The notes under the pieces are model-generated. The model searched no databases, was not told where the DNA came from, and saw only the letters and a list, made by a program, of their open reading frames with translations. From a virus, in the IMG/VR virus record IMGVR_UViG_3300035670_000360, positions 1-47,053 of that record: a stretch of 47,053 nucleotides of DNA. The stretch is one strand, 5' to 3'. The number at the start of each line of letters is the position of its first letter. Positions within the stretch are counted from its first letter, which is position 1. The position numbers were made by a program, and so were the translations under genes. Shown here one piece after another: positions 1-47,053 of this stretch.

Positions 1-262
1 TCGCTAGTCAGGGCGTTACGTATCTCCAGTTGGCAGAGGATTCTGAGGTGATTAACTTCACCTCGGAGTTCTTTCCAGAAGCTACAACAGAACTCCACTG
101 GACTGCCAGCGTAGGCAACCTACACACGTACATTGATATGACAGTTGAGGGTATACTCCGGGCTGTCAAAGCCACAGACCACAGGTGTTACCTAACTGGA
201 ACTGGTAACTTCAGGGAGAAGGTTGCTACTTGGGGTAAGTACAAAGGTGGCAGGGGTGCTAA
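1..262. repeat. Imperfect terminal repeat, left copy (pairs with 46792-47053)
   Basis: Bases 1-262 align without gaps to 46792-47053. The first 121 bases are identical. The remaining 141 carry 9 substitutions (at 122, 137, 155, 159, 184, 188, 218, 245 and 251 in left coordinates), of which only that at 184 changes an amino acid (Arg to Lys). The pattern is that of two natural alleles of one coding gene, so I read it as overlap of a circular or permuted assembly rather than an encoded packaging repeat. Confidence 0.9.
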
Positions 263-713
263 GCCACGTCTGTACAAGGCAGCAAGAGAGTACCTAGTGC
301 AACGCTGGGGTGCAGAAGTAGTCAATGGTATTGAAGCTGATGATGCTCTTGGTATCTACCAGTGCTCACATAAGAACACTGTGATCTGTAGCATTGACAA
401 GGACTTGCTTATGATACCCGGTGACCACTACAACTTCAGCAAAGGCGTACACATGAAGGTAGAACCTATTGAAGCCTACCGTAACTTCTATAAGCAGTGC
501 CTCACTGGTGACACGATTGATAACATTCCGGGGTTGCGTAAGTGGACTGGCAGGAATGCAACTAAGGCCATGAAGGAGGAGATTGATAAGCTGGATACAC
601 CAGAGGATATGGAAACATTCGTTACAGACTGTTACCTTCTTGCTGGTGCTACTCTAGAAGAGTTCAATGAGACAGCTACGCTGCTTTGGATACTACGTAA
701 GGTGCCAGTATGA
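1..713 (+). CDS. 5'-3' exonuclease (T7 gp6/FEN-like), 5'-truncated by contig end
   Basis: This is the body of a FEN-type 5'-3' exonuclease that removes primers and degrades host DNA during phage replication. Visible motifs are the acidic GIEADDAL block, CSIDKDL and the helix-hairpin-helix-like segment GDTIDNIPGL, all in the order usual for T7 gp6 relatives. The reading frame is open from base 3. The true N-terminus, including the metal-binding IDCD motif, lies at the other end of the window (GTG at 46719). Joining 46719-46791 to 1-713 gives an intact protein of about 261 residues. It is followed with a 4-bp overlap by endonuclease I. The TTG at 30 is not a credible start because the conserved N-terminus is upstream. 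Confidence 0.93.
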   Translation, partial: ASQGVTYLQLAEDSEVINFTSEFFPEATTELHWTASVGNLHTYIDMTVEGILRAVKATDHRCYLTGTGNFREKVATWGKYKGGRGAKPRLYKAAREYLVQRWGAEVVNGIEADDALGIYQCSHKNTVICSIDKDLLMIPGDHYNFSKGVHMKVEPIEAYRNFYKQCLTGDTIDNIPGLRKWTGRNATKAMKEEIDKLDTPEDMETFVTDCYLLAGATLEEFNETATLLWILRKVPV

Positions 714-1111
714 GTGAGTATGACAGTAAGTTTGAAGAGTTGCTGCACAAGGGGCCACTCAAAGGGCTAACCCACCACCCACCACCAGTAGAGTATGAGG
801 TTCCAGCACGCAAGTCACGGTATGAACCAGACTTCCAACTGAAACCTAACTACCTACTGGAAGCTAAGGGTAGGTTCAGGACTATGGCCGAAGCAAACAA
901 GTACATCTGGGTAAGGGACAGTAACCCAGAGATAACACTGGAGTTCGTGTTTGAGAACCCAGACTGTCCAATGCCGGGTGCAAGACGGCGGAAGGATGGT
1001 ACTAAGTTCACGCACAGGGAGTGGGCAGAGAAGAATGGATTCAAATGGAGGCATTACCCAAATATACGAGGTGGTAAACGTGTCAAACGAAGACGTCGTT
1101 CAGAAGAGTAG
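710..1111 (+). CDS. Endonuclease I / Holliday junction resolvase (T7 gp3-like)
   Basis: This 133-residue protein resembles phage T7 endonuclease I, which resolves branched DNA before packaging and breaks down host DNA. The catalytic signature is visible: an early Glu region, then YEPDF followed about 17 residues later by EAKG (the PD...ExK nuclease core). The C-terminus is strongly basic (GGKRVKRRRRSEE), suitable for DNA binding. Its ATG overlaps the exonuclease stop (ATGA), so the two are translationally coupled, in the usual T7-like exonuclease/endonuclease neighbourhood. Length fits the family (T7 protein 149 residues). Confidence 0.9.
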   Translation: MSEYDSKFEELLHKGPLKGLTHHPPPVEYEVPARKSRYEPDFQLKPNYLLEAKGRFRTMAEANKYIWVRDSNPEITLEFVFENPDCPMPGARRRKDGTKFTHREWAEKNGFKWRHYPNIRGGKRVKRRRRSEE

Positions 1112-1418
1112 GGCAGCAGACCTTATATACGTAGCAGTAATACTTGTGTCTGCATTTTTCATATATGATCTGGTTCTAAATAGCAAGGACTTTGTGCTGG
1201 ACAGGGCTTACAAGTCAGCCATAATTTACGCAGCGGAGACTAACAGGAAACTCAGTGATGTTATCTGTGAGTACAAGTCCGATATGGAAGGTAAGACTGC
1301 TTGTAATATTATCTTCTCTGGTAACGTAGAGACAGTGGATTGTGTCACTGGGTTCTACCATTTCGTACTCAAGTCAGAGCAGACTTGCTACAGTAGAGGT
1401 ACCGTATATGCAAGATAA
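1080..1418 (+). CDS. Small membrane protein, unknown
   Basis: I place the start at GTG 1080, preceded by GAGGTGG at good spacing, giving 112 residues; an upstream in-frame extension would run through endonuclease I. Residues about 15-33 (LIYVAVILVSAFFIYDLVL) form one hydrophobic segment, so this is probably an inner-membrane protein with a mostly soluble C-terminal domain containing several Cys. It overlaps the end of the resolvase gene and the start of the next gene. I recognise no family; position among nucleases does not by itself assign a role. Confidence 0.6.
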   Translation: MSNEDVVQKSRAADLIYVAVILVSAFFIYDLVLNSKDFVLDRAYKSAIIYAAETNRKLSDVICEYKSDMEGKTACNIIFSGNVETVDCVTGFYHFVLKSEQTCYSRGTVYAR

Positions 1419-1611
1419 GATACCATGTGTGAAGCAGATCACAGCAGGGGAACTGCTCTACATTAACGAGACCCTACGGTGTTGCCTGATCACACTCACT
1501 GACCATGATGTTACCATCACGTATGATCTGGAAGAGATGATCAGGGAATCACATAGCATACTCAGCTCCATACTCGGAGGAAAGAATGAAGATACTGGTA
1601 ATCCCAGATAG
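1408..1611 (+). CDS. Hypothetical protein (67 aa)
   Basis: The start is taken at ATG 1408 with AGAGGT just upstream. It overlaps the preceding gene by 11 bp and the phosphoesterase gene by 26 bp, typical of tight phage operons. The product is a soluble-looking protein with a CVKQITAGEL N-terminal part and an acidic middle. No family recognised. Confidence 0.6.
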   Translation: MQDKIPCVKQITAGELLYINETLRCCLITLTDHDVTITYDLEEMIRESHSILSSILGGKNEDTGNPR

Positions 1612-2353
1612 CCACGCAACCCACGGAGTCAGCAATGAGCGGTTCGATTGGGTTGGTAACTGCATAGTTGAGGAAAGACCAGACATCATCATTGATATAG
1701 GCGACAGTGCTGATATGTCTTCACTGTGCAAGTACGACATGGGTACTGTCGCTGCTGAGGGCCGTAGATACTTCGAGGATTTACAGGTGTACCACGATGC
1801 TTGTGCTAGGTTGTTTACACCAGTGAGACGCTTCCAAAATAAGATTGCTACACATAAGAAAAAGAAGTATAATCCTCGGTTCATCAAGTGCCACGGCAAC
1901 CATGAAGCACGTATTGATAAGGCTGCTAAGGCTACCCCTAACCTGTATGGGCACTTGTCCTACCGGGATCTCAAGGAAGAAGAGTTTGGCTGGGAGGTAC
2001 ACAAGTACCTTACTCCTGTTACTATCGAGGGTATCACATTTCAACACTGCTTCACCTCTGGTGTCATGGGGCGTCCTATCGGTGGTGAGAATGTGGCATC
2101 AGCTATAGTAAAGAAAGGGTACTGCTCCTGTGTACAGGGTCACAGTCACACACTGGACTTCTGGGAAGACCGGGCTGCTCATGGCGGTAAGGTGTTTGGG
2201 TTAAGTGTTGGGTGCTACCTAGATCACGGCATGGACTACACGAGTGAGCAGGGGCGTTGGTGGTCTGGCCTTGTTATGCTACACGGAGCACAGAATGGTT
2301 ACGCTACACCAGAGTTTATCACTTACAATGAGGTTAAAAAACGATATGGATAA
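1586..2353 (+). CDS. Calcineurin-like metallophosphoesterase
   Basis: This 255-residue protein carries the full set of metallophosphoesterase metal-binding motifs: PDSH near residue 8, IGDSAD near 38, GNHE near 107 and GHSHT near 180. Such enzymes hydrolyse phosphomonoesters or phosphodiesters using two metal ions; the substrate cannot be read from sequence. Related proteins are common in the replication/nucleotide modules of T7-like phages. The start ATG at 1586 follows GGAGGA. It sits directly upstream of the DUF3310 and ribonucleotide reductase genes, suggesting a role in nucleotide or nucleic-acid turnover, which is inference. Confidence 0.88.
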   Translation: MKILVIPDSHATHGVSNERFDWVGNCIVEERPDIIIDIGDSADMSSLCKYDMGTVAAEGRRYFEDLQVYHDACARLFTPVRRFQNKIATHKKKKYNPRFIKCHGNHEARIDKAAKATPNLYGHLSYRDLKEEEFGWEVHKYLTPVTIEGITFQHCFTSGVMGRPIGGENVASAIVKKGYCSCVQGHSHTLDFWEDRAAHGGKVFGLSVGCYLDHGMDYTSEQGRWWSGLVMLHGAQNGYATPEFITYNEVKKRYG

Positions 2354-2567
2354 TGTACAGTACCCAGACCACTACACATTTGGTACCGTTGAGTGTATTG
2401 CTGCAATAGAGGCAAGCATGAGCCGGGAAGCCTTTCTTGGGTTCCTTAAAGGGAACATCATGAAGTACATCTGGAGGTACGAACGCAAGGGTTCCTTAGA
2501 ATCCCTTGAGAAAGCAGAGTGGTACCTGCGTCGTATGATTAAGTTGAAAGCTGAGGGGGTGAAGTAA
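2346..2567 (+). CDS. DUF3310-like protein
   Basis: This 73-residue protein begins MDNVQYPDHYTFGTVECIAAI and contains GNIMKYIWRYERKG plus a Leu-rich helix with YLRRM, the hallmark pattern of the DUF3310 family (phage nucleotide kinase-associated small proteins, T7 gp1.7-related). The start at 2346 matches the family N-terminus; an in-frame ATG at 2328 is an alternative and lies nearer no better ribosome site. Its stop overlaps the ribonucleotide reductase start as TAATG, so the genes are coupled. The biochemical role is not settled for this family; context suggests nucleotide metabolism. Confidence 0.75.
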   Translation: MDNVQYPDHYTFGTVECIAAIEASMSREAFLGFLKGNIMKYIWRYERKGSLESLEKAEWYLRRMIKLKAEGVK

Positions 2568-4360
2568 TGGTAACACCAGACTACTCACGAGATGGCTTGC
2601 TCACTGAGTACGCCAAGAAAATGATCACAGATAGATACTTATGGGGTGACGAGCGATCACCGCAGGATGCTTTTCGGAGGGCTTCAATCTATGGCGCAAC
2701 GTATAAAGGGACTACTGACTGGGATCTTGCTAATCGTCTGTACAATTATAGTAGCAATCTCTGGTTCATGTTTGCTACTCCTATTCTTAGTAATGGTGGT
2801 ACCACTCGGGGGTATCCTATTAGTTGCTTCCTCAATTATGTCCCAGATTCGAGAAAAGGTTTAAGCGAGCACTACGATGAGAATATATGGTTGGCTTCTG
2901 GTGGTGGTGGCATTGGTAGTTTTTGGGGTGATGTGCGAAGCGACGGGACGGCTACCGCAAATGGCAGCAAGTCTACTGGCTGCATCCCTTTTATCCACGT
3001 TGTTGATTCGCAGATGTTAGCATTCAACCAAGGCACCAACAGACGTGGTGCCTGTGCTACCTACATGAACATAACCCACCCAGAAGTGGAAGAGTTCATT
3101 GACATGCGTAAGTCAACAGGTGGTGACCCGCATCGCCGTAACACCAACCTGCACCATGGGGTTGTACTTACCGAAGACTTCCTGTATGCGGTATCACACG
3201 ACCTTAGCTGGGATCTAATAGACCCACACACCGACATTGTTATTAAGACAATGAAGGCTCGTGACCTGTGGTTCAAGATTCTAGAAGCACGAGCTGAAAC
3301 AGGTGAGCCATTCTTGGTTAACTACGACAACATGAATGACGCATTGCCTGATCAAATGAAAGCAAAAGGGCTGAAGGTACTCCATAGCAACTTGTGTACT
3401 GAGATCACCCTTCCTGTCAATGAGAATAGAACAGCAGTGTGCTGCTTGTCCTCAGTGAATGTTGAGAAGTTCGATGAGTGGAGAACTAACGTTAGGTTCA
3501 TTGGCGACCTTATTACCATGTTGGATAACGTGTTGGATAACTTCATATCAGAAGCCTCTCATTCACCGGGGATGCGCAAGGCAGTATACTCCGCTGTACA
3601 AGAGAGAAGCATTGGCCTTGGTGCGATGGGGTTCCACTCATACCTACAGTCCATTGGTGTTCCTATTGAATCAGCTGTAGCCAAGGGTATTAACATTAGG
3701 GTATTCTCACATATAAAGAATGATGCAGTTGAAACCTCTAGACGCCTTGCAAACACCCGTGGTGAAGCTCCTGATATGGCTGGCACTGGGCTTCGTAATG
3801 CTCACCTATTGGCTGTTGCTCCCAACGCCAGTAGCTCGGTCATCTGCGGTGGTACTTCGCCGTCTATTGAACCGTTTAGAGCCAACGTGTACACACAGAA
3901 AGGTGTAGTTGGCTCCTCTCAGGTGCGTAACAAGTACCTAGAGAAGCTGATACACGAGCGCCTCGATGGTGACTACAAGGCTATTGAAGCTGTATGGGCA
4001 CTGATATATGAGGATGAAGGTAGTGTTGCTAACATTAGCATTCTTACTGACTATGAGAAAGATATATTCAAGACGTTCCCAGAGATAGACCAGATGGCTT
4101 TAGTTGAACTGGCTATTGACAGGCAAGAGTATATATGTCAAGGTCAGTCATTGAACCTGTCGTTCATCACCCCACCAAGTGACGCACCACAGGAGACACA
4201 TGACAGGTTCATGCAGTACGTTAGTGATGTTCACTTTCGTGCTATACGTGATCTTAAGACTATCTACTACTACCGAGGCAGAGAAGCTACCAAGGTTGAG
4301 AACGTAGACATGAAGATCCCACAGAGGAAGGATTCAGATTGCTTCTTCTGTGAGGGGTAA
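2567..4360 (+). CDS. nrdA: Class I ribonucleotide reductase, large (alpha) subunit
   Basis: The product makes deoxyribonucleotides from ribonucleotides with NrdB (encoded at 5023). Visible active-site features are the Cys in PISCF, SNLCTEI (the Asn-x-Cys-x-Glu radical and general-base residues), AVCCLSSVN (partner Cys of the redox pair), the tyrosines of IYYYRGR in the radical-transfer path, and the C-terminal CxxC shuttle DCFFCEG. At 597 residues it is shorter than E. coli NrdA (761). The N-terminal ATP-cone appears to be absent, so overall activity control by ATP/dATP is probably lost, fitting a phage that needs continuous dNTP supply. A strong SD (GAGGGGGT) precedes ATG 2567. Confidence 0.95.
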   Translation: MVTPDYSRDGLLTEYAKKMITDRYLWGDERSPQDAFRRASIYGATYKGTTDWDLANRLYNYSSNLWFMFATPILSNGGTTRGYPISCFLNYVPDSRKGLSEHYDENIWLASGGGGIGSFWGDVRSDGTATANGSKSTGCIPFIHVVDSQMLAFNQGTNRRGACATYMNITHPEVEEFIDMRKSTGGDPHRRNTNLHHGVVLTEDFLYAVSHDLSWDLIDPHTDIVIKTMKARDLWFKILEARAETGEPFLVNYDNMNDALPDQMKAKGLKVLHSNLCTEITLPVNENRTAVCCLSSVNVEKFDEWRTNVRFIGDLITMLDNVLDNFISEASHSPGMRKAVYSAVQERSIGLGAMGFHSYLQSIGVPIESAVAKGINIRVFSHIKNDAVETSRRLANTRGEAPDMAGTGLRNAHLLAVAPNASSSVICGGTSPSIEPFRANVYTQKGVVGSSQVRNKYLEKLIHERLDGDYKAIEAVWALIYEDEGSVANISILTDYEKDIFKTFPEIDQMALVELAIDRQEYICQGQSLNLSFITPPSDAPQETHDRFMQYVSDVHFRAIRDLKTIYYYRGREATKVENVDMKIPQRKDSDCFFCEG

Positions 4361-4420
4361 CTATCAAAGTTCCATAAGACGGCCTCAGCCTCTGCCAGTA
4401 GGTACGCTGGGGTTCTCACC

Positions 4421-4478
4421 AATGACTCATATAGTGTCCATAAGGACGCTTAATGGCTCATATACTATCCATGAGGAC
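4421..4478 (+). repeat. Imperfect 27-nt direct repeat upstream of the MazG-like gene
   Basis: Two copies, 4421-4447 and 4452-4478 (period 31), share the pattern AATGRCTCATATASTRTCC followed by ATRAGGAC. They fill the only real gap (4361-4484) between nrdA and the next start. They could be a duplicated leader or operator; the second copy supplies the GAGGAC ribosome-binding region of the MazG-like gene. Confidence 0.6.
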
Positions 4479-4484
4479 ACTAAC

Positions 4485-4793
4485 ATGCAAAAAGATATTA
4501 AGTTTGAGGAAGTACAGGACGCTGTTGTAGAGTGGGCAGAGAAGCGCGGGATTACCTCACAGGCCCCAAGGTTGCAACTGCTGAAGACTATGGAAGAACT
4601 GGGTGAACTCTGTGCTGCTGTGCTACGCAAGGATAAAGAAGGGGAAGTTGATGCTATTGGTGACGTGCTTGTTACCTTGATTATCTACTGTGAGATGCAG
4701 AACCTTGACATTACCCGCTGCTTGCTGCGTGCTTACAACGAGATAGCCGGGAGAGAAGGGGCTATAGTTGATGGCGTGTTCGTTAAGGCATAG
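4485..4793 (+). CDS. MazG-like nucleotide pyrophosphohydrolase
   Basis: The start is taken at ATG 4485, giving 102 residues. The sequence has the all-alpha NTP pyrophosphohydrolase pattern: KTMEELGELCAAVLR, then EVDAIGDVLVTLI, equivalent to the ExxE...ExxD metal-binding motif of MazG/dUTPase-2 relatives. Such enzymes hydrolyse (d)NTPs to monophosphates and may adjust nucleotide pools or stress signalling. It lies between the two ribonucleotide reductase genes, which supports a role in dNTP homeostasis. Substrate is unknown. Confidence 0.8.
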   Translation: MQKDIKFEEVQDAVVEWAEKRGITSQAPRLQLLKTMEELGELCAAVLRKDKEGEVDAIGDVLVTLIIYCEMQNLDITRCLLRAYNEIAGREGAIVDGVFVKA

Positions 4794-4795
4794 CC

Positions 4796-5023
4796 GTGGA
4801 CGACGATAGAGTAATAAACTATCTTAAGTCCCTCTCAGCTAGTGCAAATATTGCAACAACTGGGAACGTATCAACAAAGTACTTGTTTGATTCAGCATTA
4901 GAGGTTGCCTATATTATTCTACGAGAGGCAGACACACGTAGCGATGCGTACCGTAGAGCACAGAAGTTCATTGAAGGGTACACCGCATTCACCGGGTACC
5001 TACAAGATAAGGAGATATACTGA
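4796..5023 (+). CDS. Hypothetical protein (75 aa) between mazG-like and nrdB
   Basis: The ORF begins with GTG 4796, two bases after the preceding stop, and its TGA overlaps the nrdB ATG (TGATG). The product looks alpha-helical and soluble, with a Ser/Ala-rich N-terminal half and a charged middle (READTRSDAYRRAQ). No family recognised; operon continuity is the main support. Confidence 0.65.
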   Translation: MDDDRVINYLKSLSASANIATTGNVSTKYLFDSALEVAYIILREADTRSDAYRRAQKFIEGYTAFTGYLQDKEIY

Positions 5024-6024
5024 TGAGTAACTTGTTTAAGCCAAGGGAATACTACAAGCCATTTGATTATCCTTGGGCATTCGACTACTACCGCAAGCAA
5101 AGCTCAGAGATGCACTGGGTACCAGAGGACGTTCCTCTTCACGAGGACATACGTGATTGGAACACTAAGCTATCCCCGGTGCAAAAGGAAGTAGTAACAC
5201 AGATCCTCAACCTGTTCACACAGAGTGACGTTGACGTAGGCGCTGCTTACTACGAAAAGTTCATCCCCATGTTCCCTGTGCCAGAGATACGCATGATGCT
5301 GGGGGCCTTTGCTAACATGGAGTCAGTACATCAACATGCGTACTCACACTTCACAGACACCATAGGACTGCCTGTATCGACGTATAAGGCGTTTTATGAG
5401 TATGAGGCTATGAGGGATAAGCATGACTACCTATCGTTGCTTACGAGTGATTATAGTGCGTCTAACGTGCTAAAGAATATAGCCATCTACTCTGCCTTCA
5501 CTGAGGGGATGCAGTTGTTCTCCTCGTTTGCTATCCTTCTGAAGTTCCCACATGAGGGGCTGATGAAAGGAATGGGTCAGATTGTTAGCTACAGTATCAA
5601 GGATGAGTCAGTTCACGTAGAGGGTATGATCCGCTTGTTCCACGAGGTGAAGAAGGAGAACATGGGAGCATGGGATGATAGCTGCAAGGAAGCTGTTAAG
5701 GATGCTGCTGAAGTGATGTGTAACCTTGAGCACCGATTTGTGGACAAGGTGTTCGAGATAGGAGACTTACCAAATCTAAGGAAGGGTGATGTTAAAAGAT
5801 ATAATATGTATATTGCTGACCGTCGTCTGCTTCAGCTTGGATTGGAGCCAATATTTGGGGTAAAAGACAACCCGCTTCCATTCATAAGTGAGGTTCTTGG
5901 GGTGGAATTTGCTGACTTCTTCAGCACAAGAGCCACTGCTTACATGAAAGGCGGGTTGAAGGGGAACCGTACTAGCGTAACCTTTCCTCCACCTGTTTCT
6001 CCAAGCGTAGTATATCCTTTTTAA
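5023..6024 (+). CDS. nrdB: Class I ribonucleotide reductase, small (beta) subunit
   Basis: This 333-residue ferritin-like protein carries the metal site and radical tyrosine for the NrdA partner. By eye, ligands match the E. coli set: Asp in QSDVDVG, Glu and His in MESVHQHAY, Glu in FTEGMQL and Glu/His in KDESVH. The Tyr of HQHAY sits where E. coli Tyr122 is, so it should be a tyrosyl-radical class Ia/b type. The last 53 bp overlap, on the opposite strand, the end of the leftward lysis-type gene. An AGGAGATATAC leader and TGATG coupling precede the start. Confidence 0.95.
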   Translation: MSNLFKPREYYKPFDYPWAFDYYRKQSSEMHWVPEDVPLHEDIRDWNTKLSPVQKEVVTQILNLFTQSDVDVGAAYYEKFIPMFPVPEIRMMLGAFANMESVHQHAYSHFTDTIGLPVSTYKAFYEYEAMRDKHDYLSLLTSDYSASNVLKNIAIYSAFTEGMQLFSSFAILLKFPHEGLMKGMGQIVSYSIKDESVHVEGMIRLFHEVKKENMGAWDDSCKEAVKDAAEVMCNLEHRFVDKVFEIGDLPNLRKGDVKRYNMYIADRRLLQLGLEPIFGVKDNPLPFISEVLGVEFADFFSTRATAYMKGGLKGNRTSVTFPPPVSPSVVYPF

Positions 6025-6277
6025 GACGGTCGATCTCTAACCAGACGGCCTTCTTATCAGCAAGGAACTCATACTCAATCTTAGCAACACGTTCTGTCAT
6101 CTCCTCCCTGTACTCTTTAGCTTCAAGCAGGGAGGGGGCGACAGACTCCGTTAGCTGATCCCTCATGTAAGCCACGTCACGAACAGTCTCACTAAATACC
6201 CAGACAATACCTATCAGGTACCCAACGACTTGAGCAATTGTGGATAACTTGACTGTGTACTCTGAGTTGTTAGACAT
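5972..6277 (-). CDS. Single-pass membrane coiled-coil protein (i-spanin- or holin-like)
   Basis: This 101-residue protein has one N-terminal hydrophobic segment (about residues 12-28, STIAQVVGYLIGIVWVF) followed by a long charged helical region with heptad-like spacing to the C-terminus (DRLKKDILRLEKQVEERLR). That architecture fits an inner-membrane spanin (Rz-type) or a related lysis protein, and it is the last gene of the late operon next to the lysozyme. I see no definite family motif, so the lysis role is inference. Its 3' end overlaps nrdB in antisense. The ATG at 6277 is the third of three ATGs in a 10-nt tandem repeat. Confidence 0.7.
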   Translation of the reverse strand: MSNNSEYTVKLSTIAQVVGYLIGIVWVFSETVRDVAYMRDQLTESVAPSLLEAKEYREEMTERVAKIEYEFLADKKAVWLEIDRLKKDILRLEKQVEERLR

Positions 6278-6300
6278 TGTTAGACATTCCTAGACATTAC
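6271..6300. repeat. Three tandem TAGACATTnn decamers at the lysis gene start
   Basis: TAGACATT occurs at 6271, 6281 and 6291, exactly 10 bp apart. Read on the minus strand, each gives an ATGTCTA. The first ATG overlaps the lysozyme stop (TAATG) and opens a five-codon ORF, as does the second; only the third opens the 101-residue gene. The duplication may tune ribosome reinitiation. Confidence 0.8.
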
Positions 6301-7043
6301 ACCTTGCCTGACTTACTACCCTTGATAACCAGCTTCTTCCCCTTGGCCTCGGATTCCTTGATTCTCCCACCAAGTACACGCATCCCTGACTCTGTTCTGT
6401 AAGTGATCATTACGTCATTGTTCTTCAGTTGCTCCACTTCGTAGGATACAATAGGTTCACTCCCTGTTTCCTTGGCAACCATGTTGTACTCGGCAGCTCT
6501 ACGCTTGACTAACCCCGGTAGTACCCAACGTTCATCCTTGGGGATGTTAGGGCCTTTGCTCTGGGTTACTACATCAAGCAAATTATAGGAGAAAGCCTTG
6601 TGGTTTCCGCTCTCCAGTGCTTTCTTCTGTGCAGGGAACAGCTTGCCTGAGTTCCACATCATGCTCATAGCAGCCATCTTAACTCCGTGTGGCATGTAAT
6701 CTACGTTGGGTAACTGCTCGTTGAGCACTTCCTCATAGCGCGAGGCTACCCTCTTAGCGAATGTGTCGTAGTCCTCATCCTGTTCCTGATTTAACCCAAG
6801 GGTATTGACTACACCATATGGGCCAGTCTTGATCCCACCCGGGTCTTTGTGGTGCTCAGTGCCTTCCCACTTACCCAAGTGCTCAAAGAAATCATCCACA
6901 AACGTAGCGTTCTTACCCTTCCCAGTTTCCATAGTCTGTGCCTTCTTATCTTGTATAATAGCCATCAGTACACCATCAAGTTGAGCACCAGTTACTTCGT
7001 CTGGTATCTCAAATTGTTCCCCTTCTATATCGTAGACTGCCAT
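6297..7043 (-). CDS. Lysozyme-like muramidase (endolysin or virion-associated)
   Basis: The protein (248 residues) has a lysozyme-like core from about residue 48: LGKWEGTEHHKDPGG with a candidate catalytic Glu, a TGPYGV turn and later MAAMSMMWNSGKLF and VKRRAAEYN, the layout of GH24/T4-type phage muramidases. The first 30 residues (YDIEGEQFEIPDEVTG) match a short module often seen at the N-terminus of phage virion proteins. No signal peptide or membrane anchor is visible. It is coupled at both ends to the ejection-protein gene (7043) and the membrane coiled-coil gene, so it could act in lysis, in cell entry, or both. Confidence 0.78.
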   Translation of the reverse strand: MAVYDIEGEQFEIPDEVTGAQLDGVLMAIIQDKKAQTMETGKGKNATFVDDFFEHLGKWEGTEHHKDPGGIKTGPYGVVNTLGLNQEQDEDYDTFAKRVASRYEEVLNEQLPNVDYMPHGVKMAAMSMMWNSGKLFPAQKKALESGNHKAFSYNLLDVVTQSKGPNIPKDERWVLPGLVKRRAAEYNMVAKETGSEPIVSYEVEQLKNNDVMITYRTESGMRVLGGRIKESEAKGKKLVIKGSKSGKV

Positions 7044-9166
7044 TATTGTTTAACCTTCTTGACAATAACCCCACCAAAGTCCTTCTCTGTCCAGTCGTAC
7101 CCGGTATCACCTTGCGTAGCTGGCGACACAATGTCTTCTGGTGCTAACATCTCTGTCTCCGGCTCTGGTTGCTGTCTGTTCTGGAATGAGTTAGCGAAGG
7201 ACATGTTGAGATACTCTGCTACCTTCTCAGGGGAATCAATGTCGGTACCCTTGAGTAGACCAGATCTGCTGTTTAAGTTTATAGCTTTCACCATATCCTT
7301 GAGGTATGTTGGGACAAGTGTCTCTTGGTAGTGCCTCTCTTTCCGTTGTGCATTTTTTGCACCTATCTTACCAGTGATACCATCTGGGAGCGATAGCACA
7401 ACGTCATTACCTACGGCCTTGAACTTAACACGACCCATGATGACAGCTTCCCCAAGGGTCATAGTCTCATTCATCTTAGATTGATCCAGACGTTTCTGTC
7501 GGATAGCTACAAAGTCAGACTCAAAGCTCTCTGTTGGCAAGCTAATCTCCATAGCCCTAGCTACACTGGAGTACCCTGCGATCATGTCTGCCATGCTCAT
7601 CTGTACCAGAACCTTAGCTTCTTGGTTGTTAGCGATACCGTTGAAGTTCTTTGGATCACCCATGAGCGTAATGACGTGACGAGGGGATACCTCTTGTAGC
7701 TGCTTCAAGCTATCCACACGTGTTTCTGGTTTGGTTATCTGGTTAGCAACTACGTTAGTTAGAAGTGCCGGGTGGACTTGCTCATCAAAGATTTCCTGTG
7801 CAGATTTCCCTGTTTCCTGCTGGAGCTTCTCAACTGCCTCTGCCGCGTCTGGGAACTGCTCACGGAGCCCCCTGAGTTCTGGTAGGCCGTTGGCTTCTGC
7901 TGTGATTAGGACAGCCAACTTCGGCTTCATAGAATTATACACCGTACCTATGTTCCAATTTTCCAGTGCTTCATCCCTTTTGATTAGCATCTGTGTTTGT
8001 ACTTCGGGTGGGAACATGCTACCCATCAGCAACCAAGGGTCATGTTCGTAGGCACCTAACTCTGCAATGGTTTTAATATACTTTAAGGTGTCCTCAGAGG
8101 ACTTAAATTTGTCTAGTTGATCAGCCATTCTTTCAAGGTTAGAGAACCCAATGTCGATAGCTTGTGATACCTCTGTGTCAAGCGTTGCTGGGATAGCACC
8201 TCCTTTTAACATGGTGGAGGATTGTGACATAACACGATCATAAACGGCCTGCTTCGTCTGAAGTATCTTTGCTTTTACTAAGGAAGGATCAATACGCTCA
8301 CCTCTACGAAGGGCATCCTCTAGCTGTGCAATCACACCACTTGTTCTAAGTGAAGTTAACTCTACCCTTACTGACTTTTGTGCTAGTGAAATCGTAGCAT
8401 TAAGTAGCTCTTCCCCTTTAAGGTTTTGTCTATCTACACCGACCTTCTCTTGGTTGTACCTCATCAGAGCAGACTCTTGAGAAGCAATTGCTTTCTCTGC
8501 TGCGCCTATCGAAATATTGTTATCCATTGACCATTGAACTATTCTGTTAGCCATAGCTTGGCCCCAAAACTCAGTCAGACCCTTCATCACTGGGTCGGTA
8601 TCAGCCTCTTCCTCGCGCTTCTTAAGCAACTTGTTAACCTGCTTAATCCTTGAGCCTGATGGGTCGAACCCTACTACATCAGCAAACCCCTTGGCGATAA
8701 TATCACCATAAGCCCCGCCTGTGGATGCACGTAGTCTACGCATCTCAATCTCAAGCTCAATCCCCATAGCTTCTTCTGTGAGGAGTCCTTGGTCATGCTT
8801 ACGCTTTAGGCGCATGGCTGAATCAGTTGTTAACTTAGAGATTCTCTCCTCATCCTCAGAAAGAATTGTCAGTGCTTCTGCTGTAATTCGGTCACTCACT
8901 CGCTCACCTTCGGCAATACCAAAGGATCTCATGCGCTCCTCAAGCTGCGCCTTAGCTGCTGCCTGCTGCTTCTCTCGTTCTTCCTTCTCTGCCTTGGCAA
9001 CACGGTAGTCTATCTCAGCTTGCTCACCTTTGATACGGGAGACCTGCTTGATGCCATCAAGAGCTGCACCGGCTACTTGTAGCAACCCGCCTGCAACATT
9101 AGAGCTTGGCTCAAGCGGAGTCCGTGCTTCTGCTACTGGAATCTCTGGTAAAATATTTCTAGCCAT
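7043..9166 (-). CDS. Internal virion (ejection) protein, T7 gp15-like
   Basis: This 707-residue protein lies between the lysozyme gene and the giant ejection protein in a position equivalent to T7 gene 15 (747 residues). Residues about 35-85 are a charged, Ala/Glu/Lys-rich helix typical of these proteins, and most of the chain is alpha-helical with no enzyme motif visible. T7 gp15 joins gp14 and gp16 to form the channel that carries DNA across the cell envelope; function here is inferred from order, size and composition. Its last codon overlaps the start of the lysozyme gene. Confidence 0.75.
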   Translation of the reverse strand: MARNILPEIPVAEARTPLEPSSNVAGGLLQVAGAALDGIKQVSRIKGEQAEIDYRVAKAEKEEREKQQAAAKAQLEERMRSFGIAEGERVSDRITAEALTILSEDEERISKLTTDSAMRLKRKHDQGLLTEEAMGIELEIEMRRLRASTGGAYGDIIAKGFADVVGFDPSGSRIKQVNKLLKKREEEADTDPVMKGLTEFWGQAMANRIVQWSMDNNISIGAAEKAIASQESALMRYNQEKVGVDRQNLKGEELLNATISLAQKSVRVELTSLRTSGVIAQLEDALRRGERIDPSLVKAKILQTKQAVYDRVMSQSSTMLKGGAIPATLDTEVSQAIDIGFSNLERMADQLDKFKSSEDTLKYIKTIAELGAYEHDPWLLMGSMFPPEVQTQMLIKRDEALENWNIGTVYNSMKPKLAVLITAEANGLPELRGLREQFPDAAEAVEKLQQETGKSAQEIFDEQVHPALLTNVVANQITKPETRVDSLKQLQEVSPRHVITLMGDPKNFNGIANNQEAKVLVQMSMADMIAGYSSVARAMEISLPTESFESDFVAIRQKRLDQSKMNETMTLGEAVIMGRVKFKAVGNDVVLSLPDGITGKIGAKNAQRKERHYQETLVPTYLKDMVKAINLNSRSGLLKGTDIDSPEKVAEYLNMSFANSFQNRQQPEPETEMLAPEDIVSPATQGDTGYDWTEKDFGGVIVKKVKQ

Positions 9167-12100
9167 TAGTCACCCACCCCTAATTTGGTATTCGCTGCTG
9201 CACCGAGGATACCTTGTTCAATTTCCCCGCGAACCTGATTCTTAATCCCGTCGAAGTACTGCTTATCTTCCTTAGACATATCAATAGCTGTGTTCCACAC
9301 TGACGCCATGAGTTCCGCTTTCTTAGACTCACTAGGGATAGACCGTAATATAGCTGCCATCCGTGAGATAAGCTCTGATCGGGACTCCTCATTACTTATA
9401 TCATAATTTCTTGAGTAAAACAAAAAGATCTTTCTCATCTCTTTGATGTACTCTCTGGTTCTCTCCTGCTGGAATCGCTTGATCTCATCTGCGTGGTACA
9501 CTTCTGCTAGGTCAGAGGAGACTACACCGAGTGACATCATCAGTGCCTCAAACCCTGCTGCGTCTGATTGCTGTAGGATACCTGTGGTACTACGCACTTC
9601 ATCAAACCACCAAGCCTTAAATCCCTTGGATGCGTTACGGAACGACGAAGTCACAGACAGTGTAGACCCAAGCACTCTAAGGTAATCCCCTGTTGATGGG
9701 AACTCGTGTGTCTCCAACGCAGAGAAAGTGACATTCTTGAGCACACCCCAAGTCTCACTGAACCTCTCATAGATACCGCCAGTAGCACCGGCTGCCGTGG
9801 TCACAAAGCTCTTCTCAAACAGAGCTTCATCTATTGTACGATCAAGACCTGCCAACGGAGAAAACCGTGAACCGATTTCATATTGCTGCCCATCACCAGA
9901 TAACATGGACACCCAGAGTGTAGCCATTCCAGCCAGCCCGTTAGTGACAAAGGCTTCTGCTGATTCGTCAATGAACCCCGGATCTTCCTCTTCTGGTTCA
10001 TCACTCTTGGTCATCTCTTTATAGGTTCTCATCAAGGAGCTACCGATTGGCGTACCTGCTGCACCATAGATGGCAGATATACCAATGAATATACGCCATG
10101 CTTCCTCACGAGTGAAGTTGCCTGATCCTTTTAAACCTATAGCCGGGGCCATGTTGGTGAGCATCTTGGCGAAGATCTGGTAGAACTGGGTAGGCACAGA
10201 GAGTACACCTTTCTGCCACTGAGCACGGTTAGCTTTACCCATTTCAAAAGAGAACTCATTAGTCCTTTGTACAATCTGTCGTAGCGCTGAGTCATCAACA
10301 ACCTTACCCGGAAATTTCTCAACCCACTCATCGTAAGCCACAATGAAGTTTATTCTCTTCTCAGAGAGAACCCCGGTGCGATAGAAGACTTGACCTTTCT
10401 CTGCTAAGTTAGTCAAGCCAGCTCCTGTGAGCTTCTTACCAGACTGTATAGCAGCGTAGTCTGCTGTGTTAACAGCAGAGTCATAGTACCCGGCCTTCTC
10501 CCATGCCCTCCATAACTGATCTATCTGCTCGTCAGTCATCTTAGCACCGAACACTTTGCGTAGGTGTGGGTAGAGGGTCTTAGCTTTGCCGCCGCCACGC
10601 GCTGCGTGGTCTAGCGTTGCTAGTACAAACTGCTTAGAGAACGCACCAGCCCACTTCTCCTTGTGCATGGCGAATGTAACTGCGGATTGCTGGGCTTGTA
10701 CAAACATCTGTACTGGGTTAAACATTCCTAAGTACAAGTTGAAGTTTGAATTAAGTATGAACCCAAGTGGGTCTCCCTTCTTAGCCCACATAGACAACGG
10801 CGTAATTGTTGTAGATGCAAATCTACTCAGGGGCTTGAACTTACTCTTCTCTTTACCAAGAGACCACTCATAGGTATGTTGCATCAGGTTAGACCACCAC
10901 TTCTCTTCAGTAGTAGGCAATCGCATCCACTCATCAATCTGCCTGCGGACATCCATGAGTTCTTTATGACGTGGGTGGTTAGGGGCTAATGATGCAGTAG
11001 CAAAAGTAGCGCTATGGTTCAGCCCCGGATCAGCTATTTTCATCTCGTTGAGCCACTGTTGTTCAACCCGGAGGCGCATCTCGTTCCTAGCTACAAACCC
11101 TGATAAGTTGTTGAGGTACCTTGCAAGTGAATCAAATGCACCGACACGTTCAGCCCTAGCTAGATCTTTCCCATACGCTATTGGTTTCCCTGCACGAGAA
11201 CGTGAGAACATCATAGCTACGCCCTCACGACCACCAGTGGATAGCCCAGAAGCCACTGCTTCCCGGTCTTCCAGAATAGTGAACTTACTAGGGTCATCCT
11301 GCTTAGCAATGAACTCCTCTGCTTCGACCTTACTATTAGTCTGCATAACAGCAACCATACGCTCCGATGGTCTACCATTGACAGTCTGCTTGACCGTGGA
11401 CTTAACCCAGTATGCAGAGTCGTACACACGTGGTAAGTAGTTAATACGATAGCCACGTGCCTTAGCTGCGTAGCTTGCGAGGTCAACCAGCTCATCCTTG
11501 GGAACGAAGGCGAGTGTGTACAGGTCTTTGCTATTACCCTGTAAAGCCCTAGCTTCTGCGAACTCAACAAGGCGGTACCCATCTAGCAACAACTGATCAA
11601 TCTCTTCGTTACTGAGTTGCACGAGCTTGTTCATGTTCTTATGAGGTAGGTACACAGACGTACCGTGGAGCACTGAGAACGTTCTAAGATCCTCTGGGTC
11701 TAACTTGTGTAGCTTCGCTGGGCCGCCACCTGTGAGCGAGTTATCTACTACACCGTGGAATCCCTTGGCTATGGAGCGGCGGATCTCTTCAGCATCACCA
11801 AGTCTAGCCAGTTGGTCAAGTACGTCACGTGTGTTGTAGAAAGCCTTGCGCTCATCTGGGTCAAGCCGTAGCTGCAAGTCCATCATGGTGCCATCGTTCA
11901 GCTTGACAAACCCCGTAGCCAACTCATCATCGGTTGGTACACGACTGAGCATACCATCAGAGGATATATCATCCAGCTTCTCAAGTACGTTCCCAAGTCT
12001 GAGCAGTTTCTGCTTATCGGCTTTCTTAATGAAGGTGGTTCCTATTGGTTTGAAAGCATCCGCGAATAGTTTCCTGAATGCTCCTGCTAGTTTAGAATCA

Positions 12101-14256
12101 ATGTTCTCAATTCGTAGCATTTCCTTGGCTACCTGACGGAACTCCCCGTTGTACTTAGTGATTGTGTCTGCGAGGAATCCTTTTACAAGGCCTACTTTCT
12201 GATCCCCTATAGCACCAGTAATTTCGTCTACGGTGAATAGTTCTTCCTTGGTGATGATGGAGTTAGTAGGCGTCTTTGATATACTCTCAAGCCCAACGGC
12301 TGAGTCTGTAACCTTCTCAATAAGCACAGCATCCTTTGCATTGAAGTAGATCTCAACATTGTGAGATGCGCCACCTGTCTGCTTTCCGCCAATGTGACGT
12401 ACACCGTGGTACCCTTTCTCCTCTAAGATACCTTGAATTGTATCCATGTACCCTTGAACGTCATCTGCCGACTCCCCAAAGTACTCGCTCTCTGCACGAA
12501 GCTCGTCGTACACATCCCGCAGAGTCTTAACGTCTGGGTTCTCCATGACCTCCCTTACAAGACCAGAGGTTTCACCTATCTTACGTAACCGGAGCCTCAT
12601 ATCTGGTTCAAGGTTAGCCTCTAGGTCATACAACTTCAAGTCTTTCTTGGGAGTAACCTTGTATATAGTCGGAGTTTTACCCTTACCTTTCTTAGAGTAA
12701 CCTTTCGCGACGTCGAGGGAGTCGGTGGTGTAGAACCCCTGACCATAGAGATTCATTGTGCTATATGTGAACTCCTGAAGCTCACCTATTTCGCTGCTTG
12801 TCCCATGAAAACGCCCAGACTGTGCGGGAATAGTTACATCATCAATGGTACTGTCTGCGGTTCTCAGCTCATACGTGAACTTAACAACAGTGGGAGAAAC
12901 CTCCTCTTGCTTCACTAACCGTACTTGTGCATCACGTGCAGCTCTGCTCAGGAATGACCGGGACAAATTGAGATTCTTGTTTGACCCAGCCAAGGCCTTC
13001 AGCTTAGAGTATCTCTCGTCACCGAGTAGTAATGATAGTCGTGGGCCTATAGTTTTATCCAGTTCGTCAAAACCAATCATCTTAACTTTCGGGTCTGCTA
13101 GAAGTGTGCTCTCTAGCTGCTTCTTGGCTGCTTCTAGCTGCTGCGGCATATCATTTGCGGCTTTAGCTAGGGCTGCATCATCGAATAGACGCTCTCTTAA
13201 TAAGAATTGGCCGCTAATAATGTTGTCCACAAGCCAGCTTGCTTTCTCCTTAACGGTACGCATCTCGTCATACAATGGCAGTGTAGCCCCGGCCTTATAC
13301 ATACCATCAGGCGCTGACGGGTCTAGCTTCAACACTGCTTCAGTCTGGCTCATTGTGGGTGAAACAGAGTTCCCCGATGCAACATTAGCGAGCACTTCTT
13401 TGGCTTTCTGTGGGTTGATCTCGGCCAGCTTATCCGCTGGGCGGCTCTTTACCAGCTTGTCTCTTGCGAGCCTAGTGAGACCTTGTATTTGCTTGGTGGC
13501 AGCCTGAACCTTGGCACCCTTAGCCGTACCAACGAGCGCATCCTTTGCAAGCCCAAAAAGAGGTATGAGGTCAAGCAGCTCTAAACTAGCCCACCCACCA
13601 CCATTCACGCCCCAGAACGAGTCAAACTCTTCTGCTCCATTAGGGTCACGCAGTATACGAAGCATCTCAAGTACTTTACTCTTCTCCATGTACTCAGATA
13701 GACCAGTAATGTACGTAACTACCGCAGCCTTGTCCTCATCTGTCCCTGAGTGGAACTTACGGTGTAACTTTCCTAAGTTATCACCCTTGAAGATATTACC
13801 AACCATGTCCCAGTTATCTTCAATGGTCTCAAATGGCATCATCCCAGAAGCAAAGTCTTGCACCTTCTCCATAGTAGTGTACCCAGCCATGGTATCCGCG
13901 ATAGCTAGATCCACAGTTTCCTGTACTACCATATAGTTGTGCGTTTGGTTCTTAATACGCTCCCACATAGCACCGGGGGCAGAGTTCTGGTACACGAAGT
14001 TAACAGCTTCCTTCTCGTCCTCGTCCATACCGTCAGCGCTAACTGTAGCTTTGTACGCTGTGTCCACGGTTGCAAATGGGTCAACCTCTGGGTTAGCCAG
14101 ATCCTTGCTGGCTTCGGATTGGATGAACTCTTTTGGGTTTACTGGAGTACCAACAACTTCCTTACGCTCATCAGACACAGGCTTACTCGCTGCTTCTGTG
14201 GGGAAGTCTGCGAACAGGGAGTCATAGAAACCATCTGTGAAATCACGCATATCCAT
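9166..14256 (-). CDS. Giant internal virion (ejection) protein with ADP-ribosyltransferase-like domain
   Basis: At 1696 residues this is the largest gene and occupies the T7 gp16 position; T7 gp16 has 1318 residues. I do not see the N-terminal lytic transglycosylase typical of gp16. Residues about 475-645 instead resemble an ADP-ribosyltransferase fold of the type in phage polyvalent proteins: SGRFHGTSS (nucleotide-binding His), LYGQGFYTTDSLDVAKGY (central Tyr block) and, after KGYHGVRHIGG, SHNVEIYF with the late Glu. The C-terminal half is helical with hydrophobic stretches (for example IFIGISAIYGAAGTP), as expected for a membrane-crossing ejection protein. Overlaps of one base at each end couple it to its neighbours. 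Confidence 0.82.
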   Translation of the reverse strand: MDMRDFTDGFYDSLFADFPTEAASKPVSDERKEVVGTPVNPKEFIQSEASKDLANPEVDPFATVDTAYKATVSADGMDEDEKEAVNFVYQNSAPGAMWERIKNQTHNYMVVQETVDLAIADTMAGYTTMEKVQDFASGMMPFETIEDNWDMVGNIFKGDNLGKLHRKFHSGTDEDKAAVVTYITGLSEYMEKSKVLEMLRILRDPNGAEEFDSFWGVNGGGWASLELLDLIPLFGLAKDALVGTAKGAKVQAATKQIQGLTRLARDKLVKSRPADKLAEINPQKAKEVLANVASGNSVSPTMSQTEAVLKLDPSAPDGMYKAGATLPLYDEMRTVKEKASWLVDNIISGQFLLRERLFDDAALAKAANDMPQQLEAAKKQLESTLLADPKVKMIGFDELDKTIGPRLSLLLGDERYSKLKALAGSNKNLNLSRSFLSRAARDAQVRLVKQEEVSPTVVKFTYELRTADSTIDDVTIPAQSGRFHGTSSEIGELQEFTYSTMNLYGQGFYTTDSLDVAKGYSKKGKGKTPTIYKVTPKKDLKLYDLEANLEPDMRLRLRKIGETSGLVREVMENPDVKTLRDVYDELRAESEYFGESADDVQGYMDTIQGILEEKGYHGVRHIGGKQTGGASHNVEIYFNAKDAVLIEKVTDSAVGLESISKTPTNSIITKEELFTVDEITGAIGDQKVGLVKGFLADTITKYNGEFRQVAKEMLRIENIDSKLAGAFRKLFADAFKPIGTTFIKKADKQKLLRLGNVLEKLDDISSDGMLSRVPTDDELATGFVKLNDGTMMDLQLRLDPDERKAFYNTRDVLDQLARLGDAEEIRRSIAKGFHGVVDNSLTGGGPAKLHKLDPEDLRTFSVLHGTSVYLPHKNMNKLVQLSNEEIDQLLLDGYRLVEFAEARALQGNSKDLYTLAFVPKDELVDLASYAAKARGYRINYLPRVYDSAYWVKSTVKQTVNGRPSERMVAVMQTNSKVEAEEFIAKQDDPSKFTILEDREAVASGLSTGGREGVAMMFSRSRAGKPIAYGKDLARAERVGAFDSLARYLNNLSGFVARNEMRLRVEQQWLNEMKIADPGLNHSATFATASLAPNHPRHKELMDVRRQIDEWMRLPTTEEKWWSNLMQHTYEWSLGKEKSKFKPLSRFASTTITPLSMWAKKGDPLGFILNSNFNLYLGMFNPVQMFVQAQQSAVTFAMHKEKWAGAFSKQFVLATLDHAARGGGKAKTLYPHLRKVFGAKMTDEQIDQLWRAWEKAGYYDSAVNTADYAAIQSGKKLTGAGLTNLAEKGQVFYRTGVLSEKRINFIVAYDEWVEKFPGKVVDDSALRQIVQRTNEFSFEMGKANRAQWQKGVLSVPTQFYQIFAKMLTNMAPAIGLKGSGNFTREEAWRIFIGISAIYGAAGTPIGSSLMRTYKEMTKSDEPEEEDPGFIDESAEAFVTNGLAGMATLWVSMLSGDGQQYEIGSRFSPLAGLDRTIDEALFEKSFVTTAAGATGGIYERFSETWGVLKNVTFSALETHEFPSTGDYLRVLGSTLSVTSSFRNASKGFKAWWFDEVRSTTGILQQSDAAGFEALMMSLGVVSSDLAEVYHADEIKRFQQERTREYIKEMRKIFLFYSRNYDISNEESRSELISRMAAILRSIPSESKKAELMASVWNTAIDMSKEDKQYFDGIKNQVRGEIEQGILGAAANTKLGVGD

Positions 14257-14726
14257 TATCTACGGCCCCGTGGGATGTGTAGTGGTGGTTGAGCACCGGG
14301 TGATTCAGGAATTGATGGAGAGTACAACGACAGGCCGGTCGTGGCTAAGCTGCTTAGTGCTCCCCAGTTCTGCGCCTGTTGAGTGTACACCGTAGCTTTA
14401 TCAAGCTGCCTAAGTCTCTGGTTATTGGCACTCTCCAGCGTACTCTGTAGAGACACATTGGAGCCTAACTGGGTTTGCAAAGAGGATAGTTGTTGTCTCA
14501 CAGGCGTCCCACCGAGAGCACCGATAGCTCCGGCCTGAGCTGTGTAGGTCGCTTGCATTATGATTGCTTCACGGATAGCACGACGCCGAGCGGTTGTGTT
14601 CTGTATCTCGGCTGCCCTGCGTTCTACTTGCCCAGCTCTGCGTTGAGCCTTGGCTGCTTTCTGCGCTTGCCTTGCCGACTGTATTTGTGAGCCTACTGCT
14701 AGGCCTACTAAAGCTGAGATCCCCAT
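14256..14726 (-). CDS. Internal virion protein, T7 gp14-like
   Basis: This 156-residue protein starts with a Gly/Ala-rich hydrophobic segment (MGISALVGLAVGSQIQSA) followed by a long Ala/Gln/Arg coiled helix (QAQKAAKAQRRAGQVERRAA), the usual look of T7 gp14-type ejection proteins that insert in the outer membrane. The second half is Gln/Leu/Ser-rich and the tail Pro-rich. It precedes the gp15- and gp16-like genes in the same order as T7 apart from their swap. Confidence 0.72.
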   Translation of the reverse strand: MGISALVGLAVGSQIQSARQAQKAAKAQRRAGQVERRAAEIQNTTARRRAIREAIIMQATYTAQAGAIGALGGTPVRQQLSSLQTQLGSNVSLQSTLESANNQRLRQLDKATVYTQQAQNWGALSSLATTGLSLYSPSIPESPGAQPPLHIPRGRR

Positions 14727-14728
14727 AA

Positions 14729-15199
14729 CTAAATCCTCTTAGAGTACACTACGTCTTGAACCCTGTACCCCATCACATCCATTACAGAGCACAATGCTGT
14801 ATCTTTCTTAGCGTGCCAAGTGATGAACTTAGCACCCCTACCAGCAGCTAACTCTTCAGTTTTCCTAATGAGTTCCCCGCCTGCGCCTAACTTGCGTACC
14901 GCTTGGTCAACAAATAGGACATCGTTCTGGTAGAAAGTCATACCACGGTAGTGCAAGTGCTGCCCAACAAACCCTACCGAGTACCCAACTACGTTGGCTT
15001 GGTTGTAGCAAACTAATGATAGAAGGATGCCTTGGTCTTCTAACATCTGGTACTTAACCATATCTGGGTCTAGCACCATGATGTCCTTCTCTGTTGCTAG
15101 TTCGTCTCGGTGCTTCTGTGCCAACTCTCTTACGGCACCAAAGAGGTCACTGATACCGATCTCCCTCACAATAAACGCATTACTTACTGTTGACTGCAT
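14729..15199 (-). CDS. GNAT-like N-acetyltransferase in the ejection module
   Basis: The start is set at ATG 15199 (MQSTVSNAFIVREIG), preceded by GGGTGGGA; the upstream in-frame extension runs inside the tail gene. The 156 residues show a GNAT layout: a beta-rich middle (YSVGFVGQHLHYRGMTFYQNDVLF), then VRKLGAGGELIRKTEELA, close to the Q/RxxGxG/A acetyl-CoA loop, and a final beta strand near YRVQDVVYSKRI. Similar proteins precede the internal virion genes in many T7-like phages and may be packaged or act in assembly. The substrate is unknown. Confidence 0.72.
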   Translation of the reverse strand: MQSTVSNAFIVREIGISDLFGAVRELAQKHRDELATEKDIMVLDPDMVKYQMLEDQGILLSLVCYNQANVVGYSVGFVGQHLHYRGMTFYQNDVLFVDQAVRKLGAGGELIRKTEELAAGRGAKFITWHAKKDTALCSVMDVMGYRVQDVVYSKRI

Positions 15200-17471
15200 A
15201 ACTTGTTTCCCACCCAAGTAGATGAAAGTCTTTACCTGAAACAGACTCGAATCTATATTGTAGCACTTTCCCCATCCCACGTATAGCAATCTTATTTTGG
15301 TTTACTAAGTACCCATAATCAAATGGGTCGTCCTCATCCTCTGCTACATAGAGGTCTTTCAGCCTATATATCTCGTCTATCACATGCCACCGATTTGAAG
15401 AAGCAGAGTTAGAGTAATCCCATTTAGCTGTGAGTTTACAGCCAGACTGATTAGACAGCACGATGTTTCCAGAACCGTCATCTTCAAACCCATCCTCTGT
15501 TATCTGAAACATTGTCTGCAAAGTGAGTGCTTGCTTGTCTCTACCGAAATCCCCAAGGTTCTCAAACGCAGTCTCTGCGTAGCTGCTGTAGTCTGCACCA
15601 GCACCATCAGCGGTTGCCCAGTCCACCATAGCCCTGTTGCTCATCTCGGAGAAAGTAATGTTCTTAGTGTTAGTCCCCTGCCCCGGCACCACTGTCAACA
15701 GCTTGAGTGATGGGGTAGCACCCCCGGTAGACGGGGTGGAGATATTTGCTACAACGTCGTTAGCTCCCTGAACAACATCGTCAGTACCTACGATAACATC
15801 GTAGAGAACACTTGTGTTACCAAGTGAAGACGTGGGGATAGCACCGGATATATAGGGTGTGGCTGCTTCAAGTGCAGAGAACGAGTGCTTATAGAAAGCA
15901 TTCAGGTTCAAATCGAATACTATCGCGGAATCGTAGTAGTACCTACTAGTAACGCCATCAGTAGTGGAGGAGTAGAACCACCAGATGATATTGTTAACCC
16001 GGTCGTGTACACCATTAGCAAATTCTTTTGATGATTGTTGTATGTGGTCATAGTGGCTCTGTATTGTGCTTATAGAAATATTTGTTACAACAAGGTTGCC
16101 AAAGTCATTCGGGCCAATTGAGTAGATAGCATTGTACCCAAAGAAGTAGATAACGCTGTTAACCTCAACAGCCGAGTAGCTTCCTAAGAAGTTCACCGAT
16201 GAAATCTTGTTTACTTGGTAGTTAGTTGGAGAGAACGCCCTGTCCCCACCAGAGATGATCCAGATCCCTGATTCTGATCCTATTACCAGCTTGTCATTAC
16301 TAACCCCCAAGTACTTTATCTTCCCAGCCTCTGACAACGGGATAAACCCACCGTCTGTGTCCAGTGGATCAGAGATGAATGGGTCTGTTGGGTCGTTGAT
16401 AGAGTAGCACTTACCAATATCATTGAAGTCTTTCAGAGTTTGGGAGAAGTATAGCCCCGCCTCTATGTTATCAGAGTCTACCCCTGCGTAGAATACCCGT
16501 CCTTGGTAGTACACAGCCAAGCGGAACCTAACGTCTGGCTCTGTAGTACCAGCAACACCACCTACACCTGAAGCCGCCTGTCTATCTTGGTTGAACAGGT
16601 CAAGTATGTAGTGGCCAGAGGGTGAAACACCCGTGGAGAGGAACTTGCGGTTGAGGATAAATGGGTTAAACGCATCGTTAACAGTGTTGGAACTTGGAGA
16701 AGACTCAACAAAGAAAGAGAACGTGTCCGTAATTGACGGGTACACACCCATTGTAGAATATGTGTAGTCAATTGTGTTTGTAGAAGCAGTGTAGCCACTA
16801 CCAGCCTCAGTAGTCCACACATCAAACGAGGTGGGCCACCCAGCATTCTGGAGGTTGTACCTCCGTGCGGACGGCAGTGTAGCACCAGAGTACCGCTCGG
16901 TTTCCTCTAGACCGTCCTCTACACCAGAGAAGTCACGGATCTGTATAGACACTGCGGTGGAGGATAGTACACCGGTTGACAGCTCTTCAATGTAGAACGG
17001 GTCAATGTACTTACCTGTTACTAGGAACTTACCCTTTATTGACTGACCCCATATAGGGTTTGACTTTGCGTTGTAGAAGTTCCCTGTAGTTGCGTAGTCA
17101 GCGATGCTAACAGAACCAACCAGATAACTAGAAACATTGCTTTCGTAAGCTCTAAACACATATAAGTATTCTCCGAATTGAACAACGTAATATGACTTGT
17201 CGCCCTCATTCCTAACGTTAGTCCATTCGTAGATTGGAATAGCGAACCTAGAGGCATCATCCTCTGAAGGCTCATTGGCTAATGTTACGGGGTCTATGTT
17301 GTACCCGCTCTCATAGTCAACACCAAGGCGTCTGCGTACAGACCCGTCCCTCTTGATGACTACATTGAGGATGTCATAGGCAATATCTTCAGGCGTGGAT
17401 AAAGGGGATACCTCAGTGATATACCCCTTGATAAAGCTCAGGTGTGGCTTAGTTGCTGCTACTCTGGACAC
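15180..17471 (-). CDS. Tail tubular protein B / tail nozzle (T7 gp12-like)
   Basis: The product (763 residues) corresponds in size, order and composition to T7 gp12 (794 residues), which forms the nozzle at the tail tip. It begins with LSFIKGYITEVSPLSTPEDI and DVVIKRDGSVRRRLGVDYE-like sequence, the standard opening of podovirus nozzle proteins, and the rest is Ser/Thr/Tyr-rich beta structure with propeller-like segments (IGSESGIWIISGGDRAFSP). It overlaps the small gene upstream (17449) and the acetyltransferase downstream. Confidence 0.88.
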   Translation of the reverse strand: MSRVAATKPHLSFIKGYITEVSPLSTPEDIAYDILNVVIKRDGSVRRRLGVDYESGYNIDPVTLANEPSEDDASRFAIPIYEWTNVRNEGDKSYYVVQFGEYLYVFRAYESNVSSYLVGSVSIADYATTGNFYNAKSNPIWGQSIKGKFLVTGKYIDPFYIEELSTGVLSSTAVSIQIRDFSGVEDGLEETERYSGATLPSARRYNLQNAGWPTSFDVWTTEAGSGYTASTNTIDYTYSTMGVYPSITDTFSFFVESSPSSNTVNDAFNPFILNRKFLSTGVSPSGHYILDLFNQDRQAASGVGGVAGTTEPDVRFRLAVYYQGRVFYAGVDSDNIEAGLYFSQTLKDFNDIGKCYSINDPTDPFISDPLDTDGGFIPLSEAGKIKYLGVSNDKLVIGSESGIWIISGGDRAFSPTNYQVNKISSVNFLGSYSAVEVNSVIYFFGYNAIYSIGPNDFGNLVVTNISISTIQSHYDHIQQSSKEFANGVHDRVNNIIWWFYSSTTDGVTSRYYYDSAIVFDLNLNAFYKHSFSALEAATPYISGAIPTSSLGNTSVLYDVIVGTDDVVQGANDVVANISTPSTGGATPSLKLLTVVPGQGTNTKNITFSEMSNRAMVDWATADGAGADYSSYAETAFENLGDFGRDKQALTLQTMFQITEDGFEDDGSGNIVLSNQSGCKLTAKWDYSNSASSNRWHVIDEIYRLKDLYVAEDEDDPFDYGYLVNQNKIAIRGMGKVLQYRFESVSGKDFHLLGWETSYAVNSK

Positions 17472-17724
17472 GCCGGTACCCTCTTGTGTTCGCTAGTACT
17501 TTAGCAGCCTTCTGCTCATAGAAGCGCATAATAGCGTTCCTCGCCTCTGTCATACTTGTGAACTTACCAGAGACAGCCGCTGGTACGTCACCGCCACCCT
17601 CAAAGTACACTTCCCAGAGACCCCTATCTGCTTCCCTATACTTAAGGGACTTGGTTTCTCTGGCCTTTGGTGTGCTACTTCCTTCCGAAGTTGTGTCGTT
17701 TTTCCCCGTTACTTCTTGTGTCAT
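17449..17724 (-). CDS. Hypothetical protein (91 aa) between tail tube genes
   Basis: A 91-residue ORF wedged between the two tail-tube genes and overlapping both by about 23 and 50 bp. It has a low-complexity polar N-terminus and then a compact segment GLWEVYFEGGGDVPAAVSG followed by FTSMTEARNAIMRFYEQKAA. Small genes at this site occur in related podoviruses; no function can be read. Confidence 0.6.
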   Translation of the reverse strand: MTQEVTGKNDTTSEGSSTPKARETKSLKYREADRGLWEVYFEGGGDVPAAVSGKFTSMTEARNAIMRFYEQKAAKVLANTRGYRRVQSSSN

Positions 17725-18424
17725 TGTTATTCACCGCTCTCTGTCTTAACGCTCTCTTACCATCCACAATAGATTGTTGCTGAGCAAAGTAGATGTGACT
17801 TACTGAGGTAAGCTCAGCAAGAAAAAGAGGAAACTGACCACTAGGAAGGTCAGGAATGAAAGTATCTGAGTGAGTCCACGTCGGTTCTTTACTCGCTCCA
17901 ATAACTGATTTAGCAGTTTGAAGACTGGAATCAACTTCTGAGTCATACGAATCAAATACAATATATTCATCATCAAAGGAAGTCCAATAAGTAGGGGCTT
18001 GATCATTAATAATGAACAGCTTAACATTTTGTACAGTAGTGACTATATCAATGTTATCTGCGCTGGAATCTCTGGCATGTACGTAGTCTAGGAAATCCTT
18101 CGGTGATTTGTACAACACATCCTTGTAAGTAATTGTGGTAGCTCCGGTTAGCGAAGCATCATACTTGATGAAGTACACCTCATTGACCATTTCAGGGATA
18201 CGCATGTGTGTAGGTCTGGTCGTAAGACCAAGTCCCTCAAGCTGCGTCTCTATCTGAAGGTGGGGCCACCCCCCGGGCTTAGAAGTGATCAGGTCATAGT
18301 AAACATTCTTAGCTTCAATAGCAATCTGGGATGACAGTGGTGTGTCATCTATGCTATTTATCTGATCCCCAGTCATACTATTTAGCACGGATTGTACTAG
18401 GGTTACTAGGTTCATCTTTGCCAT
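17675..18424 (-). CDS. Tail tubular protein A (T7 gp11-like gatekeeper)
   Basis: This 249-residue protein starts MAKMNLVTLVQSVLNSMTGD and has GDQINSIDDTPLSSQIAIEAKNVYYDLI-type sequence, characteristic of podovirus gp11 proteins that sit between portal and nozzle and gate the DNA channel. T7 gp11 is 196 residues. The position directly before the nozzle gene supports the assignment. The C-terminus (ALRQRAVNNNDTRSN) overlaps the small downstream gene. Confidence 0.85.
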   Translation of the reverse strand: MAKMNLVTLVQSVLNSMTGDQINSIDDTPLSSQIAIEAKNVYYDLITSKPGGWPHLQIETQLEGLGLTTRPTHMRIPEMVNEVYFIKYDASLTGATTITYKDVLYKSPKDFLDYVHARDSSADNIDIVTTVQNVKLFIINDQAPTYWTSFDDEYIVFDSYDSEVDSSLQTAKSVIGASKEPTWTHSDTFIPDLPSGQFPLFLAELTSVSHIYFAQQQSIVDGKRALRQRAVNNNDTRSNGEKRHNFGRK

Positions 18425-18425
18425 G

Positions 18426-19082
18426 CTATGACCCCTTGTGGGTTCTTACAATTAACAGCTCTTTTGATTTGAGGTCTAATGTTGGAGCACCACCACCTGA
18501 ACCAGCGGCAACCTTGATCTGCGCACCTTGTGACAGCATAGTTGCCCCTGCGAAAATTGGTACAACGACAGACCCGTACTGGTCAACGCCGGTACCTTTT
18601 GGAACAACAAAGGTTTGCCCCCAGATTACACCAAGGGTAGCTACTTCAAGTGTTACGTCATACCAGAGTGAACCAGTCCCACCAGTGAAGTTAACAACGA
18701 AGTTGAACCGTAGAACGTAGGAGTCACCTAGTGTAGTTGGTAGGAACTTATTAGTAGAAGTGTTCCAGTAGTCACTAGCGTCTGCTGGGTCGTAGGTCTC
18801 TTTATCAGTGCCGGTGCCTAATCCATTGATAGTAACAACTGATGCAGAACCGGTGATAGCCTGTGTACCTGCGTTATCCACATAATGTTGCCACCCAGAC
18901 CAAGTGCTTTGGCCTGCGGATGTAGCATCTATTTCGCTCACCTTGAGCTTGCGTAGCTCACTGGTGCCAGCGGTAGCTGCTGGTGTTATGATCTTACCAG
19001 CATCAGCAACAGTAGTACCTGATATGTGCTTTGGTTCGTGACAATCTGCGCTAGTAAGTGCTGAGTGCTGGACGTTTGCCAT
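18426..19082 (-). CDS. Probable head or tail decoration/fibre protein
   Basis: Start chosen at the second of two adjacent ATGs (19082), which lies five bases from AGGAG. The protein (218 residues) opens ANVQHSALTSADCHEPKHI, a motif frequent in phage surface proteins, then is Gly/Ser/Thr-rich with a jelly-roll-like C-terminal half (LRFNFVVNFTGGTGSLWYDV). It lies between the capsid-side genes and the tail tube genes and directly after a hairpin terminator. Likely virion surface, exact place unknown. Confidence 0.62.
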   Translation of the reverse strand: MANVQHSALTSADCHEPKHISGTTVADAGKIITPAATAGTSELRKLKVSEIDATSAGQSTWSGWQHYVDNAGTQAITGSASVVTINGLGTGTDKETYDPADASDYWNTSTNKFLPTTLGDSYVLRFNFVVNFTGGTGSLWYDVTLEVATLGVIWGQTFVVPKGTGVDQYGSVVVPIFAGATMLSQGAQIKVAAGSGGGAPTLDLKSKELLIVRTHKGS

Positions 19083-19104
19083 CATAACTCCTAAGAATTA
19101 AAGA

Positions 19105-19124
19105 GGAGGGAGTTGCCTCCCTCC
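19105..19124 (-). terminator. Intra-operon hairpin terminator after the capsid/decoration genes
   Basis: On the minus strand GGAGGGAG-GCAA-CTCCCTCC forms a perfect 8-bp stem with a GNRA loop, followed by TCTTTAATTCTT. It lies between 19139 and 19082, so leftward transcripts that make the capsid genes would partly end here, lowering expression of the tail and ejection genes. Confidence 0.72.
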
Positions 19125-19138
19125 GCTAACACTAGTTA

Positions 19139-19684
19139 CTAAGCCTCAAGAGACTCAGTCCCTAAGAACAAGGACGGTCGGATGTACTCTACACGCACTA
19201 CCCCGATACCAGCAGTCAAACTAGCAGTAACAGCTTGGTAACACAGGTATCCTGTAGTGTCTACTACTGCCCCAACAAGAGCGCCATCAAGAGCAACACA
19301 ATCACCATTAGCGTCGATTTTTGCGATTTCTCCGTTGGTATCAGTCAGGAGCCCGTTGTAGTCTACTTCTGCGCCAGCAGAGGTCTTAAGGCCAATGTTG
19401 AGTTTTGCAGTTGCCCCAACGAACGCGGTTTCAACCATAAAATACCCCGCCGTAATAACAGAACCTGCCGGGATTGGGATATGGTATCCATGCGCTGCTG
19501 AGGTAGTAGTGCCAGTCGTGGTAATAGTACCGCCGTTTGTAGCGTCGATACGCATTTCCAAGATGTACTTGTTACCGTCTTGACGAAGGGAGAACGCTTC
19601 GTCGTTGTTGGTGGTACGTGTGCCGAAGCCTACTTGGAGGCCATCGGCGTTACTCCACGTCGTAGATTTTCCTTGAGTTGCCAT
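19139..19684 (-). CDS. Probable capsid decoration protein
   Basis: A 181-residue Thr/Gly/Ala-rich protein without enzymatic motifs, encoded immediately after the major capsid protein. Repeated short beta-like segments (VITAGYFMVETAF, TTGYLCYQAVTA) suggest a jelly-roll. Its start has an exceptionally strong ribosome site, TAGGAGGTGATC at 19687-19698, nearly the full anti-SD complement, and a terminator follows it, so it should be made in very large amounts, as expected for a capsid-coating protein. No family certain. Confidence 0.65.
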   Translation of the reverse strand: MATQGKSTTWSNADGLQVGFGTRTTNNDEAFSLRQDGNKYILEMRIDATNGGTITTTGTTTSAAHGYHIPIPAGSVITAGYFMVETAFVGATAKLNIGLKTSAGAEVDYNGLLTDTNGEIAKIDANGDCVALDGALVGAVVDTTGYLCYQAVTASLTAGIGVVRVEYIRPSLFLGTESLEA

Positions 19685-19686
19685 TT

Positions 19687-19698
19687 GATCACCTCCTA
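19687..19698 (-). promoter_or_regulatory. Near-perfect extended Shine-Dalgarno site
   Basis: Minus-strand TAGGAGGTGATC matches 11-12 bases of the 16S rRNA 3' end complement and lies just ahead of ATG 19684. It fixes that start and predicts very high translation of the decoration-type gene. Confidence 0.8.
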
Positions 19699-19699
19699 A

Positions 19700-20695
19700 T
19701 TAAAGTACTGACACCGTTGAGCAAACCGTTACGATTGACTCAGGACGCCACAGTTTAAGACCAAAGCGAGCGACTTGTTGGTAGTACTCAGCACGCTCTT
19801 TTGGTTCTCGCCAAGATTCAACGGTGGGCATTACGTGCCAAGCACCGAGGAACGGGTTAACATCTGGGGTAGCAGCAGAGAAGAACTGACATACTTTACC
19901 GGCACGCACGTCACGAGAACCAGTGCCATCCCGCTCATTCAAACTGGAATCACCAGAAGCCGTTGGCAGATAGTTAGACTCGTAAATGTCAAACCCCGCG
20001 ATATTACGCACAAAGCGCATACCTGAAGTAAGACCAGTCTCAACCATGTCACCCCAACGAGCTTCGCTGCTGGAACCGTTAACCAGTTTCCAGTTTGCAT
20101 CTGTCTCTGCCAAGAAAGCAACTTCCGGTGGGACGATTGCAATCAGGTTCGACAACGGAACGTTGGCTTTCTTGAGGATCATCTTTGCAGCAAAGAAGTC
20201 ATCAATCTCGATCTCACCAGAGTTACCACCAGCAAATCGGTGGGGGACACCGTTGATCGTGTTTGCGTTGTTAGCAGTCTGACCACCGTAGGTAGAAGAG
20301 TTCACAATAGAAAGCACTTTGGTTTCGATTGTCTCTTGGATCGCACGGAGCATGCGGTCAGGGGTTGTGTTAACAATCTGAGGTGCAAGATAATTATCCT
20401 TCATGAACTCATCGGTGTACTTAACAGCGTTACCGATGTAGTCCGTGATGGAGAACGTAAATTGCCCGGTGTCAGGACGAGAAGCAGGGATCTCAACACC
20501 CTCAGTTACGTCAACGGTTGACAATTGGCCCACAGAGGAGATATTCTTGGTAGTGTTGCCACCTTCATCCCAAGGCATCCATGTGATCCACTGCTGGGCG
20601 TCCATTGCGTCCAACAGAACTTCTTTAATTTGATCAGCCCATACGGTTGACCGTTCAAGGTGCGTTGCACCCCATACACTATCCATTCCAGCCAT
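19700..20695 (-). CDS. Major capsid protein
   Basis: This 331-residue protein lies directly downstream of the scaffold gene, the usual order in T7-like phages, and has the size of a HK97-fold podovirus capsid protein. Features include a helical N-terminus, ITDYIGNAVKYTDEFMKD, the conserved KKANVPLSNLIAIVPPEVAF region typical of these capsids, and C-terminal YYQQVARFGLKLWRPESIV. AGGAG precedes ATG 20695. It would form the icosahedral shell around the scaffold. Confidence 0.92.
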   Translation of the reverse strand: MAGMDSVWGATHLERSTVWADQIKEVLLDAMDAQQWITWMPWDEGGNTTKNISSVGQLSTVDVTEGVEIPASRPDTGQFTFSITDYIGNAVKYTDEFMKDNYLAPQIVNTTPDRMLRAIQETIETKVLSIVNSSTYGGQTANNANTINGVPHRFAGGNSGEIEIDDFFAAKMILKKANVPLSNLIAIVPPEVAFLAETDANWKLVNGSSSEARWGDMVETGLTSGMRFVRNIAGFDIYESNYLPTASGDSSLNERDGTGSRDVRAGKVCQFFSAATPDVNPFLGAWHVMPTVESWREPKERAEYYQQVARFGLKLWRPESIVTVCSTVSVL

Positions 20696-20697
20696 GA

Positions 20698-21393
20698 TTA
20701 GCTCCTATTAAGATTACTGAATTTGTGTTTAAGCATTGTTTGGAAGGAGGCTTGGTCTCGTTTTTGCATCCAATTTGACTTAGCCTCTGCGTAAAGAGCG
20801 TCAGCATGAGTATGTTTAGCATCACCTAGGATAGCAGCAGCATTAACACTAGAGCCTGTTGGTACTGGTGTGTGAGAACCCTGTGAACCAATAAGACGAG
20901 AGATAAGAGTCGGAGACTCCATCATCAACCCTTTCAGTTTATCTGGGGTTAACCCACTTTCCTTCGCAACAACTTCCAGTTTTGACGCCCATGCTTCCCC
21001 GAAGGTAGCCTTGACAATCTCTTCTGACTTCTTGAAGTTCTCTTTAGCTACCTTCTCAAGTTCTTCCGCACGAAGTGCAGCGAGTACCTGAGCCTTAAGC
21101 TCCTCCGGGCCTACATTGTTAGTCGGCAATGCCCCATCAGAATCTCGTTCTTTCATAGCTTTCATGACCTCTTCAAGTTTAACAGCGGAGTTAGCTTTTT
21201 CCTCAAGCTCACGTTTCTCTCGTTTAAGAGTTTCAATGAACTCTTCGGCAGCTTCAATTTTCTTCGCTGCATCTTCAACGCTCCAAGTTCTACCAAGGGC
21301 GTTGATCCGTAGTGCTTGGTTGTCGCCTTGCCCTGCGGGTTCTCCCTGCTGATTGTCTCCACCAGAGAAAATACTTTCATATTCTGTTGACAT
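20698..21393 (-). CDS. Capsid assembly scaffolding protein
   Basis: The start is at ATG 21393 (MSTEYESIFSG), which has GAGGTGG just upstream; the in-frame ATG at 21408 lacks this. The 231-residue product is rich in Glu, Lys and Ala, with a long coiled coil (AAKKIEAAEEFIETLKREKRELEEKA in part) and a basic, Gln-rich C-terminus ending KHKFSNLNRS that would contact the capsid interior. The gene stops two bases before the capsid gene start. This matches podovirus scaffolds such as T7 gp9. Confidence 0.9.
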   Translation of the reverse strand: MSTEYESIFSGGDNQQGEPAGQGDNQALRINALGRTWSVEDAAKKIEAAEEFIETLKREKRELEEKANSAVKLEEVMKAMKERDSDGALPTNNVGPEELKAQVLAALRAEELEKVAKENFKKSEEIVKATFGEAWASKLEVVAKESGLTPDKLKGLMMESPTLISRLIGSQGSHTPVPTGSSVNAAAILGDAKHTHADALYAEAKSNWMQKRDQASFQTMLKHKFSNLNRS

Positions 21394-21667
21394 TTTCCAC
21401 CTCTTCATACCTCATTAGCTCAAGGATTTCCTTGTATGCTGATTTCATCCCCAATATAAAAGCCTCTTTGTGTGCCCAGTTAGGATCACTAAATGAACCA
21501 AGGCTCGCTTCCGTCTTTTCAAGACCACAGAGTTTCATCTCTATGGCCTTTTTGACTACTTTATTATTAGTATCTGCTCCAACAAAGATTGCTGACAGAC
21601 TATCATCGGAGATACCCAATGCAGTGCCAGCAGTCTTAAGGGTGTGGTTAAGCCTCAAAGTCTTCAT
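21377..21667 (-). CDS. Hypothetical protein (96 aa) between portal and scaffold genes
   Basis: A small soluble alpha-helical ORF starting at ATG 21667, preceded by AGGAGGTGATGG, and overlapping both neighbours (portal by 20 bp, scaffold by 17 bp). Its sequence has DSLSAIFVGADTNNKVVKKAIEM and a C-terminal acidic helix. T7-like phages often carry one small gene here; it could help head assembly. No function can be read. Confidence 0.7.
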   Translation of the reverse strand: MKTLRLNHTLKTAGTALGISDDSLSAIFVGADTNNKVVKKAIEMKLCGLEKTEASLGSFSDPNWAHKEAFILGMKSAYKEILELMRYEEVENVNRI

Positions 21668-23471
21668 CCATCACCTCCTCTTCGCCCGGTGCCGGTGTCA
21701 TCATCTGCTCTTGCAGGGACACCTGAGCAATCTGCTCACGTTGTGCAAGCTCCATTCTCTCAGCAACCCTTACGTAGGGTGACACCAAGTTTTCTCCAGC
21801 ATCCTTCAGTACTTTCCTCCAGAGTAGAGCTTTCTCAACTGAGGATATGTGCTGTGCCATCTCTGGGTCTTGGGCCATGGCTTGGTCAAGAGCCTGTAGG
21901 TTCTGTTGCTGTTGGTTCTGTTCTATGAAGTGACGTGCTCCAACGGGAATTACCCGGCCATTCAAGGTCAGGTCGTCGTTGGTAATCTCCATCAGTACCT
22001 TCACACCAGAAGTCGTATCATCAAACCGCACAGATTCTCTTTCTGTTAAGTGACGCTGAGAAACCTCTAGTTCTGCATTGAGAACATCTTCCACGAAGGT
22101 CTCCTCAAAATGAGCGGCTACCATCTGGAACATACGGGCAGAGGCATTAGTCAGTTGCTGCACCTCGAATGCTGTCTTCTCCCCCGGAGAACGTATACCC
22201 ATCGCATCCTTGGGACTACCAGCAAACTCCTCCATCTTACGCTCTTTATCCGCTATGTGGAAATCTGCATTAAGAGCGTTGGTGTCTGGCGCTAAGTTAC
22301 TTACAGAACCTTCACCAGTGGTAGCTGTCCAGATCGCACCTATCTCATGTGGGTCGTTGGAGGAGCACATTACATCACCAACTACCAACTTCTGTGAGTA
22401 CAGGATACGGTCGAAGGCGTCTGCCTTTGCGTTCTCCAAATGGTTTATATAATACTGCATTCCAACCAAATTGTCAAGAGGCCCCATTGCCCACAAGTTA
22501 TCTGGCCGGTGTCTCCATCCAGCATGGTAGATGAAGGGGCGACCGCTTCTGTTTCTAAGGGGCTCTGACCGCAGTACCCACAGCCGATCCATTACTGTCA
22601 CTACGTGGTTCTTTAGGAACTCACCTGTAGCGTGATTGTATATGTCACCATAGAACTCTAGTATCTCCACGTAGCCTGAATCTAAATAAGCAGCGGCAGA
22701 GCCAAACCCGTCATAGGTGATCTGCATTGCTTTGTTAGTGTCTCGTGGTTTCATACCAGACGCATGAGCAGCAGTTCGTAGCTTCACTGCTTTCTCTAGG
22801 GCTTCGCGTGAGTACCCATAGGATGGCTTCTCATCAATGTCCCTCGCAATCTCGCCAAGGGTTTTCAATGACCGTACTATCTTAGGGGTTGATACAAAGT
22901 CATCTGCCAGCGGGTTAAACACAATATCATACGGGGAAATTCGTTTGACCCTTGGGCCTGCATAGGAGATGTTTACTTCACCAGTCACTGGGTCTTCGTG
23001 TGTTTCACGAGAGAAGAACACGTGAACAAAGCAGTTTCCATATAGGATGAAGTCGTTAACACATCGAGCCATCTCTACACGGAACTTAGATAAGCGATGT
23101 TTAGTATTCAGGTAGCCTTGGATCTTCTCGCGCTTATCCTTGGTAACGGAGGATTCATCTTCGCCTTCAACACTCAACCAATTACGGTTGGGGAACAACG
23201 TGCCCATCAAGTTACCATATAGGTTATCACGTATCTGGGTGAGCTTTGGTATGTGTGTAGAGTGTGACCAACCGTCACCCTCAAGTCCACCCTTGTTACC
23301 ACCCTCAGTCTCTCTGGTGCTAGTAGCGTACACGTACTCTATAGTCTCTTTCCAGCGCTCTTCTGCCTGTGCTCTGTGATCCCTGAATGTATCATATTGT
23401 GATGAGATAGTCTCTGCCAGAGTATCTCGTGTCTGTACTAACTTTTGTATCTCTAGGCTAGTGCCTGTCAT
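21648..23471 (-). CDS. Portal (head-tail connector) protein
   Basis: This 607-residue protein, directly after the large terminase gene, is the podovirus portal that forms the 12-fold ring for DNA packaging and tail attachment. Recognisable features are YVYATSTRETEGGN and GWSHSTHIPKLTQIRDNLYGNLM near the N-terminus, FILYGNCFVHVFF, RISPYDIVFNP and GMQYYINHLENAKADAFD in the middle, and a Gln-rich C-terminal helix before the acidic end EEEVMDEDFEA. T7 gp8 is 536 residues. Confidence 0.92.
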   Translation of the reverse strand: MTGTSLEIQKLVQTRDTLAETISSQYDTFRDHRAQAEERWKETIEYVYATSTRETEGGNKGGLEGDGWSHSTHIPKLTQIRDNLYGNLMGTLFPNRNWLSVEGEDESSVTKDKREKIQGYLNTKHRLSKFRVEMARCVNDFILYGNCFVHVFFSRETHEDPVTGEVNISYAGPRVKRISPYDIVFNPLADDFVSTPKIVRSLKTLGEIARDIDEKPSYGYSREALEKAVKLRTAAHASGMKPRDTNKAMQITYDGFGSAAAYLDSGYVEILEFYGDIYNHATGEFLKNHVVTVMDRLWVLRSEPLRNRSGRPFIYHAGWRHRPDNLWAMGPLDNLVGMQYYINHLENAKADAFDRILYSQKLVVGDVMCSSNDPHEIGAIWTATTGEGSVSNLAPDTNALNADFHIADKERKMEEFAGSPKDAMGIRSPGEKTAFEVQQLTNASARMFQMVAAHFEETFVEDVLNAELEVSQRHLTERESVRFDDTTSGVKVLMEITNDDLTLNGRVIPVGARHFIEQNQQQQNLQALDQAMAQDPEMAQHISSVEKALLWRKVLKDAGENLVSPYVRVAERMELAQREQIAQVSLQEQMMTPAPGEEEVMDEDFEA

Positions 23472-25063
23472 CTTCGTGCTCCACCAAATCTGCTATTGCC
23501 CCTAAAACGCACTACGTTGCTCTCAGAGAAGCGATTGCTTGCAGCCTTACCCGGTAGTACCATGATCTCAAGAGCGGCGCATAGAGAGTCTTCTAGATCG
23601 TCATGCGGGGGTCTCTCAAGTACTACCTCTTCCTCTAGGTCTTGAGTGAGTCCCCCTCGGTAGTGATACACCATACCAGAATCGTATCTTGGTTCTACCA
23701 ACTGGGCATGACGTTCCTGCTTTTTACCATCATGAGCTGTCTTATGCTTCGCGTCTATGTTCATTATGGTTCCATTTTTACGCATGAGTTCTCTGATCTG
23801 TGCAACAACAAGAGCACCACCTGCGTTAGTCTCAATACGAACCTTCTTGAAATCCCAGTAAGAATGTAATGCAAGCAACTTGTCGTAGTACTCGCTGTAC
23901 TTATTTGTTTTGAACCGTATCATGTCGAGTACAAATATGTACCCGTCACAGTCAACACCAATAACAACTACCGCCGTGTAATCAGAACGCTTACCAGTAC
24001 TCCAAGCAATATCCATACCAGCATAAACATTGAGCACCTTATCCTTATATCGCCAAGCACCCCCTTCTTTACGTAAGAGTGCTTTATCATAGTATTGGAA
24101 TTTACTTCTGTCAACCCTGTTAGCGTCAGGGTCGTTCGGGTCATTGTAGTACTGTGCCCAGAACTGAGAGACTTCCCCGGTTGACTTATACTTGGCCTTG
24201 ATCTTTGACAGTGTTGCTTGGTCAAACCCATACCACTTCTTGGTGATCGCAGATTTAACACGAGGCCACAGGTAGTTCCCGCTACCGTCGCCAACATCTT
24301 CGGTGACGTACTGCTTCACGTCCCATAGAGGCACTTCATCTACAGGCTCACCTTCATCGTTGAACACTTCGTACTTAGCGTCTATCATTGCAGCATAAGC
24401 ATCGGCTGGATGGTACCGTGTTCCTACCGCCTTGGTTACCCCATCTGGGTTAAGGATAGAGGCGAACTGGGAAATAGCCTGTGATACTTCCTTACGCCCC
24501 ACTTCTGAGTAAGCAAACCGTGGTACAACCACGTCATCCAATATCAAGTGGGAACAGTGCAACCCTATGGCGTTAGACTTGACTGTCTTTACTATCATAG
24601 TGGAGTCACGGATGCCATGCTCCTTACGCAGTGGGTGCTCTATATTGAACTCCCAAGCAGACCATTTTTCCCTACGGCCCTCTTCATCTGGCAGCATATT
24701 GGGCCACAGCTTGCGGTACTTCTCACACTCAAACATATTCTTTATGGCATATATCTGAGACTTAGCGAGGTCTTCACCAGCGGATAGGTAAACTATAGTT
24801 GAAGTGGGGTCTCTGGTGATCTGCCATACGGCCCATACAGCTATACAGTGTGACTTCAAGTGACCACGTGGCATAAGAAGAAGCTGGTTAGAAGCGGCTT
24901 TGTCACCGCTTAACCAGTTGAATACCTCCTCGTGTACATCCCCGTACGCATAGTGGGGGTTGATGTACTGTGCGAACTCCCAGAGGGAGGACTCGTAGGT
25001 AGCCCTTCTCTGGTCGTTAGCTATCGGTGGTCTCCCACGCTTCTTCTTTACTTCTTCTTGCAT
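23468..25063 (-). CDS. Terminase large subunit (DNA packaging ATPase/nuclease)
   Basis: The start is placed at ATG 25063 (MQEEVKKKRGRP), four bases beyond the stop of the tail gene (TAGTATG). The longer in-frame version would overlap that gene. The 531-residue protein has the packaging ATPase motifs LLMPRGHLKSH (Walker A-like with Arg/Lys/Ser) and LILDDVV (Walker B), and the C-terminal nuclease acids in AGMDIAWSTGKRSDYTAV, RIETNAGGA and HDDLEDSLCAA. T7 gp19 is 586 residues. It pumps DNA through the portal and cuts the concatemer. Confidence 0.93.
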   Translation of the reverse strand: MQEEVKKKRGRPPIANDQRRATYESSLWEFAQYINPHYAYGDVHEEVFNWLSGDKAASNQLLLMPRGHLKSHCIAVWAVWQITRDPTSTIVYLSAGEDLAKSQIYAIKNMFECEKYRKLWPNMLPDEEGRREKWSAWEFNIEHPLRKEHGIRDSTMIVKTVKSNAIGLHCSHLILDDVVVPRFAYSEVGRKEVSQAISQFASILNPDGVTKAVGTRYHPADAYAAMIDAKYEVFNDEGEPVDEVPLWDVKQYVTEDVGDGSGNYLWPRVKSAITKKWYGFDQATLSKIKAKYKSTGEVSQFWAQYYNDPNDPDANRVDRSKFQYYDKALLRKEGGAWRYKDKVLNVYAGMDIAWSTGKRSDYTAVVVIGVDCDGYIFVLDMIRFKTNKYSEYYDKLLALHSYWDFKKVRIETNAGGALVVAQIRELMRKNGTIMNIDAKHKTAHDGKKQERHAQLVEPRYDSGMVYHYRGGLTQDLEEEVVLERPPHDDLEDSLCAALEIMVLPGKAASNRFSESNVVRFRGNSRFGGARR

Positions 25064-25064
25064 A

Positions 25065-27710
25065 CTAAAGAGCCAGTTTTGAACGCAGATATGCACACTC
25101 AAGCGCAAGCGCCTGCTCGTATCGAATTCCGTATGCTTCACCTGCGGAAACGATCTTGCGCTTCTTCACCTTCCCCTCCTCATCCAGTTCGGCATAACCC
25201 TTCTTGTCCGTGACCGGCGCATACTCGTCGCCCCACGAATCCCAGCACAGAATCCCATACGCAAATGGGTCGATGCCCTCAGACTCGAACGCCTCTTTGA
25301 CGCGTTGGGCAATCAGGCCAATGTGCGTGCGTGCGCCGTCGCCTTTCTTCTGCACGGCGTCTTTGAACTTATACTGCACATAGTTCACCTTGCCCCATGC
25401 CTTCAGCACTTTCGCGTCTATTTCACGGATTGCTTGTTTCAGTCGTTCGTCTGACGTGTTGATCGTGCCGTTGCCTGCATGCACTTCCGACCAGCGGTTG
25501 CCGGATTTACCAAGAGTCTGTGTATTGTCAGCAGCAGGGTAGAAGTGACCAGCTGCGGCCATGCTGACTCGTGTTGTTCCGCCACCAGCAAGCAGGGAAA
25601 AAACCTCAGTCTGATGGTTGTACGCGATGCCGCCACCGATTGCGCCGGTTTCGTCATGCATCGTGAATCTGCCAGTCTGGTTCGTCAGTCCCTGTGATAC
25701 CCGATAACCACCGAGATCTTGAGTGTAGATTTCGTGTATATCGGCGCCGGTCACGTTGGCTTTGTAATCCTGAGTGGTCGAATCAAGCACATTACCCCTA
25801 CAAGATACATTACCAAGGTTAGTGATCGCGTGACACCTAATCCCATACGCGGGAGAGTTGCTGACGTCAACGTTTACAACAATTCGGTTTTCATCAATTG
25901 CAACGCGAGCTGGTGATGCGTTACTAGATATATGCATGATTCCACAAGCATCGTCACCGTAAGCCGCTAAAGAGCCGAATATGACGTTGGTAGCGTAGTT
26001 ACGTTTTACGTTAATAATCCAATTTCTGCTGATCGACGAGTTTGATTTGCAAACGGCGAAGATCCCGCAGAAGCCACCCACATTTTCAATCCAATTATCA
26101 TCGCATTTTAGAACGTAGTTACCCGTATTCTGTACCGCATTGACCCCAATACCACCAACATTTGTGATTGTATTGCGCGAAATAACCGAATACCCCGTAT
26201 ATGACACTACGCCATGGTTCCCGTCAAAACTGACATAGTCAGTGTTATCAATAAAGTTATCTGTGATTTCTATATAATCGCAAAACTCTTTAACGGTTAT
26301 TGCCCCGTCTACCCCGTTCCGTATGTTTTTTAATGTGTTTGATGTAACTATTGCATGTTGCACGGTCCGAATATAAATTCCCTCACAGTCCCCGCCAGCT
26401 GCGTCAGAGTTTTGTAAATCGTAGATTCGATTCCCGGAGATGTAGCACGACAGTGCTTCATGCACCATGAATGCGTGGACTTCTGCCTCTCCAGCATAAG
26501 TTGAAAGAAACCCACTAACGAAGTTATTAGTGATCGACACATGTCCACGATTTGACGGGACCCATACGTCATAACCCCAAAACACCGCCTGAACTGATGA
26601 TGACCCCTCGAAATCCTTGAACACGTTGCCGTCGATCACGCCCAAATCCATGCGCTTATAGATTGCATAGACGCCCCAACGCTCTAATCCCGTGAACTGG
26701 CTGTTGCGCACAATGATCCGTTCAACGCCAGAGTTCGCATCATCTCCAACCACGCCCTGTAAATACAAAGCGTCGCGCGAATCTTTGAAAATGCACGATT
26801 CGGCAACAATCTCATCCGCTGGAGTAGTTGCGCCAGATGCCGGAATTCCGCGCACAACAGTTTCGAAATCCGTAAAAGTAATATCTCTGGCAATCAACCC
26901 CTGCTCGATGTTGATGAAGTTTTGCGTTCCTTCACCCTTAATAATCGTGCGGCCAGCGCCATCGCCAAAAATGTGCAGCTTTGACGTGCAGAGCTTATAC
27001 GTCCACGTCGATAGGTTGTAAGTACCTACGGGGAAGTACAGCGGTTTACCAGATGCCAACGCTTCAGTGATCGCCGCTTTTACTGCCGTTGTATCATCAG
27101 TCACGCCATCACCAGTAGCACCGAAATCTAAAACACTTAGGTGATCCCGCAGCTTATCCTGCACATTAGTAGCAACGGCACCTGTACCTGCTGGGGTATA
27201 CGTTACACTAGCTGCGTCTGAAACAAGGGATGTAACTGAATCGTTTGTTACAAAATCAAACTCGTCACTGTTATTAGGAGTGGAGACTAAAGTAACTTCT
27301 GTGCTGCTAGTCTCTACATAATCCTCTAAGTTTCTAAGGCGCAGTCCGTTCTTATATACAGATAGTGAGTTTAATCCGGGGCTGTACGTGACACCAGTTA
27401 GTGTAAATTTCTTTGACACTGCGTCTGATCCGAGCTTTTTCTCAATATCCTGAGAGATGATACCAGAACCGGCGTTTACTATAGCAGTGTTAAGCTGATT
27501 AACAGTCACTGCATCTTGGTTATTCACTCCATCAGTAAGGTTGATAACCTTGTAGGAGTTCATGTCAAGGTTAGCACCCATTCCGTTTGGGGTAGCACCG
27601 TTTCGGCTAAGGGTGTTGTCAAAGGCTTGCTCTATAACGTCGTTGTTGGCGTTATAGGTATCCTTTACACCAGACCCCGACTGTATATCCGTTAGAGTTA
27701 CCTTCGGCAT
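25065..27710 (-). CDS. Tail spike with beta-helix and S74 self-cleaving chaperone domain
   Basis: This 881-residue adhesin has an N-terminal virion-anchoring part (residues 1-180: LTDIQSGSGVKDTYNANND, NLDMNSYKVINLTDGV, CVYKNGLRL-like region), then a beta-helix start LSVLDFGATGDGVTDDTTAVKAA at about 190, the classic opening of pectate-lyase-type tail spikes. A long repetitive Asn/Gly beta-helix follows, then a C-terminal intramolecular chaperone (INTSDERLKQAIREID to the end), a peptidase S74 domain that trimerises the spike and cuts itself off. It probably binds or degrades capsule or O-antigen. By eye the distal part differs in base composition from the anchor, suggesting exchange. Confidence 0.9.
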   Translation of the reverse strand: MPKVTLTDIQSGSGVKDTYNANNDVIEQAFDNTLSRNGATPNGMGANLDMNSYKVINLTDGVNNQDAVTVNQLNTAIVNAGSGIISQDIEKKLGSDAVSKKFTLTGVTYSPGLNSLSVYKNGLRLRNLEDYVETSSTEVTLVSTPNNSDEFDFVTNDSVTSLVSDAASVTYTPAGTGAVATNVQDKLRDHLSVLDFGATGDGVTDDTTAVKAAITEALASGKPLYFPVGTYNLSTWTYKLCTSKLHIFGDGAGRTIIKGEGTQNFINIEQGLIARDITFTDFETVVRGIPASGATTPADEIVAESCIFKDSRDALYLQGVVGDDANSGVERIIVRNSQFTGLERWGVYAIYKRMDLGVIDGNVFKDFEGSSSVQAVFWGYDVWVPSNRGHVSITNNFVSGFLSTYAGEAEVHAFMVHEALSCYISGNRIYDLQNSDAAGGDCEGIYIRTVQHAIVTSNTLKNIRNGVDGAITVKEFCDYIEITDNFIDNTDYVSFDGNHGVVSYTGYSVISRNTITNVGGIGVNAVQNTGNYVLKCDDNWIENVGGFCGIFAVCKSNSSISRNWIINVKRNYATNVIFGSLAAYGDDACGIMHISSNASPARVAIDENRIVVNVDVSNSPAYGIRCHAITNLGNVSCRGNVLDSTTQDYKANVTGADIHEIYTQDLGGYRVSQGLTNQTGRFTMHDETGAIGGGIAYNHQTEVFSLLAGGGTTRVSMAAAGHFYPAADNTQTLGKSGNRWSEVHAGNGTINTSDERLKQAIREIDAKVLKAWGKVNYVQYKFKDAVQKKGDGARTHIGLIAQRVKEAFESEGIDPFAYGILCWDSWGDEYAPVTDKKGYAELDEEGKVKKRKIVSAGEAYGIRYEQALALECAYLRSKLAL

Positions 27711-27719
27711 GTTGGTTCC

Positions 27720-27977
27720 TTATACTGCGTTATGAGAAATCTTAACCGTGGAAGTACCACTGTGTAGAGTGTTGAACTTGTAGTTGGTACCAGCAGACAG
27801 GGTGACTACCTTGGCGTCTGACCGTGTAGTCTCCCATATAGTCTGGTACCCAATAGAGTCTGCATCAATCTGGAGCTGGCACTTGGCGTTACCAACAATA
27901 TCCACAATAACTTGGATAGAGCCAGTAGCCGTAGTAGCTCCAGACGTTGTGTTAGTGGTGTGTGTGATTAGTGCCAT
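27720..27977 (-). CDS. Small tail-region protein (85 aa)
   Basis: A Thr/Ser-rich 85-residue protein in the adhesin cluster, nine bases upstream of the tail spike start. Alternating hydrophobic residues (SIQVIVDIVGNAKCQLQI) suggest a small beta sandwich. Probably a virion or adhesin-adaptor protein by position; no family recognised. Confidence 0.65.
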   Translation of the reverse strand: MALITHTTNTTSGATTATGSIQVIVDIVGNAKCQLQIDADSIGYQTIWETTRSDAKVVTLSAGTNYKFNTLHSGTSTVKISHNAV

Positions 27978-27979
27978 GA

Positions 27980-28402
27980 TTACACACCACTTGGCATCGT
28001 GATAGTGAATGAGGAGATCGACACCGTTCCACCAGAAGTAATAGAAGTTGAGTTCAGGTTGATGGTAGCCCCTGAGGTTCCAACGTCACAATCAAAAACT
28101 GTTACACCATTGCTATCTACTATCCGTGCCCACGTTGCAGTCCCAGTAGCGTTTGCACTGGTATCATCAGTAAGAGCGGTTGCTGCGGTAGCTACCCCTG
28201 AGGAGTTAGCTGCTCCAAAGGCTGGGTCTTGGAAAGTAATTTCCGCAAGTAGTGTCTGAGTAGAAACTGCGGTGTTAGCATTTGCTGGCTGAGAGCCATC
28301 ATAAATCTTAATGACGCCAGCACCAGCACCACCATCAATAAGGTCTACCACCGCGTCACACGCGGCTTGTTGCGTTGCCTGAGCAAGTCGTAAGTTAGCC
28401 AT
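27980..28402 (-). CDS. Tail-region protein (140 aa)
   Basis: A 140-residue protein starting MANLRLAQATQQAACDAVVDLIDGG and continuing IKIYDGSQPANANTAV and LAEITFQDPAFG. This opening is familiar from small structural proteins encoded beside tail genes in many phages. The rest is Ala/Thr/Ser-rich beta. It ends two bases before the 85-residue gene. Role in the virion is likely but unspecified. Confidence 0.7.
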   Translation of the reverse strand: MANLRLAQATQQAACDAVVDLIDGGAGAGVIKIYDGSQPANANTAVSTQTLLAEITFQDPAFGAANSSGVATAATALTDDTSANATGTATWARIVDSNGVTVFDCDVGTSGATINLNSTSITSGGTVSISSFTITMPSGV

Positions 28403-28619
28403 TGTTTTCCATCTCCAAATAATATCTAAGGTTAACCAAATCTTCTAGGGACTTCTTCAAGTCCCCTCTATTGTCTTTACCACGTTCTATGTATCTCTTG
28501 ACCTTTTGTATACGGAGGGCTATGACCTCTTTATCAAAAGATACAAACCCCGGTCTGTTCTCTGACAGTAACTTAAGGTACAGACGTTTTCCTGCTTCAA
28601 ACTTGTCTTTGTTTATCAT
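28395..28619 (-). CDS. Small helical protein (74 aa), possible small terminase candidate
   Basis: Start chosen at ATG 28619 (MINKDKFEAGKRLYL) with GGAG upstream; an earlier in-frame ATG at 28643 lies inside the preceding gene. The product is highly charged and helical (EVIALRIQKVKRYIERG, DLKKSLEDLVNLRYYLE). No small terminase is otherwise evident, and size and basic helices would allow it, but this is only a suggestion; it may equally be a tail adaptor. Confidence 0.6.
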   Translation of the reverse strand: MINKDKFEAGKRLYLKLLSENRPGFVSFDKEVIALRIQKVKRYIERGKDNRGDLKKSLEDLVNLRYYLEMENNG

Positions 28620-30018
28620 ACACGTCTCCGAGCAATGGGTCAAGTAGATCCCTATATAAATGTGACACGGTCGCTTGTAGTCCAGAGGATGGACGTGTTA
28701 TATACGCGAACCCAGTGATTGACATAAGAGTCCCAGCCCCATCACCAATGATCTCTATCCACCCGGAGGAACTTCCAGTTACAACTTGTAGTGTTCCTGC
28801 TCCTGTTCCTGTAGTCTTAACAGATCCAGATGCGCTACCAGTAACAGCAGAGAGTGTTCCTGCCCCCGTCCCATACTGGCCTGTAGTGAATATCCCGTCA
28901 CTATCCCCTGTAACCGCTTGTAGTGTCCCGGCAGCAGTTGCTGTGTACTTCAGTATACCATAGGAACTACCAGTTGCTGATTGTAATGTACCAGCACCAT
29001 TGCCTATAACTGGTACTTCCCCAACAGAACTCCCTGTTACTGCTGAGAGAGTACCTTCTCCGGTGCCCATCACCCAAACGATACCAGAGGAACTCCCTGT
29101 TGCAGCCTGTAAAGTACCGGCAGCGGAGCCGGAGATGCCAACGAACCCAGAGGAACTTCCTGTGACTGCTGAGAGTGTGCCCTCTCCAGCTCCTGTGTAC
29201 TTTAGTACCCCAGAGGAACTCCCTGTTACAGACTGGAGAGTACCAGCAGCGGAGCCGGATGCGCTGCCAGCCGTAACAACCCAAGTCGGCACCATTTCAA
29301 GCAAACGATTGCGCACGTATGCGTCAGGGTTTTGCGCAAAGGCTAATATTTTGTCTTCTGGAAATGCTTTGTCGAAACAAAAGATATACGGGCCAAGCAA
29401 TCCGCGATACCCGGCTGAGTTGCCTTCGCCCCCGATATATATCCTTTCGCTCGATCCACCGGACAAAGTTAACGAAGATGTCCCAGTGTCTGTCTGTGTT
29501 CCTTCGGATGACACCCCCACCGAATGGCCGGATGTTTTGTAAATTACCCCAAAATACCCTTGCACATTCGTTGTTTCTAGGTTCGAAAACTGAATGTCAG
29601 CAACGCCTTTTTTAGTATAACCAATATCTCCGGTGTTGTTATACTGTTCGCCTTTTAGTGACCAGCCGCGCGCCGATGATTCACTTCCCACCGACATCGC
29701 GGCCATCGAGAGGGTTGCATTACTAACCGCCGCCGATGTCGCCAGAACGGTAAACGGCGCATCATCGATTGCTGCATAAATCTCAATCATTTGCGATCGA
29801 TTGAAGAACACGCCAGCCGCCGCGCTGGTGCAATCCATCTCATAGCCGCCTAGCGACGACGGTTTATAGGCAGGGGAGCTTAAATTACCGGCTTGCAAAG
29901 CTCGCGTTTTAAGCTCAATCCAGCCCGACCCGGTACACTTAAAAACCGCGACAAGTGACTCCCGGATGTCGCTCCGGATGTCCTCGATGCTGTCAATGTG
30001 TGGCCATTGTCTAAGCAT
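28597..30018 (-). CDS. Tail adhesin: LamG-like head domain plus nine ~21-residue repeats
   Basis: This 473-residue protein has two parts. Residues 1-245 look like a concanavalin/LamG-type jelly roll, ending in GLLGPYIFCFDKAFPEDKILAFAQNP, a signature seen in such folds. Residues about 250-440 are nine copies of a ~21-residue unit around AGTLQAVTGSSSG, likely a repetitive beta stalk. A short charged tail follows (SHLYRDLLDPLLGDVYDK). Base composition changes at about 29280: the jelly-roll part is more GC-rich than the repeat part, suggesting fusion of an acquired receptor-binding head to a resident stalk. Confidence 0.7.
   Translation of the reverse strand: MLRQWPHIDSIEDIRSDIRESLVAVFKCTGSGWIELKTRALQAGNLSSPAYKPSSLGGYEMDCTSAAAGVFFNRSQMIEIYAAIDDAPFTVLATSAAVSNATLSMAAMSVGSESSARGWSLKGEQYNNTGDIGYTKKGVADIQFSNLETTNVQGYFGVIYKTSGHSVGVSSEGTQTDTGTSSLTLSGGSSERIYIGGEGNSAGYRGLLGPYIFCFDKAFPEDKILAFAQNPDAYVRNRLLEMVPTWVVTAGSASGSAAGTLQSVTGSSSGVLKYTGAGEGTLSAVTGSSSGFVGISGSAAGTLQAATGSSSGIVWVMGTGEGTLSAVTGSSVGEVPVIGNGAGTLQSATGSSYGILKYTATAAGTLQAVTGDSDGIFTTGQYGTGAGTLSAVTGSASGSVKTTGTGAGTLQVVTGSSSGWIEIIGDGAGTLMSITGFAYITRPSSGLQATVSHLYRDLLDPLLGDVYDKQRQV
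28660..29275 (-). repeat. Tandem ~63-bp coding repeats in the tail adhesin gene
   Basis: Nine imperfect units encode variants of GTGAGTLSAVTGSSSGxVxxx; one unit is slightly longer. Nucleotide identity between units is high in the core, so recombination could change repeat number and fibre length. Confidence 0.85.
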
Positions 30019-30019
30019 T

Positions 30020-30412
30020 TTATACTGTGGTCACGACGGCCAGTTTGTATGTGACCGTCACTGTAACGGTCGCGCCAGAGTTATTTGTAACATGCACCTT
30101 AAAGCTGCTATAGTCCGTCGCGGGTATTGAATAAACCCGTCGGTATGTCGTGCTCGTCGAGTATGGTAGTTGATAAGCCCTCGCCGGGACGTCAGCAACC
30201 GCCTCATCAGTACTGTTCGAATCAGCTAACAGATAGACTTTCAGACCTTCCGTTGCTGTGCCACCGTAAGCACATGCAACGCTTATTTGGCACGCTATCT
30301 TCTGATCAAGAGAGATCGCGGCCGTAGTCGCTGTGCTCGTGTTTGTGACTGATGACGCAGCAATGCTAGTAGTGCTCCAGTTCGTGTCCCAATCAATGTA
30401 TTGCGTTCCCAT
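30020..30412 (-). CDS. Tail-region protein (130 aa), unknown
   Basis: Begins at ATG 30412, overlapping the previous stop as TGATG. A Ser/Thr/Ala-rich beta protein (MGTQYIDWDTNWSTTSIAAS; SFKVHVTNNSGATVTVTVTYKL at the end in part) without enzymatic motif. Its composition resembles the GC-rich adhesin head next to it, so it may have been acquired with it. Probably a virion adaptor or decoration protein. Confidence 0.65.
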   Translation of the reverse strand: MGTQYIDWDTNWSTTSIAASSVTNTSTATTAAISLDQKIACQISVACAYGGTATEGLKVYLLADSNSTDEAVADVPARAYQLPYSTSTTYRRVYSIPATDYSSFKVHVTNNSGATVTVTVTYKLAVVTTV

Positions 30413-30762
30413 CACCCACCCCAGCTTGTGCCGTTATAGAACAATCCGACATATTTATATCTTTCGTCATATTCGGCGGCTGCAATCTGGGCTAGTGCGG
30501 CTCTGTCTGCAATAAGTTGGTCGCGAACCTGTTGACTTGTCCAGCCATCTGGGCGCCGGAAAGTGTGTAGATACTCATACACTGCCCCGTTTTTCAGCCC
30601 GTCTTTACCGGCTTGATCCAAATTTGTTGAGGTACCGCGCGCAGGTTCGCGCGAGGAATTAACCGCGCCAGCTAACTGCTTGTTTGCTGGTACGTCGTAA
30701 TAATATGCGACGTTGATCTGATTACGATCACCGCCGAGCGTTTCCAATAAAATATTTGGCAT
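30412..30762 (-). CDS. Tail-region protein (116 aa), unknown
   Basis: Starts MPNILLETLGGDRNQINVAYYYDVPANKQ and ends YVGLFYNGTSWGG. It has a central helical segment with QQVRDQLIADRAALAQIAAAEYDERYKY. Coupled to its downstream neighbour by overlap and starting two bases after the upstream gene. No family recognised; position in the adhesin cluster suggests a virion role. Confidence 0.65.
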   Translation of the reverse strand: MPNILLETLGGDRNQINVAYYYDVPANKQLAGAVNSSREPARGTSTNLDQAGKDGLKNGAVYEYLHTFRRPDGWTSQQVRDQLIADRAALAQIAAAEYDERYKYVGLFYNGTSWGG

Positions 30763-30764
30763 TG

Positions 30765-31970
30765 TTAAACCCTCTTATAGAAATATACTGAGCCTGTCGT
30801 GGTATTGAACGTCACAAAACAAGATTTGCCGCCCCATTGACCAACATATCGGAATCGCCCAAACGGGCCGCCCCCACCACCGCCTGCTGGTGACGTTGGT
30901 GTGACGGTATTACCACCTACCGGAGCCTCTGCTGTAACCGTCAATGCAATCGGATCGACAACATAGATGTTTGCACCACCGATCCAAGCAATGTTTTCGC
31001 CATTCGCAGCATCATAATCAAAACCCAATTCAGCAGTTCTAGCCACTGCGGAACCGCCACCCGTCCAAGTGTCGTTTTGTGAAACAACGCTTGGGGAATC
31101 AGGCGCGGATATGTCAATCAATGTGGGTTTTGACGACCCAAGAACAACAAGCAACTCATTGGCAACGTCATGCACAACGGTGCTCCAATGCGTTTCGAAA
31201 TCGCTAAAGTATGGCGCCGATGTGTACCAATTAAGCCTAAGCGTCGGCGTTGCTGGTGATGCCGGGTTGCGACTCCACAACCCGCCGCGCGTCACGATCC
31301 AGAATCTATTGTTTACAGAATCCCAGCAGGTCAGCAGATTTCCTGCGTAAACGTAATCATTACCGCCGCTTTGTGCGGTCAGTTCTGTGTATGTGTCAGT
31401 ATCTGGTGTATAAGACCACGCCGCGCCACCAAACAGCCCTGTGTCAACTCCAGAAGGACTGCCGCCGCCACGAAAAAACACATCGGACGTTTCAGAATAT
31501 GCCAAACCGCTGTACGTGTGATATGCACTTGGCCTACTTGTATCGTCTTGATACCCGTCAGGGGTTGAATAACTTGCCGACACATCCGGCCAGCTAACGC
31601 GCTCCCACGCCATAGCAGCGACATTGAAGCGATACCATTCGTTGCCGTGATAGTCCAAATGACCGCCACCGTTTACATATAACGCTTTCCGTCGGTCGGA
31701 ATACACCGCTCCGGAGTATTTCGTTATCCCTGCAAACTGTGTGCTTCCGCTTAGCGCAGTCCACTCACCAGTAGTTAAGGGTGAATCTAACGACACGGTC
31801 GGATCAGGGCTTAACGTCGAAAGTGTATCCCCTGTATATTCGTACCATGTACCCGGAGTCATAGTAGTGAGTACATGATTAGCATAAGGATCAGTCTCAA
31901 CATACCTGTCAGTTACCTTCTTATCTGGTGACTGAGGTAGATCCTCTACTAATGGGAATACAAGGGTCAT
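30765..31970 (-). CDS. Tail protein with beta-propeller-like region; first gene of the late operon
   Basis: This 401-residue protein has an N-terminal segment (residues 1-60: VFPLVEDLPQSPDKKVTDRY, TPGTWYEYTGDTL) in the codon style of the phage core and a distal part with kelch- or propeller-like repeats (WSYTPDTDTYTELTAQSGG, NNRFWIVTRGGLWSRNP, WIGGANIYVVDP), Gly-rich near the C-terminus. It is likely a receptor-binding tail protein. It is the first leftward gene after the control region, so late transcription begins with the adhesins. Confidence 0.7.
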   Translation of the reverse strand: MTLVFPLVEDLPQSPDKKVTDRYVETDPYANHVLTTMTPGTWYEYTGDTLSTLSPDPTVSLDSPLTTGEWTALSGSTQFAGITKYSGAVYSDRRKALYVNGGGHLDYHGNEWYRFNVAAMAWERVSWPDVSASYSTPDGYQDDTSRPSAYHTYSGLAYSETSDVFFRGGGSPSGVDTGLFGGAAWSYTPDTDTYTELTAQSGGNDYVYAGNLLTCWDSVNNRFWIVTRGGLWSRNPASPATPTLRLNWYTSAPYFSDFETHWSTVVHDVANELLVVLGSSKPTLIDISAPDSPSVVSQNDTWTGGGSAVARTAELGFDYDAANGENIAWIGGANIYVVDPIALTVTAEAPVGGNTVTPTSPAGGGGGGPFGRFRYVGQWGGKSCFVTFNTTTGSVYFYKRV

Positions 31971-32062
31971 TAGGTTATCCTTGGTGTATAATGTAAGTAC
32001 TTGTTACGATTTACCTACAGTTATAAACATATGTAGATAATATTAATCATATATTATTATAA

Positions 32063-32078
32063 AGGCGCGAGAGCGCCT
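32063..32078 (-). terminator. GC hairpin in the late-operon leader (attenuator or terminator)
   Basis: AGGCGC-GAGA-GCGCCT is a perfect 6-bp stem. On the minus strand it is followed by TTTATAATAATATA, a weak U-rich tract, so it could stop or attenuate leftward transcripts about 90 bp before the first late gene, or mark the upstream end of the late promoter region. On the plus strand no U-tract follows. Confidence 0.45.
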
Positions 32079-32088
32079 CTATGGGGTA

Positions 32089-32208
32089 ACCATTCGTGTC
32101 AGAATCTTTGATTCGTTACCGAATGTAGTACCAATGTTTCATTGGTGTTCTAATGAATTTATTTTAGCATATTTTTCACAAAAAGTAAAATATATGTACC
32201 ATTCGTGT
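32089..32208. repeat. Two exact 11-bp direct repeats ACCATTCGTGT
   Basis: Copies at 32089-32099 and 32198-32208, 109 bp apart, in otherwise AT-rich leader DNA of the late operon. A partial copy (ACCATTCG) occurs near 32600. They could be operator or promoter elements for the leftward arm; no -35/-10 pair is convincing. Confidence 0.5.
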
Positions 32209-32314
32209 ACTAAGTAGCTGATATGTAACACATGGGTGTCCGCAAGGAGTGCCACAAAAATTGCCTAGAAATTTCCGAGGGGTTAAATGCAGGTACAAAG
32301 ACCCCCACACCCCC

Positions 32315-32462
32315 GGGTACACCCACAGGCACACCCGTGTGTACGCATGTGTACGCACAGGCACACGTGTGCACAGGGGTACACACGCGAGCACCCACGT
32401 ACGTGTGTACACACGGGTATACGCACGCGTACGCGTATGCACCCGTGTACGTACGCGTGTAG
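32315..32462. repeat. Alternating purine-pyrimidine, palindrome-dense block (Z-DNA/cruciform-prone)
   Basis: This block is built of GT/AC/GC/TA steps. Unbroken purine-pyrimidine alternation runs 32337-32359, 32397-32415, 32417-32442 and 32445-32461. Perfect palindromes include GCACACGTGTGC (32361-32372), CACGTACGTG (32397-32406), CGTGTGTACACACG (32402-32415), ACGCGTACGCGT (32425-32436) and GTACGTAC (32447-32454). No CDS explains it. Such DNA adopts Z-form or extrudes cruciforms under negative supercoiling. Confidence 0.8.
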
Positions 32463-32465
32463 CAT

Positions 32466-32479
32466 TAGGGTTAACCCTA
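32466..32479. repeat. 14-bp perfect palindrome TAGGGTTAACCCTA
   Basis: Sits four bases beyond the alternating purine-pyrimidine block. The core GGTTAACC recurs in the ATTGGTTAACC boxes at 32546, 38655 and 38730, so it may be a related protein-binding site. Confidence 0.6.
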
Positions 32480-32545
32480 GTGTCTCCAATATGCGACAGC
32501 ATTGTTGTAAATTTACCACACCATACTCCCTCACTCCCTTGCTCC

Positions 32546-32559
32546 ATTGGTTAACCCAT
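32546..32559. promoter_or_regulatory. ATTGGTTAACCCAT box
   Basis: One mismatch from the perfect palindrome ATTGGTTAACCAAT at 38730-38743. Three such boxes exist in the two main non-coding segments, suggesting a common DNA-binding protein. Confidence 0.5.
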
Positions 32560-32714
32560 TGATTACCCGCATGATCCATATGAATTCCCTTATATACACC
32601 ATTCGATCCGTACTGGTTAAAATCACAGTATGCCCTAGAACGCATTTAAACGCGTTTTAAGCCGCTTTACCTGCTACCCGCTACCCTTGCCTTGGTTCCC
32701 TTGCGAACTCGATT

Positions 32715-32785
32715 TGGCACACATCTTGCATACTTTGCACTGGCATACTACTTGCATACATTGCACACTTGGCACACATCTTGCT
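32715..32785 (+). promoter_or_regulatory. Three tandem sigma-54 promoter-like repeats
   Basis: TGGCAC-ACATC-TTGCA (32715-32730), TGGCAT-ACTAC-TTGCA (32741-32756) and TGGCAC-ACATC-TTGCT (32770-32785) each match the RpoN pattern TGGCAC-N5-TTGCW with the invariant GG and GC ten bases apart; the middle copy has one change. They are also direct repeats of 26-29 bp with TTGCATACWTTGCAC between. Reading is rightward, toward the structured RNA and early genes. They may instead be iterons for a replication or regulatory protein; the exact consensus fit is what favours sigma-54. Confidence 0.5.
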
Positions 32786-32887
32786 ATTCGCGCATACATG
32801 CGGTTCATTCATGTTCGCGTACAGAACACTGTATATCCATCCAGTCATTCGGAATACTTTACACTCAGAACCCGCATAAACACTGGT

Positions 32888-32995
32888 ATCCAGTACTTTA
32901 TACAGTGGTTTCACTGTCGATTATCTTTACACCGCTAACCCGCATGGTTCCTAGCATCCAGTGGTTTATACAGTAGTTTACTGTCGGTTTTCTTT
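32888..32995. repeat. Duplicated ~40-bp element with compensated hairpin
   Basis: Copies at 32888-32928 and 32956-32995 share ATCCAG, TTTATACAGT and ACTGTCG blocks. Each contains a 6-bp hairpin: ACAGTG-GTTT-CACTGT (32902-32917) and ACAGTA-GTT-TACTGT (32970-32984). The closing pair changes G-C to A-T together, so pairing or dyad symmetry is kept. Shorter relatives (ATCCGTACAGTA at 33003, ATCCATACAGTA near 33096) follow. Confidence 0.65.
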
Positions 32996-33014
32996 CTGGT
33001 TATCCGTACAGTAC

Positions 33015-33080
33015 TGACAATTTTTGTCACCTTTTGACCAAATTTTGTCACATTCTGACACTTTTGGTCACTTTTGGCAC
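33015..33080. repeat. Phased array of six TTTTGNCAC-like boxes
   Basis: Boxes TTTTGTCAC, TTTTGACCA, TTTTGTCAC, TTCTGACAC, TTTTGGTCAC and TTTTGGCAC start at 33022, 33032, 33043, 33053, 33062 and 33072. The 9-11 bp spacing puts all on one face of the helix. The first also forms a dyad, TGACAA-TTT-TTGTCA. This looks like a cooperative binding array for a regulator or replication initiator. Confidence 0.65.
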
Positions 33081-33159
33081 ACAATACCACTGTTTATCCA
33101 TACAGTATTCGGCTATGCCATAAATTTATAGCCTTATAAATCAACAACTTACACACACT

Positions 33160-33175
33160 TGGCACCAACTCTGCA
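33160..33175 (+). promoter_or_regulatory. Sigma-54-like site before the structured RNA region
   Basis: TGGCAC-CAACT-CTGCA keeps the GG/GC spacing of RpoN promoters with one change (CTGC for TTGC). Transcription would start at about 33186, at the left edge of the stem-rich segment and ~590 bp before the first early gene. Confidence 0.4.
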
Positions 33176-33756
33176 CTATCCAGTTTGTCTTCGGACACTC
33201 GATGTAGAATCCCGAGTCAGGGCAGAGTGTTCAGGATAGGCCGCGAGTTGCTTAGAGCGCTGTATGTCGTTCAATCGTGGTAACTATCCAGCGTGTGAGT
33301 GTGTACACGCCTTGATGATTGGATGCCACGGCTATAACCAATCAAATACAGGTCGATACCGTTTAAGCCGTTTCGGTACACACTCGCAAGTTAGATACCC
33401 GACCATGGGTTCACGGTTTACTTGTGTCCGTGAAAATGGCGTCACCCCGTGCGTAGTACTGGGAACCAATCACAAGACTAGCAGCCAAGGTGCGCATGGT
33501 TCGTCCGGTTTTCATAACGGATGCAACGTAGCGTGACCAAAAAAGCTAGGGAATTCCGCACCAGTAAAGGGGTTAAACTCCCCGTGCCGGGTGAATGGAG
33601 CCAAGGGAGCCCTGCAAACGTGCTCACCGAGAGAGATAGGCAAACCGTAAGGTTTGGTGAGTCTCAGGGTTAGTAACCCCGGAAAAATAAGGATAAACGC
33701 TTGCATGACAAAGCAAGCGCCTTATGATGCACACTCTTGCATGGTGTGAGAGTGTG
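33176..33756 (+). ncRNA. Candidate large structured non-coding RNA or long early leader
   Basis: About 580 nt with no credible ORF but many strong plus-strand stems: CTATCC/GGATAG (33176/33234) around GGACACTC/GAGTGTTC (33193/33225); a 13-bp long-range stem 33294-33306 with 33376-33388; inside it TGATTGG/CCAATCA (33316/33338); TTCACGG/CCGTGAA (33410/33428); GCAC+GGGG with CCCC+GTGC (33558-33587); CAAACC-GTAA-GGTTTG (33641-33656) with GNRA loop on CTCAC/GTGAG; a 13-bp stem at 33687-33725 with one bulge; CACACTCT/AGAGTGTG (33730-33756). Size and phage context recall ornate large RNAs such as GOLLD or ROOL, but I cannot assign a family. It may be a free RNA or part of the early mRNA leader. Confidence 0.55.
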
Positions 33757-33774
33757 AACTATAGGGGAAATATC

Positions 33775-34254
33775 ATGGCAACGAAATCTATCAAGACTCG
33801 CATCAATGACGTTGTGAAATCTGCATCTTCACAGCGCGTGAAGGTTCAGGAAATCGTGGATGAAGTAGGCGCAAGCCTCCCATCGGAAGCAGGGAACCTG
33901 TCCCTGCTATCCTACCTTGTCACCCGTCTGGGTGAATTGGGAAGCGTGCAGGCTGGCCGCTTGCGCGGTTATATCTTGCACCGGTGCGAAGGTACCGTAG
34001 TCTGGTCGGACAAGACTAGCGCATTCCAAAAGCGTGCCAAAGGAAGCGCGATACAGTGGGCAAGCCAATGCCCTGATATGTGGTACACATGGGAGAAAGA
34101 GCCCACAACTACCACCAAAAAAGTATCAATCGAGAAACGATTGATGAAACTATTGGAAGCCTGCCAAGGTGACGGCGTGGAAGTGACCGATCCACAATGG
34201 ATCGACAAGCTTCGCACCCTGCTAGGTATCAACCTAGAGGACACCGCAGAGTAG
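33775..34254 (+). CDS. First early gene: hypothetical protein (159 aa)
   Basis: ATG 33775 follows AGGGGA at ideal distance, directly downstream of the structured leader. The protein has a helical N-terminal part resembling a small winged-helix or HTH-like fold (RVKVQEIVDEVGASL; LLSYLVTRLGELGSVQAG RLRGY in two parts), a middle with WASQCPDMWYTWEKE and a C-terminal helical domain. As the first gene injected and expressed, followed by its own terminator, it may act in host takeover or regulation; that is inference from position. Confidence 0.75.
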   Translation: MATKSIKTRINDVVKSASSQRVKVQEIVDEVGASLPSEAGNLSLLSYLVTRLGELGSVQAGRLRGYILHRCEGTVVWSDKTSAFQKRAKGSAIQWASQCPDMWYTWEKEPTTTTKKVSIEKRLMKLLEACQGDGVEVTDPQWIDKLRTLLGINLEDTAE

Positions 34255-34261
34255 CACATAT

Positions 34262-34286
34262 GGCCCGCCTAGTGCGGGCCTTTCCT
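34262..34286 (+). terminator. Rho-independent terminator after the first early gene
   Basis: GGCCCGC-CTAGT-GCGGGCC forms a perfect 7-bp GC stem (34262-34280) followed by TTTCCTT. It separates the first early gene from the next operon, which must be reached by readthrough or a new promoter. Confidence 0.75.
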
Positions 34287-34334
34287 TATGGTAGTGGCTT
34301 TCAGTTGGAGAGTCACAATTATAAGGGGACTAAA

Positions 34335-34556
34335 ATGTTTACAATTGACAACCGTACCAGACAACGACTTTCCTGTGACGAGTGCGACGACATCGAACCG
34401 GGGTGTGTAGCCTTTGATCAAAGCGGAATCATCCTGTTCCCTAATGGGGATAGGGTGGAGTGGAAAGGGAAGGCAAAGCGGTATCTGGGGACAGACACTG
34501 CCTACACTGAACGGTCAGGTAGGATCAAACTCCTGACAAACATACGGGGAATGTAA
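34335..34556 (+). CDS. Hypothetical early protein (73 aa)
   Basis: Starts at ATG 34335 after AAGGGG. The short protein has paired Cys (SCDECDDIEPGC) and a beta-rich middle (GIILFPNGDRVEWKGKAKRYL). A metal-binding turn is possible. No family recognised. Confidence 0.65.
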   Translation: MFTIDNRTRQRLSCDECDDIEPGCVAFDQSGIILFPNGDRVEWKGKAKRYLGTDTAYTERSGRIKLLTNIRGM

Positions 34557-34557
34557 G

Positions 34558-34740
34558 ATGGAATCATTCAAAGTAGTAGTCGTAACTAACTCACACGGGG
34601 ACGAAGTGTCCCTGAACATAACACTGGATGCACAGGAATCGTCAGTGGTAACACTGTTCGACCGTGCGTACCCAGAGAATGCACCACACGGTGCAAAGGT
34701 GGAACCATGGAAAGAGAACGCGACTACACGCTTCAAGTAG
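34558..34740 (+). CDS. Hypothetical early protein (60 aa)
   Basis: Starts two bases after the previous stop. MESFKVVVVTNSHGDEVSLN indicates a beta-strand-rich small protein. Support is gene packing and codon style; no function can be read. Confidence 0.55.
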   Translation: MESFKVVVVTNSHGDEVSLNITLDAQESSVVTLFDRAYPENAPHGAKVEPWKENATTRFK

Positions 34741-34820
34741 TACGCTTGGAATGGAAGCGGGGACACAAATTGGATGCACTGCGCTGTCTAGTGTGGTGTG
34801 TCCGGGAGTGGACAAAATGA
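34707..34820 (+). CDS. Possible 37-residue early protein overlapping its neighbours
   Basis: ATG 34707 has AAGGTGG just upstream and the ORF ends in TGA overlapping the kinase-like ATG (ATGA). The product, MERERDYTLQVVRLEWKRG and on to CLVWCVREWTK, is basic. The coupled overlap and SD argue for translation, though it may only serve to couple the next gene. Confidence 0.45.
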   Translation: MERERDYTLQVVRLEWKRGHKLDALRCLVWCVREWTK

Positions 34821-35350
34821 AGCTACTAGGAAAGGGTGCATTCTCTCGTGTATATGCTGAGAATAATCAAACTGTGATCATCCACAGTATCTGCCCGGTG
34901 AAGGAGGCAATGTCACTGGGATGGATCACAGGTGACAGGTTCCCAGTGGTGGAGCGATTAGAGCCTGAAGTGTACCGCATGAAGCGGTACGACAGGTGGC
35001 TAACCACGAAGAACCTGTGCGAAGCAGACAAGAAACTCTATACCATACTCCGCAGGATATACCGAGAGTACTCTGTACGCGACAACGTCGCGACAATCTT
35101 CGAGCCACTGCGTAAAGATTACCCGTCAGAGTACGAACAACTAGTGCAAGCATGTTACGCACTAGCAAACTATTCTGACAGCGAGTACGACATACGCTTT
35201 GAGATAAGCCCGAGAAACATAGCAGTAGACAACGGGAAACTAATATTCCTAGACGTGTTCTACCTGTCGAGCGTACTGGAAAGCGACCGACGTGTAACCA
35301 ATTCACTATCAATCATCAAGCAAGCAATCAAGGGAGAAACCCATGCGTAA
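34817..35350 (+). CDS. Protein kinase-like early protein
   Basis: Start at ATG 34817; longer in-frame starts would overlap upstream genes. The 177 residues begin with a glycine-rich nucleotide loop, GKGAFSRVYAENNQTVIIHS, and later have FEISPRNIAVDNGKLIFLD, which lines up with the kinase catalytic loop (D-x4-N) and DFG region. Glu replaces the catalytic Asp, and the beta-3 Lys is not obvious, though CPVKEAMSLGW is a conserved feature of phage kinase-like proteins. T7 gp0.7 is a functional analogy. It could phosphorylate host proteins or be a pseudokinase. Confidence 0.68.
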   Translation: MKLLGKGAFSRVYAENNQTVIIHSICPVKEAMSLGWITGDRFPVVERLEPEVYRMKRYDRWLTTKNLCEADKKLYTILRRIYREYSVRDNVATIFEPLRKDYPSEYEQLVQACYALANYSDSEYDIRFEISPRNIAVDNGKLIFLDVFYLSSVLESDRRVTNSLSIIKQAIKGETHA

Positions 35351-35792
35351 AGTAGCGAAGCTAACGAACAGCCTCAGTGATGTGGCTGAGTGTCTGTCTA
35401 AAGGGGAGCAAGTTTTCCCGGTGTTCAAAGACCCCGGGATGAATGTAATCTATGGACTGGACTACATTCAGTGTGAAGAGAGTGACATATATGGGTTCGA
35501 GTATGGGGAAACAGGAGTTGACTACAAGTTCAAGCTGGACGCATGGACTATGTTAAAGATAGTCCGTGATGCAGCACACTGGGTGGCGTATGAGAATGAG
35601 ACTCACAAGTGTATAGTCCTCGTGGTTGAGTGGGAAGGTAGTGGTGTTGGTACGGTTTCAAGTATTGTGAAAGCACCATACCCTGAAGACTGGAACATCT
35701 ATGCAGAGCGCAAGGTAGCAAAGCTCAGCAGGACAGCCAAGCTACACGGTTACAAAGTGATCGACATCGAGGCAGACTATGGGGAAATCTGA
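35343..35792 (+). CDS. Hypothetical early protein (149 aa)
   Basis: Overlaps the kinase-like gene by 8 bp. The N-terminal half is alpha/beta (LSKGEQVFPVFKDPGMNVIY), followed by LDAWTMLKIVRDAAHWVAYE and a C-terminal basic helix. No family recognised. Confidence 0.65.
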   Translation: MRKVAKLTNSLSDVAECLSKGEQVFPVFKDPGMNVIYGLDYIQCEESDIYGFEYGETGVDYKFKLDAWTMLKIVRDAAHWVAYENETHKCIVLVVEWEGSGVGTVSSIVKAPYPEDWNIYAERKVAKLSRTAKLHGYKVIDIEADYGEI

Positions 35793-35931
35793 GTGTAAGC
35801 ACGACAAGGTGGGCAAGTGTCCTACCTGTGGGAAGAATGTAACACAGACTGAAGTACTTAAGCACAGTACCAGAGAGTTCAACCAGTGGTACAAAGAACT
35901 AATGACAGCAAAGAGGGAGAAACGAAAGTGA
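35779..35931 (+). CDS. Small zinc-ribbon-like protein (50 aa)
   Basis: ATG 35779 opens a 50-residue ORF: MGKSECKHDKVGKCPTCGKN then a charged helix (REFNQWYKELMTAKREKRK). C-x-H followed by CPTC forms a plausible zinc site. It overlaps the previous gene by 14 bp and its TGA overlaps the next GTG start (GTGA). Small zinc proteins in early regions often bind host machinery; the target is unknown. Confidence 0.6.
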   Translation: MGKSECKHDKVGKCPTCGKNVTQTEVLKHSTREFNQWYKELMTAKREKRK

Positions 35932-36032
35932 CAGAGAGTCAATATGTAAGCGAGTTACTTGCAGCAATCACGGTAACAATCGTGGTAATCATCATCGGAA
36001 TCACAATCTTTGGGAGTTTTGGAAATGACTAA
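35928..36032 (+). CDS. 34-residue single-span membrane peptide
   Basis: GTG 35928 overlaps the previous stop. The peptide is MTESQYVSELLAAITVTIVV followed by IIIGITIFGSFGND: one continuous membrane span with short polar ends. Its stop overlaps the next gene start by 8 bp. Holin-like or membrane-modulating small proteins have this form; without homology the role stays open. Confidence 0.55.
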   Translation: MTESQYVSELLAAITVTIVVIIIGITIFGSFGND

Positions 36033-36864
36033 CACACCATATTACATCGCACCACAGGTAGCACAAGACAAGTTTGGGAACGAACTGAACGGTCGATACC
36101 TTATGGCCTATGGACTGGACATGGACGAGCCTGTGCTCGTGGGTTCCAAGGATCGAACCCGCATGTACACCAAGAAGTTCTGTGACAGCATCATCAACCC
36201 AATGGATGCACACGCAGAGTTCTGCAAGCGGTTCGACATGGTACACTTCGCAGGTACACCAAGCCAAGGCTCAGCCATGCTAACCGCAGAGCTGGATACC
36301 AAGGCGTTACTTGGGGAGGAGCACAACGTGCACCTGTTCATGTACACATCATGCACTCATCATCGGAGCACGATCATTGGACTACGGTACACAAGGGTGC
36401 GATGCACGAACCAGTTGCCCGGTATCTATAAGGACAAGGGTTACTTCTTTAGTGCGAAGCACTCCTCCCTTGATCACAACATGACTTACATCGAGAGTTT
36501 GCTCGACCAATTACCGATTCACTTGCGAAACTATGAGCAGCAACGGCAGCAACGCATGGAAACAAAGCTGTCACTGGTAGATTTCATGGTGCACATGCGG
36601 GATTACTTGGACAGCGAGCGCAAGTGGGATGACAAACAGGTCACCAAACTCAATACAACGCTGTATACGGCGTTTAATCATCAGACCAATGCCAACCTGC
36701 CGGTCTCACTTGAACGTGGCGTACAAGCGATTACATGGCTGAATAGCCACGGGTTCAAACTCGATGGTACCAAGTCACGTGGTAAGAGTGTGGAAGCGGG
36801 ACTGAAAGCAGAGGGTGAAGTGGTGTCAATTGTTAACTACTTAGACAAGAAGGTGGCAGCATGA
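36025..36864 (+). CDS. DUF932-like phage protein
   Basis: Start ATG 36025 after TGGGAG gives 279 residues. The middle block HNVHLFMYTSCTHHRSTIIG and LRYTRVRCTNQLPGIY resembles the conserved core of DUF932 phage/plasmid proteins, with its Cys-Thr-Asn motif, followed by a helical C-terminal half. Family function is unknown, though such genes are common beside recombination or anti-restriction genes. The match is from memory of the motif and is moderate. Confidence 0.62.
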   Translation: MTNTPYYIAPQVAQDKFGNELNGRYLMAYGLDMDEPVLVGSKDRTRMYTKKFCDSIINPMDAHAEFCKRFDMVHFAGTPSQGSAMLTAELDTKALLGEEHNVHLFMYTSCTHHRSTIIGLRYTRVRCTNQLPGIYKDKGYFFSAKHSSLDHNMTYIESLLDQLPIHLRNYEQQRQQRMETKLSLVDFMVHMRDYLDSERKWDDKQVTKLNTTLYTAFNHQTNANLPVSLERGVQAITWLNSHGFKLDGTKSRGKSVEAGLKAEGEVVSIVNYLDKKVAA

Positions 36865-37052
36865 TTGCATGGATGTACGAGTACAACACCAGTGACAGCG
36901 AGGCCACCCGTGGGGTGGCTCTCACACTGGAGCACGCAATTGAAATCATCAACGATGAGTGCCCGTATGGGTACAAGGGAACCATCACACCACTGGTGTC
37001 AGTGGGGATGGACTTCGAGATAGCAGGTAATAAATACGGGGAAACAAAATGA
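36861..37052 (+). CDS. Hypothetical protein (63 aa)
   Basis: Starts with an ATGA overlap on the previous stop and itself ends in an ATGA overlap. MIAWMYEYNTSDSEATRGVA and IEIINDECPYGYKGTITPLV suggest a small alpha/beta protein. Translational coupling is the main support. Confidence 0.62.
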   Translation: MIAWMYEYNTSDSEATRGVALTLEHAIEIINDECPYGYKGTITPLVSVGMDFEIAGNKYGETK

Positions 37053-37612
37053 GTAAACTTGAGAGAGCATACATACCACTGGTACCATTCAGTGCGCTGA
37101 AGACTAAGCAATATATTGATGGCAAGTTGTACATCAAGGTTGATGTGTACTGGAACATACACAAACAGTGCTACTCCCTGCGACACAGAGGGAAGGTGGT
37201 AGCACACACCCAGTTCACTGAGTTGCGTGATGTGGAGTTCATTGTTAACCCGAGGGGGCGAGACCGTACCATACGTGAAGGTAAGAAGTATGTGCATGCC
37301 TTTGTACGTGGTTGGGTAGTTGTTGAACCAATGGAGTTCAGTTGGTGGGAAGACGTTCCGCAAGGGGAAGCATGGGACATAGCGTTTCTTGGGAGTACTA
37401 CAAAGTACACTGCAACGTACAGTGTGGAGTATAACCCAAGACTGCACAAGTCGTTCGTTACACAGCGTCTTGGTGGGCTAGCTCCGGTGTACTGGTCTGA
37501 AGAAGCGTACCTTACAACGTGGGAAGACTACCTCGATGATAGACACCCAAGGCTGTACGCATCAACAAACTTCCCGATTACTGAGGTGGACTATGAAGCT
37601 GAACCTGTTTAG
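37049..37612 (+). CDS. Conserved-looking phage protein (187 aa), unknown
   Basis: The sequence contains KQCYSLRHRGKVVAH and GRDRTIREGKKYVHAFVRG, a motif I associate with a recurrent uncharacterised phage domain (a basic beta-rich module). The C-terminal half is acidic/aromatic (WWEDVPQGEAWD; WEDYLDDRHPRLY). It lies between two translationally coupled neighbours in the early operon. No function assigned. Confidence 0.65.
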   Translation: MSKLERAYIPLVPFSALKTKQYIDGKLYIKVDVYWNIHKQCYSLRHRGKVVAHTQFTELRDVEFIVNPRGRDRTIREGKKYVHAFVRGWVVVEPMEFSWWEDVPQGEAWDIAFLGSTTKYTATYSVEYNPRLHKSFVTQRLGGLAPVYWSEEAYLTTWEDYLDDRHPRLYASTNFPITEVDYEAEPV

Positions 37613-38309
37613 TAAGGGTGAAACAAACGCGAAGCAACGCAAGGATGCAGGCACCCAGTCTTACATACTGTACATGGCACCTAGTGACAGTGCGGTACGT
37701 GGTACTAACCTGTGCCCATCTACAGTAGTGGACAAGTCATGCGTAAGCAGTTGCCTGTTCTACTGCGGACGTGGTGCATTCCCCACTGTGTACAATTCTA
37801 GGCTTACCAAGTCTCTCATGTTCATCAACGAGCGTGAGAGGTTTGAAGCATTCTACACAGCAGACCTGTACAACATTGATGATGTTGGGAAGCAACTTGG
37901 TACCAAGGTGGTAGCACGTAGCAATGGAACGTCTGACCTGAATTTCTTCAAGACCTTTGGCCTACATGCCAGCTACTTCCCCAACACCATACACCACGAG
38001 TACACCAAGGTATTCGGGTATCTACACAGTGATACTGGTGTACACTACACGTTCTCTGCTAGTGAGACTAACATCTATCAGCAGATACAGGCCTTGTGTG
38101 AGGGCTTTGGTGTAGCCAAGGTGTACCATGGTGAACTACCTGAGTCTGACTTTGTTGGTGGTAAAGAGTACCGTGTTATTGATGGAGACCTGTCAGACCT
38201 GAGGCCCATGGATAAGGCAGTACATGGTATCTCTCACACTGATGGGTACATAGTGGGGCTTCGGTTTAAGAAGCCGCGTTTTGGTATAGCTAAACTGGGA
38301 GAAAGATGA
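37593..38309 (+). CDS. Cys-rich early/middle phage protein (CPxxxxxxC family, DUF7227-like)
   Basis: Start ATG 37593, 20 bp inside the previous gene. The 238-residue protein has the hallmark cluster GTNLCPSTVVDKSCVSSCLF then YCGRGAFPTVYNSRLTKSLM, followed by VVARSNGTSDLNF, HHEYTKVFGYL, HYTFSASETN and VIDGDLSDLRPMD, the ordered motifs of a widespread phage family of unknown function. The Cys pattern could bind metal or a cluster. It resembles replication-region genes in other lytic phages. Confidence 0.75.
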   Translation: MKLNLFSKGETNAKQRKDAGTQSYILYMAPSDSAVRGTNLCPSTVVDKSCVSSCLFYCGRGAFPTVYNSRLTKSLMFINERERFEAFYTADLYNIDDVGKQLGTKVVARSNGTSDLNFFKTFGLHASYFPNTIHHEYTKVFGYLHSDTGVHYTFSASETNIYQQIQALCEGFGVAKVYHGELPESDFVGGKEYRVIDGDLSDLRPMDKAVHGISHTDGYIVGLRFKKPRFGIAKLGER

Positions 38310-38635
38310 TGGGAACAAACTACTATCTTGTGAACAAGGAAACAGACGAGCGGTTACACATAGGGAAGTCTAGTGGTGGCTGGTGCTTTGCCCTTAGGGT
38401 ACACCATGATAGACACATTGATAGCCTCTGGCACTAGGTGACACTCTTCACTCATGAGTTGTACTTCATAGAGGACGAGTATGGGGATGTAGTGAATCCA
38501 CTGACTATGTACCTGTGTATAACTGATAGGCCAACCAGATATGATCGTCAGTTACTGAGACACCCAGTGGACATGGTACATTGTATAGCAAACTGCCATG
38601 GAAGTTACGACCTGATGGTTGGCGAGTTCTCATAG
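38306..38635 (+). CDS. MGTNYYL-family phage protein interrupted by an in-frame amber codon
   Basis: ATG 38306 opens MMGTNYYLVNKETDERLHIG and KSSGGWCFALRV, the typical opening of a small, widespread phage/bacterial family. The frame meets TAG at 38435-38437 (after SLWH) and continues open, same frame, with VTLFTHELYFIEDEYGDVVN to 38635, which matches the family C-terminal half (I-DEYG pattern). Family members usually have Trp near the interruption, so TGG to TAG is the simplest change. Possibilities are readthrough, a recent nonsense mutation or a base-call error. Other genes here stop normally at TAG. Confidence 0.7.
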
Positions 38636-38798
38636 GTTAACATATTGTTACTCTATTGGTTAACTAATGATAACTAATAAAGATAATATATAATATTATA
38701 TATAATAATAAATAATATATTATTAGACCATTGGTTAACCAATTAGTTCCACACTTTTGAAAATATATTTTATTGAACCTTTCAGACAGGAGACAGTC
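38636..38798. other. AT-rich segment flanked by ATTGGTTAAC palindromes (replication-origin candidate)
   Basis: 38670-38726 is nearly pure A/T (TAATATTATATATAATAATA and neighbours). It is bracketed by ATTGGTTAACTAAT (38655-38668) and the perfect palindrome ATTGGTTAACCAAT (38730-38743). A related box is at 32546. An unwinding element between two identical binding boxes, in the only sizeable gap of the rightward arm, fits a replication origin. Confidence 0.5.
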
Positions 38799-38966
38799 AT
38801 GAGTACAGACATGGACAATTTGTTATATGGGATCTTCAACGAGGAAGATGATGAGACAATGGAACCAGACTTAGAGTTCCTTGATAGTGATGACGAGCAG
38901 ATGGTAGAGTGGGACGAGTTCATCCACGTACTTAATTCAATCTTTGATGACATAGGGGAAGAGTGA
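38799..38966 (+). CDS. Extremely acidic 55-residue protein (possible DNA mimic)
   Basis: ATG 38799 follows CAGGAGA. The 55 residues contain about 21 Asp/Glu and no Lys or Arg (for example NEEDDETMEPDLEFLDSDDE), with aromatic and aliphatic residues spaced as in amphipathic helices (WDEFIHVLNSIFDDIGEE). Such composition is typical of DNA-mimic inhibitors (Ocr, UGI, Arn) though it is much shorter than Ocr. Placement right after an origin-like segment and before small cassette genes suits an early anti-defence or replication-modulating role. No homology claimed. Confidence 0.7.
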   Translation: MSTDMDNLLYGIFNEEDDETMEPDLEFLDSDDEQMVEWDEFIHVLNSIFDDIGEE

Positions 38967-39169
38967 TGGGTATCGCAGACACGCTACTTGGTGGTCTTAT
39001 TGACCGTGTTGGTGAGTCCACACTGAATGAACTACTAGCACTACGGGAAGCTGTTGACTCAGCACTGCTATCACTAGCAGCAGGTGAGTCTGGGCACGCT
39101 GCTAAAACTCTGCTTACTGTAGCGTCACATGAGGCTGTTGACGAGTACTATAGAGTTCTCAACGAGTAA
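38966..39169 (+). CDS. Hypothetical helical protein (67 aa)
   Basis: Its ATG shares the A of the previous TGA (TGATG). The product is Leu/Ala-rich and helical (STLNELLALREAVDSALLSLA). No membrane span of full length and no motif recognised. The gap 39170-39249 that follows holds only a short CTGTGT-A-ACACAG dyad. Confidence 0.62.
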   Translation: MGIADTLLGGLIDRVGESTLNELLALREAVDSALLSLAAGESGHAAKTLLTVASHEAVDEYYRVLNE

Positions 39170-39249
39170 ACACAAAGGTTGCTTTTGCTGTGTAACACAG
39201 TGGAAACCAGTGTAAAGCTACATATATGATTACAGAAAAGAGGTGATGT

Positions 39250-39477
39250 ATGTACGTTATAGCAACACATAGGTATGGCGCTATGGATTCTGACGAGTGC
39301 CTCTATTGGACAAATAGGGAGAAAGGGACAATTAGAATAGGCGACGCACTCTTTGGTGCCTTTGCCGTGCGGAACTTCTTAAACGCAACGAAGTTCTCAA
39401 ACTATGAGACCGCGAAAGCATCAGCAGATATTCTCACAAAGGCTGGTCATTTCTCTTTTCCAATAGAGGTGGAGTGA
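39250..39477 (+). CDS. Hypothetical small protein (75 aa), first of the cassette array
   Basis: ATG 39250 follows AGAGGTG. The protein (MYVIATHRYGAMDSDECLYW; GDALFGAFAVRNFLNATKFS) ends in IEVE, whose codons contain the SD of the next gene. No family recognised. Confidence 0.62.
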   Translation: MYVIATHRYGAMDSDECLYWTNREKGTIRIGDALFGAFAVRNFLNATKFSNYETAKASADILTKAGHFSFPIEVE

Positions 39478-39698
39478 TGGATATAGGATCAGAAATAATC
39501 AAATGTTACCACCGGCATATAGAGACGACCGGCAAATATCCAACTTTACTTAAGATAACCCACGATGCTTTGACAGAATTAAAAGCCGAGTATGATTTTT
39601 TGAAGTATACAAAATTCACCTTGGCAGATACCGGAGAAACTTTCTTTGGAATGAGAATCCGAGTTAATGACAGCGTCAATATGTTTGAGGTGGAGTGA
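39477..39698 (+). CDS. Small cassette protein (73 aa)
   Basis: Bounded by the shared junction on both sides. MDIGSEIIKCYHRHIETTGK then YPTLLKITHDALTELKAEYD and TLADTGETFFGMRIRVNDSV; an alpha/beta protein ending FEVE. It resembles generic small phage proteins that report a virion- or capsid-independent role; none assigned. Confidence 0.62.
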   Translation: MDIGSEIIKCYHRHIETTGKYPTLLKITHDALTELKAEYDFLKYTKFTLADTGETFFGMRIRVNDSVNMFEVE

Positions 39699-39856
39699 TG
39701 GATAAACACTGCAAAAGGTGCAAGGTGCATCACATTGCCGGACACCCGAAAGATAGCCCACTTGCACGAAAGTATAATGACTGGTGCTGCAAGTATGGCA
39801 TGACGGCAAAAAGAGCAATTGGTCACTGTAAGTTAAATAAAGGGAAGGTGGAGTGA
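39698..39856 (+). CDS. Cys/His-rich small cassette protein (52 aa)
   Basis: ATG 39698 overlaps the previous TGA. MDKHCKRCKVHHIAGHPKDS then KYNDWCCKYGMTAKRAIGHC: five Cys and several His in a basic small protein, likely a zinc-binding finger. It has the array junctions on both sides. Function unknown. Confidence 0.62.
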   Translation: MDKHCKRCKVHHIAGHPKDSPLARKYNDWCCKYGMTAKRAIGHCKLNKGKVE

Positions 39857-40149
39857 TGGATAACGAACAAATAACAGCGTTAGTTGCCAGATTGAAGATG
39901 GCCCATAGGCACGGAGCACTCGACTACGGCGATCTGTTCGAGATGTGTGAGGAAGCTGCCGAGACAATTGAAGCCCTCCGCAATCGCCTTGAGTGGCAGC
40001 CGATGGAGACGGCACCGCACGTGATGGACGATATAATAGTGCTGTGGAGATATGCCGACAACGCAACGTATTTTCTTGGGTCTGCGTGTAGTGCTGAGTG
40101 CGAGCACGGAGATATGGGTGTTTTTAATGGCTGGAGGTATGTGGAGTGA
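39856..40149 (+). CDS. WQPMETAP-motif protein (97 aa), DUF551-like
   Basis: N-terminal half is helical (TALVARLKMAHRHGALDYGD; MCEEAAETIEALRNRLE). The C-terminal half has LEWQPMETAPHVMDDIIVLW and ends GWRYVE, matching the short WQPIETAPKDG-type domain widespread in phages and prophages. A second copy is encoded at 40337. Function of the domain is unknown; possibly a binding module. Confidence 0.72.
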   Translation: MDNEQITALVARLKMAHRHGALDYGDLFEMCEEAAETIEALRNRLEWQPMETAPHVMDDIIVLWRYADNATYFLGSACSAECEHGDMGVFNGWRYVE

Positions 40150-40337
40150 TGGACTATATCAATGCGACATATAGAACCAAATACAGAATCGACTCAAGAG
40201 TCATCTACACGGGTGATGGGTACGCAAAGATCGGGACTGTGGTCGGAGCGCGTTCGGCTTATCTCCGCGTCCAGATGGACGGTGAAAAATCAATTGGACT
40301 TTACCACCCAACGTGGGAAATGAAGGCGGTGGAGTGA
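40149..40337 (+). CDS. Small cassette protein (62 aa)
   Basis: Between two copies of the shared junction. MDYINATYRTKYRIDSRVIY then GDGYAKIGTVVGARSAYLRV; the strand-rich middle suggests an SH3-like or KOW-like small barrel, which is only a fold impression. Ends KAVE. Confidence 0.62.
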   Translation: MDYINATYRTKYRIDSRVIYTGDGYAKIGTVVGARSAYLRVQMDGEKSIGLYHPTWEMKAVE

Positions 40338-40669
40338 TGGACAAATCAATAGAGTTCTTCAAGGGGATAATTGAATGCCGAACAACGTTCCGCGACGGCG
40401 ATCCTGCGTTAGAGGCATATAAAGAAGAGTGTCTTGCTGAGCTTGAAGCACTCCGCAAAAAGCTGGAGTGGCAGCCGATGGAAACAATCCCACATGACAA
40501 GTCTGTGCTTGTTAAATGTAAGGACGAAGACGAGGTAAGCGTAGGTTATGTGACGCGCAACGATGGTCGCGTCTACTTGCTAGCTGACGGTGAGTTTTGC
40601 AGCAACTACGACGGCGACGATATTTATGTTTTTGCATGCACATTATCAGGCTGGAGAGAGGTGGAGTGA
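40337..40669 (+). CDS. WQPMETIP-motif protein (110 aa), paralogue of the 39856 gene
   Basis: The start at 40337 follows the array junction; an upstream in-frame TTG/GTG would overlap it. It shares EALRKKLEWQPMETIPHDKS with the 39856 protein (EALRNRLEWQPMETAPHVMD) but its C-terminal half differs (VGYVTRNDGRVYLLADGEF) before the common GWREVE end. Two related genes in one array point to duplication and divergence or separate acquisition. Confidence 0.72.
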   Translation: MDKSIEFFKGIIECRTTFRDGDPALEAYKEECLAELEALRKKLEWQPMETIPHDKSVLVKCKDEDEVSVGYVTRNDGRVYLLADGEFCSNYDGDDIYVFACTLSGWREVE

Positions 40670-40866
40670 TGGACGTAACAACCGCCCCATACCGTGGATG
40701 CGAGGAGTACTCTGTGAGAATGATTGTCATGGGTAACGACGGGTATTGCAAAGAAGTTGAACAGTCTTATTACGCCCGAGGAAAGGCCGCGCACAAAAGA
40801 ATACAGACCTACATCGAACGGCATACGCCAGAGCTTGTTAGGGTTATTCGTGTCAGTTATGTGTGA
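40669..40866 (+). CDS. Small cassette protein (65 aa)
   Basis: MDVTTAPYRGCEEYSVRMIV then YYARGKAAHKRIQTYIERHT; a beta-alpha small protein. It begins at the shared junction but ends TGTGTGA, outside the Val-Glu pattern, so it is near the end of the uniform array. Confidence 0.62.
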   Translation: MDVTTAPYRGCEEYSVRMIVMGNDGYCKEVEQSYYARGKAAHKRIQTYIERHTPELVRVIRVSYV

Positions 40867-40878
40867 AGGAGTGGAATG

Positions 40879-41082
40879 ATGGACAAACCAAATCCCGGCA
40901 GTGATGAGGCAATAGAACAAGGATGCACATGTCCTGTCTTGGATAATGGGCATGGGCGAGGATACTTAGGGCAGGAGGGCGTGTTTGTTTACAACATTGA
41001 TTGCCCTGTTCACTGGCCCAGTGGGATACCAAGTGAAGCACAGGCTTTCAAGGAACTTGTTAGAATATTAAACGGAGGATAG
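40879..41082 (+). CDS. Small protein (67 aa) with Cys motif
   Basis: Start taken at the second of two ATGs (40879) by analogy to the Met-Asp starts and for better spacing to AAGGAG. MDKPNPGSDEAIEQGCTCPV then LDNGHGRGYLGQEGVFVYNI DCPVHW in two parts; GCTCP...DCPVHW resembles a family of short phage proteins with paired Cys and a CPVH end. Function unknown. Confidence 0.65.
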   Translation: MDKPNPGSDEAIEQGCTCPVLDNGHGRGYLGQEGVFVYNIDCPVHWPSGIPSEAQAFKELVRILNGG

Positions 41083-41085
41083 ATT

Positions 41086-41460
41086 ATGAGCAGTAAAAAT
41101 ATCGGGTGGAAAACTTACTCGGCTAGGACAGGTGAGCTTCTCGACTGGGGTCTCTTTGGTGGTGCACTAGACATGACCACCGCAAACAGGTTGGTCAGTA
41201 ATCATGGAATTAAGGTTCGCGTTAAGAGAACTGGGTTCAATGTTTTTGTGGACAAGCATGACCGCGAAGTCCATCTATTATTCAACATTGACCCTCGTAG
41301 TACCTCTGCTGGTATTGAGGCAAACAAGCAGCATGCTGAAGAGCAACGGCAAAGGGAAGCCGAGTCTGTACGCTTATTTGAAGAGCAGATGCGCGAGATA
41401 AGCAACTTGATGGATGGGCTGACAAACGCAGAAATTATACGAAGGTTAAAAGGTGAGTGA
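41086..41460 (+). CDS. Hypothetical protein (124 aa) with C-terminal coiled coil
   Basis: AACGGAGG precedes ATG 41086. Residues 1-80 are mixed alpha/beta (NIGWKTYSARTGELLDWGLF), residues 85-115 form a charged helix (KQHAEEQRQREAESVRLFEE). No family recognised. Confidence 0.62.
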   Translation: MSSKNIGWKTYSARTGELLDWGLFGGALDMTTANRLVSNHGIKVRVKRTGFNVFVDKHDREVHLLFNIDPRSTSAGIEANKQHAEEQRQREAESVRLFEEQMREISNLMDGLTNAEIIRRLKGE

Positions 41461-41462
41461 TT

Positions 41463-41621
41463 ATGTACGCTAAGATAGAAGGTATTATGGACGAGATATA
41501 CTTACTGCTACCAAGCAGGGTAGACAGTGATAACCCGGTACTCCTCACCAGCTCTGAGGTAGTACGATTGCAGTCACTGGTGAACGCACTGTACATCATC
41601 TGCTGCTCGGGTGAGCAATGA
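41463..41621 (+). CDS. Small protein (52 aa) coupled to the helicase gene
   Basis: ATG 41463 gives MYAKIEGIMDEIYLLLPSRV to IICCSGEQ, ending in TGA overlapping the primase-helicase ATG (ATGA). The helical sequence and the coupling support it as a real gene; role unknown. Confidence 0.55.
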   Translation: MYAKIEGIMDEIYLLLPSRVDSDNPVLLTSSEVVRLQSLVNALYIICCSGEQ

Positions 41622-43243
41622 GTACCCTAGAGAAAACACTTTGCCCAGAGTGTGGTGGTAACAACTTCCAGTTATTCAGCAACGATGACGGCACTATAAG
41701 TGGGCACTGCTTCACACCGGGCTGCGAGATAACCAGACAGAATATGAACGGAGTACCTATGGAAACAGATGTGGAACAAGAGCAAGACACTGGTATGTTC
41801 GACCAGTTACTTGCTGGGTTATCAGGGCTTAAGTTCAAAGGGTGGTCTGATCGTAAGATCCGGGCTGAGACTGACGAACACTTCGGTGTACGTACATCAT
41901 CAACAAAGCGGATCTATCCACGCACCAAGGACGGTGAGGTGGTGAGCTTCAAGCTCAGAGACTTACGACAGAAGGACTTTGTAGTACACCAGAAAGAGAA
42001 ACCGACAGACCTATTCGGTCAGGCTCAGGCACTCAAGGCAGACAAGCGTACCCTGTTTATCACCGAGGGGGAGGAGGATGCACTAGCCCTGTACCAGTGC
42101 CTTATGGATAAGAACCGTGGCACACAGTACGCTACTGAGTTCGCTGTCGTGTCATTGATCAACGGTGCGTCTAGTGTCAAGCGTGACCTGAACAATAACC
42201 TGAAGTTCCTTGATATGTTCAAGAAGGTTATCTGTGTGTTCGACAATGACAAGGCTGGTGAGGAAGCACTCAAGGCTGCACGTAATGTACTACCTAGCGT
42301 GGGTCATGTTGACATGCCACTTAAAGACCCATGTGACATGCTGCGTGAAGGCTTTGGTGGGCAGCTTGCTAACGACTGCCTGTTCAACCCTAAGTTTGAT
42401 AGGCCCAGTGAACTCATGACAGTCTCAGACTTGTATGACGAGGCTATGAAAGAGCCAGAGCGTGGACTGTCATGGCCGTGGCCTACGCTTACTAAGCTAA
42501 CCTATGGCATACGTAAGCGTGAACTACATGGGTTCGGTGCTGGTACTGGGTGCGGTAAGACTGAGGGGTTCAAGGAACTAGCACAGCACCTCATGTACGT
42601 ACACAAGAAGAAGGTAGGCCTTATCTTCCTTGAGGAACCTAATGCCAAGACACTGAAGGTTCTAGCAGGCAAGCGCAAGAACAAGAAGTTCCACTTACCC
42701 AAGGATGATGGTGACTGGACTACTGAGGAACTTAAGGATGCACTTGAGGAACTACGCAGGGATGATCTTGTCGTTATGTACGGACATAATGCCGGTAAGG
42801 ACTGGCCCTCTGTGAAGAAGGCGATACGGTGGATGGCTAACAATGACATTGAACACGTCATGTTGGATCACCTGACCGCCTTGATAGCGGAGGAACCAGA
42901 CGAAACCAAGGCGCTCAACCGTATCATGAAAGAGATGGCTGATATGGTACATGAGTTAGGGATAACAATCTACTACATTAGCCACTTGTCAACACCAAGT
43001 GGTAAACCACATGAGGAGGGTGGCCATGTATCACTCAGCCAGTTTCGAGGGTCTCGTGCTATTGGGTATTGGACTAACTACGCCTTTGGGTACGAGAGGA
43101 ACCAACTTGCGGAAGATGAAGACGAACGACACACCACTACCTTCAGGGTTCTCAAGGATCGTGAGTACGGGTTGTCAACAGGTGCAACATTCAGACTTAG
43201 ATTTGATCACAACACAGGCCGATGGCTTGAAGTAGGAGAGTAG
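41618..43243 (+). CDS. Primase-helicase (T7 gp4-like)
   Basis: This 541-residue protein unwinds DNA and makes primers at the fork. An N-terminal zinc finger is visible (CPECGGNNFQLF ... HCFTPGCE), followed by a Toprim-type primase (RTLFITEGEEDALAL; CVFDNDKAGEEALKA) and a RecA-type helicase with Walker A GAGTGCGKTEGFKE at about 300 and Walker B HVMLDHLTALI. A C-terminal arginine-finger region follows. Length and order match T7 gp4 (566). It is coupled to the preceding 52-residue ORF. Confidence 0.95.
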   Translation: MSTLEKTLCPECGGNNFQLFSNDDGTISGHCFTPGCEITRQNMNGVPMETDVEQEQDTGMFDQLLAGLSGLKFKGWSDRKIRAETDEHFGVRTSSTKRIYPRTKDGEVVSFKLRDLRQKDFVVHQKEKPTDLFGQAQALKADKRTLFITEGEEDALALYQCLMDKNRGTQYATEFAVVSLINGASSVKRDLNNNLKFLDMFKKVICVFDNDKAGEEALKAARNVLPSVGHVDMPLKDPCDMLREGFGGQLANDCLFNPKFDRPSELMTVSDLYDEAMKEPERGLSWPWPTLTKLTYGIRKRELHGFGAGTGCGKTEGFKELAQHLMYVHKKKVGLIFLEEPNAKTLKVLAGKRKNKKFHLPKDDGDWTTEELKDALEELRRDDLVVMYGHNAGKDWPSVKKAIRWMANNDIEHVMLDHLTALIAEEPDETKALNRIMKEMADMVHELGITIYYISHLSTPSGKPHEEGGHVSLSQFRGSRAIGYWTNYAFGYERNQLAEDEDERHTTTFRVLKDREYGLSTGATFRLRFDHNTGRWLEVGE

Positions 43244-43244
43244 A

Positions 43245-43478
43245 ATGAAAGATTTCATTGACGTTTGGGCAGTTATGTGTGTGGTTCTTGCTGTAGTGGT
43301 AGTATGTCTCTTGTTCTACTCCGCAGGCACTACCCATGGTGCACAAGACACAACTACTGAATGGGAGAAACGTATTGAGGACTGCATGAAGATGGGAGGA
43401 TTCTCCTACAACAACCAATTGTACTCCTGCTCACCTACTAAACAGTGGGCACCTGAAGATTTCACAATGTTCATGTGA
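43245..43478 (+). CDS. Small membrane protein (77 aa)
   Basis: One base after the helicase stop. Residues about 8-26 (WAVMCVVLAVVVVCLLFYS) form a membrane span; the C-terminal part has two Cys and faces outside or inside unknown. It lies between helicase and polymerase genes. No family recognised. Confidence 0.62.
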   Translation: MKDFIDVWAVMCVVLAVVVVCLLFYSAGTTHGAQDTTTEWEKRIEDCMKMGGFSYNNQLYSCSPTKQWAPEDFTMFM

Positions 43479-43484
43479 GGTGAT

Positions 43485-43973
43485 ATGGGTACCTACGTAT
43501 TTGATATAGAAACAAACGGGTTGAACCCTGATCGTGTGTGGTGCGCAGTGTTCCTTGATGTGGAAACACAGGAGTTCAGAAAGTTCTACTCACCAGAAGG
43601 GTTCACAAGAGGGCCACTATCACACCTGCTAGTGAAGTTTGTTAACGAGGCAGAGTGTCTAATTGGGCATAACATACTTGGGTTCGACATCCCTGTATTA
43701 CAGGACGTTGTTGGTGTAGATGCTTTGAATGGAAGATTGGTGGACACATTGATATGGTCTACTATCTCCCGTAAGTGGCGCAACGATCACACACTAGAAG
43801 GCTATGGTGAAGAATATGGGAGACCAAAACCAAAGCATGAGGACTGGAGTAAGTACAGCGATGAGATGCTCCACCGATGTAGCGAAGACGTTCTCATCAA
43901 CTACGAACTGTGGAAATCCCTCTGCAAAGACACCATCAAGTGGCAAGGATACTCTCTCAAAGAGAGAGCTTAA
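43485..43973 (+). CDS. DNA polymerase I-type, 3'-5' exonuclease part (frameshifted from the polymerase part)
   Basis: GAGGTGA precedes ATG 43485. The 162 residues form the proofreading exonuclease of a T7-type family A polymerase: FDIETNGL (Exo I acids), LIGHNILGFDIPVL (Exo II) and HRCSEDV (Exo III Asp, with His five residues before it where T7 has Tyr four before). The frame ends at TAA 43971. Polymerase coding resumes at once in the +1 frame, so a whole enzyme needs a frameshift. Confidence 0.85.
   Translation: MGTYVFDIETNGLNPDRVWCAVFLDVETQEFRKFYSPEGFTRGPLSHLLVKFVNEAECLIGHNILGFDIPVLQDVVGVDALNGRLVDTLIWSTISRKWRNDHTLEGYGEEYGRPKPKHEDWSKYSDEMLHRCSEDVLINYELWKSLCKDTIKWQGYSLKERA
43952..43973 (+). 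promoter_or_regulatory. Putative +1 frameshift site / indel-prone hairpin in the DNA polymerase gene
   Basis: CTCTCTC-AAA-GAGAGAG is a perfect 7-bp inverted repeat directly before GCT TAA C. Dropping one base within it joins SLK to RELNIEKAL in the polymerase frame. The purine-rich SD-like GAGAGAG and weak stop context TAAC recall the RF2 frameshift arrangement, but dinucleotide repeats also favour sequencing or replication slippage. Confidence 0.5.
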
Positions 43974-43989
43974 CATTGAGAAGGCGTTA

Positions 43990-45360
43990 ATGCTTGAGTC
44001 CATGCTTGCTGATGTGATTCGTGATCAGTTCAAGCGTGGCTGGGAGATAGACATACAGCTACTGGATAGCCTTATTTCAACGCTAGAGGCCCGTAGTAAA
44101 GAGATCGAGGTAGAGGTGGTACCTACATTGCCGTCGGTACCAAAAGGGGCACCAAAGGCAACGGAGAAGGTATACAAGGCTAGTGGGGAATACACTCAGC
44201 TAGTTATCAAGTGGTTCCCAGTGGACTACATACTGGATCAATGTGTCGCTGGCCCGTTCACCAAGGTGCAATTCATTGAGTTCAACATTGGTAGCCATGA
44301 TCAGGTAAAGAAGTACCTGCTTGCTAATGGCTGGGTTCCTACCGAGTGGAACCGTAAGCGAGACGAGAATGGTAGGTGGCAGAACACTAGCCCCAAGATC
44401 ACAGAAGACTCATTGAAATCTGTTGAGCACCTTGGTGGTACGATGAAGCTCATCTCTGAGTACATAGTGTGTAACCACCGACTGTCTAACCTTAAGACTT
44501 GGAGGGAGAAAGTTGAAAAAGATTCTAGTGGGTACTATAAACTACATCATACAGCCAATACTGTTCATGCTCCCACAGCTAGAATGGCGCATCGAGTACT
44601 TGTCAACGTACCTAATGAAGACTCGTTCTTGGGTAAAGAAATGCGTCAGCTCTTTATTGCACCGGATGGGTATAAAGTAGTTGGTTGTGATGCCAAAGGT
44701 TGCCAGATGAGGATGCTTGCACACCACATCAAAGCAATCTGCGGTAGAGAGACCACGTTCGTAACCGCTGTTCTGCACGGTACCAAAGAGAACAACGATG
44801 ACGTACACTGCTTGACACAGAAGGAGGCAGGCTTAGCAAAGAGGTCTGAAGGTAAGACACTGAACTATGCTATCCTGTTTGGGCAGAGCGATCCAGCACT
44901 AGCCCGGAGTCTTGGGTGTACTGAACGTAGGGCCACGGCAATCAAAGCACAGTTCTTCAAGAAGATGCCAGAGTTAAAGCGTGTCATTGAGATACTAGAG
45001 GCACAGTGGCAGCGGTCTCACATTGATAAAAGCAGGAGGTTTATTGTTGGTCTGGATGGTAGACCAATCTTTTGTAACAGTAAGCACAAACTGGTTAACT
45101 ACCTTGTGCAATCGGACGAGGCTATCCTGATGAAGTACTTCTACTGCCTACTGTGGAATGCTCTACAGAGGGAGAGACTGGATGCTTACATTGTTTTATT
45201 CTACCATGACGAGGTGCAAATTGTAGCAAGAGAAGATCATGCTGAACGTGTTGCGGAACTTTCTGCTAAGCTGCTTGTCAAAGCAGGACAACTACTAGGG
45301 ATCACAGTACCAACAGAAGGTGATCCATCAATCGGTAACAACTGGCGAGAAACACACTAG
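43990..45360 (+). CDS. DNA polymerase I-type, polymerase domain (T7 gp5-like, second part)
   Basis: This frame encodes the palm, fingers and thumb of a T7-type polymerase. It is open well upstream of 43990, where an ATG follows GAGAAGG and could allow separate initiation (456 residues); fusion by frameshift from 43485 would give about 620. Motif A reads GCDAKGCQMRMLAHH, with Gln at the usual steric-gate Glu; motif B RSEGKTLNYAILFG keeps the Tyr of T7 Tyr526; motif C is FYHDEVQI. Replicates phage DNA with the helicase. It ends at TAG, so amber is a normal stop here. Confidence 0.85.
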   Translation: MLESMLADVIRDQFKRGWEIDIQLLDSLISTLEARSKEIEVEVVPTLPSVPKGAPKATEKVYKASGEYTQLVIKWFPVDYILDQCVAGPFTKVQFIEFNIGSHDQVKKYLLANGWVPTEWNRKRDENGRWQNTSPKITEDSLKSVEHLGGTMKLISEYIVCNHRLSNLKTWREKVEKDSSGYYKLHHTANTVHAPTARMAHRVLVNVPNEDSFLGKEMRQLFIAPDGYKVVGCDAKGCQMRMLAHHIKAICGRETTFVTAVLHGTKENNDDVHCLTQKEAGLAKRSEGKTLNYAILFGQSDPALARSLGCTERRATAIKAQFFKKMPELKRVIEILEAQWQRSHIDKSRRFIVGLDGRPIFCNSKHKLVNYLVQSDEAILMKYFYCLLWNALQRERLDAYIVLFYHDEVQIVAREDHAERVAELSAKLLVKAGQLLGITVPTEGDPSIGNNWRETH

Positions 45361-45369
45361 GAGATTATT

Positions 45370-45576
45370 ATGTGGAAATCATTTGTTCAACGTATGGCTA
45401 AAGAAGTAGCAATCGAAACGGCAATCCTGTGGGCACAGGAGAACCAGCGTAAGGTTGGTGATAAGGACGAGAAGAACATCAAGAATCTTGTTAACCTACT
45501 GGTTCAAGCACTGGCGTTCACTGGCCGTACTAACCTGACCGAAGATGAAGTTACCTCGTTCTTCAACAAACTCTAG
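45370..45576 (+). CDS. Hypothetical protein (68 aa)
   Basis: GGAG precedes ATG 45370. MWKSFVQRMAKEVAIETAIL is an amphipathic helix and the C-terminal part (TGRTNLTEDEVTSFFNKL) looks compact. Small proteins between polymerase and SSB genes are usual; no role assigned. Confidence 0.65.
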   Translation: MWKSFVQRMAKEVAIETAILWAQENQRKVGDKDEKNIKNLVNLLVQALAFTGRTNLTEDEVTSFFNKL

Positions 45577-45585
45577 GGGGTCGGC

Positions 45586-45813
45586 ATGAAAGCGGATGTG
45601 TGTGGTAACTCAATTACAATTGGTGGGTTCTCAGAGACAACATCAGAAGCCGTGGTTGCAGTAGCCGCTGCGTTTGAAGCGTATGCGGAAGCACTGTCAC
45701 TCTTCTGCCAAGTTGTCGGCAAGTTGGGGGCACCTGATGTAAATGGTAGCGTGTTTAACTTTGTTGACGAGAGTGAATCTTATGGCGGAAGTACTGACAC
45801 CTTTCAAGAATGA
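45586..45813 (+). CDS. Hypothetical protein (75 aa)
   Basis: AGGGGGT precedes ATG 45586. An Ala/Val-rich helical stretch (TTSEAVVAVAAAFEAYAEAL) precedes an acidic/Ser tail. Its 3' end overlaps the next gene by 32 bp. Unknown. Confidence 0.6.
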   Translation: MKADVCGNSITIGGFSETTSEAVVAVAAAFEAYAEALSLFCQVVGKLGAPDVNGSVFNFVDESESYGGSTDTFQE

Positions 45814-45991
45814 TGTACAGAAGTTCCTTGAGGAACTGTCTAATGACTACACGGTAGAAGTAATTGCCGGTGTTATCAAGACTAAGGAAGGGTGGCAGCT
45901 GTGCGCAGGGTGGAGTCAGCTTGATAGCCTCGCGGAACTAAGGGGCCACCTGTTTAGTCTAATGATCCAACTACAAGAGGATGATGAATAA
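45782..45991 (+). CDS. Hypothetical protein (69 aa)
   Basis: Start chosen at ATG 45782 (MAEVLTPFKNDVQKFLEELS), inside the previous gene, as the longer frame lacks a ribosome site. A small helical protein whose TAA overlaps the SSB start (TAATG). Unknown function. Confidence 0.6.
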   Translation: MAEVLTPFKNDVQKFLEELSNDYTVEVIAGVIKTKEGWQLCAGWSQLDSLAELRGHLFSLMIQLQEDDE

Positions 45992-46620
45992 TGGGAAAGT
46001 TTAATCTGAAGGAAGCACCTAAGTCTTCAGGCAAGGTACAGCTTCCTAAAGCCGGGGTATGCCCTGCCCGTATCGTACGGGTGATTGAGTGTGGTGTACA
46101 GGAGATCGAGTGGGAAGGCCAACTCAAGCGTAACCCTAAGGTAGCTATTACGTTTGAGACAGTCACCCAGAAGGGTGAGTTCAATGGTGAGAAGAAACCT
46201 TTCGTTGTTACCAAGGACTTCACCATGTCCAACCATGCTAAGTCTGGGTTGATGAAGTTCCTGAACGGGATTAACAAGGGTGAAATTACGTACCTTGATG
46301 AACTCCTTGATACGCCCTGTCTGGTTAACATCCAGATCGTAGAGAAAGGTGGTAAGCATTACGCTAACGTAGTCGGTGTTAACCCGCCGATGGAAGGTAT
46401 GGATACCCCAAAGGCTTACAACGATCTGGTGTACTTCAGCTTCGATGAACCCACAGAGGAATCTGTGGCTAAGCTCCACAAGTGGGAGATTGATAACCGC
46501 ATCACCAAGGCCATCAACTATGATGGCAGTGAGTGCCAGCGTGTTATTGAATCTACTGGTAATGCACCGGAGGCCGAGGAGGATTTCTCTGATGAAGAAA
46601 GACAGCCGTGGGACAACTGA
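45991..46620 (+). CDS. Single-stranded DNA-binding protein-like (OB-fold, acidic tail)
   Basis: The 209-residue protein has a beta-rich core (PARIVRVIECGVQEIEWEGQ; VAITFETVTQKG; KPFVVTKDFTMSNHAKSGL) characteristic of a phage SSB/DUF669-like group, and an acidic C-terminal tail with a late aromatic (EEDFSDEERQPWDN), as in T7 gp2.5 and bacterial SSB, where the tail binds polymerase and helicase. Its place between polymerase and exonuclease fits. Family assignment is from pattern and position. Confidence 0.72.
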   Translation: MGKFNLKEAPKSSGKVQLPKAGVCPARIVRVIECGVQEIEWEGQLKRNPKVAITFETVTQKGEFNGEKKPFVVTKDFTMSNHAKSGLMKFLNGINKGEITYLDELLDTPCLVNIQIVEKGGKHYANVVGVNPPMEGMDTPKAYNDLVYFSFDEPTEESVAKLHKWEIDNRITKAINYDGSECQRVIESTGNAPEAEEDFSDEERQPWDN

Positions 46621-46768
46621 GTTTAAACCTAAGCTAGAGGAAATGGTTGACAAACACCGTGTAAGCAATGCGTCAAGAGGTAAGCCTAAGCGGGATGGGT
46701 TAACACTAGGAGAGATAAGTGGCTGGGAACCGAAAGAACTACGAAAGGATAGCGTTGATAGACTGTGA
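46592..46768 (+). CDS. Small basic protein (58 aa) overlapping SSB and exonuclease genes
   Basis: AGGAGG at 46577-46582 lies nine bases before ATG 46592. The 58-residue product is charged and basic (TTEFKPKLEEMVDKHRVSNA; RGKPKRDGLTLGEI). It overlaps both neighbours, and the SD makes translation likely. Function unknown. Confidence 0.62.
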   Translation: MKKDSRGTTEFKPKLEEMVDKHRVSNASRGKPKRDGLTLGEISGWEPKELRKDSVDRL

Positions 46769-47053
46769 TGTTATAGTCTACCAGTGCGCTTTCGCTAGTC
46801 AGGGCGTTACGTATCTCCAGTTGGCAGAGGATTCTGAGGTGATTAACTTCACCTCGGAGTTCTTTCCAGAAGCTACAACAGAACTCCACTGGACTGCCAG
46901 CGTAGGCAACCTGCACACGTACATTGACATGACAGTTGAGGGTATCCTCAGGGCTGTCAAAGCCACAGACCACAAGTGCTACCTAACTGGAACTGGTAAC
47001 TTCAGGGAAAAGGTTGCTACTTGGGGTAAGTACAAGGGTGGTAGGGGTGCTAA
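46719..47053 (+). CDS. 5'-3' exonuclease (T7 gp6/FEN-like), N-terminal part, cut by contig end
   Basis: GTG 46719 follows TAGGAGAGA and a stop codon just before, so it is the best start. The product begins MAGNRKNYERIALIDCDVIV, with the IDCD metal motif of FEN-type nucleases, and runs into the window end. It is the missing 5' part of the gene at 1-713 and overlaps it as a second, slightly different allele from 46792 on. Confidence 0.9.
   Translation, partial: MAGNRKNYERIALIDCDVIVYQCAFASQGVTYLQLAEDSEVINFTSEFFPEATTELHWTASVGNLHTYIDMTVEGILRAVKATDHKCYLTGTGNFREKVATWGKYKGGRGA
46792..47053. repeat. Imperfect terminal repeat, right copy (pairs with 1-262)
   Basis: Ungapped match to 1-262 with 9 substitutions, all after the first 121 bases and eight of nine silent. 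See the left copy for interpretation. Confidence 0.9.

Follow-up and report, generated by a model that had tools for sequence, protein, structure and literature searches.

Gene layout and affiliation of the phage

The window analyzed here is the whole of IMG/VR record IMGVR_UViG_3300035670_000360, a virus genome of 47,053 bases. To judge from its proteins, the record is a Zobellviridae-like podovirus genome. Its TerL is 43 to 47% identical to those of ICP2, KZY1, PS32B, and other Zobellviridae phages, and PHROG matches identify tail-appendage, tail, portal, capsid, primase/helicase, DNA polymerase, and ribonucleotide reductase genes. The TerL, portal, capsid, and tail-appendage proteins are those of the family, and so is the arrangement of late and early genes in divergent arms separated by a long noncoding gap. 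Late genes run leftward across 6297-31970, while early genes run rightward from 33724, past the record end and on to 6024. The same divergent-gap layout is found in ICP2, CW02, PS32B.11, ICBM1, RIO-1, and others. The borders of the gap were drawn from the list of open reading frames (ORFs) and the PHROG matches of the late genes.

30765-31970, minus strand: last ORF of the leftward late arm
31971-33723, no strand: noncoding gap between the divergent arms
33724-34254, plus strand: first ORF of the rightward early arm

The two contig ends, 1-262 and 46792-47053, share 262 bp within an exonuclease-like early gene and are 97% identical there. The map is therefore closed, and the population contained two variants. 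By a by-eye count from the alignment, these variants differ by about 7 transitions and 2 transversions. Elsewhere in the record, the DNA polymerase is split over two overlapping frames, 43485-43973 (exonuclease part) and 43804-45360 (polymerase part), both matching phrog_17; a frameshift, an intron remnant, and an assembly error are all possible readings. An AT-rich noncoding stretch at 38665-38771 carries stacked palindromes of 18, 14, 14, 14, and 12 bp, including ATTGGTTAACCAAT, and may be a replication origin.

Relatives were drawn from eleven described phage records and 80 viral contigs retrieved by TerL alignment. Alignment was required, as single-protein searches of viral contigs (TerL, primase/helicase, and early protein) returned no relatives. 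A blastn search with the gap against annotated phage records gave nothing meaningful, with no similar DNA and no second copy of the block described below.

A phase-locked purine-pyrimidine block in the gap

Our analysis confirmed that the gap contains an odd block of about 150 bases in which purines (R) and pyrimidines (Y) alternate.

32317-32461, no strand: phase-locked purine-pyrimidine alternating block of 145 bp, with 10 mismatches and zero phase shifts

The initial annotation had reported four long alternating tracts at this site, which understated the pattern. The four longest unbroken alternating tracts of the record (26, 24, 20, and 18 nt) all lie within 32336-32461 and belong to a single lattice with a score of 105, compared with about 16 to 22 for the next best segments of the record. 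Purines keep to one parity and pyrimidines to the other at 135 of the 145 positions. The interruptions are all of odd length (3 or 5), and the alternation therefore stays in one phase, making 32317-32461 a single lattice. Its extent depends on the penalty: a mild mismatch penalty gives 32287-32461 and a stricter one 32317-32461. A C-rich strip on the left (see below) was considered as part of the lattice and dropped because the stricter penalty starts the lattice at 32317.

Nothing else in the record comes close to this pattern. A 147-bp stretch at the block is 86% alternating versus 51% (standard deviation, 5) across the record. In thirty dinucleotide-preserving shuffles of the whole record, the longest tract reached at most 19 nt, and the sum of the four longest tracts reached at most 66, compared with 88 observed. 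The observed coherence was never reached in 20,000 draws of a first-order R/Y chain at the observed alternation rate.

The block is built from AC, GT, and GC steps, with GTAC (9 versus 2.9) and GTGT (8 versus 1.9) in excess beyond the R/Y pattern. Within the register, A and G stand at 33:36 and C and T at 42:24 (about 2:1), with 10 transversion-type mismatches in 145 positions. Inside the block there are short GTGTGT and ACACAC runs and, at 32338-32357, two copies of the 10-bp unit TGTGTACGCA. Over 40 nt, self-similarity slightly exceeds an R/Y-preserving null (P = 0.012). Over 20 to 30 nt it is no higher than that null, on which ground a tandem-repeat origin of the block was mostly rejected. 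Searches of the alternating sequence against RNA families gave sub-threshold matches only, to eukaryotic microRNA and internal ribosome entry site (IRES) models, which we took as chance. We likewise dropped a link to DRT3, a defense system that makes poly(CA)/poly(TG) (PMC13174585), because the block is not a poly(CA)/poly(TG) repeat and nothing connects the two.

Palindromes, open frames, and Z-DNA propensity

The block had been described as having no coding explanation, and its noncoding status holds: the ORFs at this position overlap on both strands. Their openness is a by-product of composition, as had also been proposed, because TAA, TAG, and TGA are all YRR and are therefore impossible within an alternating tract on either strand. 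The five perfect palindromes of 8 to 14 bp that were first noted are present as well, but alternation accounts for them. We counted 7 palindromes of at least 8 bp in 148 bp, compared with a mean of 5.4 in shuffles that preserve the R/Y string (P = 0.28), and their length is also as alternation gives (P = 0.32). The palindromes are thus explained by the alternation and are not separate features.

Of the DNA structures that the initial annotation had assigned to the block, Z-DNA and cruciforms, only the former finds backing in the sequence, as a propensity. Using Z-Hunt-type step energies, which serve for ranking only, we found that the four lowest-energy 24-mers of the record all fall in the block. 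Inverted repeats do not exceed compositional expectation, and single-strand DNA folding of the block is ordinary (z = -1.5). The palindrome arms are 4 to 7 bp long, and arms of this length are too short for cruciform extrusion. A restriction-site-rich decoy, also suggested, is not supported: GTAC is in excess, but short palindromes in general are no commoner than the R/Y pattern gives.

The block adjoins a conserved packaging-terminus motif

Immediately to the left of the block, partly overlapping its first bases, lies a motif conserved across the family. It reads roughly AATTTCTnnnAGAAATnTTnnAGGnGnnATGCA, then CCCCCnnnnCCCCC, and is found in the divergent gap of most records that reach the gap. 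A model of eight phages picks up the motif in 22 further records, all in the expected orientation. These 30 sequences, with the window excluded, were used to build a second nhmmer model, whose best match in the record is 32261-32324 (E = 0.0014; next, E = 1.1). This is also the best match in the record for the 8-sequence model (E = 0.16). The same C-rich strip that lies within the motif in the window occurs in ICP2, KZY1, PS32B.11, ICBM1, SIO1, T5S1, and CW02 and at the start of the GP100 record. The window thus has in its divergent gap the cut-site motif with C-rich strip of a Zobellviridae-type direct terminal repeat (DTR).

Terminal repeats with a G+C-rich start are already known in this group. 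Cobavirus repeats measure 159 to 173 bp by PacBio sequencing and share a conserved G+C-rich 5' end, and the ends of VpV262 and RIO-1 are stated as already characterized (PMC6775973). Annotated terminal repeats are 121 bp in RIO-1, 138 bp in VpV262, and 172 bp in ICBM1. In these three phages, the annotated DTR starts 17 to 19 nt after the A of AGAAAT in the motif (AGTAAAT in ICBM1). The VpV262 match has a low score (E = 0.76 among 4 junction sequences) yet falls exactly at the annotated end. The corresponding A in the window is 32267, and the offset in the three relatives would therefore put its left end near 32285.

32261-32324, plus strand: conserved packaging-terminus motif, AGAAATTT..GAGGGG..AATGCA..ACCCCCACACCCCC (nhmmer)
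32284-32286, no strand: predicted terminase cut and left physical end of the packaged DNA, from the 17- to 19-nt offset in relatives, +/- about 2 nt
32285-32457, no strand: predicted direct terminal repeat, from the DTR lengths of relatives, with its right edge at ~32405 to 32457
32300-32324, plus strand: C-rich strip CCCCCACACCCCCGGGTACACCC, the G+C-rich 5' part of the predicted repeat
32466-32479, no strand: 14-bp perfect palindrome TAGGGTTAACCCTA, just right of the block and possibly near the right edge of the repeat

We therefore predict a terminal repeat of 121 to 173 bp in the window, almost filled by the block. The block directly follows the terminus motif, and the lattice ends at 32461, compared with a predicted repeat end at 32405-32457. 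The contig closes elsewhere, and its assembly is continuous across the terminus, which is what a collapse of the two repeat copies would produce. Very probably, then, to go by homology with the characterized termini, the block accounts for most of the sequence repeated at the physical genome end, beside the early promoters. The initial annotation was right to place it between divergent arms, and its suggestion of a replication or packaging element was apt as to place, directly after a conserved packaging-terminus motif. This location is well supported; the function proposed below is an inference. Repeated GGTTAACC palindromes are found at 32466-32479 (the one immediately right of the block), 32549, 20946, 28430, and 38733.

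Alternating tracts recur in the leaders of relatives

Among the related termini compared, none has a block of such size inside the repeat. Alternation over the matching 180 bp is at most 59% in 31 of the 31 other measurable termini versus 79% in the window. In the nearest relatives with a terminus (L014, L015, and L018; TerL identity of about 50%), the predicted repeats contain unrelated sequence that does not alternate, so such a block is not needed for packaging. In L023, the repeat body contains a plain TA run.

The tracts of the relatives are mostly 15 to 50 nt long and lie 200 to 600 nt from the end, outside the repeat. Defining the leader as 0 to 800 nt past the genome end and a phased tract as one scoring 16 or more, we found 21 phased tracts in 24 kb of leader versus 15 in 810 kb elsewhere. 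With the window left out, the leaders hold 20 phased tracts, distributed over 16 of 33 genomes, versus a mean of 2.8 in dinucleotide shuffles (maximum of 7 in 60 runs). Distant regions have fewer than their shuffles (4 versus 9.3). The most Z-prone 14-mer of a sequence, ranked by the Z-Hunt-type step energies, lies within the leader in 10 of 29 cases, with 0.85 expected. The initial annotation had asked whether related phages replace the block with unrelated sequence. The nearest ones do replace the exact block, but shorter alternating tracts are still in excess in the leader. The block is an extreme case of the R/Y alternation that this phage family tends to place near the genome end. In a distant phage, L013 (IMGVR_UViG_3300023440_000009)/L100, 45 bp of phased alternation lie upstream of TGGCACACATCTTGCATA.

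Sigma-54-type elements in the early leader

Between the block and the early genes, the window contains a set of promoter-like elements.

32552-32564, minus strand: IHF-type consensus match AATCAATGGGTTA, between the block and the promoters
32715-32784, plus strand: three tandem sigma-54-type -24/-12 elements, TGGCAY-N5-TTGC at 32715, 32741, and 32770, directed toward the early genes
32789-32802, no strand: CGCGCATACATGCG, a short tract of alternation just downstream of the third -12 element, in the expected start-site region

At the sequence level, the three tandem elements have the -24/-12 consensus and fixed spacing of sigma-54 promoters. Across the family, 14 sigma-54-type elements occur in 24 kb of leader versus 4 in 1.7 Mb of strand elsewhere, an enrichment of ~248-fold. 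Their distribution suggests early transcription by the host RpoN holoenzyme in many Zobellviridae. Such elements were also seen at ~2675 in L004, at ~426 on the minus strand in L006, and in L042, L049, L079, L015, L007, and the GP100 leader. In KZY1, 1.253.O, L042, L049, and L079, an alternating tract, e.g., TACGCGCATGCGCGT, comes immediately after the -12 element; the arrangement is weaker in GP100 and the window. The tracts that follow sigma-54-type elements are often of the TACGCG type, and the most enriched 8-mer of the leaders is GCTACGCG (6 genomes; 0.1 expected).

Other consensus matches are enriched in the leaders of relatives as well: IHF 12-fold, CRP 56-fold, and Fur-type 46-fold; for CRP and Fur, whose sites are symmetric, both strands were counted, within the leader and outside it. 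CRP-type sites were noted in the leaders of CW02, ICP2, PS32B.11, and 1.253.O. Fur-box-like dyads (TGANAATNATTNTCA) lie 50 to 200 nt past the predicted end in L015, L023, L043, and L049, in or just beyond the predicted repeat. In the window, the sigma-54-type elements have TGACA/TTTTTGTCAC-type repeats downstream of them, at 33014-33077, and L013/L100 is arranged similarly. Sequences resembling sigma-70 promoters or terminators occur in the gap about as often as chance would give, and the block does not stand out in the record when scored with a weight matrix built on the start-site tracts.

A predicted terminal repeat in which alternation may be kept

Taken together, these observations lead us to propose, with a probability of about 0.5, that the block serves as terminal repeat plus early-promoter leader, making up most of the direct repeat at the left end, and that its alternation is kept for DNA mechanics. 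The block would start where the terminase cut-site motif ends and fill the rest of the repeat; virion DNA would then carry it at each end, and the replicating concatemer would carry one copy per unit. Its alternation would be maintained rather than accidental, with the mechanical job of easing strand opening or bending, or of absorbing supercoiling, during terminus processing and the start of early transcription. The family places such DNA repeatedly in the leader, from the genome end to the early genes, often at sigma-54-type start sites. Every second step in alternating R/Y DNA is a pyrimidine-purine step, flexible and easily opened, and negative supercoiling makes such DNA prone to the Z form; a linear incoming genome has no supercoil available for Z-DNA. 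The repeat and its edges are predicted by homology, and the mechanical role of the alternation we infer.

The main rival agrees that the block lies in the terminal repeat and holds that it is neutral filler whose alternation is left over from simple-repeat growth (slippage of GT, AC, and GC, with exchange between repeat copies), the repeat body outside the cut motif being free to vary. The wholly different repeat bodies of the relatives, the TA run in L023, the short GTGTGT and ACACAC runs, the doubled TGTGTACGCA unit, and the slight excess of 40-nt self-similarity would all fit such an origin. However, the block has nearly as many transitions as it could carry, yet 93% of its positions remain in the R/Y register, and decay from one simple dinucleotide repeat would need a corrected transition/transversion ratio of ~12.5, compared with ~7:2 in the contig-end variants. 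For this reason selection on alternation as such is favored over neutral growth, although not strongly, and the argument would weaken if the block were assembled from several different simple repeats. The self-similarity over 20 to 30 nt, no higher than the null, and the recurrence of alternating tracts in unrelated sequences across the family also speak against neutral growth, which we regard as a serious possibility and, on balance, an unlikely one.

In another reading, the block would be a set of binding sites that acts as an upstream activator region, recognized either by a phage regulator or by a sigma-54 enhancer-binding protein. It lies 250 to 400 bp upstream of the three sigma-54-type promoters, with the IHF-type site between, and the palindromes and GTAC excess would be its dyad sites. 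The tandem elements, the IHF match, the GTAC and GTGT excess, and the leader enrichment of sigma-54-type, IHF, CRP, and Fur-type sites are in line with this idea. We nevertheless judge it improbable: the palindromes are not above the R/Y null, no repeated unit with fixed spacing was found in the block, the start-site-tract matrix does not pick it out of the record, and relatives with the same promoters do without such a block upstream. An artifact of metagenomic assembly might be suspected from the low complexity of the sequence, its occurrence in a single contig, and the lack of a second copy among annotated phage records, but this is very improbable given that the block is not a simple repeat, adjoins a conserved motif in the expected order on its left edge, and has a length that fits the repeats of relatives in a contig that closes elsewhere. 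We find it just as hard to credit a cruciform-forming or restriction-site decoy element, despite the seven palindromes of 8 to 14 bp, since their number and length are what alternation yields and neither the folding score nor the arm length favors extrusion.

A broader scheme can also be sketched, which we offer only tentatively and consider unlikely as a whole. In it, the Zobellviridae would have a terminus-proximal control module in which early genes are read from host sigma-54-type promoters whose melting region is R/Y-alternating DNA. In the lineage of the window, this alternation would have come to occupy the entire terminal repeat, kept by selection as a phase-locked lattice and linking genome-end processing or circularization to early transcription through DNA mechanics.

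Relation to known systems and significance

In T7-type genomes, a short direct repeat stands at both ends, one copy is present per concatemer unit, and early genes lie by the left end. The predicted repeat of the window would likewise stand at both ends and once per concatemer unit, with early genes beside the left end; no sequence in common would be expected, and the flanking repeat arrays of T7, unlike the block, are not known to be R/Y-alternating. Z-DNA-forming elements near bacterial and eukaryotic promoters are R/Y-alternating and rich in CG, CA, and TA steps. The block resembles them in alternation, step content, and proximity to promoters and differs in lying at a phage terminus and in being mixed sequence rather than CG or CA repeats. 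The elements at 32715, 32741, and 32770 fit the consensus of proteobacterial sigma-54 (RpoN) -24/-12 promoters; here, however, they are tandem and in the leader of a virulent-type phage, and in relatives an alternating tract follows directly. The closest counterparts are the DTRs of the Zobellviridae (VpV262, RIO-1, and cobaviruses ICBM1 to ICBM3; PMC6775973), which share the position in the divergent gap, the cut motif followed (mostly) by a C-rich strip, the length of 121 to 173 bp, and the T7-like layout. Their repeat bodies are ordinary mixed sequence, whereas the phased R/Y lattice is found only in the window.

In the openly accessible literature searched, we found no description of a repeat body formed by a phase-locked R/Y lattice, nor of a family-wide coupling of alternating tracts and sigma-54-type leader elements. 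What appeared as a compositional oddity becomes a predicted genome end that can be checked by read mapping, and the family-wide terminus motif is usable for placing the ends of metagenomic Zobellviridae. Across the family, the early leader is measurably enriched in alternating R/Y DNA and in sigma-54-type elements. Should the alternation prove to be selected, phage termini would offer a natural system, easy to probe, in which to test for deliberate use of Z-prone or highly flexible DNA by bacteria and phages.

What the first reader, a model, noticed from the sequence alone, without database searches (positions are those of the whole stretch)
33176..33756. Candidate ~580-nt ornate structured RNA between the phage control region and the first early gene
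Seen: no credible ORF, yet at least eight strong plus-strand stems, several nested or long-range (13-bp stem 33294-33306 with 33376-33388 enclosing TGATTGG/CCAATCA; 13-bp bulged stem 33687-33725; GNRA-capped CAAACC-GTAA-GGTTTG). The segment CTATCC occurs twice (33176 and 33284), and both can pair with GGATAG at 33234, a possible switch. Known: large ornate RNAs of phages (GOLLD, ROOL) are of this size, with unclear roles. Inference: this is a free phage RNA or an unusually long regulatory leader.
Basis: partly seen in the sequence, partly recalled or inferred. Interest (0 to 1): 0.85.

Follow-up and report, generated by a model that had tools for sequence, protein, structure and literature searches.

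The report
Large structured phage early leader RNA
Just before the first early gene of this virus of bacteria lie about 590 bases of non-coding DNA that would make a strongly folded RNA; many related phages, including the cholera phage ICP2, carry a folded but very differently worded RNA at the same spot, so it is probably a real, undescribed control RNA whose job can now be tested.

Summary
In detail: 33,176-33,756 carries the stems described, codes for nothing recognisable, and folds better than shuffles on the + strand (z -4.4 to -4.9; the most stable of 33 segments sampled). The window is a Zobellviridae-like phage. The segment runs from a promoter-like IHF plus sigma-54-type element (start about 33,186) to the first early gene, a homologue of ICP2 gene 27, which a terminator follows. 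About a dozen related phages also have 0.5-0.9 kb of non-coding, sense-structured RNA there; three groups have comparative support (e.g. 19 of 100 pairs with double changes against 10 in shuffles). None matches Rfam (GOLLD, ROOL included), and covariance models of two relative groups do not find the window: position and layout are shared, sequence is not. The proposed CTATCC switch is unlikely; one around the Shine-Dalgarno is more plausible. Best reading: a large structured 5' leader of the first early transcript acting in cis (transcription read-through; translational gating as alternative). A free ornate RNA is the main rival. Mechanism is inferred, not shown.

The parts
33139..33151 (+). 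IHF consensus site (WATCAANNNNTTR): AATCAACAACTTA
   Evidence: One of only two + strand matches in 47 kb; same element next to TGGCAC in L007 and in 90 IMG/VR stretches. IHF binding itself is inference.
33160..33175 (+). Sigma-54-type promoter-like element TGGCACCAACTCTGCA (GG-N10-GC); predicted start about 33186
   Evidence: 10 of 12 consensus positions; 4 such sites in the 1.8-kb control region, about 0.9 expected on the + strand of the whole window; no sigma-70-like site near; homologous element in L007
32715..32785 (+). Three tandem TGGCAYACWWCTTGCW elements (32715, 32741, 32770): further sigma-54-type sites or operator repeats
33090..33105 (.). LexA-like box CTGTTTATCCATACAG upstream of the promoter-like element
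   Evidence: also near the promoter in L012 and G017/G019
33186..33774 (+). Large structured untranslated leader RNA (about 589 nt) from predicted start to start codon of gene 1
   Evidence: sense folding z about -4.4, antisense weaker; no coding match; same location in relatives
33290..33392 (+). 16-bp helix 33290-33306/33376-33392 enclosing 33316-33322/33338-33344
33234..33289 (+). Helix GGATAG (33234-33239)/CTATCC (33284-33289) with 33240-33246/33275-33281
   Evidence: P about 0.94 in the RNA starting at 33186
33639..33658 (+). GNRA-capped hairpin CAAACC-GUAA-GGUUUG
   Evidence: P 0.93
33687..33725 (+). Bulged hairpin; its outer part AUAAGG (33687-33692)/CCUUAU (33720-33725) is a possible anti-sequestor
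   Evidence: enforcing it costs 1.6 kcal/mol; P 0.08
33720..33766 (+). Terminal nested hairpin 33720-33726/33760-33766 and 33730-33741/33745-33756; the outer helix covers the Shine-Dalgarno AGGG (33763-33766)
   Evidence: P 0.90-0.97; SD bases unpaired with probability 0.01-0.08
33775..34254 (+). Gene 1, 159 aa, homologue of ICP2 gene 27 (PHROG 14737), function unknown
   Evidence: PHROG 14737 E 1e-6; 20-28% identity to relatives
34262..34290 (+). Intrinsic terminator 8 nt after gene 1: GGCCCGCCTAGTGCGGGCC TTTCC
   Evidence: one of three + strand terminators of this strength in the 14-kb early region

Best explanation
The segment is the 5' part of the phage's first early transcript: a large, untranslated, strongly structured leader of about 590 nt, started by host RNA polymerase at the IHF/sigma-54-type element at 33139-33175 and joined to gene 1. 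Most likely it works in cis on the transcribing polymerase, like lambda nut or HK022 put sites in role. The folded leader, with or without host Nus factors or the gene 1 protein, would let polymerase pass Rho and the intrinsic terminator just after gene 1, and so open the rest of the early region. Its 3' end may also gate translation of gene 1, because it pairs with the Shine-Dalgarno. Shown by computation: structure on the + strand, absence of a recognisable gene, layout promoter element - leader - gene 1 - terminator, same location in relatives, comparative structure support in three relative groups. Inferred: transcription, start site, antitermination, gating.
For: Sense-strand folding beats shuffles and the reverse strand. 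Non-coding structured stretch before the first early gene in Vibrio phages 172P1, 1.208.B, 275E43-1, 1.293.O, ICP2, Pseudoalteromonas RIO-1 and HP1, PQ867850, PQ867853 and IMG/VR L007, L134, and before an unrelated first gene in G019. Covariation: 19/100 pairs with double changes vs 10.1 shuffled, 0-5 when slid; ICP2 group z -8.1 sense vs -3.4 antisense; HP1/RIO-1/PQ867853 z -6.1 vs -3.9. rRNA-type boxA (15/15, 15/15, 14/15) near the 5' end in 172P1, 1.208.B and ICP2. Terminator-like hairpin within 10-50 nt after gene 1 in window, 172P1, 1.208.B, 275E43-1, 1.293.O, L134, ICP2. No sigma-70-like promoter on + between 32202 and 34400, so downstream genes may depend on read-through.
Against: No boxA in the window (best 9/15, no better than chance) and none in most relatives. 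The leader is far longer than known put/nut sites (own knowledge). No alignable homologue of the window RNA, so no covariation on it. L215 and L168 have the same promoter type with a short leader, so the RNA is not obligatory. No transcript data. A terminator after gene 1 also fits a plain single-gene unit.
Confidence: 0.4

Rival explanations
1. A translation-controlling leader (riboregulator) of gene 1: CCUUAU (33720-33725) pairs either with the Shine-Dalgarno region (off) or with AUAAGG 33687-33692 (on), and the rest of the leader sets the balance by sensing a ligand, protein or temperature.
For: The two pairings exclude each other and differ by 1.6 kcal/mol; SD bases 33763-33766 are more than 90% paired in the ensemble. 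In the Vibrio group the GGAUU beside the SD pairs with AAUCC about 440 alignment columns upstream in the consensus structure (helix 1).
Against: Single-sequence evidence in the window; G019 keeps a structured leader before an unrelated gene; no Rfam riboswitch; far larger than needed.
Confidence: 0.22
2. A trans-acting ornate RNA of the GOLLD/ROOL kind, made from the early transcript by processing or termination and acting as a free particle or decoy.
For: Size, richness in helices and phage location resemble GOLLD and ROOL (PMC12286853) and the abundant ICP1 ncRNA of about 800 nt (PMC7567579); ICP2 has an intrinsic terminator at the 3' end of the RNA, before gene 26.
Against: No Rfam match; no terminator between RNA and gene 1 in the window and most relatives; no tRNAs in the window.
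Confidence: 0.2
3. A DNA element (replication origin, packaging or partition site) between divergent gene blocks whose folding on one strand is incidental.
For: Divergent intergenic regions often hold origins; the region upstream (31970-33100) is rich in repeats and palindromes and foldable on both strands.
Against: Stability is strand-biased; in ICP2 the sense alignment scores better and keeps more pairs through one-side changes (32 vs 10); the segment starts at a promoter-like element.
Confidence: 0.08
4. Chance: an untranslated spacer with more stems than usual, without selected structure in this phage.
For: No alignable homologue, no covariation on the window sequence; z -4.4 is not extreme, other parts of this genome reach -5 to -8; a few relatives have short leaders.
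Against: Same location, length range and strand bias in about a dozen relatives, three groups with comparative support.
Confidence: 0.1

Closest known systems
GOLLD and ROOL RNAs (Rfam)
   Same: Phage-encoded, several hundred nt, many helices, unknown role (PMC12286853)
   Different: No covariance-model match; here attached to the first early gene, not near tRNAs
ICP1 noncoding RNA of about 800 nt (PMC7567579)
   Same: Long ORF-less transcribed stretch in a vibriophage, likened by its authors to GOLLD/ROOL
   Different: ICP1 is an unrelated phage (own knowledge) and its RNA lies beside the lysis cluster, not before the first early gene
rRNA leader boxA and lambda nut sites (Nus-factor antitermination)
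   Same: Leader between early promoter and first gene, terminator after that gene; perfect boxA in 172P1 and 1.208.B, near-perfect in ICP2
   Different: No boxA in the window; much larger folded region; boxB not tested
HK022 put RNA (own knowledge)
   Same: Structured early-transcript leader acting in cis on RNA polymerase
   Different: put is tens of nt with two stems; no sequence relation tested or known
Zobellviridae control regions (ICP2, RIO-1, HP1, Vibrio 172P1 and others)
   Same: Same position before the ICP2 p27-type gene; non-coding; sense-structured
   Different: Sequence not alignable to the window; covariance models of two groups do not find it

Membership tests
GOLLD | Match to the Rfam covariance model | tested here: not met
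   No hit at gathering score or E up to 10
GOLLD | Frequent neighbourhood of tRNA genes | tested here: not met
   No tRNA in the window
ROOL | Match to the Rfam covariance model | tested here: not met
ROOL | Homo-oligomeric RNA cage | not testable with these tools
   needs cryo-EM or mass photometry
Known riboswitches, introns and other Rfam families | Covariance-model match | tested here: not met
   4227 families, only a chance miRNA hit at E 1.3
Nus/boxA antitermination leader | boxA near the 5' end of the transcript | tested here: not met
   window best 9/15; met in 172P1, 1.208.B, ICP2
Nus/boxA antitermination leader | Read-through of terminators in vivo | not testable with these tools
   needs reporter assay
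Sigma-54 promoter | GG and GC spaced by 10 nt within TGGCAC-N5-TTGC | tested here: met
   33160 (10/12), and 32715, 32741, 32770
Sigma-54 promoter | Dependence on RpoN and an enhancer-binding activator | not testable with these tools
   host unknown
Zobellviridae early leader RNA (as seen in Vibrio and Pseudoalteromonas phages) | Position between early promoter and first early gene, non-coding, sense-structured | tested here: met
Zobellviridae early leader RNA (as seen in Vibrio and Pseudoalteromonas phages) | Match to covariance models R1 (Vibrio) and R2 (HP1/RIO-1/PQ867853) | tested here: not met

The most novel reading that the evidence does not exclude
Zobellviridae carry a fast-evolving class of large ornate early-leader RNAs, unrecognised so far, that reprogram host RNA polymerase (or ribosomes) at the start of infection; the window holds a divergent member driven by a sigma-54/IHF-type promoter.
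Probability: 0.35. Interest if true: 0.85.

Novelty: new variant of a known kind. Interest (0 to 1): 0.62.

Why it matters
Phages without their own RNA polymerase must steer the host enzyme from the first minutes. A large structured leader at the head of the first early transcript, found at the same place across a phage family that includes the well-studied cholera phage ICP2, would be a new RNA route to early takeover, or a new group of large phage RNAs with a genetic handle: gene 1 and its terminator give a direct read-out. The role of large ornate phage RNAs is an open question.

Tried and rejected
Rfam families at gathering score and at E up to 10: nothing. Group I intron suspicion from GACTAG-like motifs: no model match. 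Coding: frames match nothing; indels of 1, 4 and 8 nt in relatives' alignments. CTATCC switch: first copy upstream of the likely start, pairing P 0.0. DNA homologues: none in phages or plasmids. Close relatives by first gene, polymerase or third gene in IMG/VR: none; GTDB contigs: none. Terminase relatives: the first-gene profile finds nothing in 30 of them (no positive control included), but G019/G017 show the same layout. Covariance models R1 and R2 do not hit the window; a weak R1 hit in Citrobacter phage CVT22 upstream of its first early gene (E 0.2) was left as a lead. The DNA pattern AACCGTGAGGTTATGAAT gave only one hit, in what looks like an RNA phage contig, taken as chance. Gene 1 structure prediction was too poor to use (pLDDT 55) and no solved relative was found. 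Long-range closure of the RNA ends (33186-33191/33690-33695, P 0.58) vanishes when 26 more nt are included and is not claimed.

Full report
Setting. The window is a virus record with a 262-bp, 96.6% identical repeat at its two ends. Portal, terminase, polymerase and primase-helicase are related to Zobellviridae. Late genes lie on the - strand (6.0-32 kb), early genes on the + strand (33.8 kb on). The finding lies at the early end of the 1.8-kb divergent non-coding control region 31971-33774.

The observation. RNA folding of the segment beats dinucleotide shuffles: z -4.93 for 33170-33770 and -4.37 for 33186-33770 with 0 of 100 shuffles as stable. Among 33 600-nt segments sampled along the window it has the lowest energy; its reverse strand is 32 kcal/mol weaker with z about -0.75. 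Several coding or repeat-rich segments also have low z values, so the z-score alone would not be decisive. No frame in it matches a known phage family.

Boundaries. There is no sigma-70-like promoter on the + strand between 32202 and 34400. At 33160 there is a sigma-54-type element TGGCACCAACTCTGCA (GG-N10-GC), with three more at 32715, 32741 and 32770; about 0.9 such sites are expected on the + strand of the whole window. Directly upstream is a perfect IHF consensus site (33139-33151), one of two on the + strand of the whole genome. The same pair of elements, with 74% identity over 46 nt, precedes the leader of IMG/VR contig L007, whose first gene is homologous. Searching IMG/VR for the pattern AAATCAAYRACTTACA-N3-6-TGGCAC gave 90 stretches, where by my estimate fewer than one is expected by chance. 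In most of them the downstream half differs (an extended -10-like TGCTATAT), so the sigma-54 reading is firmer for the subset with TGC at the right spacing. Starting the RNA at the predicted +1 (33186) makes the predicted fold much better defined: many helices rise from 0.3-0.4 to 0.8-0.95 probability. The leader then runs to 33774; gene 1 starts at 33775 with AGGGG as its Shine-Dalgarno, and an intrinsic terminator follows 8 nt after its stop codon, one of three of that strength in the 14-kb early region.

Relatives. Gene 1 belongs to the family of ICP2 gene 27 (PHROG 14737). In every record examined here with this gene the gene is preceded by a long non-coding stretch: 172P1, 1.208.B, 275E43-1, 1.293.O, ICP2 and its relatives, RIO-1, HP1, PQ867850, PQ867853, L007, L134. 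In ICP2 a small gene (26) sits between the RNA and gene 27. IMG/VR record G019 (G017 has the identical stretch) has a LexA-like box, a perfect sigma-54 consensus TGGCACGCTCTTTGCT, a sigma-70-like TTGACA-N16-TATCAT and about 770 nt of structured leader before a first gene of another family. In thirteen records the sense strand of the 560 nt before the gene is more stable than its complement by 6-46 kcal/mol; some controls from other phages also show a bias, in either direction, so this is supporting evidence only.

Comparative structure. Four Vibrio phages: 97.2% of cells paired vs 91.1% in shuffles, 19 of 100 pairs with changes on both sides vs 10.1 +- 2.0 (0 of 500), 0-5 when partners are slid. 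The structure was derived from the same alignment and there are only four sequences from two pairs of relatives, so this is good but not final. ICP2 group (five sequences): alignment folding z -8.1 against column shuffles on the sense strand vs -3.4 on the antisense, and 32 one-side changes that keep a pair vs 10. HP1/RIO-1/PQ867853: z -6.1 vs -3.9. In the Vibrio alignment sense and antisense score alike (-4.5 vs -4.9), so strand is not decided there. None of these RNAs matches Rfam. Covariance models of the Vibrio group (R1) and of HP1/RIO-1/PQ867853 (R2) find their own members only, not the window and not each other. So position and layout are shared; common descent of the RNA itself is plausible but not shown for the window.

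Mechanism. The layout early promoter - structured leader - gene 1 - terminator - remaining early genes recalls lambda pL-nutL-N-tL1 (own knowledge). In 172P1, 1.208.B and ICP2 the leader carries an rRNA-type boxA close to its 5' end (15/15, 15/15, 14/15 matches); ICP2 has a second boxA-like element about 270 nt later. boxA binds NusB/NusE and protects untranslated RNA from Rho in reporter tests, including one with a 567-bp noncoding insert in a 5' UTR (PMC4807359). This makes a cis-acting role on RNA polymerase the leading reading for the group. The window has no boxA, so here the folded RNA would have to do this differently (as HK022 put does, own knowledge) or the role differs. The second reading is translational gating: CCUUAU (33720-33725) can pair with the Shine-Dalgarno region (P 0.90) or with AUAAGG (33687-33692; 1.6 kcal/mol worse), which exclude each other. 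The third is a free ornate RNA like GOLLD and ROOL (PMC12286853) or the ICP1 RNA of about 800 nt (PMC7567579); ICP2's terminator just before gene 26 keeps this open, but no such terminator exists in the window.

Limits. No expression data; no alignable homologue of the window RNA; the RNA is absent or short in some phages with the same promoter type (L168, L215). The literature search covered open-access papers only; the RIO-1 and original ICP2 genome papers, looked up by identifiers recalled from memory, were not held, so an earlier mention of these regions cannot be excluded.

Verdict. Observation confirmed; interpretation partly supported: an undescribed, family-wide positional class of large structured early-leader RNAs is likely, this window holds a divergent example, and its mechanism remains to be tested.

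Noticed in passing
window 1-262 and 46792-47053: Direct repeat of 262 bp, 96.6% identical, at the two ends of the record: terminal repeats or a near-complete genome.
   Followed up: partly
window 43485-43973 and 43804-45360: The family A DNA polymerase is split over two overlapping frames (exonuclease part and polymerase part): frameshift, sequencing error or true split.
   Followed up: no
window 32715-32785 and 33160; L002 2476, L003 545, L005 2263, L006 34, L007 2054/2162/2450, L012 1431, L109 about 13325 (- strand): Sigma-54-type TGGCAY-N5-TTGCW elements in the control regions of most of these phages, nearly all facing the early genes; early phage promoters of this type would be unusual.
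   Followed up: partly
L136-L215 (80 loci of 90 stretches): IHF consensus followed by TGGCACGAT and an extended -10-like TGCTATAT is a recurrent element in many IMG/VR contigs, mostly 60-100 nt before a small gene; its nature is unexplained.
   Followed up: partly
L002 2449 and 2720; L003 470, 518, 734; L005 2425; L006 197: Perfect CRP sites, one of them next to a conserved sigma-70-like promoter TTGCAA-N16/17-TATAGT that would drive the leader in the Vibrio phages.
   Followed up: partly
window 33090-33105; L012 1458 and 2057; L127 15282: LexA-like boxes (CTGT-N8-ACAG) upstream of or within the early control region: possible SOS or operator control of early genes.
   Followed up: no
window 32320-32460: Tract of alternating purine-pyrimidine (CGTGTGTACACAC...) with overlapping palindromes upstream of the late genes; 31970-32530 is strongly foldable on both strands (z about -8 and -6).
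   Followed up: no
L009 1375 and about 1632: ICP2 has two rRNA-like boxA elements about 270 nt apart in the leader and an intrinsic terminator at 2159 before gene 26.
   Followed up: partly
L005 3965-4363; L006 2033-2431: A ProQ/FinO-domain (RNA chaperone type) gene lies in the same early operon in Vibrio phages 275E43-1 and 1.293.O.
   Followed up: no
L004 47046-47207 (- strand): Weak match (E 0.2) of the Vibrio leader model in Citrobacter phage CVT22 at the matching position, upstream of and overlapping its first early gene.
   Followed up: no

Follow-up and report, generated by a model that had tools for sequence, protein, structure and literature searches.

A repeated stop/Shine-Dalgarno/start joint links small genes in a Zobellviridae-like phage and probably marks an array of exchangeable accessory cassettes

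How phages gain and lose small accessory genes singly, without breaking their expression, is an old question. It is raised in a specific form by a run of small genes in a virus record of 47,053 bases (the whole of this stretch is called the window), where almost the same few bases lie at one gene boundary after another. Is this repeated sequence simply a good coupler of translation, or is it also where genes are exchanged? The original prediction was the latter: a homology block allowing accessory genes to be swapped one at a time, as a cassette platform without an integrase.

The repeat is clear. With up to three mismatches allowed, the 16-base sequence GAGGTGGAGTGATGGA is found seven times in the run and nowhere else in the window (0.55 expected), which confirms a repeated junction of stop, Shine-Dalgarno sequence and start at this place (Table 1). 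Three copies are exact and the remaining ones carry one, one, two and three mismatches. The count first given, six copies plus one degenerate copy, therefore stands for the 13-base core, GTGGAGTGATGGA, which is exact at six joints (about 0.002 expected) and has one mismatch at the seventh, but not for the 16-mer that had been quoted. Every copy is on the plus strand, and all are confined to 39.47-40.88 kb. In frame, the joint reads GTG GAG TGA overlapping ATG GAY, so that the upstream protein ends Val-Glu-stop; the stop and the next ATG overlap by one base (TGATG) at six consecutive boundaries. The Shine-Dalgarno sequence, GAGGTG/GGAG, lies inside the last codons of the upstream gene, and a GTG three bases 5' of each ATG could serve as an alternative start, giving a four-base overlap. 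As first noted, Met-Asp opens all seven genes 3' of joints; the Val-Glu ending also noted holds for the genes 5' of the six good copies and fails at the seventh. That joint is unfused: gene 7 finishes with VSYV*, its stop preceding the next start by 12 bases.

Table 1. Genes and joints of the array and neighbouring features in the window
Feature	Position	Strand	Start of 13-base core	Remarks
Weak joint-like boundary, GAAGAGTGATGGG	38958-38970	+		one gene upstream of array
Gene 1, 75 aa	39250-39477	+		ORF; head of array; own Shine-Dalgarno sequence; end ...IEVE*
Joint 1	39466-39481	+	39469	GAGGTGGAGTGATGGA exact
Cassette gene 2, 73 aa	39477-39698	+		ORF; 38% G+C
Joint 2	39687-39702	+	39690	16-mer exact
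Cassette gene 3, 52 aa	39698-39856	+		ORF; Cys/His-rich
Joint 3	39845-39860	+	39848	16-mer with 1 mismatch, core exact
Cassette gene 4, 97 aa	39856-40149	+		paralogue of gene 6
Joint 4	40138-40153	+	40141	16-mer with 2 mismatches, core exact
Cassette gene 5, 62 aa	40149-40337	+		ORF; phrog_2730; homologues in unrelated phages
Joint 5	40326-40341	+	40329	16-mer with 1 mismatch, core exact
Cassette gene 6, 110 aa	40337-40669	+		paralogue of gene 4
Joint 6	40658-40673	+	40661	16-mer exact
Cassette gene 7, 65 aa	40669-40866	+		ORF; end VSYV*, not Val-Glu
Joint 7	40868-40883	+	40871	degenerate; core with one mismatch; upstream stop unfused
Cassette gene 8, 67 aa	40879-41082	+		ORF; last in array; start 40876 or 40879
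T7-type primase/helicase	41618-43243

A 262-nt repeat at the two ends of the record (1-262 and 46792-47053, 96.6% identity) indicates that it is approximately a complete genome, probably one stemming from a mixed population. Its TerL is closest to those of ICP2-like and other Vibrio phages and of oyster phages (43-47%), its helicase matches those of Vibrio zobellviruses at 36-38% and that of an unclassified podovirus at 41%, and PolA and endonuclease I are also encoded. From the kinship of its TerL, T7-type primase/helicase and polymerase, the phage is a Zobellviridae-like podovirus. The array lies a little 5' of the helicase gene, and Vibrio zobellviruses have a run of small genes at the equivalent place. 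Shortly upstream of the array is a GP88-family gene (37536-38309; PF17338, E 4e-14).

We scored how alike the boundaries within such a run are, leaving out the ATG. Those of the window array agree at 12.8 of 19 positions, against 5.0-5.8 of 19 at the same place in the zobellvirus relatives, which makes the joint special to the window lineage among the relatives compared. On the same measure the nin region of lambda scores 6.8 of 19, and L113, an array from another phage described below, 16.4 of 19. Searches of phages for closer relatives found none with the array by blastn, with gene 6 alone, with an alignment of genes 4 and 6, or with the helicase as a single query; an alignment of helicases gave a best match of 48%, in fragments whose boundaries carry no repeated joint. 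Gene 1 gave no protein-family match.

The array genes had been described as unrelated small proteins, and they do lack mutual similarity, except that genes 4 and 6 are paralogues (37% protein identity, E 1e-10; 84% DNA identity over 43 nt) with their joint and 3' end in common and cassette 5 between them. Such a pair is what would be expected if one gene and its ends had been duplicated in tandem again and again, the coding parts diverging and the joint surviving as a conserved remnant. As an account of the whole array we find this very improbable, given that the other genes are mutually dissimilar, that gene 5 is a member of a different family, one with representatives in other phages, and that cassettes of different families are exchanged in the phages discussed below. 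The homology of cassette 5 in unrelated phages spans Met1 to residue 59-62. Duplicates flanking cassette 5, and the wide range of phages in which cassette 5 is found, are consistent with a cassette model. Homologues of gene 5 occur in Pseudomonas, Sinorhizobium and Proteus phages and in a cyanophage, some of them near an integrase or in an early region. The gene-to-gene variation in base composition that had been pointed out did not reach significance across the seven genes (chi2 11.1, 7 df, p 0.13), with gene 2 the sole outlier.

A scan with the 16-mer gave at least 120 loci, whose boundaries were then clustered within each locus. Several of these loci are arrays, foremost L113 with five joint copies. 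In the array phages the joint extends to 20 bases, GAAAGYGAGGTGGARTGATG, and unrelated proteins end there in -(K)ESEVE. Exact copies of the 20-mer turned up in 72 viral-contig stretches and in 8 stretches from bacterial genome contigs, where by our own estimate chance would give about 0.3 and about 2. When 25 records were searched whole, the copies within each record all lay in one orientation and mostly in one cluster, and a reversed control pattern gave a single match. The joints also tend to follow one another: 17 of 48 joints are followed by a gene whose end is again the joint (at least 15 of 20 positions), as against 87 of 1939 among all gene ends. These joint phages have no array gene in common with the window, and their TerL similarity to it is weak at most; the TerL of L113 is 31-34% identical to those of known phages. 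Since no array gene is common to both, the core that the window and the joint phages share could be convergent. The extended joint is also present in contigs L281-L288, which belong to genomes of Kiritimatiellae, Lentisphaerae, Clostridia and Eggerthellaceae; several of these genomes stem from animal guts. The matches hint that prophages are involved and suggest which hosts the phages may have. Just 5' of the L113 array, at 5288-5473, a small ORF holds a short in-frame tandem repeat (GSFIFKWP), and similar DNA lies near several arrays. The L113 array is also preceded by a GP88 look-alike (judged by sequence likeness, not by Pfam); GP88 as a common upstream gene of arrays was rejected, the family being absent from the other joint phages searched.

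When the joint phages were compared all against all by blastn, their homologous blocks extended from joint to joint. For blocks of at least 80% identity, starts cluster at -4 to +6 and ends at +18 to +25 of the joint, and 29 of 59 block ends fall in the joint zone where 8.0 were expected (p about 6e-11); the joint is itself conserved, so a crossover can be assigned to the joint as a whole but to no narrower position. When all blocks were counted under looser terms, ends at joints outnumbered those at other gene boundaries less strongly, as weakly similar alignments end anywhere. We then compared the neighbours of homologous small genes. Where both phages have a joint at the boundary, the neighbour beyond it differed in 48 of 50 comparisons, the two exceptions coming from one closely similar pair (L232/L261), while across ordinary tight boundaries it differed in 49-50 of 102-103 (Fisher p about 6e-10). 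The contrast holds within 2 kb of the joint (p 1e-6), for tight overlaps (p 2e-6 or less) and among pairs more than 80% identical (p 1e-6 to 7e-5), and p stays below 1e-4 at every identity cut-off tried; the compared pairs are not independent, so these values overstate the certainty, although the direction is consistent across families. The phages had been gathered by searching for the joint and the controls were boundaries in the same contigs, which reduces the effect of that selection but does not wholly remove it. In five phages, the right-hand neighbour of one cassette family is different each time; another family has four left neighbours in four phages.

Individual pairs show what such changes look like. 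In L028 and L246 the left flanks are 92% identical up to a joint and the right flanks 92% identical from the next one, with an 85-aa cassette between them in one phage and an unrelated 48-aa cassette in the other. A rare joint variant, GAGGTCGTG, lies to the left of the cassette in L028 and to the right in L246, which would be expected if each cassette had come with one consensus joint and settled beside an older variant joint; we take this as suggestive only. L022 and L259 have 94% identical flanks on either side of one L259 joint, and L022 has two extra cassettes there, a clean insertion or deletion at the joint. The flanks of L065 and L296 (95.5% and 96.8%) enclose arrays without any DNA match, and L113 and L297 (flanks 96.4% and 87.9%) have one whole cassette in common. 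L291 and L292 carry a cassette that is 97.2% identical on cores of 66-74% identity. In the stretches compared, L094 has one cassette in common with L113 (90%), one with L289 (85%), and nothing else. The sharing seen in L291/L292 and L094, together with events of the L028/L246 type, indicates that cassettes move singly between both related and unrelated phages. Near-identical arrays recovered from separate metagenomes (L113/L276, 99.4%; L065/L070; L251/L267) argue against chance assembly chimeras. These genome comparisons show that unrelated phages with the extended form exchange single cassettes and that the breakpoints lie at the joint. Gene content that changes between junctions, with breakpoints at the junction, had been predicted, and in these phages, whose joint is nearly the same, the agreement is strong; a fixed gene order without such breakpoints, which would have spoken for the opposite, is contradicted there.

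Breakpoints at joints do not by themselves separate exchange from translation. The joint might be nothing but a favoured coupler, reselected at each boundary and without any role in exchange, with breakpoints falling there since exchange within a gene is lethal. Codon use in the joint phages was read from gene ends chosen by protein (-SEVx), with the one ascertained copy per locus dropped. Where Glu is present it is GAA in 27 of 27 (background 0.59), and the serine codon is AGY in 33 of 34 (background 0.37), the exception, TCT, being a chance match; GAG is found in 33 of 34 and GTG in 29 of 34. The GAA and AGY positions lie outside the Shine-Dalgarno sequence, so the freezing of these synonymous codons points to conservation at the nucleotide level over more than the ribosome-binding site, and an -ESEVE tail kept as a protein-level tag can be rejected on the same ground. 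Judged from codon use, a joint that was inherited in common or homogenised is more likely than one produced by selecting Shine-Dalgarno sequences independently. Selection for coupled translation can still explain what the joint contains, and a purely translational role would fit the Shine-Dalgarno sequence and stop/start overlap in every good copy, the GGAGTGATGG-type joints of several unrelated phages without common genes, and the frequency with which boundaries other than joints are breakpoints, in about half of comparisons. It fits less well with window copies that are identical beyond what a Shine-Dalgarno sequence needs (fixed spacing, flanking GT and GGA), with the frozen GAAAGY kept 5' of it in the joint phages, with joints that break far more often than other tight boundaries of the same contigs, or with zobellvirus relatives and lambda nin that couple small genes without a common joint. 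We consider translation alone unlikely.

A defined sequence in one orientation, with turnover of single cassettes, might also suggest that the joint is the target of a still unrecognised site-specific enzyme, encoded by phage or host, much as happens in integrons. No integrase was recognised among the ORFs surrounding the window array, and the array genes gave no integrase match. The window joints have no hairpin or inverted repeat and fold no better than shuffled sequences, and the joint tolerates changes at many positions. The chance of such an enzyme seems to us slight. RecT was found in 1 and ERF in 0 of the 19 records searched, and the window array has no terminator-like sites and promoter-like sites only at chance level. 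That the platform works without an integrase thus fits, with no hairpin at the joint and the sought recombinases absent from nearly all records.

The reading we prefer, to which we would give a probability of roughly two in three, is that accessory gene cassettes, coupled in translation, are arrayed in this segment and that their joint provides homology for exchange, with no dedicated integrase. Each joint would combine the last bases of a gene, the ribosome-binding site for the gene that follows and the TGATG overlap of stop and start, with the same sequence at every boundary. Insertion, loss, replacement or duplication of any cassette with joint ends would then be possible at any joint, and translation of its neighbours would not be harmed. 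The identical 13-20 bases would act as short homology for recombination between phage genomes in mixed infections, no dedicated integrase being needed, and recombination at the joints may be of the general or the annealing type, during co-infection. By analogy, the window array would work like the arrays of the unrelated joint phages, and the joint is presumably recombining homology rather than a passive scar; at 13-16 bases in the window, against 20 in the extended form, it is short for ordinary homologous recombination. The cassettes probably have accessory functions, and those sampled encode small proteins with no assigned function. The predicted homology block for one-at-a-time exchange has thus gained observed turnover at joints in unrelated joint phages, and its role as homology is what we infer. 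More tentatively, and at somewhat less than an even chance, a universal stop/Shine-Dalgarno/start joint of about 13-20 bp may be a plug-in site for single accessory genes in many unrelated phages, with a cassette pool extending across groups. If so, it would be an integrase-free counterpart of the integron, with a single set of bases acting at once as gene end, ribosome-binding site, start and homology for recombination.

The joint array matches none of the compared phage systems fully. In lambdoid phages, short conserved boundary sequences at module edges were proposed as sites of reassortment by homologous recombination, as summarised in PMC3029335 (refs 21-22), although shared homology cannot be found at most mosaic boundaries (PMC3029335). 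The window joint is likewise a short conserved sequence at gene boundaries, and it is exactly where gene content changes in the other joint phages. In the original lambdoid work different boundaries reportedly carry different sequences, whereas in the window one sequence lies at every boundary, any cassette would fit any position, and the joint includes stop, Shine-Dalgarno sequence and start. The lambda nin region is described in PMC8022706 as tightly packed accessory genes with overlapping stop and start (ATGA) whose content varies between phages; the window also chains consecutive small genes by stop/start overlap, with TGATG six times, but its repeated joint has no equivalent at the nin boundaries. 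Cluster K mycobacteriophages have the 13-bp SAS, GGGATAGGAGCCC, which contains a Shine-Dalgarno sequence, typically lies 3-7 bp before the start, and precedes many genes of different families, nearly always in one orientation and in the right half of the genome (PMC3203893). It is conserved beyond its pairing with rRNA, and a role in translation initiation, not as a cassette joint, was suggested (PMC3203893). The window has no match to it with up to two mismatches, and the joint differs in taking in stop and start and in running in tandem. The PeSLs of T4-like phages, a promoter and stem-loop between accessory genes, are credited with gene shuffling (Arbiol 2010 and Comeau 2014, as cited in PMC4503421). 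They too are a single motif repeated between genes, but the joint lacks a stem-loop, terminator, promoter enrichment and intergenic space. Mobile integrons resemble the array in their head-to-tail small genes, common boundary site and single gain and loss, and differ in having an integrase and an attC-like folded inverted repeat, neither of which was seen here. Among open-access papers we found no report of such a joint array. With one defined sequence at every boundary, and cassettes that in other phages change exactly there, the old question of single gain and loss becomes testable, and the joint offers a practical query with which to find pools of accessory phage genes, almost none of which has an assigned function so far.

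Shorter runs occur as well. Scans for paired window-type joints at set spacing found runs of two or three joints in L219 (the same as L214), L301 and L302, while L212, L213 and L303 were rejected as chance or coding repeats. Joints of the GGAGTGATGG type lie on the minus strand of L302 (671, 835), in L219 (741, 938, 1135), and in three copies on the minus strands of L054 (8134, 8508, 8885) and L101 (2003, 2224, 2427); some have upstream extensions of their own, such as CCCGCRAAMCCGAGGAGGAGTGATGGA in L302. Joint arrays built on other sequences may exist: L094 carries on its minus strand, at 387, 572 and 934 of the same contig, a second set of repeated boundaries with a different sequence, AGGAGAACTAGAAATGA, and L023 has three copies of AGGTGATATATGA.

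Follow-up and report, generated by a model that had tools for sequence, protein, structure and literature searches.

The replicative DNA polymerase of the uncultured phage analysed here is spread over two reading frames, and on balance we lean towards the view that it is a natural two-polypeptide enzyme of family A, split at the linker between its 3'-5' exonuclease and polymerase domains. The window, by which we mean the whole stretch of 47,053 nt that was studied, is a single IMG/VR virus record (IMGVR_UViG_3300035670_000360); positions are those of the window unless another record is named, and the two ORFs and the features at their junction lie on its + strand. We propose that the fused exonuclease-polymerase of Zobellviridae-like podophages would have been divided at the interdomain linker into two subunits, an exonuclease (43485-43973) and a separate polymerase. 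The latter would be translated from a separate start on the shared mRNA (most likely ATG 43990, preceded by GAGAAGG), by an initiation that may be independent and partly helped by ribosomes terminating just upstream, and the exonuclease and polymerase products would then associate for proofreading. Three readings had been listed in the first-pass annotation, namely a programmed frameshift at a hairpin, which its title favoured, a natural two-subunit polymerase and an indel error. The two-polypeptide reading is likelier than error or frameshift and has gained most of the three, because other lineages among the kin split the gene at this same seam, while the frameshift at the hairpin has fared worst.

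The exonuclease ORF (162 aa) starts at ATG 43485 and stops at TAA (43971-43973). Shifted by +1 against this ORF, the polymerase frame stays open over 43798-45360, and the ORF coordinates bear out what the first-pass annotation had said of the stop and of the frame that continues past it. From its first in-frame ATG past the exonuclease stop, the polymerase frame encodes 456 aa (43990-45360); the extension upstream of this ATG (43798-43989) is open, with no ATG, GTG or TTG between 43861 and 43990. In domain and profile searches the first ORF matched RNase_H_2 together with phrog_17, phrog_403 and phrog_192, and the second matched DNA_pol_A (PF00476, 1.4e-30) and phrog_17. Motifs A, B and C are present in the second ORF, with D247, K302 and H419-D420-E421 invariant in alignments of the kin; the DEDD residues of the exonuclease (D7, E9, D68 and D135), carried here on a separate ORF, are invariant among the split exonucleases. 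For each product by itself a confident fold is predicted: the AF2 model of the exonuclease (pLDDT 86 overall) is folded to about residue 150 and has a disordered tail (152-162), and that of the polymerase started at 43990 (pLDDT 92) is a complete fold, with a helix from residue 2. The best PDB matches of the polymerase ORF are T7 DNA polymerase, and T7 gp5 shares with the window its polymerase motifs, its fold (Foldseek E 4.8e-30, TM 0.78 to 6p7e_A) and the position of the exonuclease domain ahead of the polymerase. However, whereas gp5, like T7-type family-A polymerases in general, is one polypeptide, the two domains of the window are in different frames, split at the linker with a stop in between.

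Several observations place the change of frame in that linker. A profile of 69 fused kin that left out the window matches the exonuclease frame from its position 9 to 166 and the polymerase frame from 166 to 653; since the switch occurs at position 166, the frame must change between about 43943 and 43969. As expected of a split pair, both domains are complete and nothing is lost at the break. In a weak local match, the Leu that precedes Met 43990 (polymerase residue 13) aligns to residue 208 of the T7 chain, which, from the domain limits of T7 DNA polymerase, we take to be just past its exo/pol linker. Codon usage does not place the change, being flat and failing to separate the frames over 43866-43970. 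An intron or homing element was considered and discarded, since nothing lies between the two frames and there was no Rfam match of note.

The comparison with related phages, which the first-pass annotation had suggested as a check, cuts both ways and does not by itself decide the matter: most of the kin have a plain single ORF, and several lineages are split. The loci gathered include 145 that are full-length and uninterrupted, 114 of them distinct. By polymerase, the nearest isolates are mostly Zobellviridae podophages; Citrobacter phage CVT22, Pseudoalteromonas phage RIO-1 and Vibrio phage 1.208.B are about 33% identical to the window over the whole polymerase and share its neighbours, a primase-helicase upstream and a 5'-3' exonuclease downstream, but all the Zobellviridae isolates compared have one uninterrupted ORF, unlike the window. 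Against this background, three other lineages are split at the same linker: (i) the clade of L038, L076, L112, L114 and L115 has its polymerase in +1, as in the window, with its start at a conserved GTG that lies inside the exonuclease gene, 7 nt after GGAG or GAGGA. This Shine-Dalgarno-GTG pair is kept while the exonuclease residue at that place varies among W, K and E, and the GTG looks like a real start from this pattern of conservation. (ii) In the five contigs L005-L009 there is an overlap of about 50 nt between the two ORFs, in the other frame, and the polymerase has an ATG start. (iii) In a single contig, L056, two small ORFs lie between exonuclease and polymerase.

The L038 clade comprises uncultured phages (IMGVR 3300031933_000124, 3300035702_000075, 3300038682_000083, 3300032212_000060 and 3300010368_000201), and its likeness to the window extends beyond the position of the split and the +1 frame to the structural genes (TerL 53-54%, portal 45-47% to L112 and L114). 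The exonuclease also has the same length from its RC motif to the stop (32 residues) as that of L076. The window differs from this clade in that the GGAG-N7-GTG start within the exonuclease gene is missing, with AAG in the place of the GTG. On TerL and portal the locus closest to the window is L071, which is fused, and in the polymerase tree, made by FastTree and with weak deep supports, the window is not the sister of the L038 clade. Searches of phages and IMG/VR found no close relative by DNA or by the exact junction string, and neither the protein searches with polymerase, capsid and terminase nor the search of genome contigs found one.

A candidate for the start that the two-polypeptide reading calls for is at hand. 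GAGAAGG occupies 43978-43984, 5 nt ahead of ATG 43990, just as had been described, and this ATG is the first usable start past the exonuclease stop, 16 nt after it. The duplex energy of this Shine-Dalgarno-like sequence is -5.3 kcal/mol; 40% of the 47 gene starts in the window are weaker, and 16% of internal ATG or GTG codons are as strong. To judge from the sequence, the Shine-Dalgarno at 43990 is of average strength for the window and the start would be adequate. In reporter work on native E. coli gene pairs, reinitiation falls by 40-80% at +14 nt (PMC10666635), so that with a spacing of 16 nt coupling by reinitiation would be weak or partial, and independent initiation must therefore contribute. 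The chief difficulty is that a start at ATG 43990 would omit the six polymerase-frame residues NIEKAL (43972-43989), which look conserved: random hexapeptides fit the kin as well in only 5 of 2000 trials against the fused profile and in 2 of 2000 against the profile of the L038 clade. For the seven residues before NIEKAL, random 7-mers did as well in 324 of 1000 and 50 of 1000 trials, respectively, so that these residues contribute little on the fused profile. Because NIEKAL fits better than chance, this part of the polymerase frame was probably being translated until recently, if not to this day. Its likeness to the kin would speak for a gene that was once fused or split only recently, for a start further upstream, for recoding or for a recent indel, and the naturally split kin also retain the equivalent of NIEKAL in their polymerase.

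Among the alternatives, a change of length in the dinucleotide runs of an inverted repeat at the junction, by recent mutation or by an assembly or sequencing error, would have broken a gene that is otherwise fused; we consider this rather unlikely. That the majority of the kin are fused, that the segment ahead of the ATG still resembles translated polymerase and that the dinucleotide runs would be plausible slippage sites are all in keeping with it. The break, however, falls within the linker of about 30 nt and not elsewhere in a gene of 1.88 kb, and the three other lineages are broken at the same seam. By our own rough estimate, about one gene in 10^4 would be expected to carry a chance frameshift within some 30 of its 1880 nt, a figure that ignores any locally raised slip rate at the dinucleotide runs. 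Among about 120 distinct kin, the breaks elsewhere in the gene were a frameshift in L154, a nonsense codon in L076 and an insertion in L139, which puts frameshifts elsewhere at about 1 in 120; because such breaks are rarer, a random indel in the 30-nt seam is unlikely, and it is chiefly this contrast that speaks against chance error in the window. Furthermore, the other recognisable large genes on the contig (both ribonucleotide reductase subunits, terminase, portal, internal virion protein and primase-helicase) read through as full ORFs. The length of the linker can be argued either way: joined, it would have 41 residues, which is near the upper end of the fused kin (31-39) and yet longer than in all 69 of them, and this is a mild point only, because the tree weakly sets the window beside a group that includes several kin with longer linkers.

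It is more doubtful that the two frames are joined by programmed recoding, in which ribosomes slipping by +1 at AAA-G, or by -2 on the CTCTC or GAGAG run and so into the same frame, would yield some fused exonuclease-polymerase besides free exonuclease, and marginally more doubtful again that such recoding at the exo/pol linker governs how much free exonuclease is made relative to the full proofreading polymerase. The candidate slip site AAA-G (43959-43962) is the only nearby codon that would allow full +1 re-pairing of the tRNA, the dinucleotide runs would permit full single-tRNA re-pairing at -2, L038, L076 and L111 likewise have AAA-G at their junction, and the stretch of polymerase frame ahead of ATG 43990 looks as if it were translated. 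The surroundings of the site nevertheless argue against a slip there, and no recognised stimulator of +1 frameshifting was found at the junction. In the prfB frameshift the Shine-Dalgarno spacing is 3 nt; here the sole nearby Shine-Dalgarno-like sequence, AAGGA, is 10 nt upstream, the A-site codon after AAA is GAG, which is common in the window (43.7 per 1000), and the stop is not in the A site but three codons further on, so that the prfB-type combination of an A-site stop or rare codon with a close Shine-Dalgarno is absent. As a conserved slip site AAA-G was rejected: it is missing in L112, L114 and L115, where the Shine-Dalgarno-GTG start accounts for the arrangement, and this start is present in all five contigs that extend sufficiently far upstream (L038, L076, L112, L114 and L115). 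In the parts of the frameshifting review PMC5009743 that were available, a keyword search found no case of a phage exonuclease-polymerase.

The hairpin at which the frameshift had been placed is real as a string of letters: the 7-bp inverted repeat CTCTCTC-AAA-GAGAGAG (43952-43968; arms 43952-43958 and 43962-43968, loop AAA) is perfect and sits where the first-pass annotation placed it. The window contains this exact string a single time and its shuffles do not contain it, but as a class perfect 7-bp inverted repeats are not rare (35 in the window against about 18 expected), and the predicted folding of the region 43940-44010 is only 1.8 sd more stable than that of shuffled sequences. The hairpin also overlaps the slip codon instead of lying downstream of it, and would be open while those codons are read; it is probably incidental. 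We also considered it as an intrinsic terminator and rejected this, as no T run follows it. A second, weak hairpin (43969-43998), with the exonuclease stop in its 5' arm, the Shine-Dalgarno in the loop and ATG 43990 in the stem, has an energy of -5.2 kcal/mol and is not significant, because it stands at a z of only -1.4 against shuffles.

Finally, it is improbable that the polymerase begins well within the exonuclease gene (at ATG 43861, 43837 or 43804) and overlaps it extensively, as in the L038 and L005 clades: although its frame is open that far back, kin use starts inside the exonuclease gene and the conservation of NIEKAL would be accounted for, the Shine-Dalgarno matches for 43861 and 43837 are too distant, lying at the outer limit of the scan, the extra N-terminus (MRCSTDVAKTFSSTTNCGNPS...) adds no score against the kin profiles beyond its last 13 residues, and the flat codon usage noted above gives this overlap no backing.

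Some known systems come close to this arrangement. The phrog_403 and phrog_192 families ('DNA polymerase exonuclease subunit') match the window exonuclease at 4e-10 and 3e-8, and because of these matches a separate phage exonuclease gene can be said to have been annotated already; the best match of the window exonuclease is the fused phrog_17, ahead of both. The OM43 phages MEP401 and MEP402, which are related to Zobellviridae, also have their polymerase in two ORFs, but there the polymerase domain itself is divided, its two parts being separated by a small ORF and an intron being suspected, whereas in the window the split is at the exo/pol linker (PMC10580990). In the literature searched, mostly outside subscription journals, we found no report of a split at this linker in this phage family. 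Should the split be natural, a T7-type polymerase would have come apart into its proofreading and copying halves several times within one phage family and at the same seam, and these phages would be natural test cases for proofreading in trans. Gene callers and polymerase-based virus surveys would then undercount or mis-annotate such phages.

Other features were seen in these genomes. L076 has, besides its exo/pol split, an in-frame TAG within the polymerase domain (its positions 3488-3490), which could be an error, a suppressed stop or a recoded codon, and L139 carries about 350 nt of non-homologous sequence in the polymerase domain (2684-3066), possibly an intron or insertion. In the record of L062 (G008) the primase-helicase match is spread over two ORFs about 400 nt apart (3720-5693). 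Elsewhere in the window, the large and small subunits of ribonucleotide reductase are encoded at 2567-4360 and 5023-6024 (phrog_84 and phrog_86), and an acetyltransferase-like gene (phrog_1249) lies at 14729-15289 among tail and internal virion protein genes. Two small ORFs in a run of short ORFs (39853-40149 and 40313-40669) have LRxxLEWQPMETxPH in common and appear to be the product of a gene duplication.
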